Assembly (NCBI GenBank): GCA_007693385.1
Contig: REDR01000094.1
Coordinates: 1-47,648 of the forward strand
Direction: 5' to 3'
From: Anaerolineaceae bacterium
Lineage (GTDB): Bacteria > Chloroflexota > Anaerolineae > Aggregatilineales > Phototrophicaceae
Length of the DNA: 47,648 bases
Shown here in pieces: positions 1 through 47,648 of this stretch. The position numbers were made by a program, and so were the translations under genes. Below the pieces are notes generated by a model that was not told where the DNA came from, made no database searches, and saw only the letters and a list, made by a program, of their open reading frames with translations. Numbering within the stretch: position 1 is the stretch's first letter; the number at the start of each line of letters is the position of its first letter.

Positions 1-47
1 GCCACAATGTCTGAAATGACGTTGGTATCCAGTACAAAAACGCTCAT
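1..47 (-). CDS. VapC-like PIN-domain toxin, N-terminal fragment
   Basis: Only the first 15 codons are in the window (the gene runs off the left edge). They read MSVFVLDTNVISDIV, which matches the start of PIN-domain ribonucleases, where the first conserved acidic residue sits in the VLDTNV motif (Asp7 here) and helps bind the catalytic metal. The ATG overlaps the TGA of the upstream antitoxin gene as ATGA, so the two are translationally coupled, as is normal for type II toxin-antitoxin pairs. Family assignment rests on this short motif plus the coupled small acidic gene. Confidence 0.7.
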   Translation of the reverse strand, partial: MSVFVLDTNVISDIV

Positions 48-283
48 TCTTCAGTGTCCAACGCTTCGATGTATTCTTCGTTCATGGCGCGTTCGATCTC
101 GGCGAAATCTTCCTGCGCTAATCCTTCGCGGATGTCGGCAAGTGCAGTCAGCAGATCGTCCATGTTGACCGTTGCCGGACGTAGCACAAATTTTTGCTCT
201 TGATCTTCGATGTATTCGCGCAATTGTCGTAATTGTTCCGGCGAGAAATGCGTCACTGCTTTCTTTACATCATCAAATATCAT
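44..283 (-). CDS. Type II antitoxin, partner of the PIN toxin
   Basis: A 79-residue acidic, probably mostly helical protein. Its N-terminal half (residues 1-30) is basic/amphipathic and could be the DNA- or dimer-contacting part; the C-terminal half is rich in Glu and Asp (it ends ALDTEE), as expected of the segment that wraps the toxin. It is preceded by a good ribosome binding site (AGGAGAG, 7 bases before ATG). It overlaps the toxin start by 4 bases. I do not recognise the exact antitoxin family; the role is inferred from size, charge and coupling to the PIN gene. Confidence 0.7.
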   Translation of the reverse strand: MIFDDVKKAVTHFSPEQLRQLREYIEDQEQKFVLRPATVNMDDLLTALADIREGLAQEDFAEIERAMNEEYIEALDTEE

Positions 284-440
284 GCGCCGTCTCTCCTAAT
301 GTTCACGACTTTTCATCTTATTCTACTCTTATTTTACGCGGTTTTCGATCAATCGTAGTGTGGCCGGATGATTCCCCATCCTGTGATTTCACCGGACATG
401 CCGCTATCATACAGCAGGTTTTTATGGATAAAAAGCACGA

Positions 441-446
441 TATAAA
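441..446 (+). promoter_or_regulatory. Possible -10 box of trmH (leaderless)
   Basis: TATAAA lies 5 bases before the trmH ATG. With usual spacing transcription would start at or within a base or two of the start codon. A T-rich stretch at 418-424 could act as a weak -35. No ribosome binding site is seen, in agreement with leaderless initiation. Confidence 0.35.
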
Positions 447-451
447 CGCTT

Positions 452-1105
452 ATGAGCAGACAACGCTATTTGACCAGTGACGAACTACTACAGGCCACCG
501 AAGGTCCGACTACGCTACGCCGTCAGGCACGCATTGAGGCGGTGGCCGCCCGCCGCCAACGCGGGCTGATGGTCTTGATGGAAGATGTATACAATCCGCA
601 TAATCTGGCCGCTATCGCCCGCAGTTGTGACGCCTTCGGCGTGCAGGACATCGCCTTTACCGTCGCCGACGCGGACGACTTCGACATCCACGAAGCCGGT
701 AAATATACATCCAGTGGCGCGAGTAAGTGGCTGGATTATCGCACGTTCGCCGATGGCACGGCGGCTTGCTTGCGGACGTTGAAGGGGGAAGGCTGGCACG
801 TCATGGCGACGGTGTTAGCCGATGATGCGTTATCGCTGTATGACGTTGATTTCACCGCGCCGCATCTGGAAAAGCTGGTCGTGATGGTCGGCAATGAGAA
901 GGACGGCATCTCGCCCATCGGCGCGGAAATGGCCGATTCGCGCATGGTCATTCCGATGCAAGGCATGATCCAGAGCTTTAACGTCTCCGTCGCCACCGCG
1001 CTGACCTTAGCGGAGATCACCCGTCAGCGCCGCGCCAGCCCCAAGCGTTACACACTCAGCGACGAGGACGCGGCGCGTCTGGCGCGTGACTTCGCGCTCC
1101 GTTAG
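452..1105 (+). CDS. trmH: tRNA (guanosine-2'-O-)-methyltransferase, TrmH/SpoU family
   Basis: 217 residues, normal for TrmH, which uses S-adenosylmethionine to methylate the 2'-OH of G18 in tRNA. The three SPOUT motifs are present in order: motif 1 around residues 44-63 (DVYNPHNLAAIARSCDAFGV, with the catalytic-type Asn and Arg), motif 2 MVGNEKDGIS near residue 145, and motif 3 IPMQGMIQSFNVSVATAL near residue 167, which forms the trefoil knot binding AdoMet. No Shine-Dalgarno is visible before the ATG, and a TATAAA box ends six bases upstream, so the mRNA may be leaderless. The gene stands alone, convergent with the peptidase gene (stop codons overlap by 4 bases). Other SpoU enzymes with rRNA targets are possible, but motif wording fits TrmH best. 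Confidence 0.88.
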   Translation: MSRQRYLTSDELLQATEGPTTLRRQARIEAVAARRQRGLMVLMEDVYNPHNLAAIARSCDAFGVQDIAFTVADADDFDIHEAGKYTSSGASKWLDYRTFADGTAACLRTLKGEGWHVMATVLADDALSLYDVDFTAPHLEKLVVMVGNEKDGISPIGAEMADSRMVIPMQGMIQSFNVSVATALTLAEITRQRRASPKRYTLSDEDAARLARDFALR

Positions 1106-2007
1106 GCTTCTAGCGGATACGGCCCGGTCATGGCGGTGTGCAGATCACCCGCCGCGTCAATCCACGCGATAGGCATGTGTGCGGTAGTGTGCGACGCGCC
1201 GAGCCGTCCGTCCGCGTCCAGCGCGATGACGCCAACTTCCGGGTCCGGGATGTGGGCGGCCACCTCCTCGGCGGCGGAAACCGCCGCTTCTGTCGCGCTG
1301 ACGCCCGCCGCGATGCGGTCAACCACCTGCTTACTGAGGACGTGGCGCATGATGTTCTCGCCCAGTCCGGTTGAACTCGCGCCGCCGTAGCGATCATCAG
1401 AATAGCCGCCCGCGCCGTAGATCGGCACGTCGCCGACGCGCCCCTTCTTCTTGTGTGGCGAGCCGCCGGTTGATGTCGCGCTGGCGATATGGCCGACGCT
1501 ATCCAGCGCCACCGCGCCGACTGTGCCGCGTCCGGGCGGGATGACGGCATCCGCGTTCGTCAGGCGATGCTGGAAGGCGATGAACTCCTCCTCCGTGACC
1601 AGCGAGACATTGGGCACCAGCCGCAGGCCATAATCCACCGCCAGCTTCTCCGCGCCCGCGCCGACGAAGAAGCGATGACCGCTATTCTGCATGATGAGGC
1701 GGGCGAGCGTGATCGGATTCTTGACCTGCATCACGGCGGCAATCGCGCCGAAATCACGGTTGCGCCCGTCGGTGATGAGCGCGTCCATCTCGACTTCGCC
1801 CATGTCGTTCAAGAAACTACCGAAGCCAGCATCAAAAAGCGGATGATCTTCTAAGATGATGGTTGCCTGCTCGACGGCGCTCAACGCGCTACCGCCGCCG
1901 CGCAGAACCTCCCATCCGGCGATCAACGCCCGTTTCATGCCGTCCAATACCTGCGGGTGGTTGTCTTTTTCCCATGGCCCCGCGCCCCCGTGTAAGATGA
2001 GCCGCAT
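1102..2007 (-). CDS. iaaA: Isoaspartyl peptidase / L-asparaginase (Ntn-hydrolase, type 2)
   Basis: 301 residues from the ATG at 2007, chosen because it follows AGGATACAGGGGG and gives the family's typical start MRLILHGGAGPW. The enzyme cleaves isoaspartyl dipeptides and L-asparagine after autocatalytic splitting of the precursor. The self-cleavage site is the GTVGAVALD motif; Thr162 becomes the N-terminal nucleophile of the beta subunit. The alpha-subunit signature HGGAG (6-10) and the later TSTGG motif that binds substrate are present. The open frame extends 50 codons further upstream, but that segment is a basic low-complexity run overlapping the htpG 3' end and is not part of the family. 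Gap to htpG is 43 bases, so co-transcription with htpG is plausible. Confidence 0.9.
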   Translation of the reverse strand: MRLILHGGAGPWEKDNHPQVLDGMKRALIAGWEVLRGGGSALSAVEQATIILEDHPLFDAGFGSFLNDMGEVEMDALITDGRNRDFGAIAAVMQVKNPITLARLIMQNSGHRFFVGAGAEKLAVDYGLRLVPNVSLVTEEEFIAFQHRLTNADAVIPPGRGTVGAVALDSVGHIASATSTGGSPHKKKGRVGDVPIYGAGGYSDDRYGGASSTGLGENIMRHVLSKQVVDRIAAGVSATEAAVSAAEEVAAHIPDPEVGVIALDADGRLGASHTTAHMPIAWIDAAGDLHTAMTGPYPLEA

Positions 2008-2050
2008 CCCCCTGTATCCTTTCTGTATGCGTGCCGGTGTGCGGCGACGC

Positions 2051-4300
2051 TTATTTGATGTCCTCTTTGTCGGCGTCTGCCGCGTCGTCCGCTTCGTCAA
2101 AGGCTTCGGTCTGTTGCGTGTCGGGCGCGGTGGCGTCCTGTGTGGCTTGCGCGTCAACCGTCTCTTCGCCGGTGGTCACGTCGCTGAACTCGGCGTCCTC
2201 GATGCTGGCGGCGGGATGTGTGGCGGTGGCGTCGTTTTCGTCAGCCGTCAATTCTTCTTCAGCGAAGGCGGCATCTTCGCCCTCAGCGAAGGCATCTTCG
2301 CCCATCATCGCGCTGAGGTCTTCCATGCTGGGCATTCCCGGGATGCCGGAAGGCGGTGCGGCGGGTGGCGCGTCCATCTTCGGCGCGGCGGCGAAGTCCA
2401 GATCGCCGGTCGCGGTGCCGGTGGCGGCCTGCATCAGCAGATACAGGCGCTCGGCCATCGACGCCGGATCGGGGTGGATGCCATCTTGCAATAGCGCGGT
2501 CTCGAATATTTGCTCGATCACCGCATCGACCACCGTCTGATCGCCGCCCTCTAGCATGTCGCTGAGGTTGTGAACCAGCGCGTGGCGACGGTTCAATTCC
2601 AGAATCTTCACCGGAAGCTCGTATTCGCGTTCCAGCAGACGATTCAGCCGGAACATATTGCGCGATGCGGCGTTTTCGTCGCTGACCAGCCGCGCCGGAT
2701 TGCCGCTAAGCGTTTGACTCTCGCGCACGTCGCGCACACGCTCACCCAGTACCGCCTTAAAGCGCTCGATCACCGCGCCGAATGTGTTGGCCGGTACCGG
2801 ATCGTTGGGTGATTCGTCTTCGTCTTGTGCCGTGCCGATCTCGCTGAGGTCGATCTCGGCTTCGTCCACACTGCGGAAGGCGTGATCTTTGTACTGCGTC
2901 AAGCCCATGACCATCGCGGAGTCTACCGGTTCGGTGAAATATAGCACTTCGATGCCGCGCTTGCGGAAGGCGTCCAGATGCGGACTGCGGCGGGCGCTGT
3001 GCCAGTCGTCGGCGATGATGTAGTAAATATCCTGCTGATTTTCCGCCATGCGCTCGACGTATTCGGCCAGCGTGTAAAATTGATGCTGGTCGTCGTCGTG
3101 CGTGGTCTGGAACAGCAGAATCTCCATGATGTCTTCGCTCTGGTCGGGCGCGATGTAGACGCCCTGTTTGATGAAGCGCGACCATGCGCGGAACAGCTTG
3201 AGGTACTGGTCGCGCTCTTTGTTGACCAGCCGCTTGAGGTCGCTGAGTACGCGGCGGGTGATGACTTTGCTCAGGTTCGCCATGACGCGATTGGCACGCA
3301 CGCTCTCACGGCTGACGCTCAACGGCAGGTCTTCGGTATCGACCACGCCCTGCACGAATCCCAGATATTCCGGCAGGATGTCCTTGTTGTATTCTTGAAT
3401 CAACACCTTGCGGGCGTACAGTTGCAGGCCGGGTTCACGGCGCGGGCTGAGCATGTTCTGCTCGCTGGATGACGGGAAATACAGCAAGGCGTAGAACTGC
3501 AAAGGCGAGTCGGCTCGCATGTGTAGGCGGTGCGCCGGTTCGTTGAAGTCCATCGTCATCATCTTGTAGAAGTCGTCGTATTCTTTATCTTCGACTTCTT
3601 TGGGGTCTTTGCGCCAGATCGCAGTCTGCTTGTTGGTTGGCTCGTCCTCGCCGTCAACGTGGATGGGGAAGGCGATATAATTGGAATGAGCGCGGATCAC
3701 CTGCTTGACGCGGTAGCCCTGTAAGAACTCTTTTTCCTCGTCTTTCAGCGTGATGATGATGTCGGTGCCGCGTTCTTCGCGTGGGGCTGGCTCGATGGTG
3801 TATTGCTCGCCGCCGTCGCTCTCCCACGCGAAAGCGGGGGCATCCGGCAGATATGACTTGCTGACCACGCGCACGCGATCCGCCACCATGAACACCGAAT
3901 AGAAGCCGACGCCGAATTGTCCGATCACGTCTTGAGCGCTGGCTGACCCGTTCTGGTTCTCGCGCATCGCTTCGATGAACGCTTTCGCGCCGCTTCGCGC
4001 AATCGTGCCCAGATTGCTGACCATATCTTCCTGTGTCATGCCGATGCCGGTGTCGCTGATGGTCAGCGTGCCCGCTTCCTCATCGAAGCTGATGTCGATA
4101 CGCAGGGGGGCGTCGGGGCTGGTGATGTCGTCGTTGGTCAGCATCTCGAACTGCACGCGATTCAGCGCGTCGGATGCGTTGGAGATCAACTCGCGCAGGA
4201 AGATTTCGCGCTCGGTATACAGCGAATGAACCAGAATATCCAGCAGTTGTTTGATTTCCGCCTGAAACGTGAAAGTTTGTTGTGTTTGGTCTGTTGCCAT
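2051..4300 (-). CDS. htpG: Chaperone HtpG (bacterial Hsp90) with long acidic C-terminal tail
   Basis: 749 residues from the ATG at 4300, which has a clear GGAGAAGG ribosome binding site; an in-frame upstream start exists but lacks one. The N-terminal GHKL ATPase domain carries the Hsp90 signatures LISNASDAL (ATP-Mg binding Asn) and DTGIGMT; middle and C-terminal dimerisation domains follow. The core ends near residue 636, close to the 624 residues of E. coli HtpG. The last 113 residues are an extra low-complexity tail: a Pro/Met-rich stretch (PPSGIPGMPSMEDLSAMMG) and then a strongly acidic disordered segment (32 Asp/Glu against 3 Lys in the tail) ending KEDIK. Function of the tail is unknown. 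HtpG folds client proteins in the cytosol under stress. Confidence 0.96.
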   Translation of the reverse strand: MATDQTQQTFTFQAEIKQLLDILVHSLYTEREIFLRELISNASDALNRVQFEMLTNDDITSPDAPLRIDISFDEEAGTLTISDTGIGMTQEDMVSNLGTIARSGAKAFIEAMRENQNGSASAQDVIGQFGVGFYSVFMVADRVRVVSKSYLPDAPAFAWESDGGEQYTIEPAPREERGTDIIITLKDEEKEFLQGYRVKQVIRAHSNYIAFPIHVDGEDEPTNKQTAIWRKDPKEVEDKEYDDFYKMMTMDFNEPAHRLHMRADSPLQFYALLYFPSSSEQNMLSPRREPGLQLYARKVLIQEYNKDILPEYLGFVQGVVDTEDLPLSVSRESVRANRVMANLSKVITRRVLSDLKRLVNKERDQYLKLFRAWSRFIKQGVYIAPDQSEDIMEILLFQTTHDDDQHQFYTLAEYVERMAENQQDIYYIIADDWHSARRSPHLDAFRKRGIEVLYFTEPVDSAMVMGLTQYKDHAFRSVDEAEIDLSEIGTAQDEDESPNDPVPANTFGAVIERFKAVLGERVRDVRESQTLSGNPARLVSDENAASRNMFRLNRLLEREYELPVKILELNRRHALVHNLSDMLEGGDQTVVDAVIEQIFETALLQDGIHPDPASMAERLYLLMQAATGTATGDLDFAAAPKMDAPPAAPPSGIPGMPSMEDLSAMMGEDAFAEGEDAAFAEEELTADENDATATHPAASIEDAEFSDVTTGEETVDAQATQDATAPDTQQTEAFDEADDAADADKEDIK

Positions 4301-4341
4301 CTTACCTTCTCCGTGTGATTGCGTTTTCATGGAACGCCTCA

Positions 4342-4369
4342 TTTTTAGCACGGCAACGTAAGAAAGCAA
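4342..4369 (-). promoter_or_regulatory. Possible htpG promoter
   Basis: On the minus strand TTGCTT (4369-4364) and TAAAAA (4347-4342) are separated by 16 bases, placing transcription start near 4335, about 35 bases before the chosen ATG. The match is moderate. No CIRCE element (TTAGCACTC-N9-GAGTGCTAA) is present. Confidence 0.3.
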
Positions 4370-4405
4370 TTAGACGGCGGGATGCAATCCGGCGTGATGC
4401 GATTT

Positions 4406-5353
4406 TTAGCCGATATGGGCGATGATGCGTCGTGCCGCGTCGATGCCCTGTTGCACGCGCTCATCCAGATGCGGCGGGGCGCTGGTCGGTACATAATCGC
4501 TATTGGCTAGCGCGACGCCCGCCGGTAACAGCGATTGGATGTGGGCGACGGTGCGCGGGTGGTCGGATTGCCGCCACTGTGCCGGATCGCTGTGCGGCCA
4601 TGTGGCGATGTGGTCGGCGTCGGGATTCGGCGGCCAGCCCATCAGCGCGGCCAACTCGCCCACCGGATCATCGGGCAGGTCGTGGGCGGCGAAGCGGAGC
4701 GCGGCCTGTATCACCGTGCCATTTTTCGATGGCGTTCGCGGTGTGCCGGTTAAACACTGGATTTCGGTTAATGGCGTGTCCGGCGGGATGACCAGCGGCA
4801 GACCATCGCTTGTCCGGTAGCCCACCGAGACGCGGGTGATCGTATCGTAGCGATAATCCAGCAAGCGGTAGCTGATTTCCGGCGTCAGCGTGTAGAATAC
4901 GCGCTCCGCATAAAGCGCCGGAATCGCCACGACCAGCGCCCGCGCATCCAGCAACATACCGTTTTCCATGCAGATGGAGAAGCGCCCGTCGTCGAACCTG
5001 CCCAGCGTGCTGACCGCCATCCGCATCATACGCGGTATGGATTCGATGCGTCGCGCTAGCGCGTCGATCAAGACGCGGTTGCCAGCGTCGAAGGCCAACC
5101 GCCCCTCGTCGGTGACGAAAGCGTGATCCATGATGCCGAGTTCCGCCAGATACGCCTCGAAGCGTCCCGGCTCGGCGATGTCGTGCGCCATCATCGCGCC
5201 ATCGAATATGAAGCCGTTGACCGTCTTTGTCTGTAGACTGCCGCCTAATTCCGGCTTGACCTCGATCAGTGTGGTCGGGATGTGGTTCTTGTGCAGTTCA
5301 TAAGCGGCGGCTAGCCCGCACAATCCGCCGCCGACGACAACGACATCACGCAT
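4406..5353 (-). CDS. FAD-dependent oxidoreductase, protoporphyrinogen oxidase / amine oxidase-like
   Basis: About 315 residues. The N-terminus is a Rossmann fold for FAD: VVVVGGGLCGLAAAYEL with the GxGxxG-type pattern, then an acidic residue at the end of strand 2 (LIEVKPELGG, where the EVKxxLGG motif is the family's second flavin contact). It resembles NAD(P)/FAD proteins of the HemG/HemY-PDS group but is shorter than the usual 450-500 residues, so the substrate domain is reduced and the substrate cannot be named. Alternative starts: GTG at 5368 and ATG at 5365; I use the ATG at 5353, which gives MRDVVVVGGG, but an AAAGG site lies closer to the upstream starts. Stands alone between htpG and the TIR-STAND gene. 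Confidence 0.75.
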   Translation of the reverse strand: MRDVVVVGGGLCGLAAAYELHKNHIPTTLIEVKPELGGSLQTKTVNGFIFDGAMMAHDIAEPGRFEAYLAELGIMDHAFVTDEGRLAFDAGNRVLIDALARRIESIPRMMRMAVSTLGRFDDGRFSICMENGMLLDARALVVAIPALYAERVFYTLTPEISYRLLDYRYDTITRVSVGYRTSDGLPLVIPPDTPLTEIQCLTGTPRTPSKNGTVIQAALRFAAHDLPDDPVGELAALMGWPPNPDADHIATWPHSDPAQWRQSDHPRTVAHIQSLLPAGVALANSDYVPTSAPPHLDERVQQGIDAARRIIAHIG

Positions 5354-5472
5354 AACGTCGCGCATCACCTTTCAGCTAGTGAATTCGTGAATATCTTCCC
5401 ACGACTTTATTTTAACCGCTTTCGGTGATGGCGGCGCGAATTTTGGTTATATTGACCGAACGTGCGGGCGGG

Positions 5473-8400
5473 CTAGCTATCGGCGGCCAGCAAGCCCGGC
5501 ACCAGAATTTGCACCGGACGCGGCTCGCGCACGCTACCGGCCACCCAGCCCTCCGCGCCGTCCTCAGCGCGGATCAACCACCAATTCAGGCCGGTGGCGG
5601 TTTGTGGCCCGTCGAGTACCGTGACCACCGCGCCGCGCTCTAGCTGGAATTCCACCGGCGCGGAATCGCCCGGCTCGCGGCGCACGTTAACGCGCAGGCC
5701 GTCGGTGGCGTTAATCATCGCCTGCTGGCCGATCCGCACCACGTTCCATTGCGGCTCTGGCGTCGGCGTCGGCACCGGATACGGGTAAATCTCCGGCGGC
5801 GTCAGGTCGTCCTCCACGCGGAATAGTTCCAGCTCGGACGCGTTCAACTGCTCCACCATGCGATACGTCGCCATGAAGCCCAGCAGATCATCAGCGAAGG
5901 GGAACGCCCGCCAGCGCCGCAACTGCCCGTTGTTCAGGCCGGTGATGATGGTGCGCCCGTCTCTGCTGAATTGCACGTTCATGAAATTCTCGCTGGCGCT
6001 GATCTCGAACACGCGCATATCAAAAGCGGCGGCGTCGGCGCTGAATGATAGCGGCGCTTCGCGCTGGCCGGTAGTCAGGCTGTTGCGGATGTCCCAGACG
6101 ACCAGCGTATCATCGGCGCTGATGGTGGCGAATTGCGGGCGCACCGGCGAGAACGCGACGCCGGTCACGCTGGCGTTATGCACATCGAAGCGGCGCAACA
6201 GCGCCCGCCGTGCGTCGCGGGCTTCTAGCCCTTCGGATGTATCCCACAGGATGACGCGGCCATCGTTCGCGCCGGACAGCGCATAGTTGCCGGTGGCGTC
6301 GAACGCGACAGAAGTCACCGGACGGTTGTTGTGCCCCTCGTATGTGATGAGTGGCTGGCCGCTATTGGTATCCCACAAGATCAGCGTGCCATCCGCCGAC
6401 GCGCTGAGCAGATAATCGCCGTTGGGATGCACCGCCAGCGCGTTGACCGTGCTTTCGTGGCCGGGCGCGTCCTTGTCTTCGCTGGGGGACAGTTGCCACA
6501 GCGCCGCGCCGCTATCGCTCGACCAGATCACGATTAGGCCGCGTGTGTCGGCGGTGACGAAGCGCTCGCCATCCGGGAAGAAGGCCGCCGCCGTGATGGT
6601 CTGGTTCTCGTGCAGGCGCGGGGCATCCGGCACGATCAGCCGGTCATCGCCGCGCACCGTGTCCCATAGCACAATGCGCCTATCGCCGTGCGCGGTGAGC
6701 GCGGTGCGGGCGTCCGGACTGAGCGCCATCGCGGTGATGCGCCCGTTGGGTTGGCCGCCCGCGCTGTCGAAATTCTGGACGATCAGCCCGCTAGCGGCAT
6801 CCCACAGGAAGGCCGCGCCGTTGACCGTCGTCGTGAAGATGGTGCGGTCATTGTCGCCGTATACGCCGCGCAGGTCGCGCCCGTTCAGCACGGAGAGCGT
6901 GCCCGCGTCCGCCGCGTTTTGCACGTCCCACACGCGCATGATCGCGTCTAGATCAGCCGTGACTAGCACGCCGCCCGCGCTACTCAAGCTGATGCCGGTC
7001 ACGGCGGCGCGATGATCGCGGAAGCCGTACAGCACGCGACGCGGTGGCGCGACTCGCCAGCGCAAGACCAACCCTTCGGCGTCGGCGCTGAATAGCGTGT
7101 TGGACGGTGCATCGTAGGCGATGCCGGTCACGGTGGATTGATGGCTGTTGAGGCGATCAATCACGCGGTTCAGGCTGAAGTTCCACAGGATGACGAGGCC
7201 GTTCTCGTCGCCGCCGGCCAGCAAATTCGAGCCGTCGAGGAAGCTGACCGTCGTCATCGGCGCGGCCTCCGCTTCTTCGTCAAGGCCGGTCAGGAAGTAT
7301 TGCCGCGCCACGCGATCCGATTCGATGCGCCACACGCTCACCCGTTGATCCTGTCCGGCGGAGGCGATGGCGGTGCCGCTAGCGTTGATGGCGACATCGT
7401 TGATGATGGCGCTATGGTCGCGCAGGGTGAGCGGTTCGCCGGTACCGTCTAGCGGGCGGGCGATCACCGTTTGATCGACGCCGCCGGATACCAGCCAATC
7501 GCCGGGCGCGTCGAAGGCCAGCCCGTTGATGCGGGCGCTGTGGTCGCGCCATGTCGCCACCGGCACGCCTTCCGCCGCATCCCATAGCACGATCAAGCCG
7601 TCGGCGTCCGCCGATGCTACCAGACCACGAGCGCCGTTATAGGCGATGGCGGTCACTTCGGCGGCGTGTCGCCAAACTTCCGTGCCCGTCCACCGCGCTA
7701 TCTCCACGCCTTCGACCATATCCCACACCACCAGCAGGCTACCCCAGCCGACGAAAGCGCGTTTGCCATCTGCGCTGATCGCCAGCGCTTGCGCCGCGAC
7801 GCCATCGGTGCTGATGCGGTGGCGCGTGCCCGGACGATAGACCACATCAGCCAGAATACGCTCGGAGAGTTCCGGCAAGTCCGCCGCGTCCAGATCAACC
7901 AGCGCGGCGTTAACCGCCAGCTTCGCGGCTTGATCGCTCTCGAAGGAGTCTAGCTCGCGGTTGGCGCTGGCCGAAAGTGATAGGCTGACGGCGCGGCGCA
8001 GGTTAAAGACGGCGCGTTGCTCCGCGTCGCGGGCTTCCTGTTGCGCGATGAGCGCTAAACCGGCCAGCACACCCACCGCCAGAAAGCCGACGATCAGCAC
8101 CACCACCGCGAAGCGGAGCCGTGTGGCCGCCTTGCGTTGGAGCGTCAATTCGCGCTCCATGCGCGAGCGATCCAGCGCTTCCTGCCGTTCGTTCTCGGCG
8201 ATGCTGACCTGCATGAATTCGCGTTGTAGCGGCGTGGCGTCGGCGTCGTCCAGCCAGCTCTCCGCCCGCGCTAGCCGGTTGCCGGTCAGCAGATAGGCGG
8301 TGTCGTGGTCGCTGGCTTGCCAGTCGGTGGCCGCCTGTAGAATCTCGCTACCCAGCCGCAAATCCTCTAAATCTTGATTCACCCATTCCCGAAAGCGATC

Positions 8401-9972
8401 CCATTCGCGGATCAGCGCTTCGTGGCCGACTTCGTAGTAGGTGCGCGGGCGGGAATCATCGCCGCGTGATGTGATCTGTCGGCTGGCGGTCAACAGGCGC
8501 GTATCGCTGGCGGTCAGCCGTTCCAGCAGTTCATCGACCACTTCGGCGGGCACATCACGCAGGCGTAACTCGTCGTAGGAGACACGGCGGCGGGTAGCCT
8601 CGCCGCTTTCGCTGATCTCCACCAGACGCAACAACACGCGCCGCATGATGGATTGTTGCGCCGATCCGAAACTCTGGTAGATGACCTCCGCGTGCCCGGC
8701 CAGCGCCCGTTGCACCCCGCCGATCTCGTCATACGCTTTGGTGGTCAGGCGAAGCCCGTCGCGGCGCTGGAATAATTCCTTGAGCGCGTACTGCAAAAGC
8801 GGCAAAGACCCCGGTTGCCGCCGCACTTCTTCCAGAATGCGCTGGGATAGGCCGCGATCATACGCTACGCCTACCGCTTGCGCCGGGCCTTCGATGGTGC
8901 GGAGCAGTTCATCCGGCGTCATCTCGGTGACGATCACCATGTTTTCCTGCTCGAATAGTTCGGCTAAGTCGGGGTACTGGCTGAGTCTATCGAAGAAATC
9001 CGCCCGCATGGTGATGAGGACGTGCGCCCGCCCGTCCGGATGCGTGACCGCGCCTTCGATGATCCGCAGAAAAGTTTCCGCCTCGTTCTCCGATGCGCGG
9101 GTGAACACCTCCTCGAATTGATCGACGACCAGCACGATATGGACTTCGGGCGGGGTATCGCGCAGGATGTTTTCTACCAGATCGTTAAAAGCGTGCGGAT
9201 TTTGCCGCAGAAGCGCGTCAACATCCGCCGCCGTCATGTTCTCGATCAATGGCGATAGCCGGTGGGCTAATGCGCTGATCGGCCTATCGCCGGGCGTCAG
9301 CAAGGCCAGCCGCCACGATTCGCTGTGCGGTATGCGTCCGGCGCGTATGGCGGGAAGCACGCCCGCCCGCACCAGCGAGCTTTTGCCGGTGCCACTGCCG
9401 CCGACAATCGCCAGAAAGCGCACGTCGCGCTCGGCCTTCAGGCGCTCTAATGATTTTTCAATCAGCGCCTCGCGCCCGAAGAAGAAGGCGGCGTCGGTCT
9501 GCTGGAACGCCTCCAGTCCTTTGAATGGGTTGGGGATGTCCTTGACGTTGACGCTATCATACGGGCCGATGCGCCGTTTGCCGGGCAATGCCCGCAATAG
9601 GTTCGGGAAGGCGCTCTCGTAGTCGTCCTCAAAGTCGATATATTGCACCTGCAACAACCAGCGCATGGATTCGGTCTGGCGCAGATCGTCTATGGCGTTG
9701 ATCGCCATGACCGGCAGGATGAATTTCTCTTGCTCGCGGGCGATGATGACTTCGCGCTGAACCCATTCGCTGGCGACAGCATCCGGCGACAAGCACAGCA
9801 CCACAATATCGGAGCGTTCCAGCCCGCGATAAATCTCCTGCTCCCACATTTCCCCCGCGTGAATCTGGCGAAAATCGACCCAGATATCCAGACCGGCGTC
9901 GCTCAAGTCACGGGCGAGCCGTTCGGCAAACGTGCGATTGCGTCTTGAATACGAGATAAATACGCGATTCAC
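5473..9972 (-). CDS. TIR - nSTAND1 NTPase - TM - 14 WD40 repeats - SH3b protein
   Basis: 1499 residues, GTG start with GAGAGGG seven bases upstream. Domains in order: TIR (1-130; VFISYSR start, WVQRE with Trp70 and Glu74 in the position of the catalytic Glu of NAD-cleaving TIRs); nSTAND1-type NTPase (about 146-560; NPFKGLEAF entry motif, Walker A GGSGTGKSS at 191-199, Walker B LVVDQFEE at 281-288); basic helix then one transmembrane segment (621-642); 14 WD40 repeats by my count of their WD-like strand ends (about 715-1385, two seven-bladed propellers); a short PTPTPEP linker; and a bacterial SH3 domain (about 1395-1470). Positive charges before the TM predict TIR and NTPase inside, propellers and SH3b outside. 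STAND proteins act as ligand-gated switches and many TIR-STANDs are immune or cell-death proteins; the ligand here is unknown. A HEAT protein and a TIR-like receptor lie just upstream on the same strand. Confidence 0.93.
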   Translation of the reverse strand: MNRVFISYSRRNRTFAERLARDLSDAGLDIWVDFRQIHAGEMWEQEIYRGLERSDIVVLCLSPDAVASEWVQREVIIAREQEKFILPVMAINAIDDLRQTESMRWLLQVQYIDFEDDYESAFPNLLRALPGKRRIGPYDSVNVKDIPNPFKGLEAFQQTDAAFFFGREALIEKSLERLKAERDVRFLAIVGGSGTGKSSLVRAGVLPAIRAGRIPHSESWRLALLTPGDRPISALAHRLSPLIENMTAADVDALLRQNPHAFNDLVENILRDTPPEVHIVLVVDQFEEVFTRASENEAETFLRIIEGAVTHPDGRAHVLITMRADFFDRLSQYPDLAELFEQENMVIVTEMTPDELLRTIEGPAQAVGVAYDRGLSQRILEEVRRQPGSLPLLQYALKELFQRRDGLRLTTKAYDEIGGVQRALAGHAEVIYQSFGSAQQSIMRRVLLRLVEISESGEATRRRVSYDELRLRDVPAEVVDELLERLTASDTRLLTASRQITSRGDDSRPRTYYEVGHEALIREWDRFREWVNQDLEDLRLGSEILQAATDWQASDHDTAYLLTGNRLARAESWLDDADATPLQREFMQVSIAENERQEALDRSRMERELTLQRKAATRLRFAVVVLIVGFLAVGVLAGLALIAQQEARDAEQRAVFNLRRAVSLSLSASANRELDSFESDQAAKLAVNAALVDLDAADLPELSERILADVVYRPGTRHRISTDGVAAQALAISADGKRAFVGWGSLLVVWDMVEGVEIARWTGTEVWRHAAEVTAIAYNGARGLVASADADGLIVLWDAAEGVPVATWRDHSARINGLAFDAPGDWLVSGGVDQTVIARPLDGTGEPLTLRDHSAIINDVAINASGTAIASAGQDQRVSVWRIESDRVARQYFLTGLDEEAEAAPMTTVSFLDGSNLLAGGDENGLVILWNFSLNRVIDRLNSHQSTVTGIAYDAPSNTLFSADAEGLVLRWRVAPPRRVLYGFRDHRAAVTGISLSSAGGVLVTADLDAIMRVWDVQNAADAGTLSVLNGRDLRGVYGDNDRTIFTTTVNGAAFLWDAASGLIVQNFDSAGGQPNGRITAMALSPDARTALTAHGDRRIVLWDTVRGDDRLIVPDAPRLHENQTITAAAFFPDGERFVTADTRGLIVIWSSDSGAALWQLSPSEDKDAPGHESTVNALAVHPNGDYLLSASADGTLILWDTNSGQPLITYEGHNNRPVTSVAFDATGNYALSGANDGRVILWDTSEGLEARDARRALLRRFDVHNASVTGVAFSPVRPQFATISADDTLVVWDIRNSLTTGQREAPLSFSADAAAFDMRVFEISASENFMNVQFSRDGRTIITGLNNGQLRRWRAFPFADDLLGFMATYRMVEQLNASELELFRVEDDLTPPEIYPYPVPTPTPEPQWNVVRIGQQAMINATDGLRVNVRREPGDSAPVEFQLERGAVVTVLDGPQTATGLNWWLIRAEDGAEGWVAGSVREPRPVQILVPGLLAADS

Positions 9973-10041
9973 ACCAAAACCCTCTCACTTATATCACGCG
10001 GCGTTCAACCGTCCGGCGGGCAATAGATGCCTACAATGACA

Positions 10042-10069
10042 ATTATAGGGCAAAAGACGACATTGTGCA
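10042..10069 (-). promoter_or_regulatory. Probable promoter of the TIR-STAND gene
   Basis: On the minus strand TGCACA (10069-10064; 4 of 6 to TTGACA) is followed after 16 bases by a perfect TATAAT (10047-10042). Transcription would start near 10035, giving a leader of about 60 bases to the GTG start. It lies in the 118-base gap after the HEAT gene, so the TIR-STAND gene can be transcribed on its own as well as by read-through. Confidence 0.55.
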
Positions 10070-10090
10070 TTTCGGATTATCGGCGAGGGG

Positions 10091-10765
10091 TTATGTCGGA
10101 TCGTCGCCGATTTGCGCCAGCGCCCATTGAACGGTGGCACGCACGTCTTCGTCGGGATCATCGCGCAACGCTTCTAACGCCGGATGTGCCCGCCCGTCAC
10201 GGATGGCGGCCAGCACTTCGACGGCGCGGATTTTGGTATCCGGCGGCGGATCGGCGGACAGCAAAAACGAGAGCGCCGTCACCACGTCCGCCCCGCCGAT
10301 TTGCCCCAGTGTGCGGGCGGCGTAGTGGCGGTTATCATCGTCCGCGTCGTCGCTGAGGATGTTGACGAGCGGGCGGATGGCGCGGGCGTCGGGCAGATCA
10401 TACAGCGCATTGACCGCCGCGCCACGTACCACGCTCTCGCCATCGCCCAATAGCGCGATCAACGGCTCAAGGGCGCGATAGTCGCGTTGATTGCCCAGTG
10501 ATAGCGCCACCTGTGCGCGGATGCGCGGCACGTCTTCGCCTAGCGCGGTGATGAGATGCGGCACGATGTCGCCGTCTTTGATGTTGCCCAGCGCTTCGAC
10601 GGCACGCAGGCGGGCGTCGTCGTCGTCGTCTTTCAGCGCGGCGATTAATGGCTGAATGATGCGGGCGTCACGCTGGCGTCCGAGCATCCATGCCGCGTTA
10701 CGGCGTTCGGCGGGCGTGCCCGTCGCCAATAGCGCGATGTAATCGTCCAGTGTCAGGTCGCTCAT
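10091..10765 (-). CDS. HEAT-repeat (PBS-lyase-like) scaffold protein
   Basis: 224 residues made of six to seven tandem HEAT/Armadillo-like helical repeats of about 31 residues. The repeat wording is RRNAAWMLGRQRDARIIQPL, then RLRAVEALGNIKDGDIVPHL, RAQVALSLGNQRD, and so on, each with the D-x-R-x-x-A-x-x-A-L-G core. Such proteins are solenoid adaptors or phycobilin-lyase relatives; there is no sign of phycobiliproteins here. Its ATG overlaps the TGA of the upstream TIR-like receptor gene by 4 bases (ATGA), so the two products are made together and may form a complex. No signal peptide or TM, therefore cytosolic. Function inferred only as protein-protein interaction. Confidence 0.88.
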   Translation of the reverse strand: MSDLTLDDYIALLATGTPAERRNAAWMLGRQRDARIIQPLIAALKDDDDDARLRAVEALGNIKDGDIVPHLITALGEDVPRIRAQVALSLGNQRDYRALEPLIALLGDGESVVRGAAVNALYDLPDARAIRPLVNILSDDADDDNRHYAARTLGQIGGADVVTALSFLLSADPPPDTKIRAVEVLAAIRDGRAHPALEALRDDPDEDVRATVQWALAQIGDDPT

Positions 10766-12423
10766 GAGCCGTCCTCCGTCAGTTCGCCGTCGCGTACCGT
10801 CAGGAAATCCACATGCGCGGCGGCGCAGTCGCCATCATCGCCACAATCCAGCGCGCCGGTCAGCCCGTCGCCCTGATAAGCGCGGATGGCGGCGCGTAGC
10901 GCGGCGCGGTCAATGGTCAGTTCGCCGTCCGCGTCGAGCGCGGCGACTTCGTTCAGCGCGTCTAATAGGATGGTGGCGGCGTCGTGCGCGTAGGCGGCGG
11001 ATGGTGTGAAGCCGGGCACGAGTGGCGGCGCGGTCAGGCGCGGCATGATCGCCCCTGTCGCGTTGTCGCCCGCCTGTTCGCTGAACGCGACGACATCACC
11101 CAGCACGGAAGCCACAAACGGCAGATCAGGCGAGAGTCGCGCCCGTATCGCCCCCGCGTTGATCGCCCGCCCGATGTAATACACCGCGCCCGCGCCGGAC
11201 TCGATGATGTCCTCAGCGATGATGTCATGGTCGATAATGCCGGTTTCGGTGCTGATGATGATGGCGGTCTGCCCGCCGCCGTCGCTGTAGGCCGCCTCAA
11301 AGATCGGCGCGAATTGTCGGGCGTGCTGTTGCTCATCGTAGATCAGCGCCACGCCGTCACCGACCAGCGCCAGCAGATAATCAGCGACGGCTTCGGCTTC
11401 GGCGGTGGTCGGCGCGATGACGCGGTTGAACGTCGCCGACGGATTCAGCGTCAGTTCCGGCGCGGTACATGCGGGGCTGATGGCCGGTAGACCGACGGTT
11501 TCGTAAAGCGGTAACGCGACGGTACAGCCGATATTGCATTGATCGCCGATGACGCCGACCACATCTTCGCCCAGTGTGAATAACTCCGCCGCCGCCGCGC
11601 CGCCGCCACTGGAACAGCGCGAATCCTGCACTAACAGGCCGATCTCCGCCGTCACACCGTTCACGGTCAGCGTCGAGCGCTCCGCGAGGACATCCTGCAC
11701 CGCCTGCAACATCGCACTGCCGCTATCGGCATTCGCGCCGCTCAGGTCAGCGACGAAGCCGATGAACCATTCCGGCATATCGGCCATGTCGTCATCGTCG
11801 TCCGCATCATCGACGGTGATGAAGGTGCCCGGAAGCGGACGATCCCCGGCCTGCGCGACGACCAGCATCAGCACGCCGCCGATGATAATGCCGAATAGCA
11901 TGATGAAGTTGATCGGCCAACGGCGCCGCCGACGGCTGGATTCGCGGCGGATGGTGGGCGATAGCACCAGCGCCTCGAAATTGTCGCTGGTGTTTTCCAG
12001 CACTTCGGCCATCTCCCGCGCAAGATGGGCGACGCTGGTCATCTTCTGGCTTTCATCTCCCAGATGCACCGGCACCGCGTCCAGATAAGCCACCGCCCGC
12101 AATTGCGGCGGGAAATCCGGCGGTAGCGCATCGACGCTCAGCTTCGCGCCGTCCAGTGGCACATGCAATAGCGGCAGGCCGGGCACGCTCAGCGCGTAGT
12201 TGATGGCGCGGGCGGTGTCGCCGTGCGCGGTGATGTCGTCCGTCCAGTTGGCATCGGTCAGGATCAGCGCGATGTCGGCATCTTTCAGGGCGCGTTCGGC
12301 TTCGCTGGGGCGGTGCGGGGCGCGTTTGACCGTGCTGAAAGTGCCGGCCAGCAGATTGATGAGCGCCTCCGCGTTGGCTTCGGCGGTTGGTTCCGGCGGT
12401 ACGATAAGCAGAATACCCGACAT
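10762..12423 (-). CDS. TIR-like domain - TM - periplasmic ligand-binding (LivJ-type) receptor
   Basis: 553 residues. N-terminal 1-150 is a TIR-like alpha/beta domain (GILLIVPPEPT, ADIALILTDANW, LPLLHVPLDG in the places of strands A, C and D) but without a clear catalytic Glu. An arginine cluster (RRESSRRRRRW, 159-169) precedes a single TM segment at 171-190, predicting N-in/C-out. After an acidic linker, residues 218-545 form a type 1 periplasmic-binding fold like branched-chain amino acid binding proteins (FIGFVADLSGANADSG, VVGVIGDQCNIGC, GLPAISPAC, GVALIYDEQ). So an extracellular small-molecule sensor is joined to a cytosolic TIR-like domain. Translationally coupled to the HEAT protein gene. 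Start: ATG at 12423 with AAGAGG about 11 bases upstream. The TIR-like call is by pattern and is the weaker half. Confidence 0.8.
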   Translation of the reverse strand: MSGILLIVPPEPTAEANAEALINLLAGTFSTVKRAPHRPSEAERALKDADIALILTDANWTDDITAHGDTARAINYALSVPGLPLLHVPLDGAKLSVDALPPDFPPQLRAVAYLDAVPVHLGDESQKMTSVAHLAREMAEVLENTSDNFEALVLSPTIRRESSRRRRRWPINFIMLFGIIIGGVLMLVVAQAGDRPLPGTFITVDDADDDDDMADMPEWFIGFVADLSGANADSGSAMLQAVQDVLAERSTLTVNGVTAEIGLLVQDSRCSSGGGAAAAELFTLGEDVVGVIGDQCNIGCTVALPLYETVGLPAISPACTAPELTLNPSATFNRVIAPTTAEAEAVADYLLALVGDGVALIYDEQQHARQFAPIFEAAYSDGGGQTAIIISTETGIIDHDIIAEDIIESGAGAVYYIGRAINAGAIRARLSPDLPFVASVLGDVVAFSEQAGDNATGAIMPRLTAPPLVPGFTPSAAYAHDAATILLDALNEVAALDADGELTIDRAALRAAIRAYQGDGLTGALDCGDDGDCAAAHVDFLTVRDGELTEDGS

Positions 12424-12630
12424 AGTTACGTCAGCCTCTTGATTGATTTTAGGGATCGGTCATAGCGGAAGATCGACGGCAAAATGAGCCGATTTTCCGC
12501 TTGCAGTCTAGCACGTTAGCGCGACGCGGGGAACGGCATTTCAGGCCGCTTGTGGTTCGTCCGATGATTCGCCCTAGAAAATAACGCAAAAGCCGATACA
12601 ATGTAGGGCGCTTCCGTTCGTGCAACATAA

Positions 12631-12664
12631 CGGGTGATTTCGAGTCGTATCTATCTATCGCCCG
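12631..12664 (+). other. Hairpin in the rpsD leader
   Basis: CGGGTGAT (12631-12638) can pair with ATCGCCCG (12657-12664), eight pairs with one G-U, loop of 18 bases. It lies 31 bases before the rpsD ATG, in the 272-base gap that otherwise holds only a possible TACAAT box at 12597-12602. S4 is an autoregulator in other bacteria, so a control role is possible but not shown. Confidence 0.35.
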
Positions 12665-12695
12665 ATGTCGAGACAAAATAAGAGGTTTTCGTAAC

Positions 12696-13328
12696 ATGGC
12701 ATCTTATCACGGCCCAAAGGCGAAGGTGCAACGACGCTTCGGTGAAGTGCTGGTATCTCGCCCGAAATATTCCAAGATCATCGACAAGCGCCCGTATCCG
12801 CCCGGCGATCATGGCCGCGAAAAGCAATTTCGCAGTGGCCGCCGCAGTGACTACGGTCTACAGCTTGACGAAAAGCAGAAGCTAGCGTTCGTCTACAACG
12901 TGCGCGAGCGCCAATTGCGTAATTACTACAAAAAAGCGACGGCGATGACCGGACGCACCGGCCAGAACCTGCTGACGTTGCTAGAGCGCCGTCTGGATAG
13001 CATGGTATTCCGCGCCGGTTTCGCGGCCACCATCTGGCAGGCGCGGCAGTTCGTCGGTCACGGTCACGTGATGGTCAACGGTGCGCGGCTGGACTTGCCC
13101 TCATATCAGGTCAGCGTCGGCGACGTGATCGAAGTGGGCGACAAGATGAAGAAAAACCCGCACATCGTCGAATTGGCCGAGCAGATTCGCGGCCAGAATC
13201 CGGTGCCGTACCTCAGCGTTGATTCTGACGCGCTGACCGCTACGTTCATGCGGATGCCCGATGAGGGTGAAGTCCCGAATGTGGTTGATCTTCAGCTCGT
13301 GGTTGAGTATTACAACCGCCTGACCTAA
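12696..13328 (+). CDS. rpsD: 30S ribosomal protein S4
   Basis: 210 residues, standard length. S4 is a primary 16S rRNA-binding protein needed to start 30S assembly. The N-terminal domain is of the zinc-free type (no Cys quartet near MASYHGPKAKVQRRFGE), and the S4 RNA-binding domain is at about 98-160 (LERRLDSMVFRAGFAATIWQARQFVGHGHVMVNG). Ribosome binding site AAGAGG ten bases before ATG. Here the gene is alone with its own leader and terminator; in many bacteria it sits in the alpha operon with rpsM, rpsK and rpoA, though monocistronic rpsD also exists. Confidence 0.97.
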   Translation: MASYHGPKAKVQRRFGEVLVSRPKYSKIIDKRPYPPGDHGREKQFRSGRRSDYGLQLDEKQKLAFVYNVRERQLRNYYKKATAMTGRTGQNLLTLLERRLDSMVFRAGFAATIWQARQFVGHGHVMVNGARLDLPSYQVSVGDVIEVGDKMKKNPHIVELAEQIRGQNPVPYLSVDSDALTATFMRMPDEGEVPNVVDLQLVVEYYNRLT

Positions 13329-13419
13329 AGACGAGTCGCGGGCAACAACACATCACAGATCAACAGTCAGACGGCGGCGTGCCCATTTGCATACCGGATA
13401 ACCCCGTCTGGCGCGTTGT

Positions 13420-13445
13420 AAAAGGGCGCGTCATGCGCTCTTTTT
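13420..13445 (+). terminator. Rho-independent terminator after rpsD
   Basis: AAAAGGGCGC pairs with GCGCTCTTTT (ten pairs, one G-T wobble) around a five-base loop, ending in TTTTT. A second inverted repeat, CAGACGG (13368-13374) with CCGTCTG (13404-13410), lies just upstream and may add structure. The rest of the 13329-13550 gap holds a 10-base direct repeat (see findings). Confidence 0.85.
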
Positions 13446-13550
13446 GATTCACGGCGCAAAATCGGGCACAATTTATAGGCATCAAACGTGAAAAAACGGG
13501 CACAATGAATCGCGCCCCTACCGACAAATCATCGGGTGGAAAAATCGGTC

Positions 13551-14165
13551 ATGACACAGATTATCATTGAATATGTCTTGCAGGGCACGCGCAAAGGTTA
13601 CAACATCACGTCCGGCGCGGATGATCTGCCCGATGATGTGGTTAAGGCGGTATGGCGACAGGCCATGCCACGCGGTACCGGCTGGAGCGCCTACACCGGC
13701 GCCCGCGCCATCAAAGCCTTCGCCCTGCCGGATGGACAGATTGCGGTGAGTACCGTCACGGTGACCGATGCTACCGACGAAAGCGGGCGGGCGGGAATCC
13801 GTCGCGCCGTCGTTGATCTGATTCCGGCGATCGGCTTTGAGCGCCATCTGCGCCAGATGTGGACGAGCTACCCGCCGCCGATCACCGCCATCGCCCGCGA
13901 GCGATGCGCCCACCTCGCCCGCAAGCTCCCCCGCATCAAACCGAAGCAGACGCTGGTCTTAACATCCGCTTTTCAGTCAGCGCAAAGCTGGCAATTGATC
14001 GAAGCGGTGATATTATGTTTAATGCTTGATCCGCCGCGTCGGTGGCAAAACCACAATCCACCGTTCCCGTTCACCACGCTGGCGCTGGATCATCTGGCGG
14101 AAAACCCATTGATCGCCATGCCCGCCGAACGTGCGGACGGGCTGGCCGCTTTCGCGGTGCGCTGA
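13551..14165 (+). CDS. Uncharacterised protein, weakly GAP1-N-like
   Basis: 204 residues from the ATG at 13551 (GGTGGA upstream); a GTG five codons earlier is also open. No signal peptide or TM. The N-terminal half has a pattern reminiscent of GTPase-associated protein 1 N-terminal domains: YVLQGTRKGYNITSGADDLPD (a G-Y start after a beta strand), later TDATDESGRAGIRRAVVDLI, where GAP1-N domains have an S/GR-x-G-x-x-x-x-H/A motif. That link is tentative. The C-terminal half contains many aromatic and Pro residues and no motif I recognise. GAP1 genes usually sit beside GTPase/vWA signalling genes, which are not seen here, so function is unassigned. Confidence 0.6.
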   Translation: MTQIIIEYVLQGTRKGYNITSGADDLPDDVVKAVWRQAMPRGTGWSAYTGARAIKAFALPDGQIAVSTVTVTDATDESGRAGIRRAVVDLIPAIGFERHLRQMWTSYPPPITAIARERCAHLARKLPRIKPKQTLVLTSAFQSAQSWQLIEAVILCLMLDPPRRWQNHNPPFPFTTLALDHLAENPLIAMPAERADGLAAFAVR

Positions 14166-14251
14166 ACGCCCGTGCGGGCGCATGGGGGTAAGAACCCGCC
14201 ACTGTACGCTATCTGTTAGAGTGAGACAGATATTTTTGGGGACGTAAGCCC

Positions 14252-14569
14252 ATGACAGGCAAAGACACACAAGATCAAATCAACAATATACTGGACTTCC
14301 TCAACGCGCCGGAAGATGAGTACGTCATCGCAATTGATTGCAGTGACTGCGATCAACTGGCGTCACTGGCGGAAGCGGTAGCGGCGGGGACTCCGGTAGA
14401 AAGTGTCCTGCCAGCGTTGAGCGAACACCTGCGCTACTGGCGTGACTGCCGCGAAGAATTCGACGCGCTGGTGGCCGTCCTCAAAGCGGAAAGCGATAGC
14501 CAGACGCGGGCGGCGCTCGATGAAATAACGCGCACGGTGGCGCAAAAACGCGACGAGCAAGATAGCTGA
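14252..14569 (+). CDS. Small Cys/His protein, possible zinc-binding anti-sigma-like domain
   Basis: 105 residues, cytosolic, acidic and helical. Cys30 and Cys33 form a CxxC, and His59 with Cys66 fall in SEHLRYWRDCREEF, which looks like the HxxxCxxC zinc motif of ZAS anti-sigma domains with the first Cys replaced by Trp63. The quartet C30, C33, H59, C66 could hold a zinc ion. No TM and no sigma factor gene nearby. It lies 54 bases upstream of trxB in the same direction, so a redox-sensing role is possible (inference). Ribosome binding site GGGGA about 10 bases upstream of ATG. Confidence 0.65.
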   Translation: MTGKDTQDQINNILDFLNAPEDEYVIAIDCSDCDQLASLAEAVAAGTPVESVLPALSEHLRYWRDCREEFDALVAVLKAESDSQTRAALDEITRTVAQKRDEQDS

Positions 14570-14623
14570 CGGTCTATCGCACCGCACGATCCAAACAATC
14601 CATAGACGAATGAGAGAGGCATC

Positions 14624-15604
14624 ATGCGTAGAACAAGAGTTGTTATCATTGGTTCCGGCCCGGCAGGGCTGACGGCGGCGCTTTACACCGCCCGCGCTCA
14701 ACTGAATCCGGTTGTGATCGCCGGTGGAACGCTGGGCGGGCAGGTGGCTTTAACCCACGAAATCGAAAATTATCCCGGCTTTCCCGACCCGCTGACCGGC
14801 GGGGAACTGGTGGAGCGCTTCAAAGCCCATGCGGAGCGCTTCGGCGCGGAAGTCGTGTTCGACTCCGTGACCGAAGTAGACTTCAGCACCGGCTCGCCGT
14901 TCACCGTCAAGACGCACAACGAGACGTATCTGGCCGACGTGGTACTGGTCACCATCGGCGCTGACCCGCGCAAGCTCAAGGTGCCGGGCGAAGGCGAATA
15001 TGTCGGGCGTGGCGTCAGCTATTGCGGCACGTGTGACGGCTTCTTCTTTAGAGGTAAAGAGGTGGTTGTGGTCGGCGGCGGCGATAGCGCGATGGAGGAG
15101 AGCCTGTTCCTGACGCGCTTCGCCACCAAAGTGACCATCATCCACCGCCGCGACTCCCTGCGGGCGGGTATCCGCTTGCAAGAACGCGCCCGCAATAACG
15201 AGAAGATCAATTTCATCTGGGATACAGTGGTGGAAGAGATCACCGGCGATGATAGCGGCAAGGTCGGCGGCGTGCGCCTGAAGAACATCAAGACCGGCGA
15301 AGAGAGCCACTTCCCGACGGATGGCGTGTTCATCTTCATCGGCCACATCCCCAACAGCGACGTTTTCGGCGACCAGATCGCGGTCAATGAGCGCGGCTAC
15401 ATCATCACCGACACGCGCTACCAGACCAATGTAGACGGCGTGTTCGCGGCGGGCGAGATTCAAGATGAACTGTGGCGTCAGGTGGGGACATCTGTCGGAC
15501 AGGGCACCGCCGCCGCGATGAGCGCGATTCACTGGCTGGAAGACCACGAAGAGACGTTGCAGGCGCTCGACGCGGGTGAGGCTGTCGGCGAATCGGCGGA
15601 TTAA
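14624..15604 (+). CDS. trxB: Thioredoxin reductase-like flavoprotein
   Basis: 326 residues, normal length. FAD motif IGSGPAGLTAALYTAR at 9-24, redox pair Cys134-Gly-Thr-Cys137 (YCGTCDG), NADPH Rossmann motif VVGGGDSAMEES, and HRRDSLR at 174-180 whose two arginines mark NADPH preference. The enzyme passes electrons from NADPH through FAD to the CxxC and then to thioredoxin. The C-terminal flavin motif reads AAGEIQDELWRQVGTSVGQG, where the classical form is GDVxDxxYRQAxTAAGxG; the Asp to Glu and Tyr to Trp changes are unusual and could mark a different partner. GAGAGG precedes the ATG. Ends in a strong terminator. Confidence 0.9.
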   Translation: MRRTRVVIIGSGPAGLTAALYTARAQLNPVVIAGGTLGGQVALTHEIENYPGFPDPLTGGELVERFKAHAERFGAEVVFDSVTEVDFSTGSPFTVKTHNETYLADVVLVTIGADPRKLKVPGEGEYVGRGVSYCGTCDGFFFRGKEVVVVGGGDSAMEESLFLTRFATKVTIIHRRDSLRAGIRLQERARNNEKINFIWDTVVEEITGDDSGKVGGVRLKNIKTGEESHFPTDGVFIFIGHIPNSDVFGDQIAVNERGYIITDTRYQTNVDGVFAAGEIQDELWRQVGTSVGQGTAAAMSAIHWLEDHEETLQALDAGEAVGESAD

Positions 15605-15636
15605 ATCCGGCGCACGATCACATAATGCATAGACGC

Positions 15637-15674
15637 AAAAACGCCGCATGGTTCCCGAAATCATGCGGCATTTT
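15637..15674 (+). terminator. Terminator after trxB (possibly bidirectional)
   Basis: Perfect eight-base stem GCCGCATG/CATGCGGC (15643-15650 and 15662-15669), loop of 11 bases, followed by ATTTTC and preceded by AAAAAC. It lies directly after trxB and faces the 3' end of the convergent phosphopantetheinyl transferase gene. The remainder of the 15605-15775 gap holds a strong but apparently unused ribosome binding site (see findings). Confidence 0.75.
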
Positions 15675-15775
15675 CGCAAGGAGGAAAGTATGTTTTAGGA
15701 TGCAGTTCGTCTTTCACCACTGTATCCGTCGATTGTACTATCTCCATTATAAATTGTTTTCGACGCTCGGTAGAA

Positions 15776-16480
15776 TTAAGGTTGCCACCCGCCGCGCATA
15801 TTCTCATTTTTGGGCGTAGGGCGGGATGTATCCGGCGTGTTGGCGACGCAGACCGCCGCGATGTAGCCGTCGGCTGGCTCGACGTGGTACAGAGTCCAGC
15901 GCGTCACATCATCGCCCACCGCGCTCAACAGGCGCGGCGCTTCGTCCCGCCGCAATGTCACCGAGAAATCATGCAACGGTAACGCGAAGCCATCCCCTAC
16001 CGCTTTGATGTACGCTTCTTTGCGCGTCCAGCAGGTGTAAAACGCCGTCAATTGATCGTCCGGCGGCAACGCGAAGAGCGCCCGCCGTTCTGCTTCGGAA
16101 AAGCTGATGCGGGCGACGGTGGGCATATTGTCCATCGGGCGTACCCGCTCCACATCCGCGCCGATCTCGTGCCCAATACAGCCAGCCAGCAATAGCACGT
16201 CGTCGGCGTGCGATAGGTTGAAGCGCCAGTCGCTCCGGTGCGCGGCGTGCAGATGCGGCTTGCCGCGTTCGCCATAAGCGAACTGCACCGCCTCCGGCGT
16301 GATGTCCAGCAGGTCGGCCAGCCTCCGCCGCAGGAAGCCGCGCCCCACCGCGAAGCGCCGCCCCACCGCCGGATCGACGAAACGCGCCGCCCGTTCGCGC
16401 TCGTCCGGCGTCAACGTCGGCCATAGCGCATCGTATTGCGGCAATAATGCGCTGAAATGCGCGATCCATGTGTGAATCAT
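15776..16480 (-). CDS. 4'-phosphopantetheinyl transferase (Sfp/HetI/AcpT type)
   Basis: 234 residues from the ATG at 16480; an in-frame TTG ten codons upstream is less likely. The enzyme moves the phosphopantetheine arm of coenzyme A to a conserved Ser of acyl or peptidyl carrier proteins. Motifs: RFNLSHADD (87-94), the Mg-binding GADVERV (Asp109, Glu111) and [14 protein letters not shown] (Glu155, Lys159). Sfp-type size (double-domain) suggests it serves secondary-metabolite or fatty-acid carrier proteins; no such synthase is in the window. Divergent from galE with 127 bases between start codons. Confidence 0.9.
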
Positions 16481-16607
16481 ACCGTCTAAAAGCCCGATCA
16501 ACGTGTACAATACAGGTCAGCGCTATTGTAGCGGAGATTATCCGGCGGGGGCACGCTTGATCCCCGTATGCGTTCTCAATCAATCAAAATCAGGAGGAGA
16601 TTCACAC

Positions 16608-17594
16608 ATGGCGATTTTAGTGACGGGTGGGGCGGGCTATATCGGTAGTCATGTGGTGCAGTTGCTCATCGAAGGCGGGCATGAGGTGGTCGTGTTCGAT
16701 AATCTGTATGCCGGACATCGGGCGGCCATCCACAAAGCGGCGACGTTCGTACAGGGTGATTTGATGCAACCGGACGACATCGACGCGCTATTCGCGGCGC
16801 ACCAGTTCGACGGCATCATGCACTTCGCATCACATATTCAAGTCGGGGAGAGCATGACGCGGCCATTCAAGTATCTGCGCGATAACGTGGCCGGTTTGCT
16901 CAACCTGTTGCAGGCCGCCACCGCGCACGATGTCAAGCGCTTCATCCTGTCATCGACGGCGGCGCTATTCGACGATCCCGCCCGCGTGCCGATCAGCGAA
17001 GACGAACAACTGAATCCGGGCAGTGTATACGGCGAGACGAAATACATGGCGGAGCGCTTGCTCCGTTGGATGGATGAGATTTACGGCTTGAAATATTGCG
17101 CGTTGCGTTATTTCAATGCGTGCGGGGCGCATCCCGACGGCCACATCGGGGAAGACCACGACCCCGAGACGCATCTCATCCCGCTAACGCTGAAGGTGGC
17201 GCTCGGCCAGCGCGATCAAATCAGCGTGTTCGGCGACGATTACGACACGCCGGACGGGACGTGCATCCGCGATTATGTGCATGTGATGGACTTGGCGCAG
17301 GCGCACATTCTGGCGCTGGAGGCGATCCGCGATGGGCAGAGCCGCCGCTATAATCTGGGTAGCGGGCGCGGGTTCTCGGTGCTGGAGGTGATCGAGACGT
17401 GCCGCGCCGTGACCGGCCACGCGATTCCGGCGGTGATGGCGGAGCGTCGGGCGGGTGATTTGCCGCGTCTGGTGGCGGATAGCACGCGCATCAAATCCGA
17501 GTTGGGCTGGTCGCCGCAATACGACGATTTAGAGGCGATTGTGCGTACCGCGTGGCAGTGGCACAGCCAGCATCCCGACGGCTACGCCGACTGA
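16608..17594 (+). CDS. galE: UDP-glucose 4-epimerase
   Basis: 328 residues from the ATG at 16608, which follows AGGAGGAG; the open frame runs further upstream without support. It is an extended short-chain dehydrogenase: NAD motif [10 protein letters not shown] at 6-15, FDNL after strand 2, SSTAALF with the catalytic Ser/Thr near 116, and Y141-GET-K145. C-terminal motifs [16 protein letters not shown] and [15 protein letters not shown] are typical of GalE. It interconverts UDP-glucose and UDP-galactose for cell-surface sugars. Convergent with the membrane protein gene; no terminator hairpin between them. Confidence 0.94.
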
Positions 17595-17604
17595 GCGCGA
17601 CGGC

Positions 17605-18720
17605 CTATTTCTCGCGCTGGTCGTAATAGCAGATCGTATCACCCAGCGCACGGGCGATATAGAGCGCGGTGGTTTGCGCCGCGCTCATCTGCGCTGTCGG
17701 TCTCAGCGCGATGACGTAATCTTCGATGTGGTCGGCGTCCGCATGGCCGGGCATCGGCGGGTTGCCGGATGGCTCATGATAGACTATCCGGCGGAACGCG
17801 CCATCGGTCAGATGCAGGTTGATCTCGCTGTGGTCGATGACCACCTGACCGCGCCGCCGCCGTAAGATGTGGGTGACGTAAACCGATTCGATGGCGTCGG
17901 CGTCGATCTGACGGCGTTCGCGGTTGCCGTATAGCCAGACAACGCGCCCGCCCACCGCGTCGATCAATAGCCGGTTTGGTCTGTACGCGATGTCCAGCGC
18001 GGTATTGAGCGCGATGCCCAGCGTGATGAGCGCCGCGACCAGTCCCAGATATGGCAGTAGCTCCGGTGAGGGGAGCATGATGCCGGAGTTCGGCAAGGCT
18101 AGATCGCTCTGGATGGTGGCGACGGATAGCGCGACGTAGATCGCGGTCAGCAGACCGTACCACAGCAGGCGCAGATAGCGCCTGTTGCGCCAGCGCCGCG
18201 TCCGACTCAGTATGATGTTGTCGCCTGCGGCTTGCTCGACCAGCCATTCGTCCATGTCGATGGGCAAGGTGGGCAGGGGGGCATCCGGCGCGGGGGCGCT
18301 GGCGTCCGGCTGGCGCGGCGGCACAAAATTGAAGCGCACGCCGATGACGGCGGCTAGCTCTTCGCCGGATTGCTTCGCTAGCTCCGCGAATACATCCGGA
18401 TCAGGGTCCGGCCAGGTGGCGATCTCGCACCAGCGACTGCCGCGAATGGCGGCCAGTTCATCGACCAGTAACAGGCCAAGCATCCACGCCGCATCTTTAT
18501 GCGACCAGCCACACACCACCATCCGCACGTACTTTAGCGGCAACTTGCCCGCCGCCGGTAAGCGACGGCTTAGCGCGAATTCAGCGCTGAAGCGCAACGG
18601 CTGGCCGCCGGTGGCGCGTAACATCTCCGCTTCGCGGCCATGTTCGTTATAAGATAGCAAGCGCCATCCGTTGCTGTCCGATTGTATGATGCGGTTTTCG
18701 GCGGCGGAAATCTGGCTCAT
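17605..18720 (-). CDS. Uncharacterised two-TM membrane protein
   Basis: 371 residues, not recognised. Residues 1-180 are soluble and contain a Pro/Ala-rich linker (133-153); two hydrophobic segments at about 184-203 and 221-243 form a hairpin in the membrane; 250-371 is a soluble C-terminal domain with a beta-rich pattern (RVVWLYGNRERRQIDADAIESV) like the PH-type domains found after membrane hairpins in bacterial membrane proteins. Both soluble parts are predicted cytosolic because the basic run RRWRNRRYLR lies before the first TM. Ribosome binding site is poor. Likely its own transcript. Confidence 0.75.
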   Translation of the reverse strand: MSQISAAENRIIQSDSNGWRLLSYNEHGREAEMLRATGGQPLRFSAEFALSRRLPAAGKLPLKYVRMVVCGWSHKDAAWMLGLLLVDELAAIRGSRWCEIATWPDPDPDVFAELAKQSGEELAAVIGVRFNFVPPRQPDASAPAPDAPLPTLPIDMDEWLVEQAAGDNIILSRTRRWRNRRYLRLLWYGLLTAIYVALSVATIQSDLALPNSGIMLPSPELLPYLGLVAALITLGIALNTALDIAYRPNRLLIDAVGGRVVWLYGNRERRQIDADAIESVYVTHILRRRRGQVVIDHSEINLHLTDGAFRRIVYHEPSGNPPMPGHADADHIEDYVIALRPTAQMSAAQTTALYIARALGDTICYYDQREK

Positions 18721-18787
18721 GTTTTGCTTTTCTGGCTCGGCATGTTTTGTTTATGATTACGGGCGTTCATTATCGCAAACGTTACCG

Positions 18788-19249
18788 CTATTCACCAGTC
18801 CGCAACTGTGACTCGAGTTGCTGGACTTTGCCGAAGCGCCGCCGGTGTCTTTCCGCGTTGCTGAACCGCCCGTCAATGAAGGCCATCACCAGCGTTTCGG
18901 CCACATTGACGCCGATCACCCGTGCGCCCAGCGCCAACACGTTCATGTTGTCGTGTTCTACCCCCTGACGGGCGCTGTACGTGTCGTGGCAGACGGCGGC
19001 GTAGATGCCGTCGAATTTATTGGCGGCGATGCTCGCCCCGACGCCGCTACCGCAGATCAGCACGCCGCGTTCGGCTTGCCCGCGCCGGATGGCGTTGGCG
19101 AGGGCGGCGGCGCTATCAGGATAGTCGGCGGGGGTGTCGGCGCTATCGACGCCTAGATCGAGAATGTCGTGGCCGTGTCCGCGCAGGTAATCGGCCAGAT
19201 GCGCCTTGAGTGTGTAGCCCGCATGATCGCAGGCGAGTGCTAGTTTCAT
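18788..19249 (-). CDS. rpiB: Ribose-5-phosphate isomerase B
   Basis: 153 residues from the ATG at 19249 (AAAGG upstream; an in-frame GTG four codons earlier is possible). It interconverts ribulose 5-phosphate and ribose 5-phosphate in the pentose phosphate pathway. Signatures: ACDHAGYTLK with Asp8-His9 (phosphate/substrate binding), ICGSGVG with the catalytic-type Cys66 and anion hole, and CHDTYSA followed by EHDNMNVLALGAR. Length and motifs are standard for RpiB/LacAB. Alone, divergent from the relic and ATPase to the right. Confidence 0.95.
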   Translation of the reverse strand: MKLALACDHAGYTLKAHLADYLRGHGHDILDLGVDSADTPADYPDSAAALANAIRRGQAERGVLICGSGVGASIAANKFDGIYAAVCHDTYSARQGVEHDNMNVLALGARVIGVNVAETLVMAFIDGRFSNAERHRRRFGKVQQLESQLRTGE

Positions 19250-19283
19250 GAAATGTTTCACCTTTTAGAAATAATGTGCTACC

Positions 19284-19289
19284 ATTATA
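19284..19289 (-). promoter_or_regulatory. Probable -10 box of rpiB
   Basis: Perfect TATAAT on the minus strand, about 35 bases before the rpiB ATG; the -35 region is weak (AT-rich). On the plus strand the overlapping TATACT may serve a rightward transcript across the methyltransferase relic. Confidence 0.45.
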
Positions 19290-19325
19290 CTGATAAACAC
19301 CTGTTGATAATTGTATGGAATAACG

Positions 19326-19406
19326 ATGACAAATTTAAGCCCCGACATGATTCATCAAGGCGATTGTCTGGATGTGCTGGCGACAAAAAACGATATACTG
19401 ATATGA
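19326..19406 (+). pseudogene. 5' relic of a DNA methyltransferase gene
   Basis: A 26-codon frame reads MTNLSPDMIHQGDCLDVLAT and then KNDILI before TGA. The IHQGDCLDVLAT part is what one sees at the N-terminus of N4/N6 (beta-class) DNA methyltransferases, just before the usual LPDxSxDLIxxDPPY. Similarity stops abruptly at about 19385, next to an A6 run, and no later methyltransferase motif appears in any frame. The simplest reading is a deletion that removed the rest of the enzyme and brought its start next to the ATPase gene. It could also be chance similarity over 14 residues. Confidence 0.5.
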
Positions 19407-19464
19407 TTGAACCGATCAACAGTGGTAATCTTGATCTGGAATAGTGAGTTTTGGAGCTGGAAAT

Positions 19465-22182
19465 ATGCCTTTTATCGAAGCGCCTACCACCTTCTATCTA
19501 GGCCGCAAGGTAGACCCCAATAGCAAGAAGTTGACCGAAGATGTCGTCTATTACGACTCGCGTGATTTAACCACGCACGCCGTCGTCGTCGGCATGACCG
19601 GTAGCGGCAAGACCGGCCTGTGCATCACCATGCTAGAGGAAGCCATCCTCGACAACATCCCGGCCATCGTGATTGACCCGAAGGGCGACATCACCAATCT
19701 ATTGTTGAACTTCCCGCAGTTGCGCCCGCAAGATTTCCAGCCATGGATCAACGACGACGACGCCCGCCGCGCCGGTATGGATATTCCGGCGTATTCGGCG
19801 GATGTGGCGCAACGCTGGCGCGATGGGCTGGGGAGCTGGGGCATCGTGCCGGAGCGCGTCAAGTGGTTGCAGATCGCCGCGCAGAAGAGCATCTTCACGC
19901 CGGGCAGTGACGCCGGTCTGCCGGTCAGCATCCTCGCCTCGCTACGGTACCCGCGTGAGGGCTGGGCGGGCAACGAAGAAGCCATCCGCGAGAAAGTCAA
20001 CGGCATCACCACCGCGCTTCTGGCATTGGCCGGAATCAATGCCCAGCCGGTCAAAGACAATGAGCATGTGCTGGTCGCCAATATCATCGAAAATGCGTGG
20101 CGGCAAAATCAAGACCTGACGCTAGAGGATGTCATCACGCAGGTACAAACCCCGCCCTTCGAGAAGCTGGGCGTGTTGCCGATTGATAAATTCATGTCGG
20201 AACGCAAACGCTTCAATCTGGCGATGGAGTTGAACAACATCATCGCATCGCCTAGCTTCCGCGATAGCTGGCTACAGGGGCAATCGCTCGATATGCAGAA
20301 TCTACTGTATCAGGAGAATGGCCGCCCGCGTGTGTCCATCTTCTACACCGCGCACCTGAACGACGCGGAGCGCATGTTCATCAATACGCTGATACTGGAA
20401 AATATGCTCAGTTGGATGCGGACGCTTAGCGGCACAACCACCCTGCGGGCGATCCTGTACATTGACGAGATGTTCGGTTACTTCCCGCCGTATCCCAAGA
20501 ACCCGCCGACTAAAGACCCCATCCTGCGCCTGTTGAAGCAAGCGCGGGCGTTCGGCATCGGCTTGATCCTCGCCACGCAGAACCCGGGCGATCTGGATTA
20601 CAAAGGGCTATCCAACGCGGGGACGTGGTTCATCGGGCGTCTGCAATCGGATAATGACCGCGCCCGCGTGATGGATGGCCTGCGCGAGATGGCGAGCGCT
20701 GATGATGATATGGACTTGCGGGCGGTATCTTCCATGATTTCCGATGTCGCGCCGCGTGTGTTCTTGATGCGTAATGTCCATGACGAAGAAAGCCCGCTAT
20801 TGGTGCATAGTCGCTGGGCGATGAGCTTTTTGCGCGGGCCGTTGACACGCCAGCAGATCGGCCTGTTGATGCGCGACCAGCGCCAGAAGCTCCTGCAAAA
20901 GCTGGCGGAGAAGTACGGCCAGCAACATCAAACCGCGTGGCAACAACACGCTGGCATGACATCGCGCTATGGCAATGCGCCGCAAGGCTCACCGCAGAAT
21001 CCGCCCGGCTTGCCGCCCGGAATGCCGCCCGGCCTGCCATCTGGCAACACCCCGCCGCCGACCTTGCCCGGCCAGCCCGCGCCCGCCTTCGGCGCACAGT
21101 CCGCGCCACCGCCCCCGCCGCCATCAGGCGGGCAGACCAGCATCCAGCCCGCCGCCGGACGCTCACTCGGCAATGCGCCGCAAGGGTTCAACAATAGCCC
21201 GTCGGCGTTGTCGTCCAGCATCGCGCAGTATTTCGTGCCGCCGCGCATCAACAGCCAGCAGGCCGTCGGCGGTTGGCAACAATCGGGCACGATGGCGATG
21301 CAAACACAGGGCGCTCAACTGGTGTATCAGCCGATGCTGTTGGCGCAGGCGCTCGTCCGCTATCAAGACCGCAAGGCGGGCATCTACACGGCGCGGGTGT
21401 TCTGCTATGCCGTGCCCGATATACGCTCGGCGGGGCTGGTACACTGGCAAGAACACAAGACCGAGCCGATCAACGCCCGCGAGGTTCAAAGCAAGCCGCT
21501 ACCGAATACGTTCTTCGCGGATGTGCCGGGCGGATTGATGGATAGCCGCCGCTTGACCGCGCTCAAGCGCGAAGTGACCGATATGCTATACAACACCGCG
21601 TTGCTGGTCGTGCCCTTCAACCCGGATTTGAAAGTGTACGGCGATCCCGACGCGGAGTTCAGCGAGTTTCAATCGCAGGTGCAAATCTCCGCCCGTGAAC
21701 AGCGCGACGCCGAAATGGACAAGCTGGCGGAGCAATACGCCAACCAGATTCAGCGCTTAGAAGCCGACCTCAACCGGCGCGAGCGTCAGTTAGCGGCGAC
21801 CAAGAAAGAACTGCGTGACCGCAAACGCGAAGAACTGTTCACCACCGGCGAGGCGTTGCTCAGCCTGTGGCGCGGGCGCACCAACTACACGCTATCGCGC
21901 ATGAGCCGCGCCACGCGCTACCGCCGCCAGACCACCGCCGACATTAGCGGTTCGCACGAGACGCTGGAAACTCTGGAGCGGCAAATCGCCGAAAAAGAGC
22001 AGGAATTCGAGGGCAAGCTACACGAAGTCAGCGAAAAGTGGGCGCATATCGCCAACAACACGCAGGAACACGTCATCAATCCGTTCAAGAAAGACATCCA
22101 GCTAGAGCTATTCGGCGTCGGTTGGATGCCGATGTGGTACACCATCAACAACGGCCAGCCGGTGGTCATCAAGGCGTTTTGA
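19465..22182 (+). CDS. HerA/VirB4-type P-loop ATPase with Pro-rich linker and coiled coil
   Basis: 905 residues from the ATG at 19465, which has GGAG eight bases upstream; a GTG at 19444 is also in frame. Walker A GMTGSGKT (43-50), Walker B YIDEMFGY (Asp334-Glu335), and the sensor-like ARAFGIGLILATQNPGDLDY identify the HerA/FtsK superfamily, close to DUF87-type and conjugative-transfer ATPases. After the ATPase core (to about 490) comes a Gly/Pro-rich linker (about 510-565), then a second domain, a charged coiled coil (about 750-800), and a short C-terminal domain. No TM. Such ATPases pump or remodel DNA or protein; partner genes such as NurA or a nuclease are absent, so the substrate is open. 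Confidence 0.85.
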   Translation: MPFIEAPTTFYLGRKVDPNSKKLTEDVVYYDSRDLTTHAVVVGMTGSGKTGLCITMLEEAILDNIPAIVIDPKGDITNLLLNFPQLRPQDFQPWINDDDARRAGMDIPAYSADVAQRWRDGLGSWGIVPERVKWLQIAAQKSIFTPGSDAGLPVSILASLRYPREGWAGNEEAIREKVNGITTALLALAGINAQPVKDNEHVLVANIIENAWRQNQDLTLEDVITQVQTPPFEKLGVLPIDKFMSERKRFNLAMELNNIIASPSFRDSWLQGQSLDMQNLLYQENGRPRVSIFYTAHLNDAERMFINTLILENMLSWMRTLSGTTTLRAILYIDEMFGYFPPYPKNPPTKDPILRLLKQARAFGIGLILATQNPGDLDYKGLSNAGTWFIGRLQSDNDRARVMDGLREMASADDDMDLRAVSSMISDVAPRVFLMRNVHDEESPLLVHSRWAMSFLRGPLTRQQIGLLMRDQRQKLLQKLAEKYGQQHQTAWQQHAGMTSRYGNAPQGSPQNPPGLPPGMPPGLPSGNTPPPTLPGQPAPAFGAQSAPPPPPPSGGQTSIQPAAGRSLGNAPQGFNNSPSALSSSIAQYFVPPRINSQQAVGGWQQSGTMAMQTQGAQLVYQPMLLAQALVRYQDRKAGIYTARVFCYAVPDIRSAGLVHWQEHKTEPINAREVQSKPLPNTFFADVPGGLMDSRRLTALKREVTDMLYNTALLVVPFNPDLKVYGDPDAEFSEFQSQVQISAREQRDAEMDKLAEQYANQIQRLEADLNRRERQLAATKKELRDRKREELFTTGEALLSLWRGRTNYTLSRMSRATRYRRQTTADISGSHETLETLERQIAEKEQEFEGKLHEVSEKWAHIANNTQEHVINPFKKDIQLELFGVGWMPMWYTINNGQPVVIKAF

Positions 22183-22211
22183 TTGATCGCCCGATAGCCT
22201 GTGGGAATGCA

Positions 22212-22235
22212 GGGGCGCGACGCCGCGCCCCTTTT
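22212..22235. terminator. Terminator between the ATPase and proline dehydrogenase genes
   Basis: GGGGCGCG/CGCGCCCC perfect eight-base stem with four-base loop and TTTT after it on the plus strand. It lies between two convergent stop codons (22182 and 22239), so it ends the ATPase transcript; it could also slow the opposite one. Confidence 0.88.
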
Positions 22236-22238
22236 GCG

Positions 22239-23162
22239 TTAGGCGCGGAACACGCTCCGCACGAAGAACCACAGATTCGCCGGACGCTCGGCCAGCCGTC
22301 GCATGAAATACGGATACCACGCTTCACCGAACGGCACATAAACGCGCATACGATGGCCGTCGGCGGCTAACTGGTGATGGCGGGCGGTGCGGATGCCATA
22401 AAGCATCTGGAACTCGTAGCCATCACGCGGGACGTTATGCGCGGCGATGTATTCCAGCGCGGCGGCGATCATCTGCTCGTCATGTGTGGCGATGTCCAGA
22501 TAAGCGGGCGGGGTGTGCGCCAGAAACTCGCGCATGATGGCGATGAATTGCGCGTCTACGTCGCGTTTGTCGGGGTAGGCGACGCTTTCCGGCTCCAGAT
22601 ACGCGCCCTTCACCAGCCGGATGCGGGCACCCTCCGCCGCGAATTGGCGCATGTCGTCCGCCGTGCGGCGGAGCATGGATTGTGTCACGGTGGCGACGTT
22701 ATCAAAGCCGTGTTCATCGCGCAGTTGCCGGTACATGCGGAACGTCGTCTCGACATACGCGCTACTCTCGGTGTCGATGTTGACGCTGATGCCGTGCGGT
22801 TGCGCGGCGGCTAGAATCTGCCGGAGGTTGTCGAAGCACAGCGACTCGCTGATGTCGAGGCCGAGATGGGTGAGCTTCAGCGATAGGCTGGCGTCCAGCC
22901 CGCCCGCGTTGATCTGCTCGATGAGGCGGCAATACATGGCGACGACGGCTGATGTGTCGTCGGCGTCGGTCACGCTTTCGCCTAGATAGTCCAGCGTGAC
23001 GCACAGCCCCGCCGCGTTCAGTTCCCGTGCGGTGTCGATGGCTTCCGCCAGCGTCTCACCGGCGATGAAGCGCCGCGCCACCCGTCGGGCGATGAAGAAG
23101 CGCGACACCAGCGCCCGCGCCCATCCCGCACCGGATAAGTACAGCAGAATCCGTCGTAACAT
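22239..23162 (-). CDS. putA: Proline dehydrogenase (monofunctional PutA/PRODH)
   Basis: 307 residues, standard for the single-domain FAD enzyme that oxidises proline to pyrroline-5-carboxylate and passes electrons to the quinone pool. Motifs: SLKLTHLGLD, RIRLVKGAY, ATHDEQMI, and the C-terminal EFQMLYGIR and RVYVPFGEAWYPYFMRRLAERPAN with the arginines that hold the proline carboxylate. AAAGGA precedes the ATG. No P5C dehydrogenase gene is next to it. It lies downstream of lexA in the same direction, behind a hairpin, so is probably a separate unit. Confidence 0.94.
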   Translation of the reverse strand: MLRRILLYLSGAGWARALVSRFFIARRVARRFIAGETLAEAIDTARELNAAGLCVTLDYLGESVTDADDTSAVVAMYCRLIEQINAGGLDASLSLKLTHLGLDISESLCFDNLRQILAAAQPHGISVNIDTESSAYVETTFRMYRQLRDEHGFDNVATVTQSMLRRTADDMRQFAAEGARIRLVKGAYLEPESVAYPDKRDVDAQFIAIMREFLAHTPPAYLDIATHDEQMIAAALEYIAAHNVPRDGYEFQMLYGIRTARHHQLAADGHRMRVYVPFGEAWYPYFMRRLAERPANLWFFVRSVFRA

Positions 23163-23199
23163 GGCATAACGTCCTTTCGTTGTTGCGGACGATCTGCCA

Positions 23200-23237
23200 A
23201 CAGCCCGCCGCTAATCATCAGGCAGAGCGCGGGCTGT
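23200..23237 (-). terminator. Hairpin after lexA
   Basis: ACAGCCCGC (23200-23208) and GCGGGCTGT (23229-23237) form a perfect nine-base stem right after the lexA stop. There is no T-run, so it is a weak or factor-assisted terminator. TCTGCC (23193-23198) can instead pair with GGCAGA (23221-23226), excluding the first stem. Confidence 0.45.
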
Positions 23238-23245
23238 GTCGTCCG

Positions 23246-23926
23246 CTAATCGACGCGGCGTACCACACATAGCACTTTGCCCTGAACGCGGCAATCCGTC
23301 CCTTGCACGTAGATCGGCTCCATCGTCGGGTGTGCCGGTTGCAGGCGCACGCGCATCCCCTCCTGATAAAAATATTTGAGCGTCGTCTCTTCACGATCCG
23401 TCAGCCAGACCGCCACCATGTCGCCGTTTTGCGCGGTGTCGGTATGGCGCAGGACGACAATATCGCCATCTTGAATCATCGCGTCGGTCATGGAGTCGCC
23501 ACTGACGCGCAGGGCGTAGGTCTCCGTCGGGTTAACCCCGCCCAGAAACGAACGCGGAATTTCCAGCATGTTTTCTTCGTCGGCGTAGGCTGTTTCCGGA
23601 ATATGGATCGGCTCTCCGGCGACGATCTGCCCGATTAACGGCACACCCGGAAAGCGCTCCGCGCCTTTTTCTGATTTGCGAACGCTGTTGCGTCCGTTGG
23701 GGATGGCGCGTACCAGACGCAGGCCGCGTGCTTTGGAATCACTGCGCTCGATGAAGCCATGCTCGACCAGCTTATTCAGATTGTAGTTGACGACAGATGT
23801 CGAGAAGATGTCGGTGGCTTCGCCGATTTCGCGGATAGTGGGGGGATAGCCGTATTCATCGAAGTAGCGATCCATAAAACGCAGGATGTTACGTTGTCTC
23901 TCGGATAATTTGCTAAAACTTTTCAT
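23246..23926 (-). CDS. lexA: LexA, SOS repressor and self-cleaving protease
   Basis: 226 residues. Winged helix at 1-70 (LSERQRNILRFMDRYFDEYG, PPTIREIGEATD) and a peptidase S24 domain at 95-226. Self-cleavage site Ala103-Gly104 in IVAGEPI, catalytic Ser145 in VSGDSM and Lys184 in TTLKYF. RecA filaments on single-stranded DNA trigger cleavage and derepression of repair genes. The recognition-helix region (STSVVNYNLNKL) differs from E. coli, and the operator type found upstream is GAAC-N4-GTTC. GAAGG lies nine bases before the ATG. Confidence 0.97.
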   Translation of the reverse strand: MKSFSKLSERQRNILRFMDRYFDEYGYPPTIREIGEATDIFSTSVVNYNLNKLVEHGFIERSDSKARGLRLVRAIPNGRNSVRKSEKGAERFPGVPLIGQIVAGEPIHIPETAYADEENMLEIPRSFLGGVNPTETYALRVSGDSMTDAMIQDGDIVVLRHTDTAQNGDMVAVWLTDREETTLKYFYQEGMRVRLQPAHPTMEPIYVQGTDCRVQGKVLCVVRRVD

Positions 23927-23953
23927 GGCAAAATGCCTTCGACTAAATGTTCG

Positions 23954-23965
23954 GAATACTTGTTC
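23954..23965. promoter_or_regulatory. LexA operator 2 (one mismatch)
   Basis: GAAT-ACTT-GTTC, one base off GAAC-N4-GTTC, covering the predicted transcription start. Its centre is 22 bases from operator 1, two helical turns, so both dimers would sit on the same face of the DNA. Confidence 0.65.
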
Positions 23966-23967
23966 GC

Positions 23968-23996
23968 ATTATAGCGAACGGGCGTTCCGTTGTCAA
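23968..23996 (-). promoter_or_regulatory. lexA promoter (consensus sigma-70)
   Basis: On the minus strand TTGACA (23996-23991), a spacer of exactly 17 bases, and TATAAT (23973-23968): a perfect match to consensus. Transcription would start near 23961, giving a leader of about 35 bases. The LexA box fills the spacer. Confidence 0.92.
23976..23987. promoter_or_regulatory. LexA operator 1
   Basis: GAAC-GGGC-GTTC, a perfect GAAC-N4-GTTC palindrome inside the 17-base promoter spacer. LexA bound here would block RNA polymerase, so lexA is autoregulated. Confidence 0.9.
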
Positions 23997-24043
23997 ATAC
24001 GCCGACATAGGCGGGAGCGCAACGAATTGCGCCCCCTGTTCGT

Positions 24044-24334
24044 TCATTCGCTTTCGCCGGTATGCGCGGCGATCAGCGCGTTCATCCTGTCGGCGACCAG
24101 CTTCTCAGCCTCGCCCGGCTCGGCATGGCGGCCTAGTGCCTTCTTGTCGAACAATACTTCCCCGTTGACTGTGACCTTAAAGACGCCACCGCTACCGACA
24201 ACCAGCTTTAATGAGCCGATATATGCTTCTAGCTCACGCTGTTTCAGAATTGTGTCCGCCAAACTGACGGCTCTTTCGGTGTGGCTTCAAGGCCCACAAT
24301 ATTCGATGATGATGTCGATGAATCCATCTTGCAT
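24044..24334 (-). CDS. SelW/Rdx-family selenoprotein with in-frame TGA (Sec16)
   Basis: Read from the ATG at 24334 (AAGGAG seven bases upstream) the frame gives MQDGFIDIIIEYCGP, then TGA at 24289-24287, then SHTERAVSLADTILKQREL and the rest of an Rdx/SelW protein, 96 residues including selenocysteine. Cys13-Gly-Pro-Sec16 is the CXXU redox motif of SelW, placed after the first beta strand as in the family; SGGVFKVTVNGEVLFDKKALGR is the conserved core. Without the TGA read-through the protein would start at an unsupported TTG and lack its active site. A SECIS-like hairpin follows the TGA at the right distance. The thioredoxin-like fold probably serves thiol/peroxide redox chemistry. Alternatives: pseudogene or an error changing TGT/TGC to TGA. 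Confidence 0.85.
24256..24270 (-). promoter_or_regulatory. Bacterial SECIS-like hairpin
   Basis: In the mRNA CCGUC (24270-24266) pairs with GGCGG (24260-24256), one U-G, around the loop AGUUU. The loop G is the second loop base and lies 22-23 bases after the UGA. This fits the described bacterial SECIS pattern (short stem, G in the first two loop bases, 16-37 bases after UGA), which recruits SelB with Sec-tRNA. Confidence 0.7.
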
Positions 24335-24365
24335 GATCTGTCTCCTTTTTGTGGACGGTCATCTA

Positions 24366-24371
24366 TTTATA
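24366..24371 (-). promoter_or_regulatory. Possible -10 box of the selenoprotein gene
   Basis: TATAAA on the minus strand about 32 bases before the ATG; no clear -35. It would give a leader of about 25 bases. Confidence 0.3.
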
Positions 24372-24489
24372 CCTTACCGCATCTACTGCCGTGTCACAAT
24401 ATCCGCACGGTATGCAATCGCGCCCGTTACGTTGGATTATTGCCAATAGTCTGAAAATGAATCTGATGAATCAGTTGGGCACGCCCGCA

Positions 24490-24498
24490 TGGTATGAT
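24490..24498 (+). promoter_or_regulatory. Possible extended -10 promoter of the first sensor kinase
   Basis: TGG-TATGAT is an extended -10 motif about 105 bases before the GTG of the kinase gene. A second candidate TATACT is at 24563-24568. The rest of the 24335-24603 gap holds a T-run at 24540-24547 with no stem before it and nothing else I can name. Confidence 0.3.
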
Positions 24499-24603
24499 AA
24501 TTCTAACGCTAAATACGTACTTATCATCTGACGTGGTAGTTTTTTTTAAGTAGAAAGTCCAATATACTAAAGTCAACAGCGTCGATAATCCGGAAGCCGC
24601 ATC

Positions 24604-27600
24604 GTGAAAGATTATACTGAACGTATACAACAGCTACAGATTTCACTCGCCACCGCGCTGACGTTTATATTGGCATTATTGACGGCTTATGCGCTGTTGC
24701 AGGCGAACGGTGTGCAGATGGGTGATTGGCGCACGTCGTCTTTCATCGCGTGGGGGGTTTGTCTGGTGGCTTACGCGCTATCGGAACGGCTGGCCGGTGA
24801 TATCGAAGGCGGCCTGTGGGCGGGTTATCTGCTGTTCTTCGGCATGGTGGTCATGCTGATCTTCGGCTGGGTGGCCTCCATGTTGATGATCTTGTTGGGC
24901 ACGGCGACCATTCGCTTTTTGTATTCGCGCTGGATGCCATTGGCTGGCAGTCGCCTGACCGCACAACAGGCATACAATACCGCTTATAAGCGTATCGCCA
25001 TTGTCGGCTGGTCGGTGTCCGGCGGGGCGTTGCTGTTGCATCTGGCGACGGCGGGGCGCAATGATTGGCACGCGGAAATCCTGCTGACGCTGGTCATCTG
25101 TGTGCTGTGTCTGGGGCTGACGCAATTGATCGGCCTGTTGCTGGTCGCCACACCACAAAATGACGTGCGCGGCTTCTTGCATCCCAACCAGTACCGCCGC
25201 CTGCCCGGTGAGGTGGTTCTGCTGGCGCTGATTATCCCGCTTGCGCTGGTTTACCGTGAGAACGGCGCGGTACTATTCGGCGCGGTGATCGGCATTCTGG
25301 CGGCGCAAGCCATCCGCCATCAGCAAATCGTCATGACAGAGGATGCCCTGCGGCGGCGCATCGCGGAATTGTCGATTATCAGCGATGTCAGCCAGCGCAT
25401 GAACGCCAGCCTTGTCACCGATGAGCTATATAATCGTCTGGCGGATTGGGCGTGCCAGATGAATTTTAACGCCTTCTTCATCGCGCTATCGGACGCCAGC
25501 AAGCACATCAGCTATCCACTCATCACGCGGGCGGCGCGGCGCTTTGACCAGAACACGCAACCGTTCAGCGATGACCACTTCCTGCATCAGATTATCCGGC
25601 AACACGGCGCGATCAACGGCGACATCGTGCCGACTTCGGAGCGCGTCACCGACGACGCCGGACGGCCTGCGCGGTTGTATCGCCTGCCGCTACAGGTGGG
25701 CGATAAGTCCGTCGGCTTGCTGGTCATCGTCGAGACGCTGACCGACGACGCGCCATCGTTAGGCCAATCCGCTTCGGAGGCGCTGGCGACACAAATCGGG
25801 CTATCCATCCGCAACGCGACATTATACGGGCGCACCGTCAAGCTGGCCGAAAGCCTGCAATACATCAATCATTCGGTGCAGGATGTACTATTCAATGCCG
25901 ACCAGCAAGGCGCGATTGACACCGCCTGTCATACGGTGATGACGGTGACCGCCGCTGTTGGCGCGGCGATCTTCACGCGGCAAGATGGCAAATTACGCTT
26001 CAACGCCGCTTTCGGCCTGACCGCCGCACATCGCCAGCACTATCAGGAAGGCCGCCACCTGCCTATCGTGCAGGACGCCGCGCTATTCTACCATGATCTG
26101 CGCCTTGTCGAGATGTCCACGCCGTACCACGCGCTGATGACCGACGGCGAATTCGTCGCGGTGGCGCAGGTGCCTTTGATGTCGGCGCATAACATCACCG
26201 GCTTGATGGTTGTCTTTCATGCCGAGCCGCATCTGTACCACGATGCCGAGCGCGAATTGCTGGGCACGGTGGCGCATCAACTGGTCACGGCGATGGACAA
26301 CGCCTATTTGCTGACCACGCTGGAGAGTTACGCGCTGGAGCAGACCCAGCTATTGCATCTGTCGCGCATGTCGTCGTCCAGCCTTGATTTAGAGAATATG
26401 GTGATGGCGGTGGTGCGCGTCGTCCAGCACATGCTCCGCGTGAAATGGGTGGGCATCGGGCTGATGGCGGACGACGGCGAATCGGTGCAGTTATACCACG
26501 TTGACTCGCCACATCCGCAAATAATCCCGCTTGCACGGTGGCCGGAACTCGATGCCGCCTGCAAGCTGGGCGATACCACCTTCATCACCATTGAACGCGC
26601 CGACAACGGCCTATCACACAATATGCGCGATTGGCTTCACGCGCAGAAGTTGGAATCGCTGGGCGCGATGGTGATGCGCGTCGATGAGCGCACGGTGGGC
26701 GTGCTGTTGCTGGGGCAGGCTTTCCGCTATCGCTTCACCGATAGCGAAGCCCGCCTGCTGGAAGTCGCCCGTAACCAGATCGCCACGCAGGTTTATAACG
26801 CGCTACAGTATCGCCAGACGCAAGAATCGCTGACCTTGCGCTTGCAACAACTGGGCTTGATCGAGAGCATCGCGCAACAGATGGCCGGTGCGCTCAACAT
26901 TGAATCGCTGACGCGCAGTTTGTTACAGGCGTCCTTGCATGTGACGATGGCTGATATGGCGGCGCTGTCTCTGCTGACTAAAGCTGGTGATGTACAGGTG
27001 ATGATGCTTCAAGTTGAGCCGGGCGCTAACGAGCCGATATTTACCAACGTCCACCGGATGCCGTCCGGCGGTACGGTGTTGGAGGTATTCGACACCGGCC
27101 AGACGTTGCTCATACCGGACAACAGCAAGCACGCCGCATATATTGACGCGCTGGGGCGCACGTATCACTCGTCGCTGGTGTTGCCGTTGATTCACAATGA
27201 TGTGGTGATCGGCGTGCTGAATCTGGAAAGCGACAGACACGACTATTTCAGCTACGATCAGGCGACGTTCCTCAGCAGTCTGGCCGGGCACGCCGTCGTC
27301 AGCATCCAGAACACCTATTTGTTGCAGGAACGGCAAGACCAGATCGAGATGCTGGACGCATTGCGGGCGCTCTCGGTGCGGTTGTCGGTTGAACTCAACG
27401 AAGAAGTCGCGTTGAAAGCGATCCTCAAGACCGCGATGGATGTCTTGCGCGGTCATGCGGTGGTGCTGGTACATTTTGACCGCGACGACGAGACGTTCAG
27501 CACGCACATGACGCTAGGCCGCGATGCTTATGTGCGCGTCCTCAATGACTACATCACGTTTGTCGCGCTGGAATCCATCTATACCGGCGAAGTGACCATC

Positions 27601-28902
27601 CAGACGTATGAAGATGATCCGTCGTGCCGGGCGGTGATCGCCATTCCGGTTAAAGCGGACGACAAAGTGCATCTGCTGGGGGTGATGACCCCGGATTGGC
27701 CGCGTGATAACGACCTGAACACCGCGACGTTAATCGGCATTCAGGCGGTGGCTTATCTGCAAAATGTCGCGCTTCATCATCGCATCCGCGCCCAGAATAG
27801 CCGGATGCAGACTATTCTCGACTCGGTGCAGGATGGCTTGATCCTGTTCCACCCGTCCGGCGTGATTATCGACGTGAACAACAGCGCTTCTAACTTGCTC
27901 GGCGTCGATTTGCACGGTTACGTCGGGCGTCCGGTGGATGGCGAGTTGCTGGCGTTCGTGCAGAGGAATACGCCGTCGGGCAGATCGCCGGAGTTGCCGA
28001 CTTTGCTACAGACGATAGCCACCCACCTGCGTGATCGCTCCGGTGGCGTTGTGGCCGGTGCGATGGAGGTCTGGCGGCCAGATGGCACGCGCTATCTGCA
28101 CCATGTTAGCGCCCCGGTGCTGGATGGTCAGGGCGGGTTCGCCGGACGCTTGCTGGCGCTCCGCGACGTGACGGAGTCGCAACAACTGGCCGCCTACCGT
28201 GACGAAATCGCCAGTATGGTTGTGCATGATTTGCGCGGGCCGCTTGGCTCGGTCATCACCAGTCTGGACGTTCTACGCGAATGCATCGTAGAAGGCGGTG
28301 ACCTGCAAGACGCGCTGGAATTGCTGGGGTTGTTGACCAATAGCGGCAACCGGATGCTCAATCTGGTCAATACGTTGCTGGATGTCTCCAAGCTGGAACA
28401 GCGCCGCATGATGATTGATCCGGTGCGGGCGTCGCTGGCGGACATGGTGCGCGAGGCGCTGGATTCGCTGAAGGGCTGGATTGACGAGGGCAATCTGACC
28501 GTCAACATCGACATCCCGCCGGATTTGCCCGATGTGTTCGCCGATGCCGGTAAGATTCAGCGCGTGCTGATTAATCTGCTGGATAACGCGATGCGCTACG
28601 CGCCGGACGACGGCGAAGTGCTGGTGCGGGCGATGTCCGATGACGGCAAAATTCGCGTGCTGGTGGCCGATAGCGGTAACGGCATTCCCGAAGACAAGGC
28701 GACGCACGTCTTCGGAAAATTCGTGCAGGGCGATTCCGACCACGAAATGCAACGGCGCGGTCAACGCGGTAGCGGACTCGGCCTGACCTATTGCTATCTG
28801 GCGCTGGACGCACACGGCGAAAAAATCTGGATTGACCACCAGAATAGCCCGTTACGCGGCGCGTGCTTCGTGTTCAAGTTGCCGCAATATGTCGCTGATT
28901 GA
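24604..28902 (+). CDS. Giant membrane sensor histidine kinase, multi-GAF/PAS
   Basis: 1432 residues, GTG start. Seven to eight TM segments within 12-240 form a membrane sensor; then about five GAF-type domains in tandem (from about 255 to 1100; for example LAESLQYINHSV, QQMAGALNIESL, and LRALSVRLSVELNEE starts), a PAS domain at about 1130-1200 (ILDSVQDGLILFHPSG), HisKA with phospho-acceptor His1208 in VVHDLRGPLG, and a HATPase_c domain (N box INLLDNAMRYAP, G boxes VADSGNGIPED and GSGLGLTY). No receiver domain. GAF domains bind cyclic nucleotides, haem or small ligands; the signal is unknown. Tandem with a second kinase 64 bases downstream that has the same plan; no response regulator nearby. 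Confidence 0.95.
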   Translation: MKDYTERIQQLQISLATALTFILALLTAYALLQANGVQMGDWRTSSFIAWGVCLVAYALSERLAGDIEGGLWAGYLLFFGMVVMLIFGWVASMLMILLGTATIRFLYSRWMPLAGSRLTAQQAYNTAYKRIAIVGWSVSGGALLLHLATAGRNDWHAEILLTLVICVLCLGLTQLIGLLLVATPQNDVRGFLHPNQYRRLPGEVVLLALIIPLALVYRENGAVLFGAVIGILAAQAIRHQQIVMTEDALRRRIAELSIISDVSQRMNASLVTDELYNRLADWACQMNFNAFFIALSDASKHISYPLITRAARRFDQNTQPFSDDHFLHQIIRQHGAINGDIVPTSERVTDDAGRPARLYRLPLQVGDKSVGLLVIVETLTDDAPSLGQSASEALATQIGLSIRNATLYGRTVKLAESLQYINHSVQDVLFNADQQGAIDTACHTVMTVTAAVGAAIFTRQDGKLRFNAAFGLTAAHRQHYQEGRHLPIVQDAALFYHDLRLVEMSTPYHALMTDGEFVAVAQVPLMSAHNITGLMVVFHAEPHLYHDAERELLGTVAHQLVTAMDNAYLLTTLESYALEQTQLLHLSRMSSSSLDLENMVMAVVRVVQHMLRVKWVGIGLMADDGESVQLYHVDSPHPQIIPLARWPELDAACKLGDTTFITIERADNGLSHNMRDWLHAQKLESLGAMVMRVDERTVGVLLLGQAFRYRFTDSEARLLEVARNQIATQVYNALQYRQTQESLTLRLQQLGLIESIAQQMAGALNIESLTRSLLQASLHVTMADMAALSLLTKAGDVQVMMLQVEPGANEPIFTNVHRMPSGGTVLEVFDTGQTLLIPDNSKHAAYIDALGRTYHSSLVLPLIHNDVVIGVLNLESDRHDYFSYDQATFLSSLAGHAVVSIQNTYLLQERQDQIEMLDALRALSVRLSVELNEEVALKAILKTAMDVLRGHAVVLVHFDRDDETFSTHMTLGRDAYVRVLNDYITFVALESIYTGEVTIQTYEDDPSCRAVIAIPVKADDKVHLLGVMTPDWPRDNDLNTATLIGIQAVAYLQNVALHHRIRAQNSRMQTILDSVQDGLILFHPSGVIIDVNNSASNLLGVDLHGYVGRPVDGELLAFVQRNTPSGRSPELPTLLQTIATHLRDRSGGVVAGAMEVWRPDGTRYLHHVSAPVLDGQGGFAGRLLALRDVTESQQLAAYRDEIASMVVHDLRGPLGSVITSLDVLRECIVEGGDLQDALELLGLLTNSGNRMLNLVNTLLDVSKLEQRRMMIDPVRASLADMVREALDSLKGWIDEGNLTVNIDIPPDLPDVFADAGKIQRVLINLLDNAMRYAPDDGEVLVRAMSDDGKIRVLVADSGNGIPEDKATHVFGKFVQGDSDHEMQRRGQRGSGLGLTYCYLALDAHGEKIWIDHQNSPLRGACFVFKLPQYVAD

Positions 28903-28966
28903 TCGCCTTGCACATCCCACCTTACTTCATTGTTTTTTCCGCCTGCTATGCGGTACACTATCAGAT

Positions 28967-31900
28967 ATGAAAGATATAAAAACGCACCTGTCACCACAAA
29001 CCGAGTCTTCACGATTCGCGTTACGCTATCGGGCATTATTGCAGATGACGCCCGTCATTATCGCACTGACCGCGCTAGTTCTGCTGATGTCGAATATACC
29101 GGACGGCGATCTGCTGGCCGCCTACGGTCTGTATGCGCTGGTCTACGCGGCGCTGACCGGCTTCGCGCTGTATTTCGCGGTGTTGCTCTCCGGCGCGATG
29201 CTCGGCCCGGCACATGCTGGCGGCATGGTGGCTTTTTTATCGCTACCGGCGGATGTCGTGCCGTTGTCGCTGTGGGCGGTGACGGCGGGGGCGCTGGTCG
29301 GCGTGCTGGTGCGTTATGTCCACAAACCGGCGGGCGCGGCGTTCGATTGGCGCAAGCGTGCGATAGATGCTGTGATGGTGACATCGCGCATCACGATCAG
29401 CTTCGCGGTGGCCGCCGCGATTTACCTGAGTACCGGCGCGGCTCTGCCGATGGATACCGGCCTGTGGGTGGCCGATAGCGCCCAATTGCTGGCGCTTTTC
29501 GTCTATGTGCTGGCTTACTTTTTGATCTATACCGCGATCTACACGCTAGAGTTATACGTCAATCGCCAGCCCGTCGGCTACATCCTCAAACACAACCGCA
29601 TGATGATAACCGCCATTCTGGTGTTGCCGGTGCCGTTCGCCATCCTCAGCGCGGAAGTCACCCGCGATTTGTTCCAACCGGCGGGGGTGATCGGCGCGGC
29701 GTCGATGGCGCTCATCTTCATCGGCCTGCACGGACTCAGCCGTTCCGAGCAACAGACGCGCCGCCAACTGGACGAGATGACGACGCTCTCCACCGTCACG
29801 CGGGCGATGCGCTCGCATCTGGACATCCACGAACTACTAGAGACGATTTACTCGCAGGTCATCACGCAATTCGACGTGAGTGACTTCACATTGCTACTCT
29901 ACAGCGATGATCGCCTGCGCCATGTGCTGGTATTGCGGGACGGCGAACGGCGCGAAGAGGTCACGCTCGATGATCTGGATGATCGCGGGTTGTTGCGCTA
30001 TGTGTTGGACGAACGGCGGGCGCTGTTTTTGCTGGACGACAACGAGCGCAAAGCGTTTGAAGAGCGCCACAAGATAACCGCCGCCTGTGCGTGTCAGGCG
30101 TGGCTGGGCGTGCCGCTAGTGCTGGGCGTCACCGGCTACGGCGTGATAGCGATGGCGCTACGGACGCCGAACGGCGCATTCACCGTCAATGATACGCGCC
30201 TGCTGTCCATCGTGGCCGATAGCGCCTGCATCGCCATTGAGAACGCGGTGTTGTTCAGCCGCCAGAAAGAACGCGCCGCCCGCCTCTCGACGCTCAACCG
30301 CGTCTCGACGATGCTCTCCGGCACGCTATCGGCGGAGAAAGTGCTGGATACCGTGATCGAGTCGGCGCGGGTGCTGGGCGAGGCGCAGGCCGTCGCGCTG
30401 TATCTGTATATGGATGACGACGACGACACGTTATCGCCATCACTAGCGAGCGCTCATGGCATGGGTGAGGGCTTCGCCTCCGCCGCGCCGGAACCGATGT
30501 TGATTGACGGCAATCCCCTATACGAGAAGTATCTGCTGGCGGTGGGCGATATACTCGAAGACGCGGGCGCGTCGCATCTGCGCGGCGTCATGGAGGCCGA
30601 CAGCCTGCGCTCGCTGGTGGAAATCCCGCTTTTCGTCGGGCAGTCGCCGGTGGGCGTGCTGGTTATCTTCTACACCGCGCCGCAACGCTACAGCGAGGAA
30701 CGGCTGGAAATTCTGCGGGCGTTCGGCACACAGGCGGCGCAAGCCATCAATAACTCACGCGCTTATGCTGTCGCTAACGAGGCGTTCCAGCGTAGCGTGG
30801 AGCAATTGCTGGCGCTGGCCGGTATTGGCCGCCGCCTGACGGCCAGCGTTAACCTGCGGGCGATCTGTGATCTGGTGCTGGAGCATGTGATGGATTCCAC
30901 GCACGCGCAGGCCGGATTAGTGCTGTTGCTACCCGACGCCGACTCGCCGCGTGTGTTATCACACACCACCGTTGACCGCGATATGATGGTCGATCTCAGC
31001 GTGGCCGAAGCCGGCATCACGCGGCGCGTACTGGACTCCGGCAAGATGGAGCGCATCGACGATGTATTTCTGGAAAGCTGGTTTGAGGATAATCCGCGCT
31101 TGATCGCGCCTACCCGCGCACAATTGGCGGTGCCGATCTTGCGCGGCGCGGATACGCTGGGCGTCATCATGGTGGAGAGCGTCCGCGCTAATGGCTTCAG
31201 CGAAGAGGACAGTCACTTCGTCGCGCAGGTGGCGAATCAGGCGGTCATCGCCATTGATAACGCCCGCCTTTTCGAGCGCATCACACAGGCGCGGGATCGC
31301 TTGCAGGTGATTCTCGACACGATGGAGGAGGCGCTACTGTTGATTGATGATCGCGGGCGCATCGCGCTGGCGAACCCGCGTTTGATGAGCTTGCTGGATA
31401 TATCGCCTTCTGACTTGATCGAGCGCGAAATCGGCGACGCGGCGGACGACACCGCGCTTGATCTGCCCGCCCGTATGGGATTCGCGGGGGCGGACGACCT
31501 GCTCGAACTGGTGCAGAAGATCGGCGTGGAAAATGCGTGGCCGGAATACCCGCCGCATCTGTATATGGTGTCGATGGCGGACGGCGGGCGGCGCTATATT
31601 CAGCGTTACATCATTCCGGTGCTGGATGAATCCATCCAGACGATGGGCGTCTTGCTGGTCTTTTACGATAAGACGCACGAGCAAGAGCTAAGCCGCACCC
31701 GCGAAGAACTGATGCGGATGATCGTGCATGACCTCCGCGCCCCGTTGCTGGCCGTCGTCACCGGCCTGCGCTTGATCGAGCGTTACGTACCGGCGGATAA
31801 TCCGGCTTATGAGGTGGTGCAGTCCACCGCGCAGAGTAGCCGTCAGGCGGTACATAAGCTATTGAGCCGCGTTGATAGCCTGCTGGACATCGCCAAGATG

Positions 31901-32398
31901 CAAAGCGGGCGCTTGACGATTGACCGCGCCCCGGTGCATCTGCGCGATGTGGTGGATGCCGTCGGCGCTGAGTTAAGGCCACTGGCGCAAGACCTTGAAA
32001 TCAGCATTGAGGCCGACATCCCGCCTGATTTGCCCGCGCTGTACGTAGACCGCGATAAGGTGGAGCGCCTACTGCTGAATCTGCTGGATAACGCGCTCAA
32101 GTATAGCCCGACGCGGCAGAAAGTCATCGTGCGGGCGAACGTGCAAACCGAGTCCGACGCATCCGGCTTCGTCCGTGTGCAGGTGATTGATCGCGGGCCG
32201 GGCATCCCGTCGGAGTATCGCGGGACGCTGTTCGATAGCTTCGTGCAGGTGCAGGGCAATCATAACGTGCGGCGCGGCTTCGGGCTGGGGCTGTCGTTCT
32301 GTCGCATGGTGGCGGAGGCGCACGGCGGCCACATCTGGCTAGAAGACAATCAACCGGCGGGCAGTATCTTCGCGTTTACCCTACCGCTTTGTGAATAA
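28967..32398 (+). CDS. Second membrane sensor histidine kinase, multi-GAF/PAS
   Basis: 1143 residues from the ATG at 28967; the frame is open further upstream but that part overlaps the previous kinase. N-terminal TM region of about six to eight helices (20-250), three or more GAF domains (about 280-760; MTTLSTVTRAMRSHLDIHELL, RVSTMLSGTLSAEKVL, GIGRRLTASVNLRAI), a PAS-like domain (ILDTMEEALLLIDDRGRI), HisKA with His921 in IVHDLRAPLL, and HATPase_c (LLNLLDNALKYSP, DRGPGIPSE, GFGLGLSFC). The same order as its neighbour suggests an old tandem duplication that has diverged. No clear Shine-Dalgarno; a weak TTGTTT-18-TACACT promoter may lie at 28930-28959. Confidence 0.94.
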   Translation: MKDIKTHLSPQTESSRFALRYRALLQMTPVIIALTALVLLMSNIPDGDLLAAYGLYALVYAALTGFALYFAVLLSGAMLGPAHAGGMVAFLSLPADVVPLSLWAVTAGALVGVLVRYVHKPAGAAFDWRKRAIDAVMVTSRITISFAVAAAIYLSTGAALPMDTGLWVADSAQLLALFVYVLAYFLIYTAIYTLELYVNRQPVGYILKHNRMMITAILVLPVPFAILSAEVTRDLFQPAGVIGAASMALIFIGLHGLSRSEQQTRRQLDEMTTLSTVTRAMRSHLDIHELLETIYSQVITQFDVSDFTLLLYSDDRLRHVLVLRDGERREEVTLDDLDDRGLLRYVLDERRALFLLDDNERKAFEERHKITAACACQAWLGVPLVLGVTGYGVIAMALRTPNGAFTVNDTRLLSIVADSACIAIENAVLFSRQKERAARLSTLNRVSTMLSGTLSAEKVLDTVIESARVLGEAQAVALYLYMDDDDDTLSPSLASAHGMGEGFASAAPEPMLIDGNPLYEKYLLAVGDILEDAGASHLRGVMEADSLRSLVEIPLFVGQSPVGVLVIFYTAPQRYSEERLEILRAFGTQAAQAINNSRAYAVANEAFQRSVEQLLALAGIGRRLTASVNLRAICDLVLEHVMDSTHAQAGLVLLLPDADSPRVLSHTTVDRDMMVDLSVAEAGITRRVLDSGKMERIDDVFLESWFEDNPRLIAPTRAQLAVPILRGADTLGVIMVESVRANGFSEEDSHFVAQVANQAVIAIDNARLFERITQARDRLQVILDTMEEALLLIDDRGRIALANPRLMSLLDISPSDLIEREIGDAADDTALDLPARMGFAGADDLLELVQKIGVENAWPEYPPHLYMVSMADGGRRYIQRYIIPVLDESIQTMGVLLVFYDKTHEQELSRTREELMRMIVHDLRAPLLAVVTGLRLIERYVPADNPAYEVVQSTAQSSRQAVHKLLSRVDSLLDIAKMQSGRLTIDRAPVHLRDVVDAVGAELRPLAQDLEISIEADIPPDLPALYVDRDKVERLLLNLLDNALKYSPTRQKVIVRANVQTESDASGFVRVQVIDRGPGIPSEYRGTLFDSFVQVQGNHNVRRGFGLGLSFCRMVAEAHGGHIWLEDNQPAGSIFAFTLPLCE

Positions 32399-32433
32399 TC
32401 TATCACCCGATGCAAAGAAGGGATAAAAACGAT

Positions 32434-33813
32434 ATGCGTTATTTCTTGATAATCTTAGCTCTGCTGGGCGTGATGGTGGGCGGCGTGCTGGCCGACACGG
32501 ACTCCGCCGATGAACTGCCGGTGCCGGTCATGATCGAGACGGCAGACGTACGCTTGACCGCCGAAGGCGAGTATGTGCTGGTCATCGACGGGGTGTTAGG
32601 TACAGGATGCGATTATCCGGTGAATGTTCAACAGGTGATTGAATCCGGCGTGCTGTATGTCGATGTCTACCAGATGATGCCGGTTGACATATTCTGCCCG
32701 ATGGTGATTGTGCCCTACAACGACGCGATCAAGCTGGATGTGGTGCGCGGCGTGACCGCGATCATCGTCAACGATGAATTGACGTTTGATCTGCCCGCCG
32801 CGCAAAGCGCCGAACCCGACGCGGAGCGCATCTTTTCCACCGTCGAGCGCGTTGAAGTGCCGGACGCGGACGGCGTTCTGCGTTTTTCCGGCTTTCATCC
32901 TGATGGCTGTGATGTCGATGTGCAGATCGTCGGGCACATGCTGGCTGAGGATTGGCTGGTCGTTGATGTGTTCCGCGATGTGCCGTTCGGTATCGCCTGC
33001 ACGATGAATATTCCGCCCTTCAGCGCCGAGATTGATCTGGACGATCTGCTGTGGGACGATCCCGACGCTGAAGAACCGGTCGCGCTAGACGCCGACGCGC
33101 TCCGCTTGATCGAAGTGAACGATATTGCGTTATTGTGGTCGGCGGATGCGGCGGAATGGCAGACCGCCGAGCGTGAAGTCCCGCTCATCCTGACGGTAGA
33201 CGCGGAGACGGACGCGCCCGCGCTGGTGGTCAGTATGCTGTTTGATGCGACCTGCGATGATGTGCCGGTGCGCTGGTGGACACGTCCGGCTCTCGCGCCG
33301 GATACTTTCGATGTCGCCGTCTATCGCGTGCTGGCGAATGACGCCGACTGTGACGACGATCCGCTAACCGTCCGCGCCCGCGTCGAATTCTCCGATGATC
33401 TGCCGCCCGGACGCTACGATTACCGCTTCGTGATCGGTGCGGGGGCTGGTCTGGACGATGGCGAGGCGCTGACCGGCGATCTGCTGGTGCCGCGCCCGCG
33501 CCCGCCACAGGTTGACCTGTCAACGCGCAGTCCGCACGTTCTGGAAGGCATCACCGTGACGGTATCCGCCGACCGCACAGTAATCCTATTCGTGGATGGC
33601 TACATCCCCGATGGTTGCGAGACGGAAGCGATAGTCGATGTGGCGCAAGAGGACAGGCATTTTGATGTGACGATCTACCGCGTGATTCCGGCGGGCGTCG
33701 CCTGCCCGATGGTGATCGTCCCCTTCTCCAAGTCGGTCGATCTCGGCCAACTCGAAGCCGGGGACTACACATTGACGATCAACGGCGAGGATTTGACATT
33801 CCGCGTGGACTGA
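32434..33813 (+). CDS. Secreted protein with four paired-cysteine modules
   Basis: 459 residues from the ATG at 32434 (AAGAAGGG upstream). A signal peptide (RYFLIILALLGVMVGGVLA) is cut after Ala20. The mature protein has four related beta-rich modules, each with two Cys about 30 residues apart: Cys59/88, 159/189, 274/306 and 395/424, set in patterns such as GxGC-YPVNVQQ then FCPMVIVPYN, and DGCETEAIVD then ACPMVIVPFS. Each pair probably makes a disulfide outside the cell. Modules 1, 2 and 4 are closest. Not recognised as a named family. It lies 35 bases after the second kinase and may be co-transcribed, perhaps as its extracytoplasmic partner (inference). Confidence 0.82.
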   Translation: MRYFLIILALLGVMVGGVLADTDSADELPVPVMIETADVRLTAEGEYVLVIDGVLGTGCDYPVNVQQVIESGVLYVDVYQMMPVDIFCPMVIVPYNDAIKLDVVRGVTAIIVNDELTFDLPAAQSAEPDAERIFSTVERVEVPDADGVLRFSGFHPDGCDVDVQIVGHMLAEDWLVVDVFRDVPFGIACTMNIPPFSAEIDLDDLLWDDPDAEEPVALDADALRLIEVNDIALLWSADAAEWQTAEREVPLILTVDAETDAPALVVSMLFDATCDDVPVRWWTRPALAPDTFDVAVYRVLANDADCDDDPLTVRARVEFSDDLPPGRYDYRFVIGAGAGLDDGEALTGDLLVPRPRPPQVDLSTRSPHVLEGITVTVSADRTVILFVDGYIPDGCETEAIVDVAQEDRHFDVTIYRVIPAGVACPMVIVPFSKSVDLGQLEAGDYTLTINGEDLTFRVD

Positions 33814-33828
33814 CCGCGCCGCCGGTCA
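33811..33828. terminator. Small hairpin covering two convergent stop codons
   Basis: TGACCG-CGCCGC-CGGTCA is a perfect six-base stem; its two arms begin with the TGA stops of the secreted protein gene and of the opposite PBP gene. There is no T-run, so terminator function is doubtful. Confidence 0.35.
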
Positions 33829-36800
33829 TTGCACCGTGATAGCGATTTCATAGGGCGGCTGGAGCAGGTTGCCGTCATTGCCGATCATGACCAGCCGCAG
33901 GCCATAATTACCCGGCGGCAGTACCGGCAATGTGCCCAGTTGCCCGTTCACCACGCTATCGTAACGCACATCTTGAATATCAGTCCAGTTGTTGAACTGG
34001 CCGCCGATGATCTCCACTTTGTAGAACCATGCTTGCTCCGGCGTGAATTGCGCCGTGCCCATGATCGGCATTGCGCCGTTAACGATTTCGCCCTGCGCCG
34101 GTGAGGTGATGAGCGTGGTGACGACTGCCGGGCCGCTAGGCGCGAGGCCGCCGCCGGTCAGCAATTCCAGCGTGCAGTCGATGGACGGCAGGAACGCCAG
34201 CCCGCGAGCCTGCGCGAAGCGTTCGGCTTCTGCCGCGTCACTGGGGAATAGAGGCGGCGCGATGAACAGTAATTCTTGCGCGTTGACGCCTTCCATGCCG
34301 ATGGCCTCTATCGGCACGCGGCAATAGCGCGGCGGCGGCGGCGCGGTTTCGCCCGGCGCTACCTGAAACGTGATGGCCTGTGCGATGGCCGGATTTAGCG
34401 GCATGGCAACCGTGCGATATACGCCCGGCTCCACTTCTTGCACGTATGTGCCGGTTTGCGGCACGACATCCGCCGGACGCGGCGGCTCGGATTGCGCGAC
34501 TAGCCGCCCGGTGCCGTCCGGTAACGCGGCGGGCGAATCGAGGAACCATTCAGTGATGCGGCGCGGGCAATCGGTGGCCGGATCGTACAGACTGCGGACA
34601 TCGCAAATCTGCCGTTGCGACATGCCGGGCGGCGGCGCGGGGCGATCCGGCAATAGCTGGCCGTCCACGCGGAAATGCCGCATGAAATTGTCGTTGCCGT
34701 AGATGGCGTTCATCGTCTGATTCCAGATCGGGGCGGCACCGGCCACGCCGGACGTATTCTGCATCGGGCGTCCGTCGTTGTTGCCCACCCACACGCCAAC
34801 CGCGACGTTGGACGTATAGCCCACCGTCCAGTTATCGCGCACCTGATCGGTGGTGCCGGTCTTGACCGCCGCCGGAATGTTATCCATGCGTAGCGGACTG
34901 TTCGCGCCGAAAGCTGGCGTGCGCGAGGGGTTATCGCTCAGCATGTCGGTCATCAAGAAGGCGATGCGCGGATCAAGCACGGATTCGCCTAGCCCGCGTC
35001 GGCTGACCGTTTCGGCGGTGCGATTGACCGGACGGCGCTCGTATGTGGCCGGGCACCCGTTTTCGTATTCGTAGATGATGTTGTTGTCCGGGCCGAGTAC
35101 GCACAGGATCGAAGTCGTCGGCACTAACGCGCCCTGATTGGCGAACACCGCGAAGCCGCGAGTCAATTCGATCAGCGTCATCTCGCCGCCACCCAGCGTC
35201 AACGAGATGCCGAAGCGCGACGCATCCAACCCCAGACTTTGCACGCCGAAGCGCCGCATCAGATGCAGGAAGTAATCCACGCCGACATAACGCACGGTCT
35301 GCACGGCGGGGATGTTGTAGCTGTTAGCCAGCGCGTAACGCATCCGCATTGGCCCGTGTACGCTACCGTCGTAGTTACGCGGGATGTACGGCGGCTGACC
35401 GGCTTCGCTGATGGTGACGCGGGTATCCCAGATCACATCGCCGGGCGTCATGCCCAATTCCAGCGCGGCGGAGTAGGTGAACGGCTTCACCGTGCTTCCG
35501 GGCTGGCGCAGGCGATTCGTCACGTTCACGCGCCCGTCGATGGCGTCGTTGTTATAGTCGATACTACCCACCATCGCCATGATTTCGCCGGTCATCGGCT
35601 TGAGGACGAGAACCGCCGCGTTGCTCATGTTCTGCGCCGCGCTCATGCTGTTGATCTGTTGTGCGGCGATGCGTTGCGTCTGTTCGTGCAATTCAAGGTC
35701 TACGGTGGTGAACACCTTCAGGCCGCCGCGTGCGAATTCTTCTTCGCCATAACCCAATTCACGCATCAATCCGCGTAGTTCGTTCTGCGCGTAGACGGTG
35801 AAATGCGGGGCGCGGAGGTCGATATACGGGTCGGGGCGCAGGGCGTACCCTTGCGCGTAGGCCGCATCGCGCTCCGCCTGTGTGGTGAAGCCGTCCTTCA
35901 CCATCTCATCCAGCACGCGCACCCAGCGCCGCCGGACGGCTTCTTGCACCAGTGGGTCAGTGCTGAACGGGTCTAGCTCGGCGGGCGCTTGCGGCAGTCC
36001 GGCCAGAAGCGCGGCTTCCGCCAGCGTCAGGTCGTTGACATCTTTATCAAAGTAGATGCGCGAAGCGGCCTGCACCCCGTAGGCTAGATTGCCGTAGTAG
36101 ATTTCGTTCAGGTACATCTCCAGAATGTCGTCTTTGCTACGCCGTGCGGTCAGCGCGATAGCCAGCGCGATCTCTTCGATTTTGCGCTGTGGGCTTCGCT
36201 CGGCGCGATAGGCCGGTTCAAATAGCACATTGCGGACGAGTTGCTGGGTGATGGTACTGCCGCCCGGCGTCTGTTCGCCGCTATCCGCGCCGACGAAAGC
36301 CAGAAACGCGACGGTGGTCGCCGGAATGTCCACGCCGATATTGCTATAAAAGCCGTCGTCCTCAATGGCGAGCGTGGCGTCGATCAGATGTTGCGGCACA
36401 TCCTCAAGCGGCACGTTGGTTCTGCGGCCTTCGTCGAACACCTCAAAAAGCGGGCGTCCGGCGCGGTCATAGATGAATGTGCTCTGAAAGTTCTCGTAGC
36501 GCTCTAGCTGGGCGACGCGCTCGCCGAGTAGCTGGTCGATGCGGACATACGCTATCGCGCTGGTGATGCCGGTTATCAGCGTCATGCCGCCGCAAAACGT
36601 CAGCAGAAGCGCGACGAAGATCGTCGTACAGCCAATCCCTTTTGACTTGCGGCGCGGCGGTAGCACCTTCGCCCCATCTCGCGCCTGTGGCCGTGACTTG
36701 GCGGGGGCGGCGGGGATGGCCGGACGCTGGGGCGGGGTGGTCGGGCGCTGGTAACGCGCATCTTGCGCGGATTGGCGCACCGGCGGTATATTCTGCACGG

Positions 36801-37260
36801 TGGCGGGCGCTCTCTCCTGCCTGTTTCCGGCCATTGTCTGATCGGCGGGCGGCGGTGCGCTTCCGGCGCGGGGGTTGGGCATCGTCGCCCACTTGCTGAC
36901 CGGCGAGTCGTCCGTCGCTTCGTCGTCGCCACGATCACGCGGCAAGCGGAAGGGCACGTCCATGTCCATCGTATACTCATTCGCCGACTCTGCGCCGCTT
37001 GAATCCGCCTTTGCCGGTTTTTCGAGTGGCGGGTCGCTGGCGTGCAGGCGGGCGATTTCCGCCGTGTTTGGTTCGCCGTCACTGCTGGCTTTTTCGCCCG
37101 CGTGCGGCGCGGTCATCTCCTGCGAATCGGCGGCAGGCTCTAGCGGCTCGGTATCTAGTTTGTGGATGTCTTCGCTCGCGTCGTCGTCGTTCTGCTCGTA
37201 CCCGGGTTCGATGGGCAGGTGGAACGGTACATCATCATCACGTTTTTTGTCGTCTGGCAT
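33826..37260 (-). CDS. Class A penicillin-binding protein (glycosyltransferase/transpeptidase)
   Basis: 1144 residues. A long disordered cytosolic head (1-207), one TM (211-236), glycosyltransferase GT51 domain (about 255-430; catalytic Glu300 in AIEDDGFY, then GGSTITQQLVRN), linker, and transpeptidase domain (about 545-860) with SxxK Ser589-Lys592, SxN Ser646-Asn648 and KTG Lys800. It polymerises and cross-links peptidoglycan outside the membrane. The tail adds about 250 residues and ends in an Ig-like fold (about 1055-1144). The head carries the short motif DVPFxLP twice (10-16 and 101-107). Weak ribosome binding site. Possible -10 TATAAT at 37295-37300 is on the opposite strand, for menA. 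Confidence 0.96.
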   Translation of the reverse strand: MPDDKKRDDDVPFHLPIEPGYEQNDDDASEDIHKLDTEPLEPAADSQEMTAPHAGEKASSDGEPNTAEIARLHASDPPLEKPAKADSSGAESANEYTMDMDVPFRLPRDRGDDEATDDSPVSKWATMPNPRAGSAPPPADQTMAGNRQERAPATVQNIPPVRQSAQDARYQRPTTPPQRPAIPAAPAKSRPQARDGAKVLPPRRKSKGIGCTTIFVALLLTFCGGMTLITGITSAIAYVRIDQLLGERVAQLERYENFQSTFIYDRAGRPLFEVFDEGRRTNVPLEDVPQHLIDATLAIEDDGFYSNIGVDIPATTVAFLAFVGADSGEQTPGGSTITQQLVRNVLFEPAYRAERSPQRKIEEIALAIALTARRSKDDILEMYLNEIYYGNLAYGVQAASRIYFDKDVNDLTLAEAALLAGLPQAPAELDPFSTDPLVQEAVRRRWVRVLDEMVKDGFTTQAERDAAYAQGYALRPDPYIDLRAPHFTVYAQNELRGLMRELGYGEEEFARGGLKVFTTVDLELHEQTQRIAAQQINSMSAAQNMSNAAVLVLKPMTGEIMAMVGSIDYNNDAIDGRVNVTNRLRQPGSTVKPFTYSAALELGMTPGDVIWDTRVTISEAGQPPYIPRNYDGSVHGPMRMRYALANSYNIPAVQTVRYVGVDYFLHLMRRFGVQSLGLDASRFGISLTLGGGEMTLIELTRGFAVFANQGALVPTTSILCVLGPDNNIIYEYENGCPATYERRPVNRTAETVSRRGLGESVLDPRIAFLMTDMLSDNPSRTPAFGANSPLRMDNIPAAVKTGTTDQVRDNWTVGYTSNVAVGVWVGNNDGRPMQNTSGVAGAAPIWNQTMNAIYGNDNFMRHFRVDGQLLPDRPAPPPGMSQRQICDVRSLYDPATDCPRRITEWFLDSPAALPDGTGRLVAQSEPPRPADVVPQTGTYVQEVEPGVYRTVAMPLNPAIAQAITFQVAPGETAPPPPRYCRVPIEAIGMEGVNAQELLFIAPPLFPSDAAEAERFAQARGLAFLPSIDCTLELLTGGGLAPSGPAVVTTLITSPAQGEIVNGAMPIMGTAQFTPEQAWFYKVEIIGGQFNNWTDIQDVRYDSVVNGQLGTLPVLPPGNYGLRLVMIGNDGNLLQPPYEIAITVQ

Positions 37261-37402
37261 CAGTTATTTTGCTCTATACCCATCATCATCACGCTATAAT
37301 GGATATGATAGTTGATGTAGTATGCCCCCGTCTACAGGTAAGGCTAAACGACTGCCTGACGGTCACGGTACGCTAACCGACGAATGAACGGAGTTAACAT
37401 TG

Positions 37403-38338
37403 ATGATAGACGCGCAGAAACACCCGAAAATCGCGGCATGGTACAGCGCCACCCGCCCCCGCGTTTTCACCGCTACTTATGTCCCTATCGCGCTGGCCGG
37501 TGTGGTCGCGCTGGATGATGGCGTGTTCCGCCTTTTGCCTTTCGTGCTGGCGCTGATCGGCACGCTTTTTTTGCAGACCGGCGCGAATCTGGTCAACGAG
37601 TATTTCGACTTCCGGCGCGGCGCGGATACGCTGAAGGAGGCCGGACAGGGCTTGACGATCAAGCAGAAAATCCTGACGCCGGAGGAAGTCCGCAACGGTG
37701 CGGCGTTGAGCATCGTGGTCGGCGCGTTGATCGGCCTGTTCTTGCTGGCGCATAGCGGCCCGTTGCTGTGGGTGATCGGCGTGGGCGGCGTGCTGGTCGC
37801 CATCACGTACACCGCCGGGCCGTTCCCGCTCGCCTATAACGGGCTGGGTGAGGTGGCGGCGGGCGTGTTCATGGGACCGGCGATTGTGGTCGGCGCGTAT
37901 TACGTGATGCACCCGTTCGTAGACTGGAATCTGGTGTGGATTTCCGTACCCATCGGGTTGATGGTGGCCGCTATCCTGCACGCCAACAACATCCGCGACA
38001 TGCCCGCAGACCGCGCCGTGAACAAGCGCACGCTGGCGGTGATCTTCGGGCGGCGCGTCGCCAATCACGAATACGCGGTTTTGACGTTGGGCGCGTATGT
38101 GGCGCTGGTGGCGCTGGTCGCGCTTCGCTTGATGCCGCCTTTCGCTTTGATCGCGCTGGTGACTCTGCCGGAAGCGTATCAACTGACGCGCATCTATTAC
38201 ACCGCCGACGACGTGCCGACGATGCATCAGGCACAGGGGCGCACCGCCCGCCTGCACGGGCGCTTCGGCTATCTGATCGCGCTGGGCTGGCTGTTATGGC
38301 TGATTTTCGGCCTTGTGGTCGGCGGATTATTCGCGTAA
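37403..38338 (+). CDS. menA: 1,4-dihydroxy-2-naphthoate prenyltransferase
   Basis: 311 residues from the ATG at 37403 (GGAG nine bases upstream; a TTG sits one codon earlier). UbiA-superfamily membrane enzyme with about eight or nine TM helices. First Asp-rich motif NEYFDFRRGAD (polyprenyl diphosphate-Mg binding) and second motif NNIRDMPADRAVNKRTLAV match MenA, which attaches the prenyl tail to DHNA in menaquinone synthesis. No other men genes are adjacent. Length is normal. The upstream 141-base gap has a TATAAT at 37295-37300 without a clear -35. Confidence 0.9.
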   Translation: MIDAQKHPKIAAWYSATRPRVFTATYVPIALAGVVALDDGVFRLLPFVLALIGTLFLQTGANLVNEYFDFRRGADTLKEAGQGLTIKQKILTPEEVRNGAALSIVVGALIGLFLLAHSGPLLWVIGVGGVLVAITYTAGPFPLAYNGLGEVAAGVFMGPAIVVGAYYVMHPFVDWNLVWISVPIGLMVAAILHANNIRDMPADRAVNKRTLAVIFGRRVANHEYAVLTLGAYVALVALVALRLMPPFALIALVTLPEAYQLTRIYYTADDVPTMHQAQGRTARLHGRFGYLIALGWLLWLIFGLVVGGLFA

Positions 38339-38412
38339 AACCTGTTTTTCGGCTACGCTAGATAGTGACTTTTTAATGGTCGTTACTTTTATGTGTGAAG
38401 GATACCTACAAC

Positions 38413-39516
38413 ATGCGTGGATGCTTGGGTTTTTTCATGTACATCTTGCTCACGTTCCCCATCGTTCTCGGTTCGCTGTTCGCAGTGGCCGCCGTGCAAT
38501 GGGTGCTGGATCGTGACTTTTATGGCGACATCCTGACGGACGATGCGCTCTTCGATGCGTTCTACTCGGACGCTTTCCCGCGTAGTTTCACCGAGGATGC
38601 GTTCTCGATGGAATTCAATCCTGAAGAACAGTCGAATCTGGCGCTGGCTTCCGCCCTGCGCGAGATCGTGCCGCAGGACTATCTGACCGCCGAGATTCGC
38701 GGCTTTGTCGATGAGTTCTTCGACTTTCTGGAAGGCCGGACGGATAAATTCGACTTCCAGCTGAATTTAGTGCCGGTGCGCGAGAACCTGATAGGCGAGC
38801 CGGGCGGACGCTTCGCGGATGCGCTGGTGGCTAGTCTGCCGGAATGTTCACCCGGCGAGCAACAGACATACGGCGATAGCGAGGTGTTATCGTGTATTCC
38901 GCAAGGCGTGAGCGAGCAGGAAGCGGCGCAGGCTATCCGCGCTGTATTGCCCGATGTCGCGGCGGACTTACCGGCGTTACTCTCCTTGCAGGACGAGCCG
39001 ATCCTGCGTGACTTCGACTGGCCGGAATTCTCCGCTAGTGATGTGCGCTCGGCGGTGTCGAACGGGGCGCTGATTCTGGCTGGTTCGATGTTGTTCATCA
39101 CAGCGCTGATTGGCGGCGGATTGCGTCCGCGTCGGCTGTTGCTGTGGATAGGCTTGATGCTGGTGCTTCCGGCGTTGATCGTGCTGGCGTCCGGTCAGGG
39201 CATCAACAGCGACGGCTTGGAGCAAGAAATCCGCGTGGAGATATTGCAATCTGAGGACGGCGTGCGCCAGAGCGAAGTATTCGACATCGCGCTGGCCGAT
39301 ACCATCGTGGACGCGATCAAGCGCATCGGCAATAGCTTCGTGCAGGTCGGCGGTATCGCGCTGGTGATCGCCATTGTGTTGACGCTGGCCGGGTTCTTGA
39401 TGCCGGGTGGTGGTCGTAAGCGGCACGGCGATTCTGACCTGAATTTGCCGCCGAGCGGAAGCGGCAATATCCGCGTGCCGCGTTCCGACAGCGATTCGCC
39501 GATCAAGGGTATATAA
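38413..39516 (+). CDS. Uncharacterised four-TM membrane protein
   Basis: 367 residues from the ATG at 38413 (GAAGGA ten bases upstream; a GTG six codons earlier is in frame). TM1 at about 6-29, then a 190-residue outer domain that is acidic, helical and has two Cys (CSPGEQQ and LSCIPQG) likely to pair; TM2 and TM3 at about 222-240 and 247-265, a second outer loop, TM4 at about 317-338, and a short basic then Ser/Asp-rich cytosolic tail ending SDSPIKGI. Not recognised. Between menA and an ABC permease, all rightward, but gaps of 74 and 96 bases leave the operon open. Confidence 0.72.
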   Translation: MRGCLGFFMYILLTFPIVLGSLFAVAAVQWVLDRDFYGDILTDDALFDAFYSDAFPRSFTEDAFSMEFNPEEQSNLALASALREIVPQDYLTAEIRGFVDEFFDFLEGRTDKFDFQLNLVPVRENLIGEPGGRFADALVASLPECSPGEQQTYGDSEVLSCIPQGVSEQEAAQAIRAVLPDVAADLPALLSLQDEPILRDFDWPEFSASDVRSAVSNGALILAGSMLFITALIGGGLRPRRLLLWIGLMLVLPALIVLASGQGINSDGLEQEIRVEILQSEDGVRQSEVFDIALADTIVDAIKRIGNSFVQVGGIALVIAIVLTLAGFLMPGGGRKRHGDSDLNLPPSGSGNIRVPRSDSDSPIKGI

Positions 39517-39528
39517 AGGCGACTCACA

Positions 39529-39612
39529 AGCGGCTCTCATGTGTGCTTTAGCGTTTTGATCTATCTTTACAGATCATATCTACGGAGATAGACAACGAAA
39601 GCCAGAGCCGCT
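39529..39612 (+). promoter_or_regulatory. Nested inverted repeats in the leader of the ABC permease gene
   Basis: AGCGGCTCT (39529-39537) is the exact complement of AGAGCCGCT (39604-39612), which touches the ATG at 39613. Inside it TCTATCT (39560-39566) pairs with AGATAGA (39586-39592), and GATCT (39558-39562) can instead pair with AGATC (39571-39575). No good ribosome binding site lies close to the ATG. Folding would bury the start region. Confidence 0.45.
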
Positions 39613-42186
39613 ATGTGGGTTATTTTACGTTTAGCAGAGAGAAATATCAGCAGGCGCTTTTTACAGAGCCTGCTTTTTGTGTTGGGTGTGGCGCTGGGCG
39701 TGGCGATGATCGTCGCCATTGACGTGGCGAACGGTTCGGCGCGGCGGGCGTTCAGCCTCAGCGCGGATAGCGTCACCGGCAATACCACGCACCAGATCAT
39801 CGGCGGGCCGTCCGGCTTGCCCACCGAATTATACCGCACGGTGCGCGTCGATCTTGGCATCCGCGAGAGTGCGCCGGTCATTGATGAGATGGTGCGGGCG
39901 CTGGAGTTCGATAACCAGTCAATGCGGCTATTCGGCGTGGACACGTTCGCCGAAGCGCCGTTTCGCGGTTATTTGCAGGCGGTGCAGGTCGATAGCGAGA
40001 ACACATCGCCGGATGGATTCAACGCGCTGAATCGCTTCCTGACCGGTGATGGCGCGGTGCTGGTATCGCGCACCATCGCGGAGCGTCACGGCCTTGACGC
40101 GGGCGACGAGTTGACCATCCGCGCCGGTTCGCGGGCGGTCACGGTGCAGATCGTCGGCCTGCTACAACCGAATGATGCGGTCAGTCAGCAGGCGATTGAC
40201 GATCTACTGCTGGCCGACATCGCCACCGCGCAGGAGATTCTCGGCATTGCCGGACGCCTGACGCGCATCGACTTGATTTTGCCGGAGGCCACCGCCGACG
40301 AGCGCCTCGCACAGATTGAGGCGGTGTTACCGGCGGGGGCGCTGGTCGGCCCGGTAGCGGATGGTGCGGACACGCTGGGGCAGATGACCGAAGCCTTCGA
40401 GTTGAATTTGCAGGCGTTGAGCTTGCTGGCGTTGGTGGTCGGCGCGTTCTTGATCTACAACACGGTGATGTTCAGCGTCGTTCAGCGCCGCCCGTTGATC
40501 GGCATTATGCGCTCGTTGGGCTTCACACAGCGCCAGATTTTCGGCCTGATACTCAGCGAAGCGTTCCTGCTGGGGCTGGTCGGTACGTTGCTGGGGCTGG
40601 GGCTGGGCGTGATCTTCGGGCGCGGCGCGGTCAATCTGGTGGCGCAGACTATCAGCGATCTGTACTTCACGGTGAACGTGCAACAGGTCAACGTGCCGAC
40701 GTTCACGCTGGTGAAGGGCGCATTCGTCGGCGTATTCGCCAGCGTCGGCGCGGCATTACTTCCCGCATGGAACGCGACGCGCACGCCGCCGGTCGGCGCG
40801 ATGCGCCGGAGCGATCAAGAGCAGAGCGCCCGCGTGTTGATGCCGTACATCACCGCCGCCGCTCTGCTCTCGGTGATCGTCGGGGTGGTTTTGCTCAACC
40901 TGCCGACGCCGCGCATTGAAGTGAGCTTCGCCGGTCTGTTTGCGATTGTGGTCGGCGGCGCGTTCTTCACGCCGTTGGTGCTGGTGCTGGTGTTGCAGGC
41001 GGTCACGCCGTTGACGGGGGCGCTGTTCGGCGTGGTGGGGCGCATGGCGCCGCGTGCGGTGATCCGTTCGCTAAGCCGTACATCTATCGCGGTGGCGGCG
41101 TTGACGGTGGCAATCAGTGTGATCGTCGGCGTCAGCGTGATGATCGCCAGTTTCCGCAACACGGTTGATGACTGGTTGACGACCACGCTGGGCGGCGACA
41201 TCTTCATCTCGCCGCCGTTGCTGACATCCAACCAGACGACGGTCAGCGTCGATCCGGCGGTGCGCGATATTCTGGCGGAGGTGGAAGGCGTGCTGGAAAT
41301 ATCGGCGGCGCGGAGTACCGTCGCCATCGCGCCGGATTTCCCCGATATGCCGCCGGTCAATTTGCAGGCGGTGGAGAGCGACATCGCGCCGGATCGCGGC
41401 TTCGTGTGGCGCGACGTTGACGACTACTGGGCGGCGATGCAAGCGGGCGCGGTGATGGTCAGCGAGCCGTTCGCCTTCCGGCGCGGCATCGACCGCGACA
41501 ACAACCGCCTGACGCTGGTCACAGATCGCGGGGTGCAGACGTTCGATGTGGTCGGTGTGTTCTACGATTACACCACCGATCAGGGGCGCGTGTTGATGGC
41601 GGAGAACGTGTACCGCGATCTATACGACGATCTGTTCATCACGTCGGTGGCGCTGTTCATCACGCCTGACGCCGAACTGGACCGCGTGATTGAAAACGTC
41701 CGCGCCGCGCTGGTTGGCTATGACCTCAGCGTGCAGTCGAACCGCGATTTGCGCGTCGGCGTGTTCGACGTGTTCGACAACGCCTTCGCTATCACGGTAG
41801 CGTTGCGCCTGCTGGCGACGCTGGTCGCGTTCATCGGCATCTTGAGCGCGTTGCTCTCCCTGCAATTGGAGAACACGCGGCAATATGGCGTGCTTCGCGC
41901 TAACGGCATGACGCCGCGCCAACTGTGGGATTTCACGCTGATACAGACCGGCCTGATGGGGCTGGTGGCCGGATTGCTGGCGATCCCGATTGGTCTGGCG
42001 CTGTCGCTGGTGTTGCTGTTCGTGATTAACGTGCGCTCGTTCGGCTGGACGATGGATTTCTACTGGGTGCCGCGTGAATTCATTGAGGCGTTTATGGTGG
42101 CGGTGGTGGCGTCGCTGGTGGCCGGTGTGTATCCGGGGATTCGCATGATGCGGCTGGTCACGGCGCGGGCATTGCGGAGCGAATAG
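39613..42186 (+). CDS. ABC transporter permease, FtsX/MacB type
   Basis: 857 residues. Two FtsX-type halves: TM1 at about 18-38 (LLFVLGVALGVAMIVAI), a MacB-like extracytoplasmic domain, three TMs near 265-395 (LLALVVGAFLIYNTVMFSVVQRR is the FtsX signature), then TMs near 415-510, a second outer domain, and three final TMs near 725-850 (FIGILSALLSLQLENTRQYG). Proteins of this size move lipoproteins or peptides, or signal by mechanotransmission, with a separate LolD/MacB-like ATPase. That ATPase gene is not adjacent, so it is an orphan here. Convergent with the hydrolase gene, 8 bases between stops. Confidence 0.9.
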   Translation: MWVILRLAERNISRRFLQSLLFVLGVALGVAMIVAIDVANGSARRAFSLSADSVTGNTTHQIIGGPSGLPTELYRTVRVDLGIRESAPVIDEMVRALEFDNQSMRLFGVDTFAEAPFRGYLQAVQVDSENTSPDGFNALNRFLTGDGAVLVSRTIAERHGLDAGDELTIRAGSRAVTVQIVGLLQPNDAVSQQAIDDLLLADIATAQEILGIAGRLTRIDLILPEATADERLAQIEAVLPAGALVGPVADGADTLGQMTEAFELNLQALSLLALVVGAFLIYNTVMFSVVQRRPLIGIMRSLGFTQRQIFGLILSEAFLLGLVGTLLGLGLGVIFGRGAVNLVAQTISDLYFTVNVQQVNVPTFTLVKGAFVGVFASVGAALLPAWNATRTPPVGAMRRSDQEQSARVLMPYITAAALLSVIVGVVLLNLPTPRIEVSFAGLFAIVVGGAFFTPLVLVLVLQAVTPLTGALFGVVGRMAPRAVIRSLSRTSIAVAALTVAISVIVGVSVMIASFRNTVDDWLTTTLGGDIFISPPLLTSNQTTVSVDPAVRDILAEVEGVLEISAARSTVAIAPDFPDMPPVNLQAVESDIAPDRGFVWRDVDDYWAAMQAGAVMVSEPFAFRRGIDRDNNRLTLVTDRGVQTFDVVGVFYDYTTDQGRVLMAENVYRDLYDDLFITSVALFITPDAELDRVIENVRAALVGYDLSVQSNRDLRVGVFDVFDNAFAITVALRLLATLVAFIGILSALLSLQLENTRQYGVLRANGMTPRQLWDFTLIQTGLMGLVAGLLAIPIGLALSLVLLFVINVRSFGWTMDFYWVPREFIEAFMVAVVASLVAGVYPGIRMMRLVTARALRSE

Positions 42187-42194
42187 CGCCGAAA

Positions 42195-42998
42195 TCAGGC
42201 GTCGGCAGACGCGATCAGGCGCGTGATGAACTCAGCCGAATCCGCCATGACTTGCCCCGCGTCGATGTCCTGCGGCAAGATGTGGCCGCTGTGCGCGTAG
42301 GTGTGCGACTGCACGCGGGCATTCAGTAGCCGATTCGCCAGCAAGCGCTGATTGTTGATCGGCACGGTGGGGTCGGCGGTGGAGTAGAGCGTCAACACCG
42401 GCGCATGGACGGCGGTTAGCACGCGCCGCGTCACGCGCATCAATTCGTACAGGTTCTCGATGCTCTGCGCCGTCCAGATGTCATAGCGCACCCGCCCGCG
42501 TACCGGCTCGCCGCGCCGCGCTTGTTCGGCGCGAATGTGGTCGGGCAGATGTGAGCCATCCGCCCCGTTGAGGTACGGGCGGGCGTACTTGATCCACCGC
42601 GCCCGACTCATCGCGCCTTCATTGGGCAAAGTTAGCGGGGAGGCCATCACGACCAGCGCGGAGGCATCATGCCACGCGCCGAGTAACAGCGCCAGCAATC
42701 CGCCCATGCTGTGCCCGCAGACCACGACGCGCTCGCATTGCCCGCGCAGGACGTGGTAGCCATCCAGCGCGGCATGATACCAGTCTTGCCAGCGTGTGCG
42801 CTGTATCGCACGATGATCGCGCAGGCCATGACCGGGCAGGCGCACGCCGTACACCGTGCGCCCCGTCTCCGCGAGATGCTGGCCGTACCAGCGCATTTCA
42901 TCCGGCGATGCGTTGAGTCCGTGCAGGCACAGACAGCCGGTTTCATCGCCGCGAAAGAAGAACGGCTCGGCATACGGCATGATCGACGGTTCGCGCAT
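42195..42998 (-). CDS. Alpha/beta hydrolase, carboxylesterase/monoacylglycerol lipase type
   Basis: 267 residues, ATG at 42998 with GGAAG nine bases upstream. Ser97 in GHSMGG is the nucleophile, Asp209 in STADPTVP and His239 in HSGHIL complete the triad; LHGLNASPDE at 25-34 holds the oxyanion region. This is the Est30/thermostable carboxylesterase group that hydrolyses short or medium acyl esters. Cytosolic (no signal peptide). It starts 3 bases after the stop of the lipoprotein gene upstream, so the pair is an operon. Confidence 0.9.
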   Translation of the reverse strand: MREPSIMPYAEPFFFRGDETGCLCLHGLNASPDEMRWYGQHLAETGRTVYGVRLPGHGLRDHRAIQRTRWQDWYHAALDGYHVLRGQCERVVVCGHSMGGLLALLLGAWHDASALVVMASPLTLPNEGAMSRARWIKYARPYLNGADGSHLPDHIRAEQARRGEPVRGRVRYDIWTAQSIENLYELMRVTRRVLTAVHAPVLTLYSTADPTVPINNQRLLANRLLNARVQSHTYAHSGHILPQDIDAGQVMADSAEFITRLIASADA

Positions 42999-43001
42999 GT
43001 C

Positions 43002-44399
43002 TCAGTCTTCCCGCACGTTGAAGGTGCATGTGCCGCTTACGGTAGGGTTGGCGGTGCCGATGCCGAAGCGATCATAGCCGTCAGTGATGGCGCGGCTCCA
43101 TGTCGCGGTGAATTCAATGACGTATTCACCGGCCTCTTGCAGGATGCCCGCCGGAACGTACCAGCTTTTGATGTAGCTATTGCCCACCGGCTCGACTTCG
43201 CCGCCGTAGTTGCGCCAGTCGGGGATTTCTTCGCCGTTGATGGTCACGTCGTAGATCACCGCGCTCTCGTGTTGCGAGACGTAAATCGGATCGGAGACGA
43301 ACCAGCCCCACCAGATCGTGATGCCGCTACCGACGGCCAGATCATCGGGCGGCGGCGTGCCACCGAGCGCCGGATTATCGCACAGCGCGAACACGAAAGC
43401 GTTGTCCTGCGTCTGCGGTATTTCGGCGGTGGGCGCGGGGGTGGGCGTCGGCGCGGACGCGCTGACCGCGCTCAGGTTGGGCGATTGACCGGTGGCCGGG
43501 GGCGTCAACGGGATTTGACGCGGCGCGGAGTCGTCAATGCCTGTTCCACCGGCGAGCGCGGTGGCGGTCTGCTGAATCGCGGTCACGTCGATCACCGGCA
43601 AGAAGACCTCTTCAGTGGCGGATTCCGCCGCGTCGGTGGGCGGTGCTGTCGGCGTCACGGCAGAGTCGCTATCCGGCGTCGGCGTGTTGATCGGCGGCAA
43701 GCTGAGGTCAACGCCGTTTTCGTCGTCGTCTGCTTCATCTGCCTCTGTTTGGTCATCCGTCGTTGGCTCTGCCGGTTCATCCGTCGGCGCATCGTCCGGC
43801 GCTTCTGTCGGCGTGGGCGAGAGCGCGGCGGGCGGCGGCGTCGGCGTGACTGGCTGGCCGCCGATGACCGCAGTCGGGAATGTCGTGCCGAGCGCGACGG
43901 CGGTTAAATCGGTTGTCGGCGTGGCGCTGGGAAACGGCGTGACCGTCGGCGGAATGAAGATCAAGCGCGTGGCGACCCAGCCTTCGTCGCCGTCGTCGGT
44001 GCGGACGTTCAACCATGAGCCATCACTGTTTTGACCGAGTATCAATAGGCCGTCACCCGGCGTCAATGCGCCGATCACTTCGCCGGTTTCCGCTGGCGCG
44101 GCGCGGAAGTTGATGCGCTGGCCGCCGCCGACGATGCCGGTTATCTGTGGCGTGGGGGTGGCGGTGGGCGGGATGGCTGAGGGCGATGGCGTCAGTGTGT
44201 CGCTAGGGATGGGCGTGAATGTGGGCAGTGGCGTATTGGTCACGACGGGCGTCGCGGTGGGGGCGGGTGTTAGTGTGACCAGCGGCACCAGCGTCGCCGT
44301 CGGGATTCGTGCGACGGTTTGCTCTTCTTCTGTGTCGCACGCGGCCAGCAGAACCGGCGCGAGCAGGCACAATAGCATGAAAAGTACTTTTCGATTCAT
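43002..44399 (-). CDS. Lipoprotein with SH3b domain and Thr/Pro-rich linkers
   Basis: 465 residues. Lipobox LLAAC with Cys21 as lipid anchor, so it is an extracytoplasmic membrane-bound protein. Residues 30-85 are a TPTPT-type wall-spanning spacer. A bacterial SH3 domain lies at about 86-155 (QRINFRAAPAETGEVIGALTPGDGL, then WLNVRTDDGDEGWVATRLI), then a second long Thr/Pro/acidic linker to about 340, and a C-terminal beta-sandwich-like domain (about 345-465; ITIWWGWFVSDPIYVSQHES). SH3b domains often bind cell-wall peptides. AAGGTGAT precedes the ATG. Operon with the alpha/beta hydrolase. Confidence 0.88.
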   Translation of the reverse strand: MNRKVLFMLLCLLAPVLLAACDTEEEQTVARIPTATLVPLVTLTPAPTATPVVTNTPLPTFTPIPSDTLTPSPSAIPPTATPTPQITGIVGGGQRINFRAAPAETGEVIGALTPGDGLLILGQNSDGSWLNVRTDDGDEGWVATRLIFIPPTVTPFPSATPTTDLTAVALGTTFPTAVIGGQPVTPTPPPAALSPTPTEAPDDAPTDEPAEPTTDDQTEADEADDDENGVDLSLPPINTPTPDSDSAVTPTAPPTDAAESATEEVFLPVIDVTAIQQTATALAGGTGIDDSAPRQIPLTPPATGQSPNLSAVSASAPTPTPAPTAEIPQTQDNAFVFALCDNPALGGTPPPDDLAVGSGITIWWGWFVSDPIYVSQHESAVIYDVTINGEEIPDWRNYGGEVEPVGNSYIKSWYVPAGILQEAGEYVIEFTATWSRAITDGYDRFGIGTANPTVSGTCTFNVRED

Positions 44400-44438
44400 A
44401 TCACCTTATGCGCTCTGCTAGACGATCACAACGCCCCC

Positions 44439-44447
44439 ATTATAACA
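44439..44447 (-). promoter_or_regulatory. Extended -10 promoter of the lipoprotein-hydrolase operon
   Basis: On the minus strand TGT-TATAAT, a perfect extended -10, about 45 bases before the ATG; the -35 is poor, as is usual for this class. Confidence 0.6.
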
Positions 44448-44474
44448 GATTTCCCACCCCGCAATTTTTACGTG

Positions 44475-44550
44475 CCCGTCGCCCTCATCCCCCGCTCCCT
44501 TCTCCCAAACGCTACGCTGAGAGAACGGATTTAGGGGTGAGGGCAACGGG
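44475..44550. repeat. REP-like imperfect palindrome
   Basis: CCCGTCGCCCTCATCCCC (from 44475) is answered by GGGGTGAGGGCAACGGG (ending 44550), with an inner TTCTC/GAGAA stem. It lies between two minus-strand genes, just 3' of slyD. Palindromes with CCCTCAnCCCC arms are common intergenic repeats in many bacterial genomes; only one copy is in this window. Confidence 0.6.
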
Positions 44551-44563
44551 CGGGAGTTATCCT

Positions 44564-45064
44564 TTAATCGTCGTCGAATTCGTCGTCTTCGTCGTCGATG
44601 TCGTTGAGCGGATAACCGGCTTCCAGTTCATCCGGATCGGCTTCGCGGATGCCGATGACTTCGACTTCGTAATGCACGGTTTTACCGGCCAGCGTCGAGT
44701 TGAAGTCCAGCACGACAACATCGTCGTTGATCTCTTTCACCCGCGCCTCAAAGAAGTTGCCGAACTCGTCTTCCATCAGCAAATCCATGCCGACTTCGAT
44801 CTCGTCGGGCAGTTCGTCGCGCTCCACCTCGTCGATCTCGTCCTCGTCGTATTCGCCGTAGCCTTCTTCCGGCGTCAGCGTCAGGCTGATCTTATCGCCT
44901 ATCGTCTTGCCGACCAGCGCCTCTTCCAGCGCGGGCAGGATGTTGTCCGCGCCGTGCAGATATTCGAGCGGGTCTTCCAGCGTGGCGAATTCGATCACCT
45001 CGCCTTCTACCGTCAGTGTGTAGATGGTGCTGACGACAACGCCATCTTTAATCGTTTCAGTCAT
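44564..45064 (-). CDS. slyD: FKBP-type peptidyl-prolyl isomerase, SlyD-like
   Basis: 166 residues from the ATG at 45064 (GAGGG ten bases upstream). FKBP core with the SlyD insert-in-flap: VVVSTIYTLTVEGEVIEF, PLEYLHGADNILPALEEALVGKTIGDK, then the IF (chaperone) domain around 75-135 and the return strand VHYEVEVIGI. It speeds proline isomerisation and protects folding chains. The SlyD His-rich metal tail is missing; the C-terminus is instead strongly acidic (DIDDEDDEFDDD). Single gene with its own promoter. Confidence 0.93.
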   Translation of the reverse strand: MTETIKDGVVVSTIYTLTVEGEVIEFATLEDPLEYLHGADNILPALEEALVGKTIGDKISLTLTPEEGYGEYDEDEIDEVERDELPDEIEVGMDLLMEDEFGNFFEARVKEINDDVVVLDFNSTLAGKTVHYEVEVIGIREADPDELEAGYPLNDIDDEDDEFDDD

Positions 45065-45090
45065 GTTCAAATTTCCCTCATATATAGATT

Positions 45091-45105
45091 GTGGTATCGT
45101 ACCAC
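45091..45105. promoter_or_regulatory. Inverted repeat at the slyD transcription start
   Basis: GTGGTA-TCG-TACCAC, a perfect six-base palindrome with three-base centre, lying where transcription of slyD should begin. It may be an operator or a 5' hairpin. Confidence 0.45.
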
Positions 45106-45110
45106 GCGGC

Positions 45111-45138
45111 ATTATAGTTGGATATTCTCGAATGTCGA
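45111..45138 (-). promoter_or_regulatory. slyD promoter
   Basis: On the minus strand TCGACA (45138-45133; 5 of 6 to TTGACA), 16 bases, TATAAT (45116-45111). The -35 overlaps a small palindrome CTCGA-ATG-TCGAG. Confidence 0.65.
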
Positions 45139-45182
45139 GTCTCTCCTTCCTGAACCCTCATGAGCTTTTATAAACCTCACAA

Positions 45183-45211
45183 TTGAAATTCTAATACAGC
45201 CCGCCTATAAT
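45183..45211 (+). promoter_or_regulatory. mutS2 promoter
   Basis: TTGAAA (45183-45188), 17 bases, TATAAT (45206-45211); transcription would start near 45218, 30 bases before the ATG. Confidence 0.75.
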
Positions 45212-45247
45212 CATCGTGACCGAATTTGTTCGATTGACGGATACGTA

Positions 45248-47648
45248 ATGATAAGCGAAAAATCTATTGTAACGTTGGAGTTACACAAAATTCTGGAACA
45301 GGTCGCCGCCGAGACCGCTTTTTCCGCCGGTGCTGATCTGGCCTATGAGATGTTCCCGACGACTGACCTCGAAGAGGCGCAGACGTGGCAACGCGAGACT
45401 GCCGAAGCCCGCGAGATGTTCGAGAAGGGCGGCAATATCCCGCTAGGTGGCGTGCATGACGTACGCGACATCGCCATCACCGCCCAGCGCGGCGTGATTA
45501 TTGAGGCGACGACCTTGCTGGACATCCGCACCACGTTGAAGCGCGGCACGACGATCAAGCGCACGCTGGGGCGTATGGAAAATATCTATCCGCTTCTGGC
45601 GGGGCTGGCGCTGGAAATCGAAGAATGTAGCGATCTACAGCAGACTATCGCCCGCGCGATTGACGATAACGGCGACGTGAAAGACAGCGCCAGCGCCAAG
45701 CTCGCCATCATCCGCCGCGACTTGAAGATCGCGTTTGATCGCCTGCAATCACGCCTCAACCGGCTGATTTCGACATCGGCGAAGGCGCAATATCTACAGG
45801 AAGCCATCATCACCATGCGAAGCGGGCGCTATGTCGTGCCGCTAAAGGCCGATTATAAAGGCAAGATTCCCGGCGTGGTGCATGATACATCCTCATCAGG
45901 CGCGACGTTGTTCATCGAGCCGTTAGACACGGTGGAACTGAATAACCAGTGGCGCGAACTACAGCTTGAGGAGCAGAAGGAGATACGGCGCATCCTGCGC
46001 GAATTGACCGCGCTCGTCGGTGACTCCGCCGAGTACATCGTGCGGACGGTGGATGTGCTGGCCTATCTCGATCTAGTATCGGCGCGGGCGCGGTATGCCG
46101 CCAAATATAGCGCGGTACAGCCCGTCCTCGTGCCGTTCCAATCACGGGCGGGCACGCCTGACCATCCGGGAAGCGTGATCGCGTTGAAGGCGGCGCGGCA
46201 TCCGCTTCTGCATCCGGAGAGCGTCGTACCCATTGACGTTGACTTCGGCGATGAGACGTGGGTGATCGTCGTCACCGGTCCGAACACCGGCGGCAAGACC
46301 GTCTCGCTGAAAACGGTGGGCTTGCTGTCTTTGATGGCACAATGCGGCCTGCACGTCCCCGCCGAAACCGCCCGCCTGACGGTGTTCAAGGGCGTATTCG
46401 CCGACATCGGCGACGAGCAGAGCATCGAGCAGAACCTCAGCACGTTTTCCTCACATCTGACCAACACCATTGACATCTTGCGCGAATGTGACGACGAGTC
46501 GCTGGTCTTGCTGGACGAAGTGGGCGCGGGCACCGATCCGGCGGAAGGTTCAGCGCTGGCGCGGGCGATCCTCACCACCCTGCGCGATAGGCACGTCACG
46601 ACGATGGTCACGACGCATCACCCCGAACTGAAAATCTACAGCGTCGAAGCGCCCGGCGTGCGGAATGCCAGCGTCGAGTTTGATCTGGAGACGCTCGCGC
46701 CGACTTACCGGCTGATCGTCGGCCTGCCCGGACGCTCCAACGCGCTGGCGATTGCCACGCGGCTCGGGCTGGATGACGACATCGTGAACCTAGCGCGGGG
46801 CATGGTGGCGACGGAGGACTTGATCGCCGATGATCTGCTGGACGAGATCAACCGCACGCGGGAGCAAATCCGCATCGATCAGGCCGAAATCGCGTCGTTA
46901 CGGCGTGATCTGGAAGACCAGAACGCCGAACTGATCGCACGGTTGGATAAAATAGAGGACGAACGGCGCGACGTGATCCACAGCGCCCGCCGTCATGCGG
47001 AGCACGAGATGGCCGACTTCCGCAAAGAGTTGAAGAAACTGCGTGAGCAGATGCGGCGGGCGGGCTTGCCGCTAGAGACCCTGCACGCGCTACAGGCCAC
47101 CGCCGAAAAGCTGGCCGAATATGGCATCATGCCCGATGATCTCGACGACAGGCCGGACGATCAGCCGTCGTTCGTGCCCCATCTCGGCGATACCGTGTGG
47201 CTAGAGGCGCTCAACGCCGAAGGCACGGTTAGCGAGCTAGACGGCGGGGAGGCGGTGGTGCAGGTCGGCGCGTTGCGCGTGCGGGCCAATGTCGGCGAAT
47301 TGCGGAAGCGTTCGCGCAGTCAGAAGCGGCAGATGAAGCGCGGCCACGTTCGCACCTACGAGCGCTCCGATGATGTCGCCGTGCCGCGCAGTGAATCGCC
47401 CGGCCTAGAGCTAGACCTGCGCGGTGAGCGCGTGGAGGGGGCGCTGGAACGGTTGGAGCATTACGTCGATTCGGCGTATACCGCCGGTCTGCCGTTTGCG
47501 CGGATCATTCACGGCAAGGGTACCGGCGCGTTACGCAAGGCGGTGCGCGAAGTGGTGGACACGCATCCGCTAATCGCCAAAGTGGAGACCGCCCGCCCCA
47601 ACGAAGGCGGCGACGGCGTGACCGTCATCCATCTGGTTTCGATTACGT
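45248..47648 (+). CDS. mutS2: Endonuclease MutS2 (3' end cut by window edge)
   Basis: 800 codons are visible and the next codon begins with T, so only the stop is probably missing. MutS2 lacks the mismatch-binding domain of MutS; it has a core/clamp region (1-330), the ATPase with Walker A GPNTGGKT (344-351) and Walker B LVLLDEVGAGTDPAEG, a coiled coil (about 525-605, NRTREQIRIDQAEI onward), and a C-terminal Smr nuclease domain with LDLRGER (722-728) and HGKGTG (755-760). It suppresses homologous recombination and acts on stalled, collided ribosomes as RqcU in Bacillus. The LDLR motif is the form seen in nuclease-active Smr domains. Confidence 0.96.
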   Translation, partial: MISEKSIVTLELHKILEQVAAETAFSAGADLAYEMFPTTDLEEAQTWQRETAEAREMFEKGGNIPLGGVHDVRDIAITAQRGVIIEATTLLDIRTTLKRGTTIKRTLGRMENIYPLLAGLALEIEECSDLQQTIARAIDDNGDVKDSASAKLAIIRRDLKIAFDRLQSRLNRLISTSAKAQYLQEAIITMRSGRYVVPLKADYKGKIPGVVHDTSSSGATLFIEPLDTVELNNQWRELQLEEQKEIRRILRELTALVGDSAEYIVRTVDVLAYLDLVSARARYAAKYSAVQPVLVPFQSRAGTPDHPGSVIALKAARHPLLHPESVVPIDVDFGDETWVIVVTGPNTGGKTVSLKTVGLLSLMAQCGLHVPAETARLTVFKGVFADIGDEQSIEQNLSTFSSHLTNTIDILRECDDESLVLLDEVGAGTDPAEGSALARAILTTLRDRHVTTMVTTHHPELKIYSVEAPGVRNASVEFDLETLAPTYRLIVGLPGRSNALAIATRLGLDDDIVNLARGMVATEDLIADDLLDEINRTREQIRIDQAEIASLRRDLEDQNAELIARLDKIEDERRDVIHSARRHAEHEMADFRKELKKLREQMRRAGLPLETLHALQATAEKLAEYGIMPDDLDDRPDDQPSFVPHLGDTVWLEALNAEGTVSELDGGEAVVQVGALRVRANVGELRKRSRSQKRQMKRGHVRTYERSDDVAVPRSESPGLELDLRGERVEGALERLEHYVDSAYTAGLPFARIIHGKGTGALRKAVREVVDTHPLIAKVETARPNEGGDGVTVIHLVSIT

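Follow-up and report, generated by a model that had tools for sequence, protein, structure and literature searches.

A predicted SelW-like selenoprotein with an in-frame TGA and a compact putative SECIS hairpin in an Anaerolineae genome

A small gene in the 47,648-nt window, the whole stretch of DNA analysed here, is predicted to encode a thioredoxin-like protein of the SelW/Rdx family whose second active-site residue is selenocysteine (Sec), inserted at an in-frame TGA by means of SelB and a hairpin. We put the probability of this explanation as a whole at about 0.97. From the conserved TGA, the hairpin, the Sec machinery, the homologues and the fold, we therefore conclude that the gene is very probably a genuine selenoprotein gene. 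The basis is computed: homology, fold prediction, the kept TGA, a covarying hairpin, the co-occurrence of the TGA form with the Sec machinery, and an orthologue (genome G012) that carries Cys in a genome without that machinery.

The mechanical open reading frame (ORF) caller gave just a 72-aa ORF here, starting at a TTG (24044..24262). The original prediction had followed the frame further upstream, across a TGA preceded by EYCGP and up to an ATG with an AAGGAG site, and had pointed out that TGA is used as a stop elsewhere in the window. All of these elements are present in the sequence (Table 1). Translation of the frame places EYCGP immediately 5' of the TGA at 24289-24287, and TGA ends 10 of the 26 non-overlapping mechanical ORFs of at least 200 aa in the window as well as the selW-like gene itself. 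The position of the ordinary start is a TTG codon in 21 of the 26 TGA-containing genes of the relatives set described below, and a weak AAAGAG precedes it in the window sequence. The 10 codons 5' of the TGA are under purifying selection, with a pN/pS of 0.36 versus 0.46 further downstream. Inspection by eye also found a 10-bp inverted repeat with a TTCG loop and no T run directly 3' of the stop codon (24013-24036), which is a possible mRNA end.

Table 1. Features of the selW-like locus, its neighbours and the selD TGA of the same genome
Feature	Position	Strand	Remarks
selW/rdx-like selenoprotein gene (predicted)	24334→24044	minus	96 codons + stop; TGA at codon 16 read as Sec (predicted)
AAGGAG ribosome-binding site	24342..24347	minus	from sequence; 7 nt 5' of the ATG
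ATG start	24334-24332	minus	from sequence; after AAGGAG
In-frame TGA, predicted Sec codon of the CGPU motif	24287..24289	minus	second active-site position; aligned TGA in relatives
Putative bacterial SECIS hairpin CCGUC-AGUUU-GGCGG	24256..24270	minus	+17..+31 after the TGA; from comparison and centroid
TTG, called start of the 72-aa ORF	24260..24262	minus	inside the hairpin; codes for Leu
Second TGA, ordinary stop at the gene end	24044..24046	minus	from sequence
lexA	23246-23926		next gene downstream of the selW-like gene
Proline dehydrogenase	22239-23162		neighbour
Multi-GAF/PAS sensor histidine kinase	24604-28902	divergent	neighbour
selD TGA, motif TCAGUASK	L017 1531-1533		same genome as the window

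Read through the TGA, the product matches PF10262 (Rdx) over residues 8-81 with an E-value of 5.9e-15 and about 55.6 bits against a cut-off of 22.6; the 72-aa TTG ORF alone matches Pfam Rdx at 1.2e-07 and 32.3 bits. NCBI also holds models for the SelW/Rdx family. TIGR02174 (CXXU_selWTH) scored 34.6, barely over its cut-off of 34.2, and the equivalog NF041051 (SelTWH_Campy) scored 60.1, under its cut-off of 88, and the protein is not filed there. The CxxC/CxxU motif of the family appears as C13-G-P-U16 after a strand at residues 6-13, and all 29 aligned sequences have Cys at position 13 and Cys or Sec (written C) at position 16.

The structure model, based on a 46-row alignment, has a mean pLDDT of 87 and a pTM of 0.77. 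Its main elements are, in order, a strand, a helix, three strands and a further helix, and there are two short helices in addition; Cys13 ends strand 1 and residue 16 lies just before helix 1. Foldseek against the PDB returned 22 chains at E <= 0.001 from seven entries, six of them bacterial and one mouse selenoprotein W (2npb), and a profile search of the PDB sequences returned the same seven together with MIEN1 (2ljk). The modelled fold is thioredoxin-like and of SelW type, and its best PDB matches are SelW-related. The bacterial Rdx structures (2fa8, 3dex, 2obk, 2oka, 2ojl and 2p0g) share the fold, a similar length and 26-38% identity. However, 2fa8 and 3dex carry CTQC in the profile search, with Cys where the window protein would have Sec, and 2obk, 2oka, 2ojl and 2p0g presumably have Cys there too. 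Mouse selenoprotein W resembles the model in fold, with E 2.2e-04, TMq 0.63 and 19% identity in Foldseek, and is also matched by the profile; its CxxU is at this position. The SelW/Rdx layout proposed from the sequence is thus supported by profile, solved-structure search and predicted fold, and the suggested alignment of the 96-residue read-through product with SelW/Rdx proteins found homologues with TGA and rarely Cys.

The source genome is a draft of 3.59 Mb in 137 contigs and is 96.85% complete. The original prediction had named selA, selB, selC (tRNA-Sec) and selD as the genes to look for, with absence of selB and tRNA-Sec from a complete genome taken to refute Sec insertion; all four were found. 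The tRNA-Sec scored 70.7 bits and was called SeC with anticodon tca by ARAGORN, selB reached 354.6 bits across positions 2-577 of 581, selA 542 bits, and selD, interrupted by a single TGA, 377.8 bits. A Sec-using Chloroflexota lineage, as had been supposed, is borne out by this full machinery and by named relatives that are mostly Anaerolineae/Chloroflexi.

We then compared the gene across 61 genomes, the source genome and 60 relatives, and a protein match was obtained in 28 of them. Thirty loci were read, a count that leaves out one weak match in G022 without a locus. TGA stands at the site in 26 of the 30, each in a separate genome with the source included and none with a further stop within the match. 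In the other four the codon is for Cys; G012 has one of these loci, G027 two, and G008 one that accompanies its TGA form. The loci in which Cys aligns with the in-frame TGA are L031 (the same case as L077, below) and L047-L049. selB was counted over its cut-off in 39 of the 61 genomes and tRNA-Sec in 40, the latter at a line of at least 59 bits that is our own; a G044 hit of 56.5 bits is uncertain and was counted absent, and hits under 59 bits probably represent tRNA-Ser, which is what ARAGORN reported for those in L002. Among the 26 TGA genomes, selB is present in 25, tRNA-Sec in 25 and at least one of them in all 26; the two genomes that lack one or the other have a completeness of 68% and 75%. 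Sec users without a SelW-like gene are common, because 15 of the remaining 35 genomes have selB or tRNA-Sec. The TGA form is associated with the Sec machinery at a Fisher p of 6.7e-07, with kinship ignored as in all statistics here. G012 and G027, which have Cys forms only, have neither selB nor tRNA-Sec.

A second set of named homologues consists of the best 80 of 236 relatives from a species-genome scan, picked by C-terminal patterns. Their labels are mostly Anaerolineae/Chloroflexi, with one Aggregatilineales and some Acidimicrobiia/Actinobacteria and Gemmatimonadales. Among these best 80 of 236, the codon at the site is TGA in 79 and Cys in one, Chloroflexi bacterium OLB13 (L077). When 15 of the 80 were checked (14 TGA, one Cys), selB was present over its cut-off in 13 and tRNA-Sec above 59 bits in 13; selB, tRNA-Sec or both occur in each of the 14 checked TGA genomes, and OLB13 has neither. 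OLB13 and G012 count as one case, not two, because their sequences agree, and other genomes too occur in both sets. In a phylum sample of 301 genomes including the source, 138 had a profile match. The 137 best matches listed comprise 92 with exactly one TGA, one with two TGA, four with TGA and another stop, 39 without a stop and one that starts after the motif; this tally records how many stops each match contains. A scan of viral_contigs gave 32 pattern matches with no relative among them.

TGA-containing SelW-like genes also occur in assemblies labelled as other phyla, namely L106 and L116 (Gemmatimonadales) and L107, L115, L120 and L126 (Acidimicrobiia or Actinobacteria). All six genomes have tRNA-Sec and five have selB over the cut-off (that of L116 does not). 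The hairpin retains 2 of 5 pairs in L120 and 4 of 5 in L106. Those labelled Gemmatimonadales or Acidimicrobiia, for which binning errors are possible, may mean that SelW-like selenoproteins are more widely distributed.

A hairpin with a G in its apical loop had been placed 22-23 bases after the TGA, and the comparison agrees: the stem pairs +17..21 with +27..31, the loop spans +22..+26, and the G is at +23 (24264). The accessible text of PMC1088965 describes an apical-loop G in bacterial SECIS elements, SelW-like ones included, and eukaryotic SECIS elements in the 3' UTR; by its downstream position and its loop G the hairpin is a putative SECIS of the bacterial kind. Folded as a single sequence, the region has an unremarkable energy (z +0.44; 132 of 200 shuffled sequences reach the same or a better energy), and the centroid is the 5-bp hairpin while the minimum free energy (MFE) structure is another. 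The support for the hairpin is therefore the comparison across genes. Over the 26 TGA-containing genes of the relatives set, the stem pairs in 129 of 130 cells, five of them changed on both sides, and sliding the register by 1 to 4 bases leaves 12-83 of the 130 paired. From the best 80 of 236, the 62 distinct named Chloroflexota sequences pair in 295 of 310 cells (22 changed on both sides) and the 16 sequences of other or unassigned groups in 56 of 80. All five pairs form in 63 of the 79 named TGA genes from these 80; the 16 without the full hairpin are six Chloroflexota and ten other or unassigned. Changed stems include CCACC/GGTGG (L085), CTATC/GATAG (L108) and CCATC/GATGG (L098). All 26 TGA genes from the relatives have the G at +23, and the loop is AGUUU in most of them. 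In the four Cys-form loci one to three of the five pairs remain, and the hairpin is not conserved there. Against a background of long ORFs in the relatives' flanks, Ser in the hairpin is AGT in 21 of 21 cases (background 0.098), Val is GTC in 25 of 25 (0.404) and Leu is TTG in 21 of 23 (0.153). Judged by these biases, codon choice follows the hairpin.

These results bear on three other explanations. If the TGA were a real stop, the product would be the 72-aa TTG ORF or the locus a decaying pseudogene; that ORF does exist, matches Rdx without the upstream part and has the weak AAAGAG ahead of it. We consider this very improbable. The same codon is TGA in the 26 of 30 loci, with no other stop, and in the 79 named loci of the best 80 of 236, the codons ahead of it are under purifying selection, and the TTG belongs to the hairpin; a start there would also leave the model without its active site, all of strand 1 and a portion of helix 1. 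Slighter still is the chance that TGA is recoded genome-wide or suppressed non-specifically to give Trp, Gly or another residue, for which we see nothing beyond the in-frame TGA itself. TGA stops long ORFs of the window and the selW-like gene, tRNA-Sec, selA, selB and selD are all present, and Cys is the one alternative to TGA at this codon (4 of 30 loci, and 1 of the best 80 of 236). A sequencing or assembly error turning TGT or TGC into TGA is conceivable in a draft of 137 contigs, but with homologous TGA in 79 of 80 named loci (best 80 of 236) from other assemblies and a covarying hairpin behind it, this is the least probable of the three.

For the preferred reading, Sec insertion at codon 16, the following sequence of events may be proposed. 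Translation would start at the ATG behind AAGGAG. SelB carrying Sec-tRNA-Sec would bind the hairpin just 3' of codon 16, the UGA of this codon would be read as Sec, and the second UGA, at the gene end, would terminate translation. In the product, Cys13-x-x-Sec16 would sit between strand 1 and helix 1, and the protein would act as a thiol/selenol oxidoreductase, an activity suggested by the modelled fold and the motif. We know of no established role of SelW in bacteria. The neighbours lexA, proline dehydrogenase and histidine kinase showed no link to selenium. In 49 of 111 entries (some genomes twice), a common same-strand downstream ORF appeared solute-binding-protein-like by eye, and the window is not among them; the window and the 111 entries compared gave no clue to function from gene neighbourhood.

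The SelD of the source genome is likely itself a selenoprotein, judging from its TGA-containing motif. A 7-bp hairpin, GGCGCAA/UUGCGCC, forms downstream of this TGA in the MFE structure, at approximately +27..+43. Thirty SelD loci including that of the source genome were fetched, with TGA in 22 and Cys in 8, further matches without a locus being left out; selB is over the cut-off in the genomes of 22 of 22 TGA forms versus 2 of 8 Cys forms. We also considered a hairpin shared between SelW and SelD. The source SelD has AGTTTG at +22..+27 with the stem absent, and AGTTTG is there in 0 of the 21 other fetched TGA SelD loci, so a shared element is not claimed. TIGR01591 (formate dehydrogenase alpha) stayed below its cut-off in the source genome with no stop inside the matches, and thus added no further selenoprotein. 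Stop-free selD matches occur in six relatives (G025, G042, G043, G053, G058 and G059) for which neither selB nor tRNA-Sec entered the count, which suggests another use of selenium there, e.g. selenouridine.

SelW-like selenoproteins are not new to bacteria. As far as its accessible text goes, a 2006 survey counted 10 of them, with few Cys forms among Sec users, and its Table 2 gives Chloroflexi three selenoproteins in three families, which that text leaves unnamed (PMC1794560). According to the available parts of PMC2398784, SelW-like proteins outnumber every other prokaryotic selenoprotein family in the GOS marine set, with 427 counted; those of the 2022 and 2026 reviews list SELENOW-like with PF10262 and CxxU (PMC9312934, PMC13188914). 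In the sections at hand, Chloroflexi are counted among Sec decoders (PMC5322559), and deep-sea Chloroflexi are credited with Sec-containing formate dehydrogenases (PMC5736913). The main text of PMC5029168 contains neither 'Chloroflexi' nor 'SelW', and we found no paper naming a SelW-like selenoprotein of Chloroflexota, which is weak evidence of absence as the literature covered was partial and without supplements. The novelty originally seen in a Sec-using Chloroflexota SelW must therefore be scaled down, with the family already listed and Chloroflexi already counted as Sec users. Like the genes of bacterial SELENOW-like selenoproteins, the selW-like gene has an in-frame TGA and encodes a small protein of the Rdx family whose CxxU lies close to the N-terminus; it differs in its Chloroflexota/Anaerolineae lineage and possibly in its short (5-bp/5-nt) hairpin. 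What is added to a known family and a known Sec trait is a SelW-like member in this lineage and a compact hairpin.

We tentatively suggest, at somewhat less than even odds, that the SelW of Anaerolineae has an unusually compact and nearly fixed SECIS (5-bp stem, mostly AGUUU loop at +22..+26) with a lineage-specific SelB, that its TGA form reliably predicts the machinery, and that in the G012/OLB13 branch the machinery is absent, Cys is present and the hairpin has been lost. This branch resembles a natural control for Sec versus Cys forms. The true start and the active site of the gene, both missing from the ordinary ORF, are now fixed, and the lineage is marked as dependent on selenium, its likely selenoproteins numbering at least two, the SelW-like protein and SelD.
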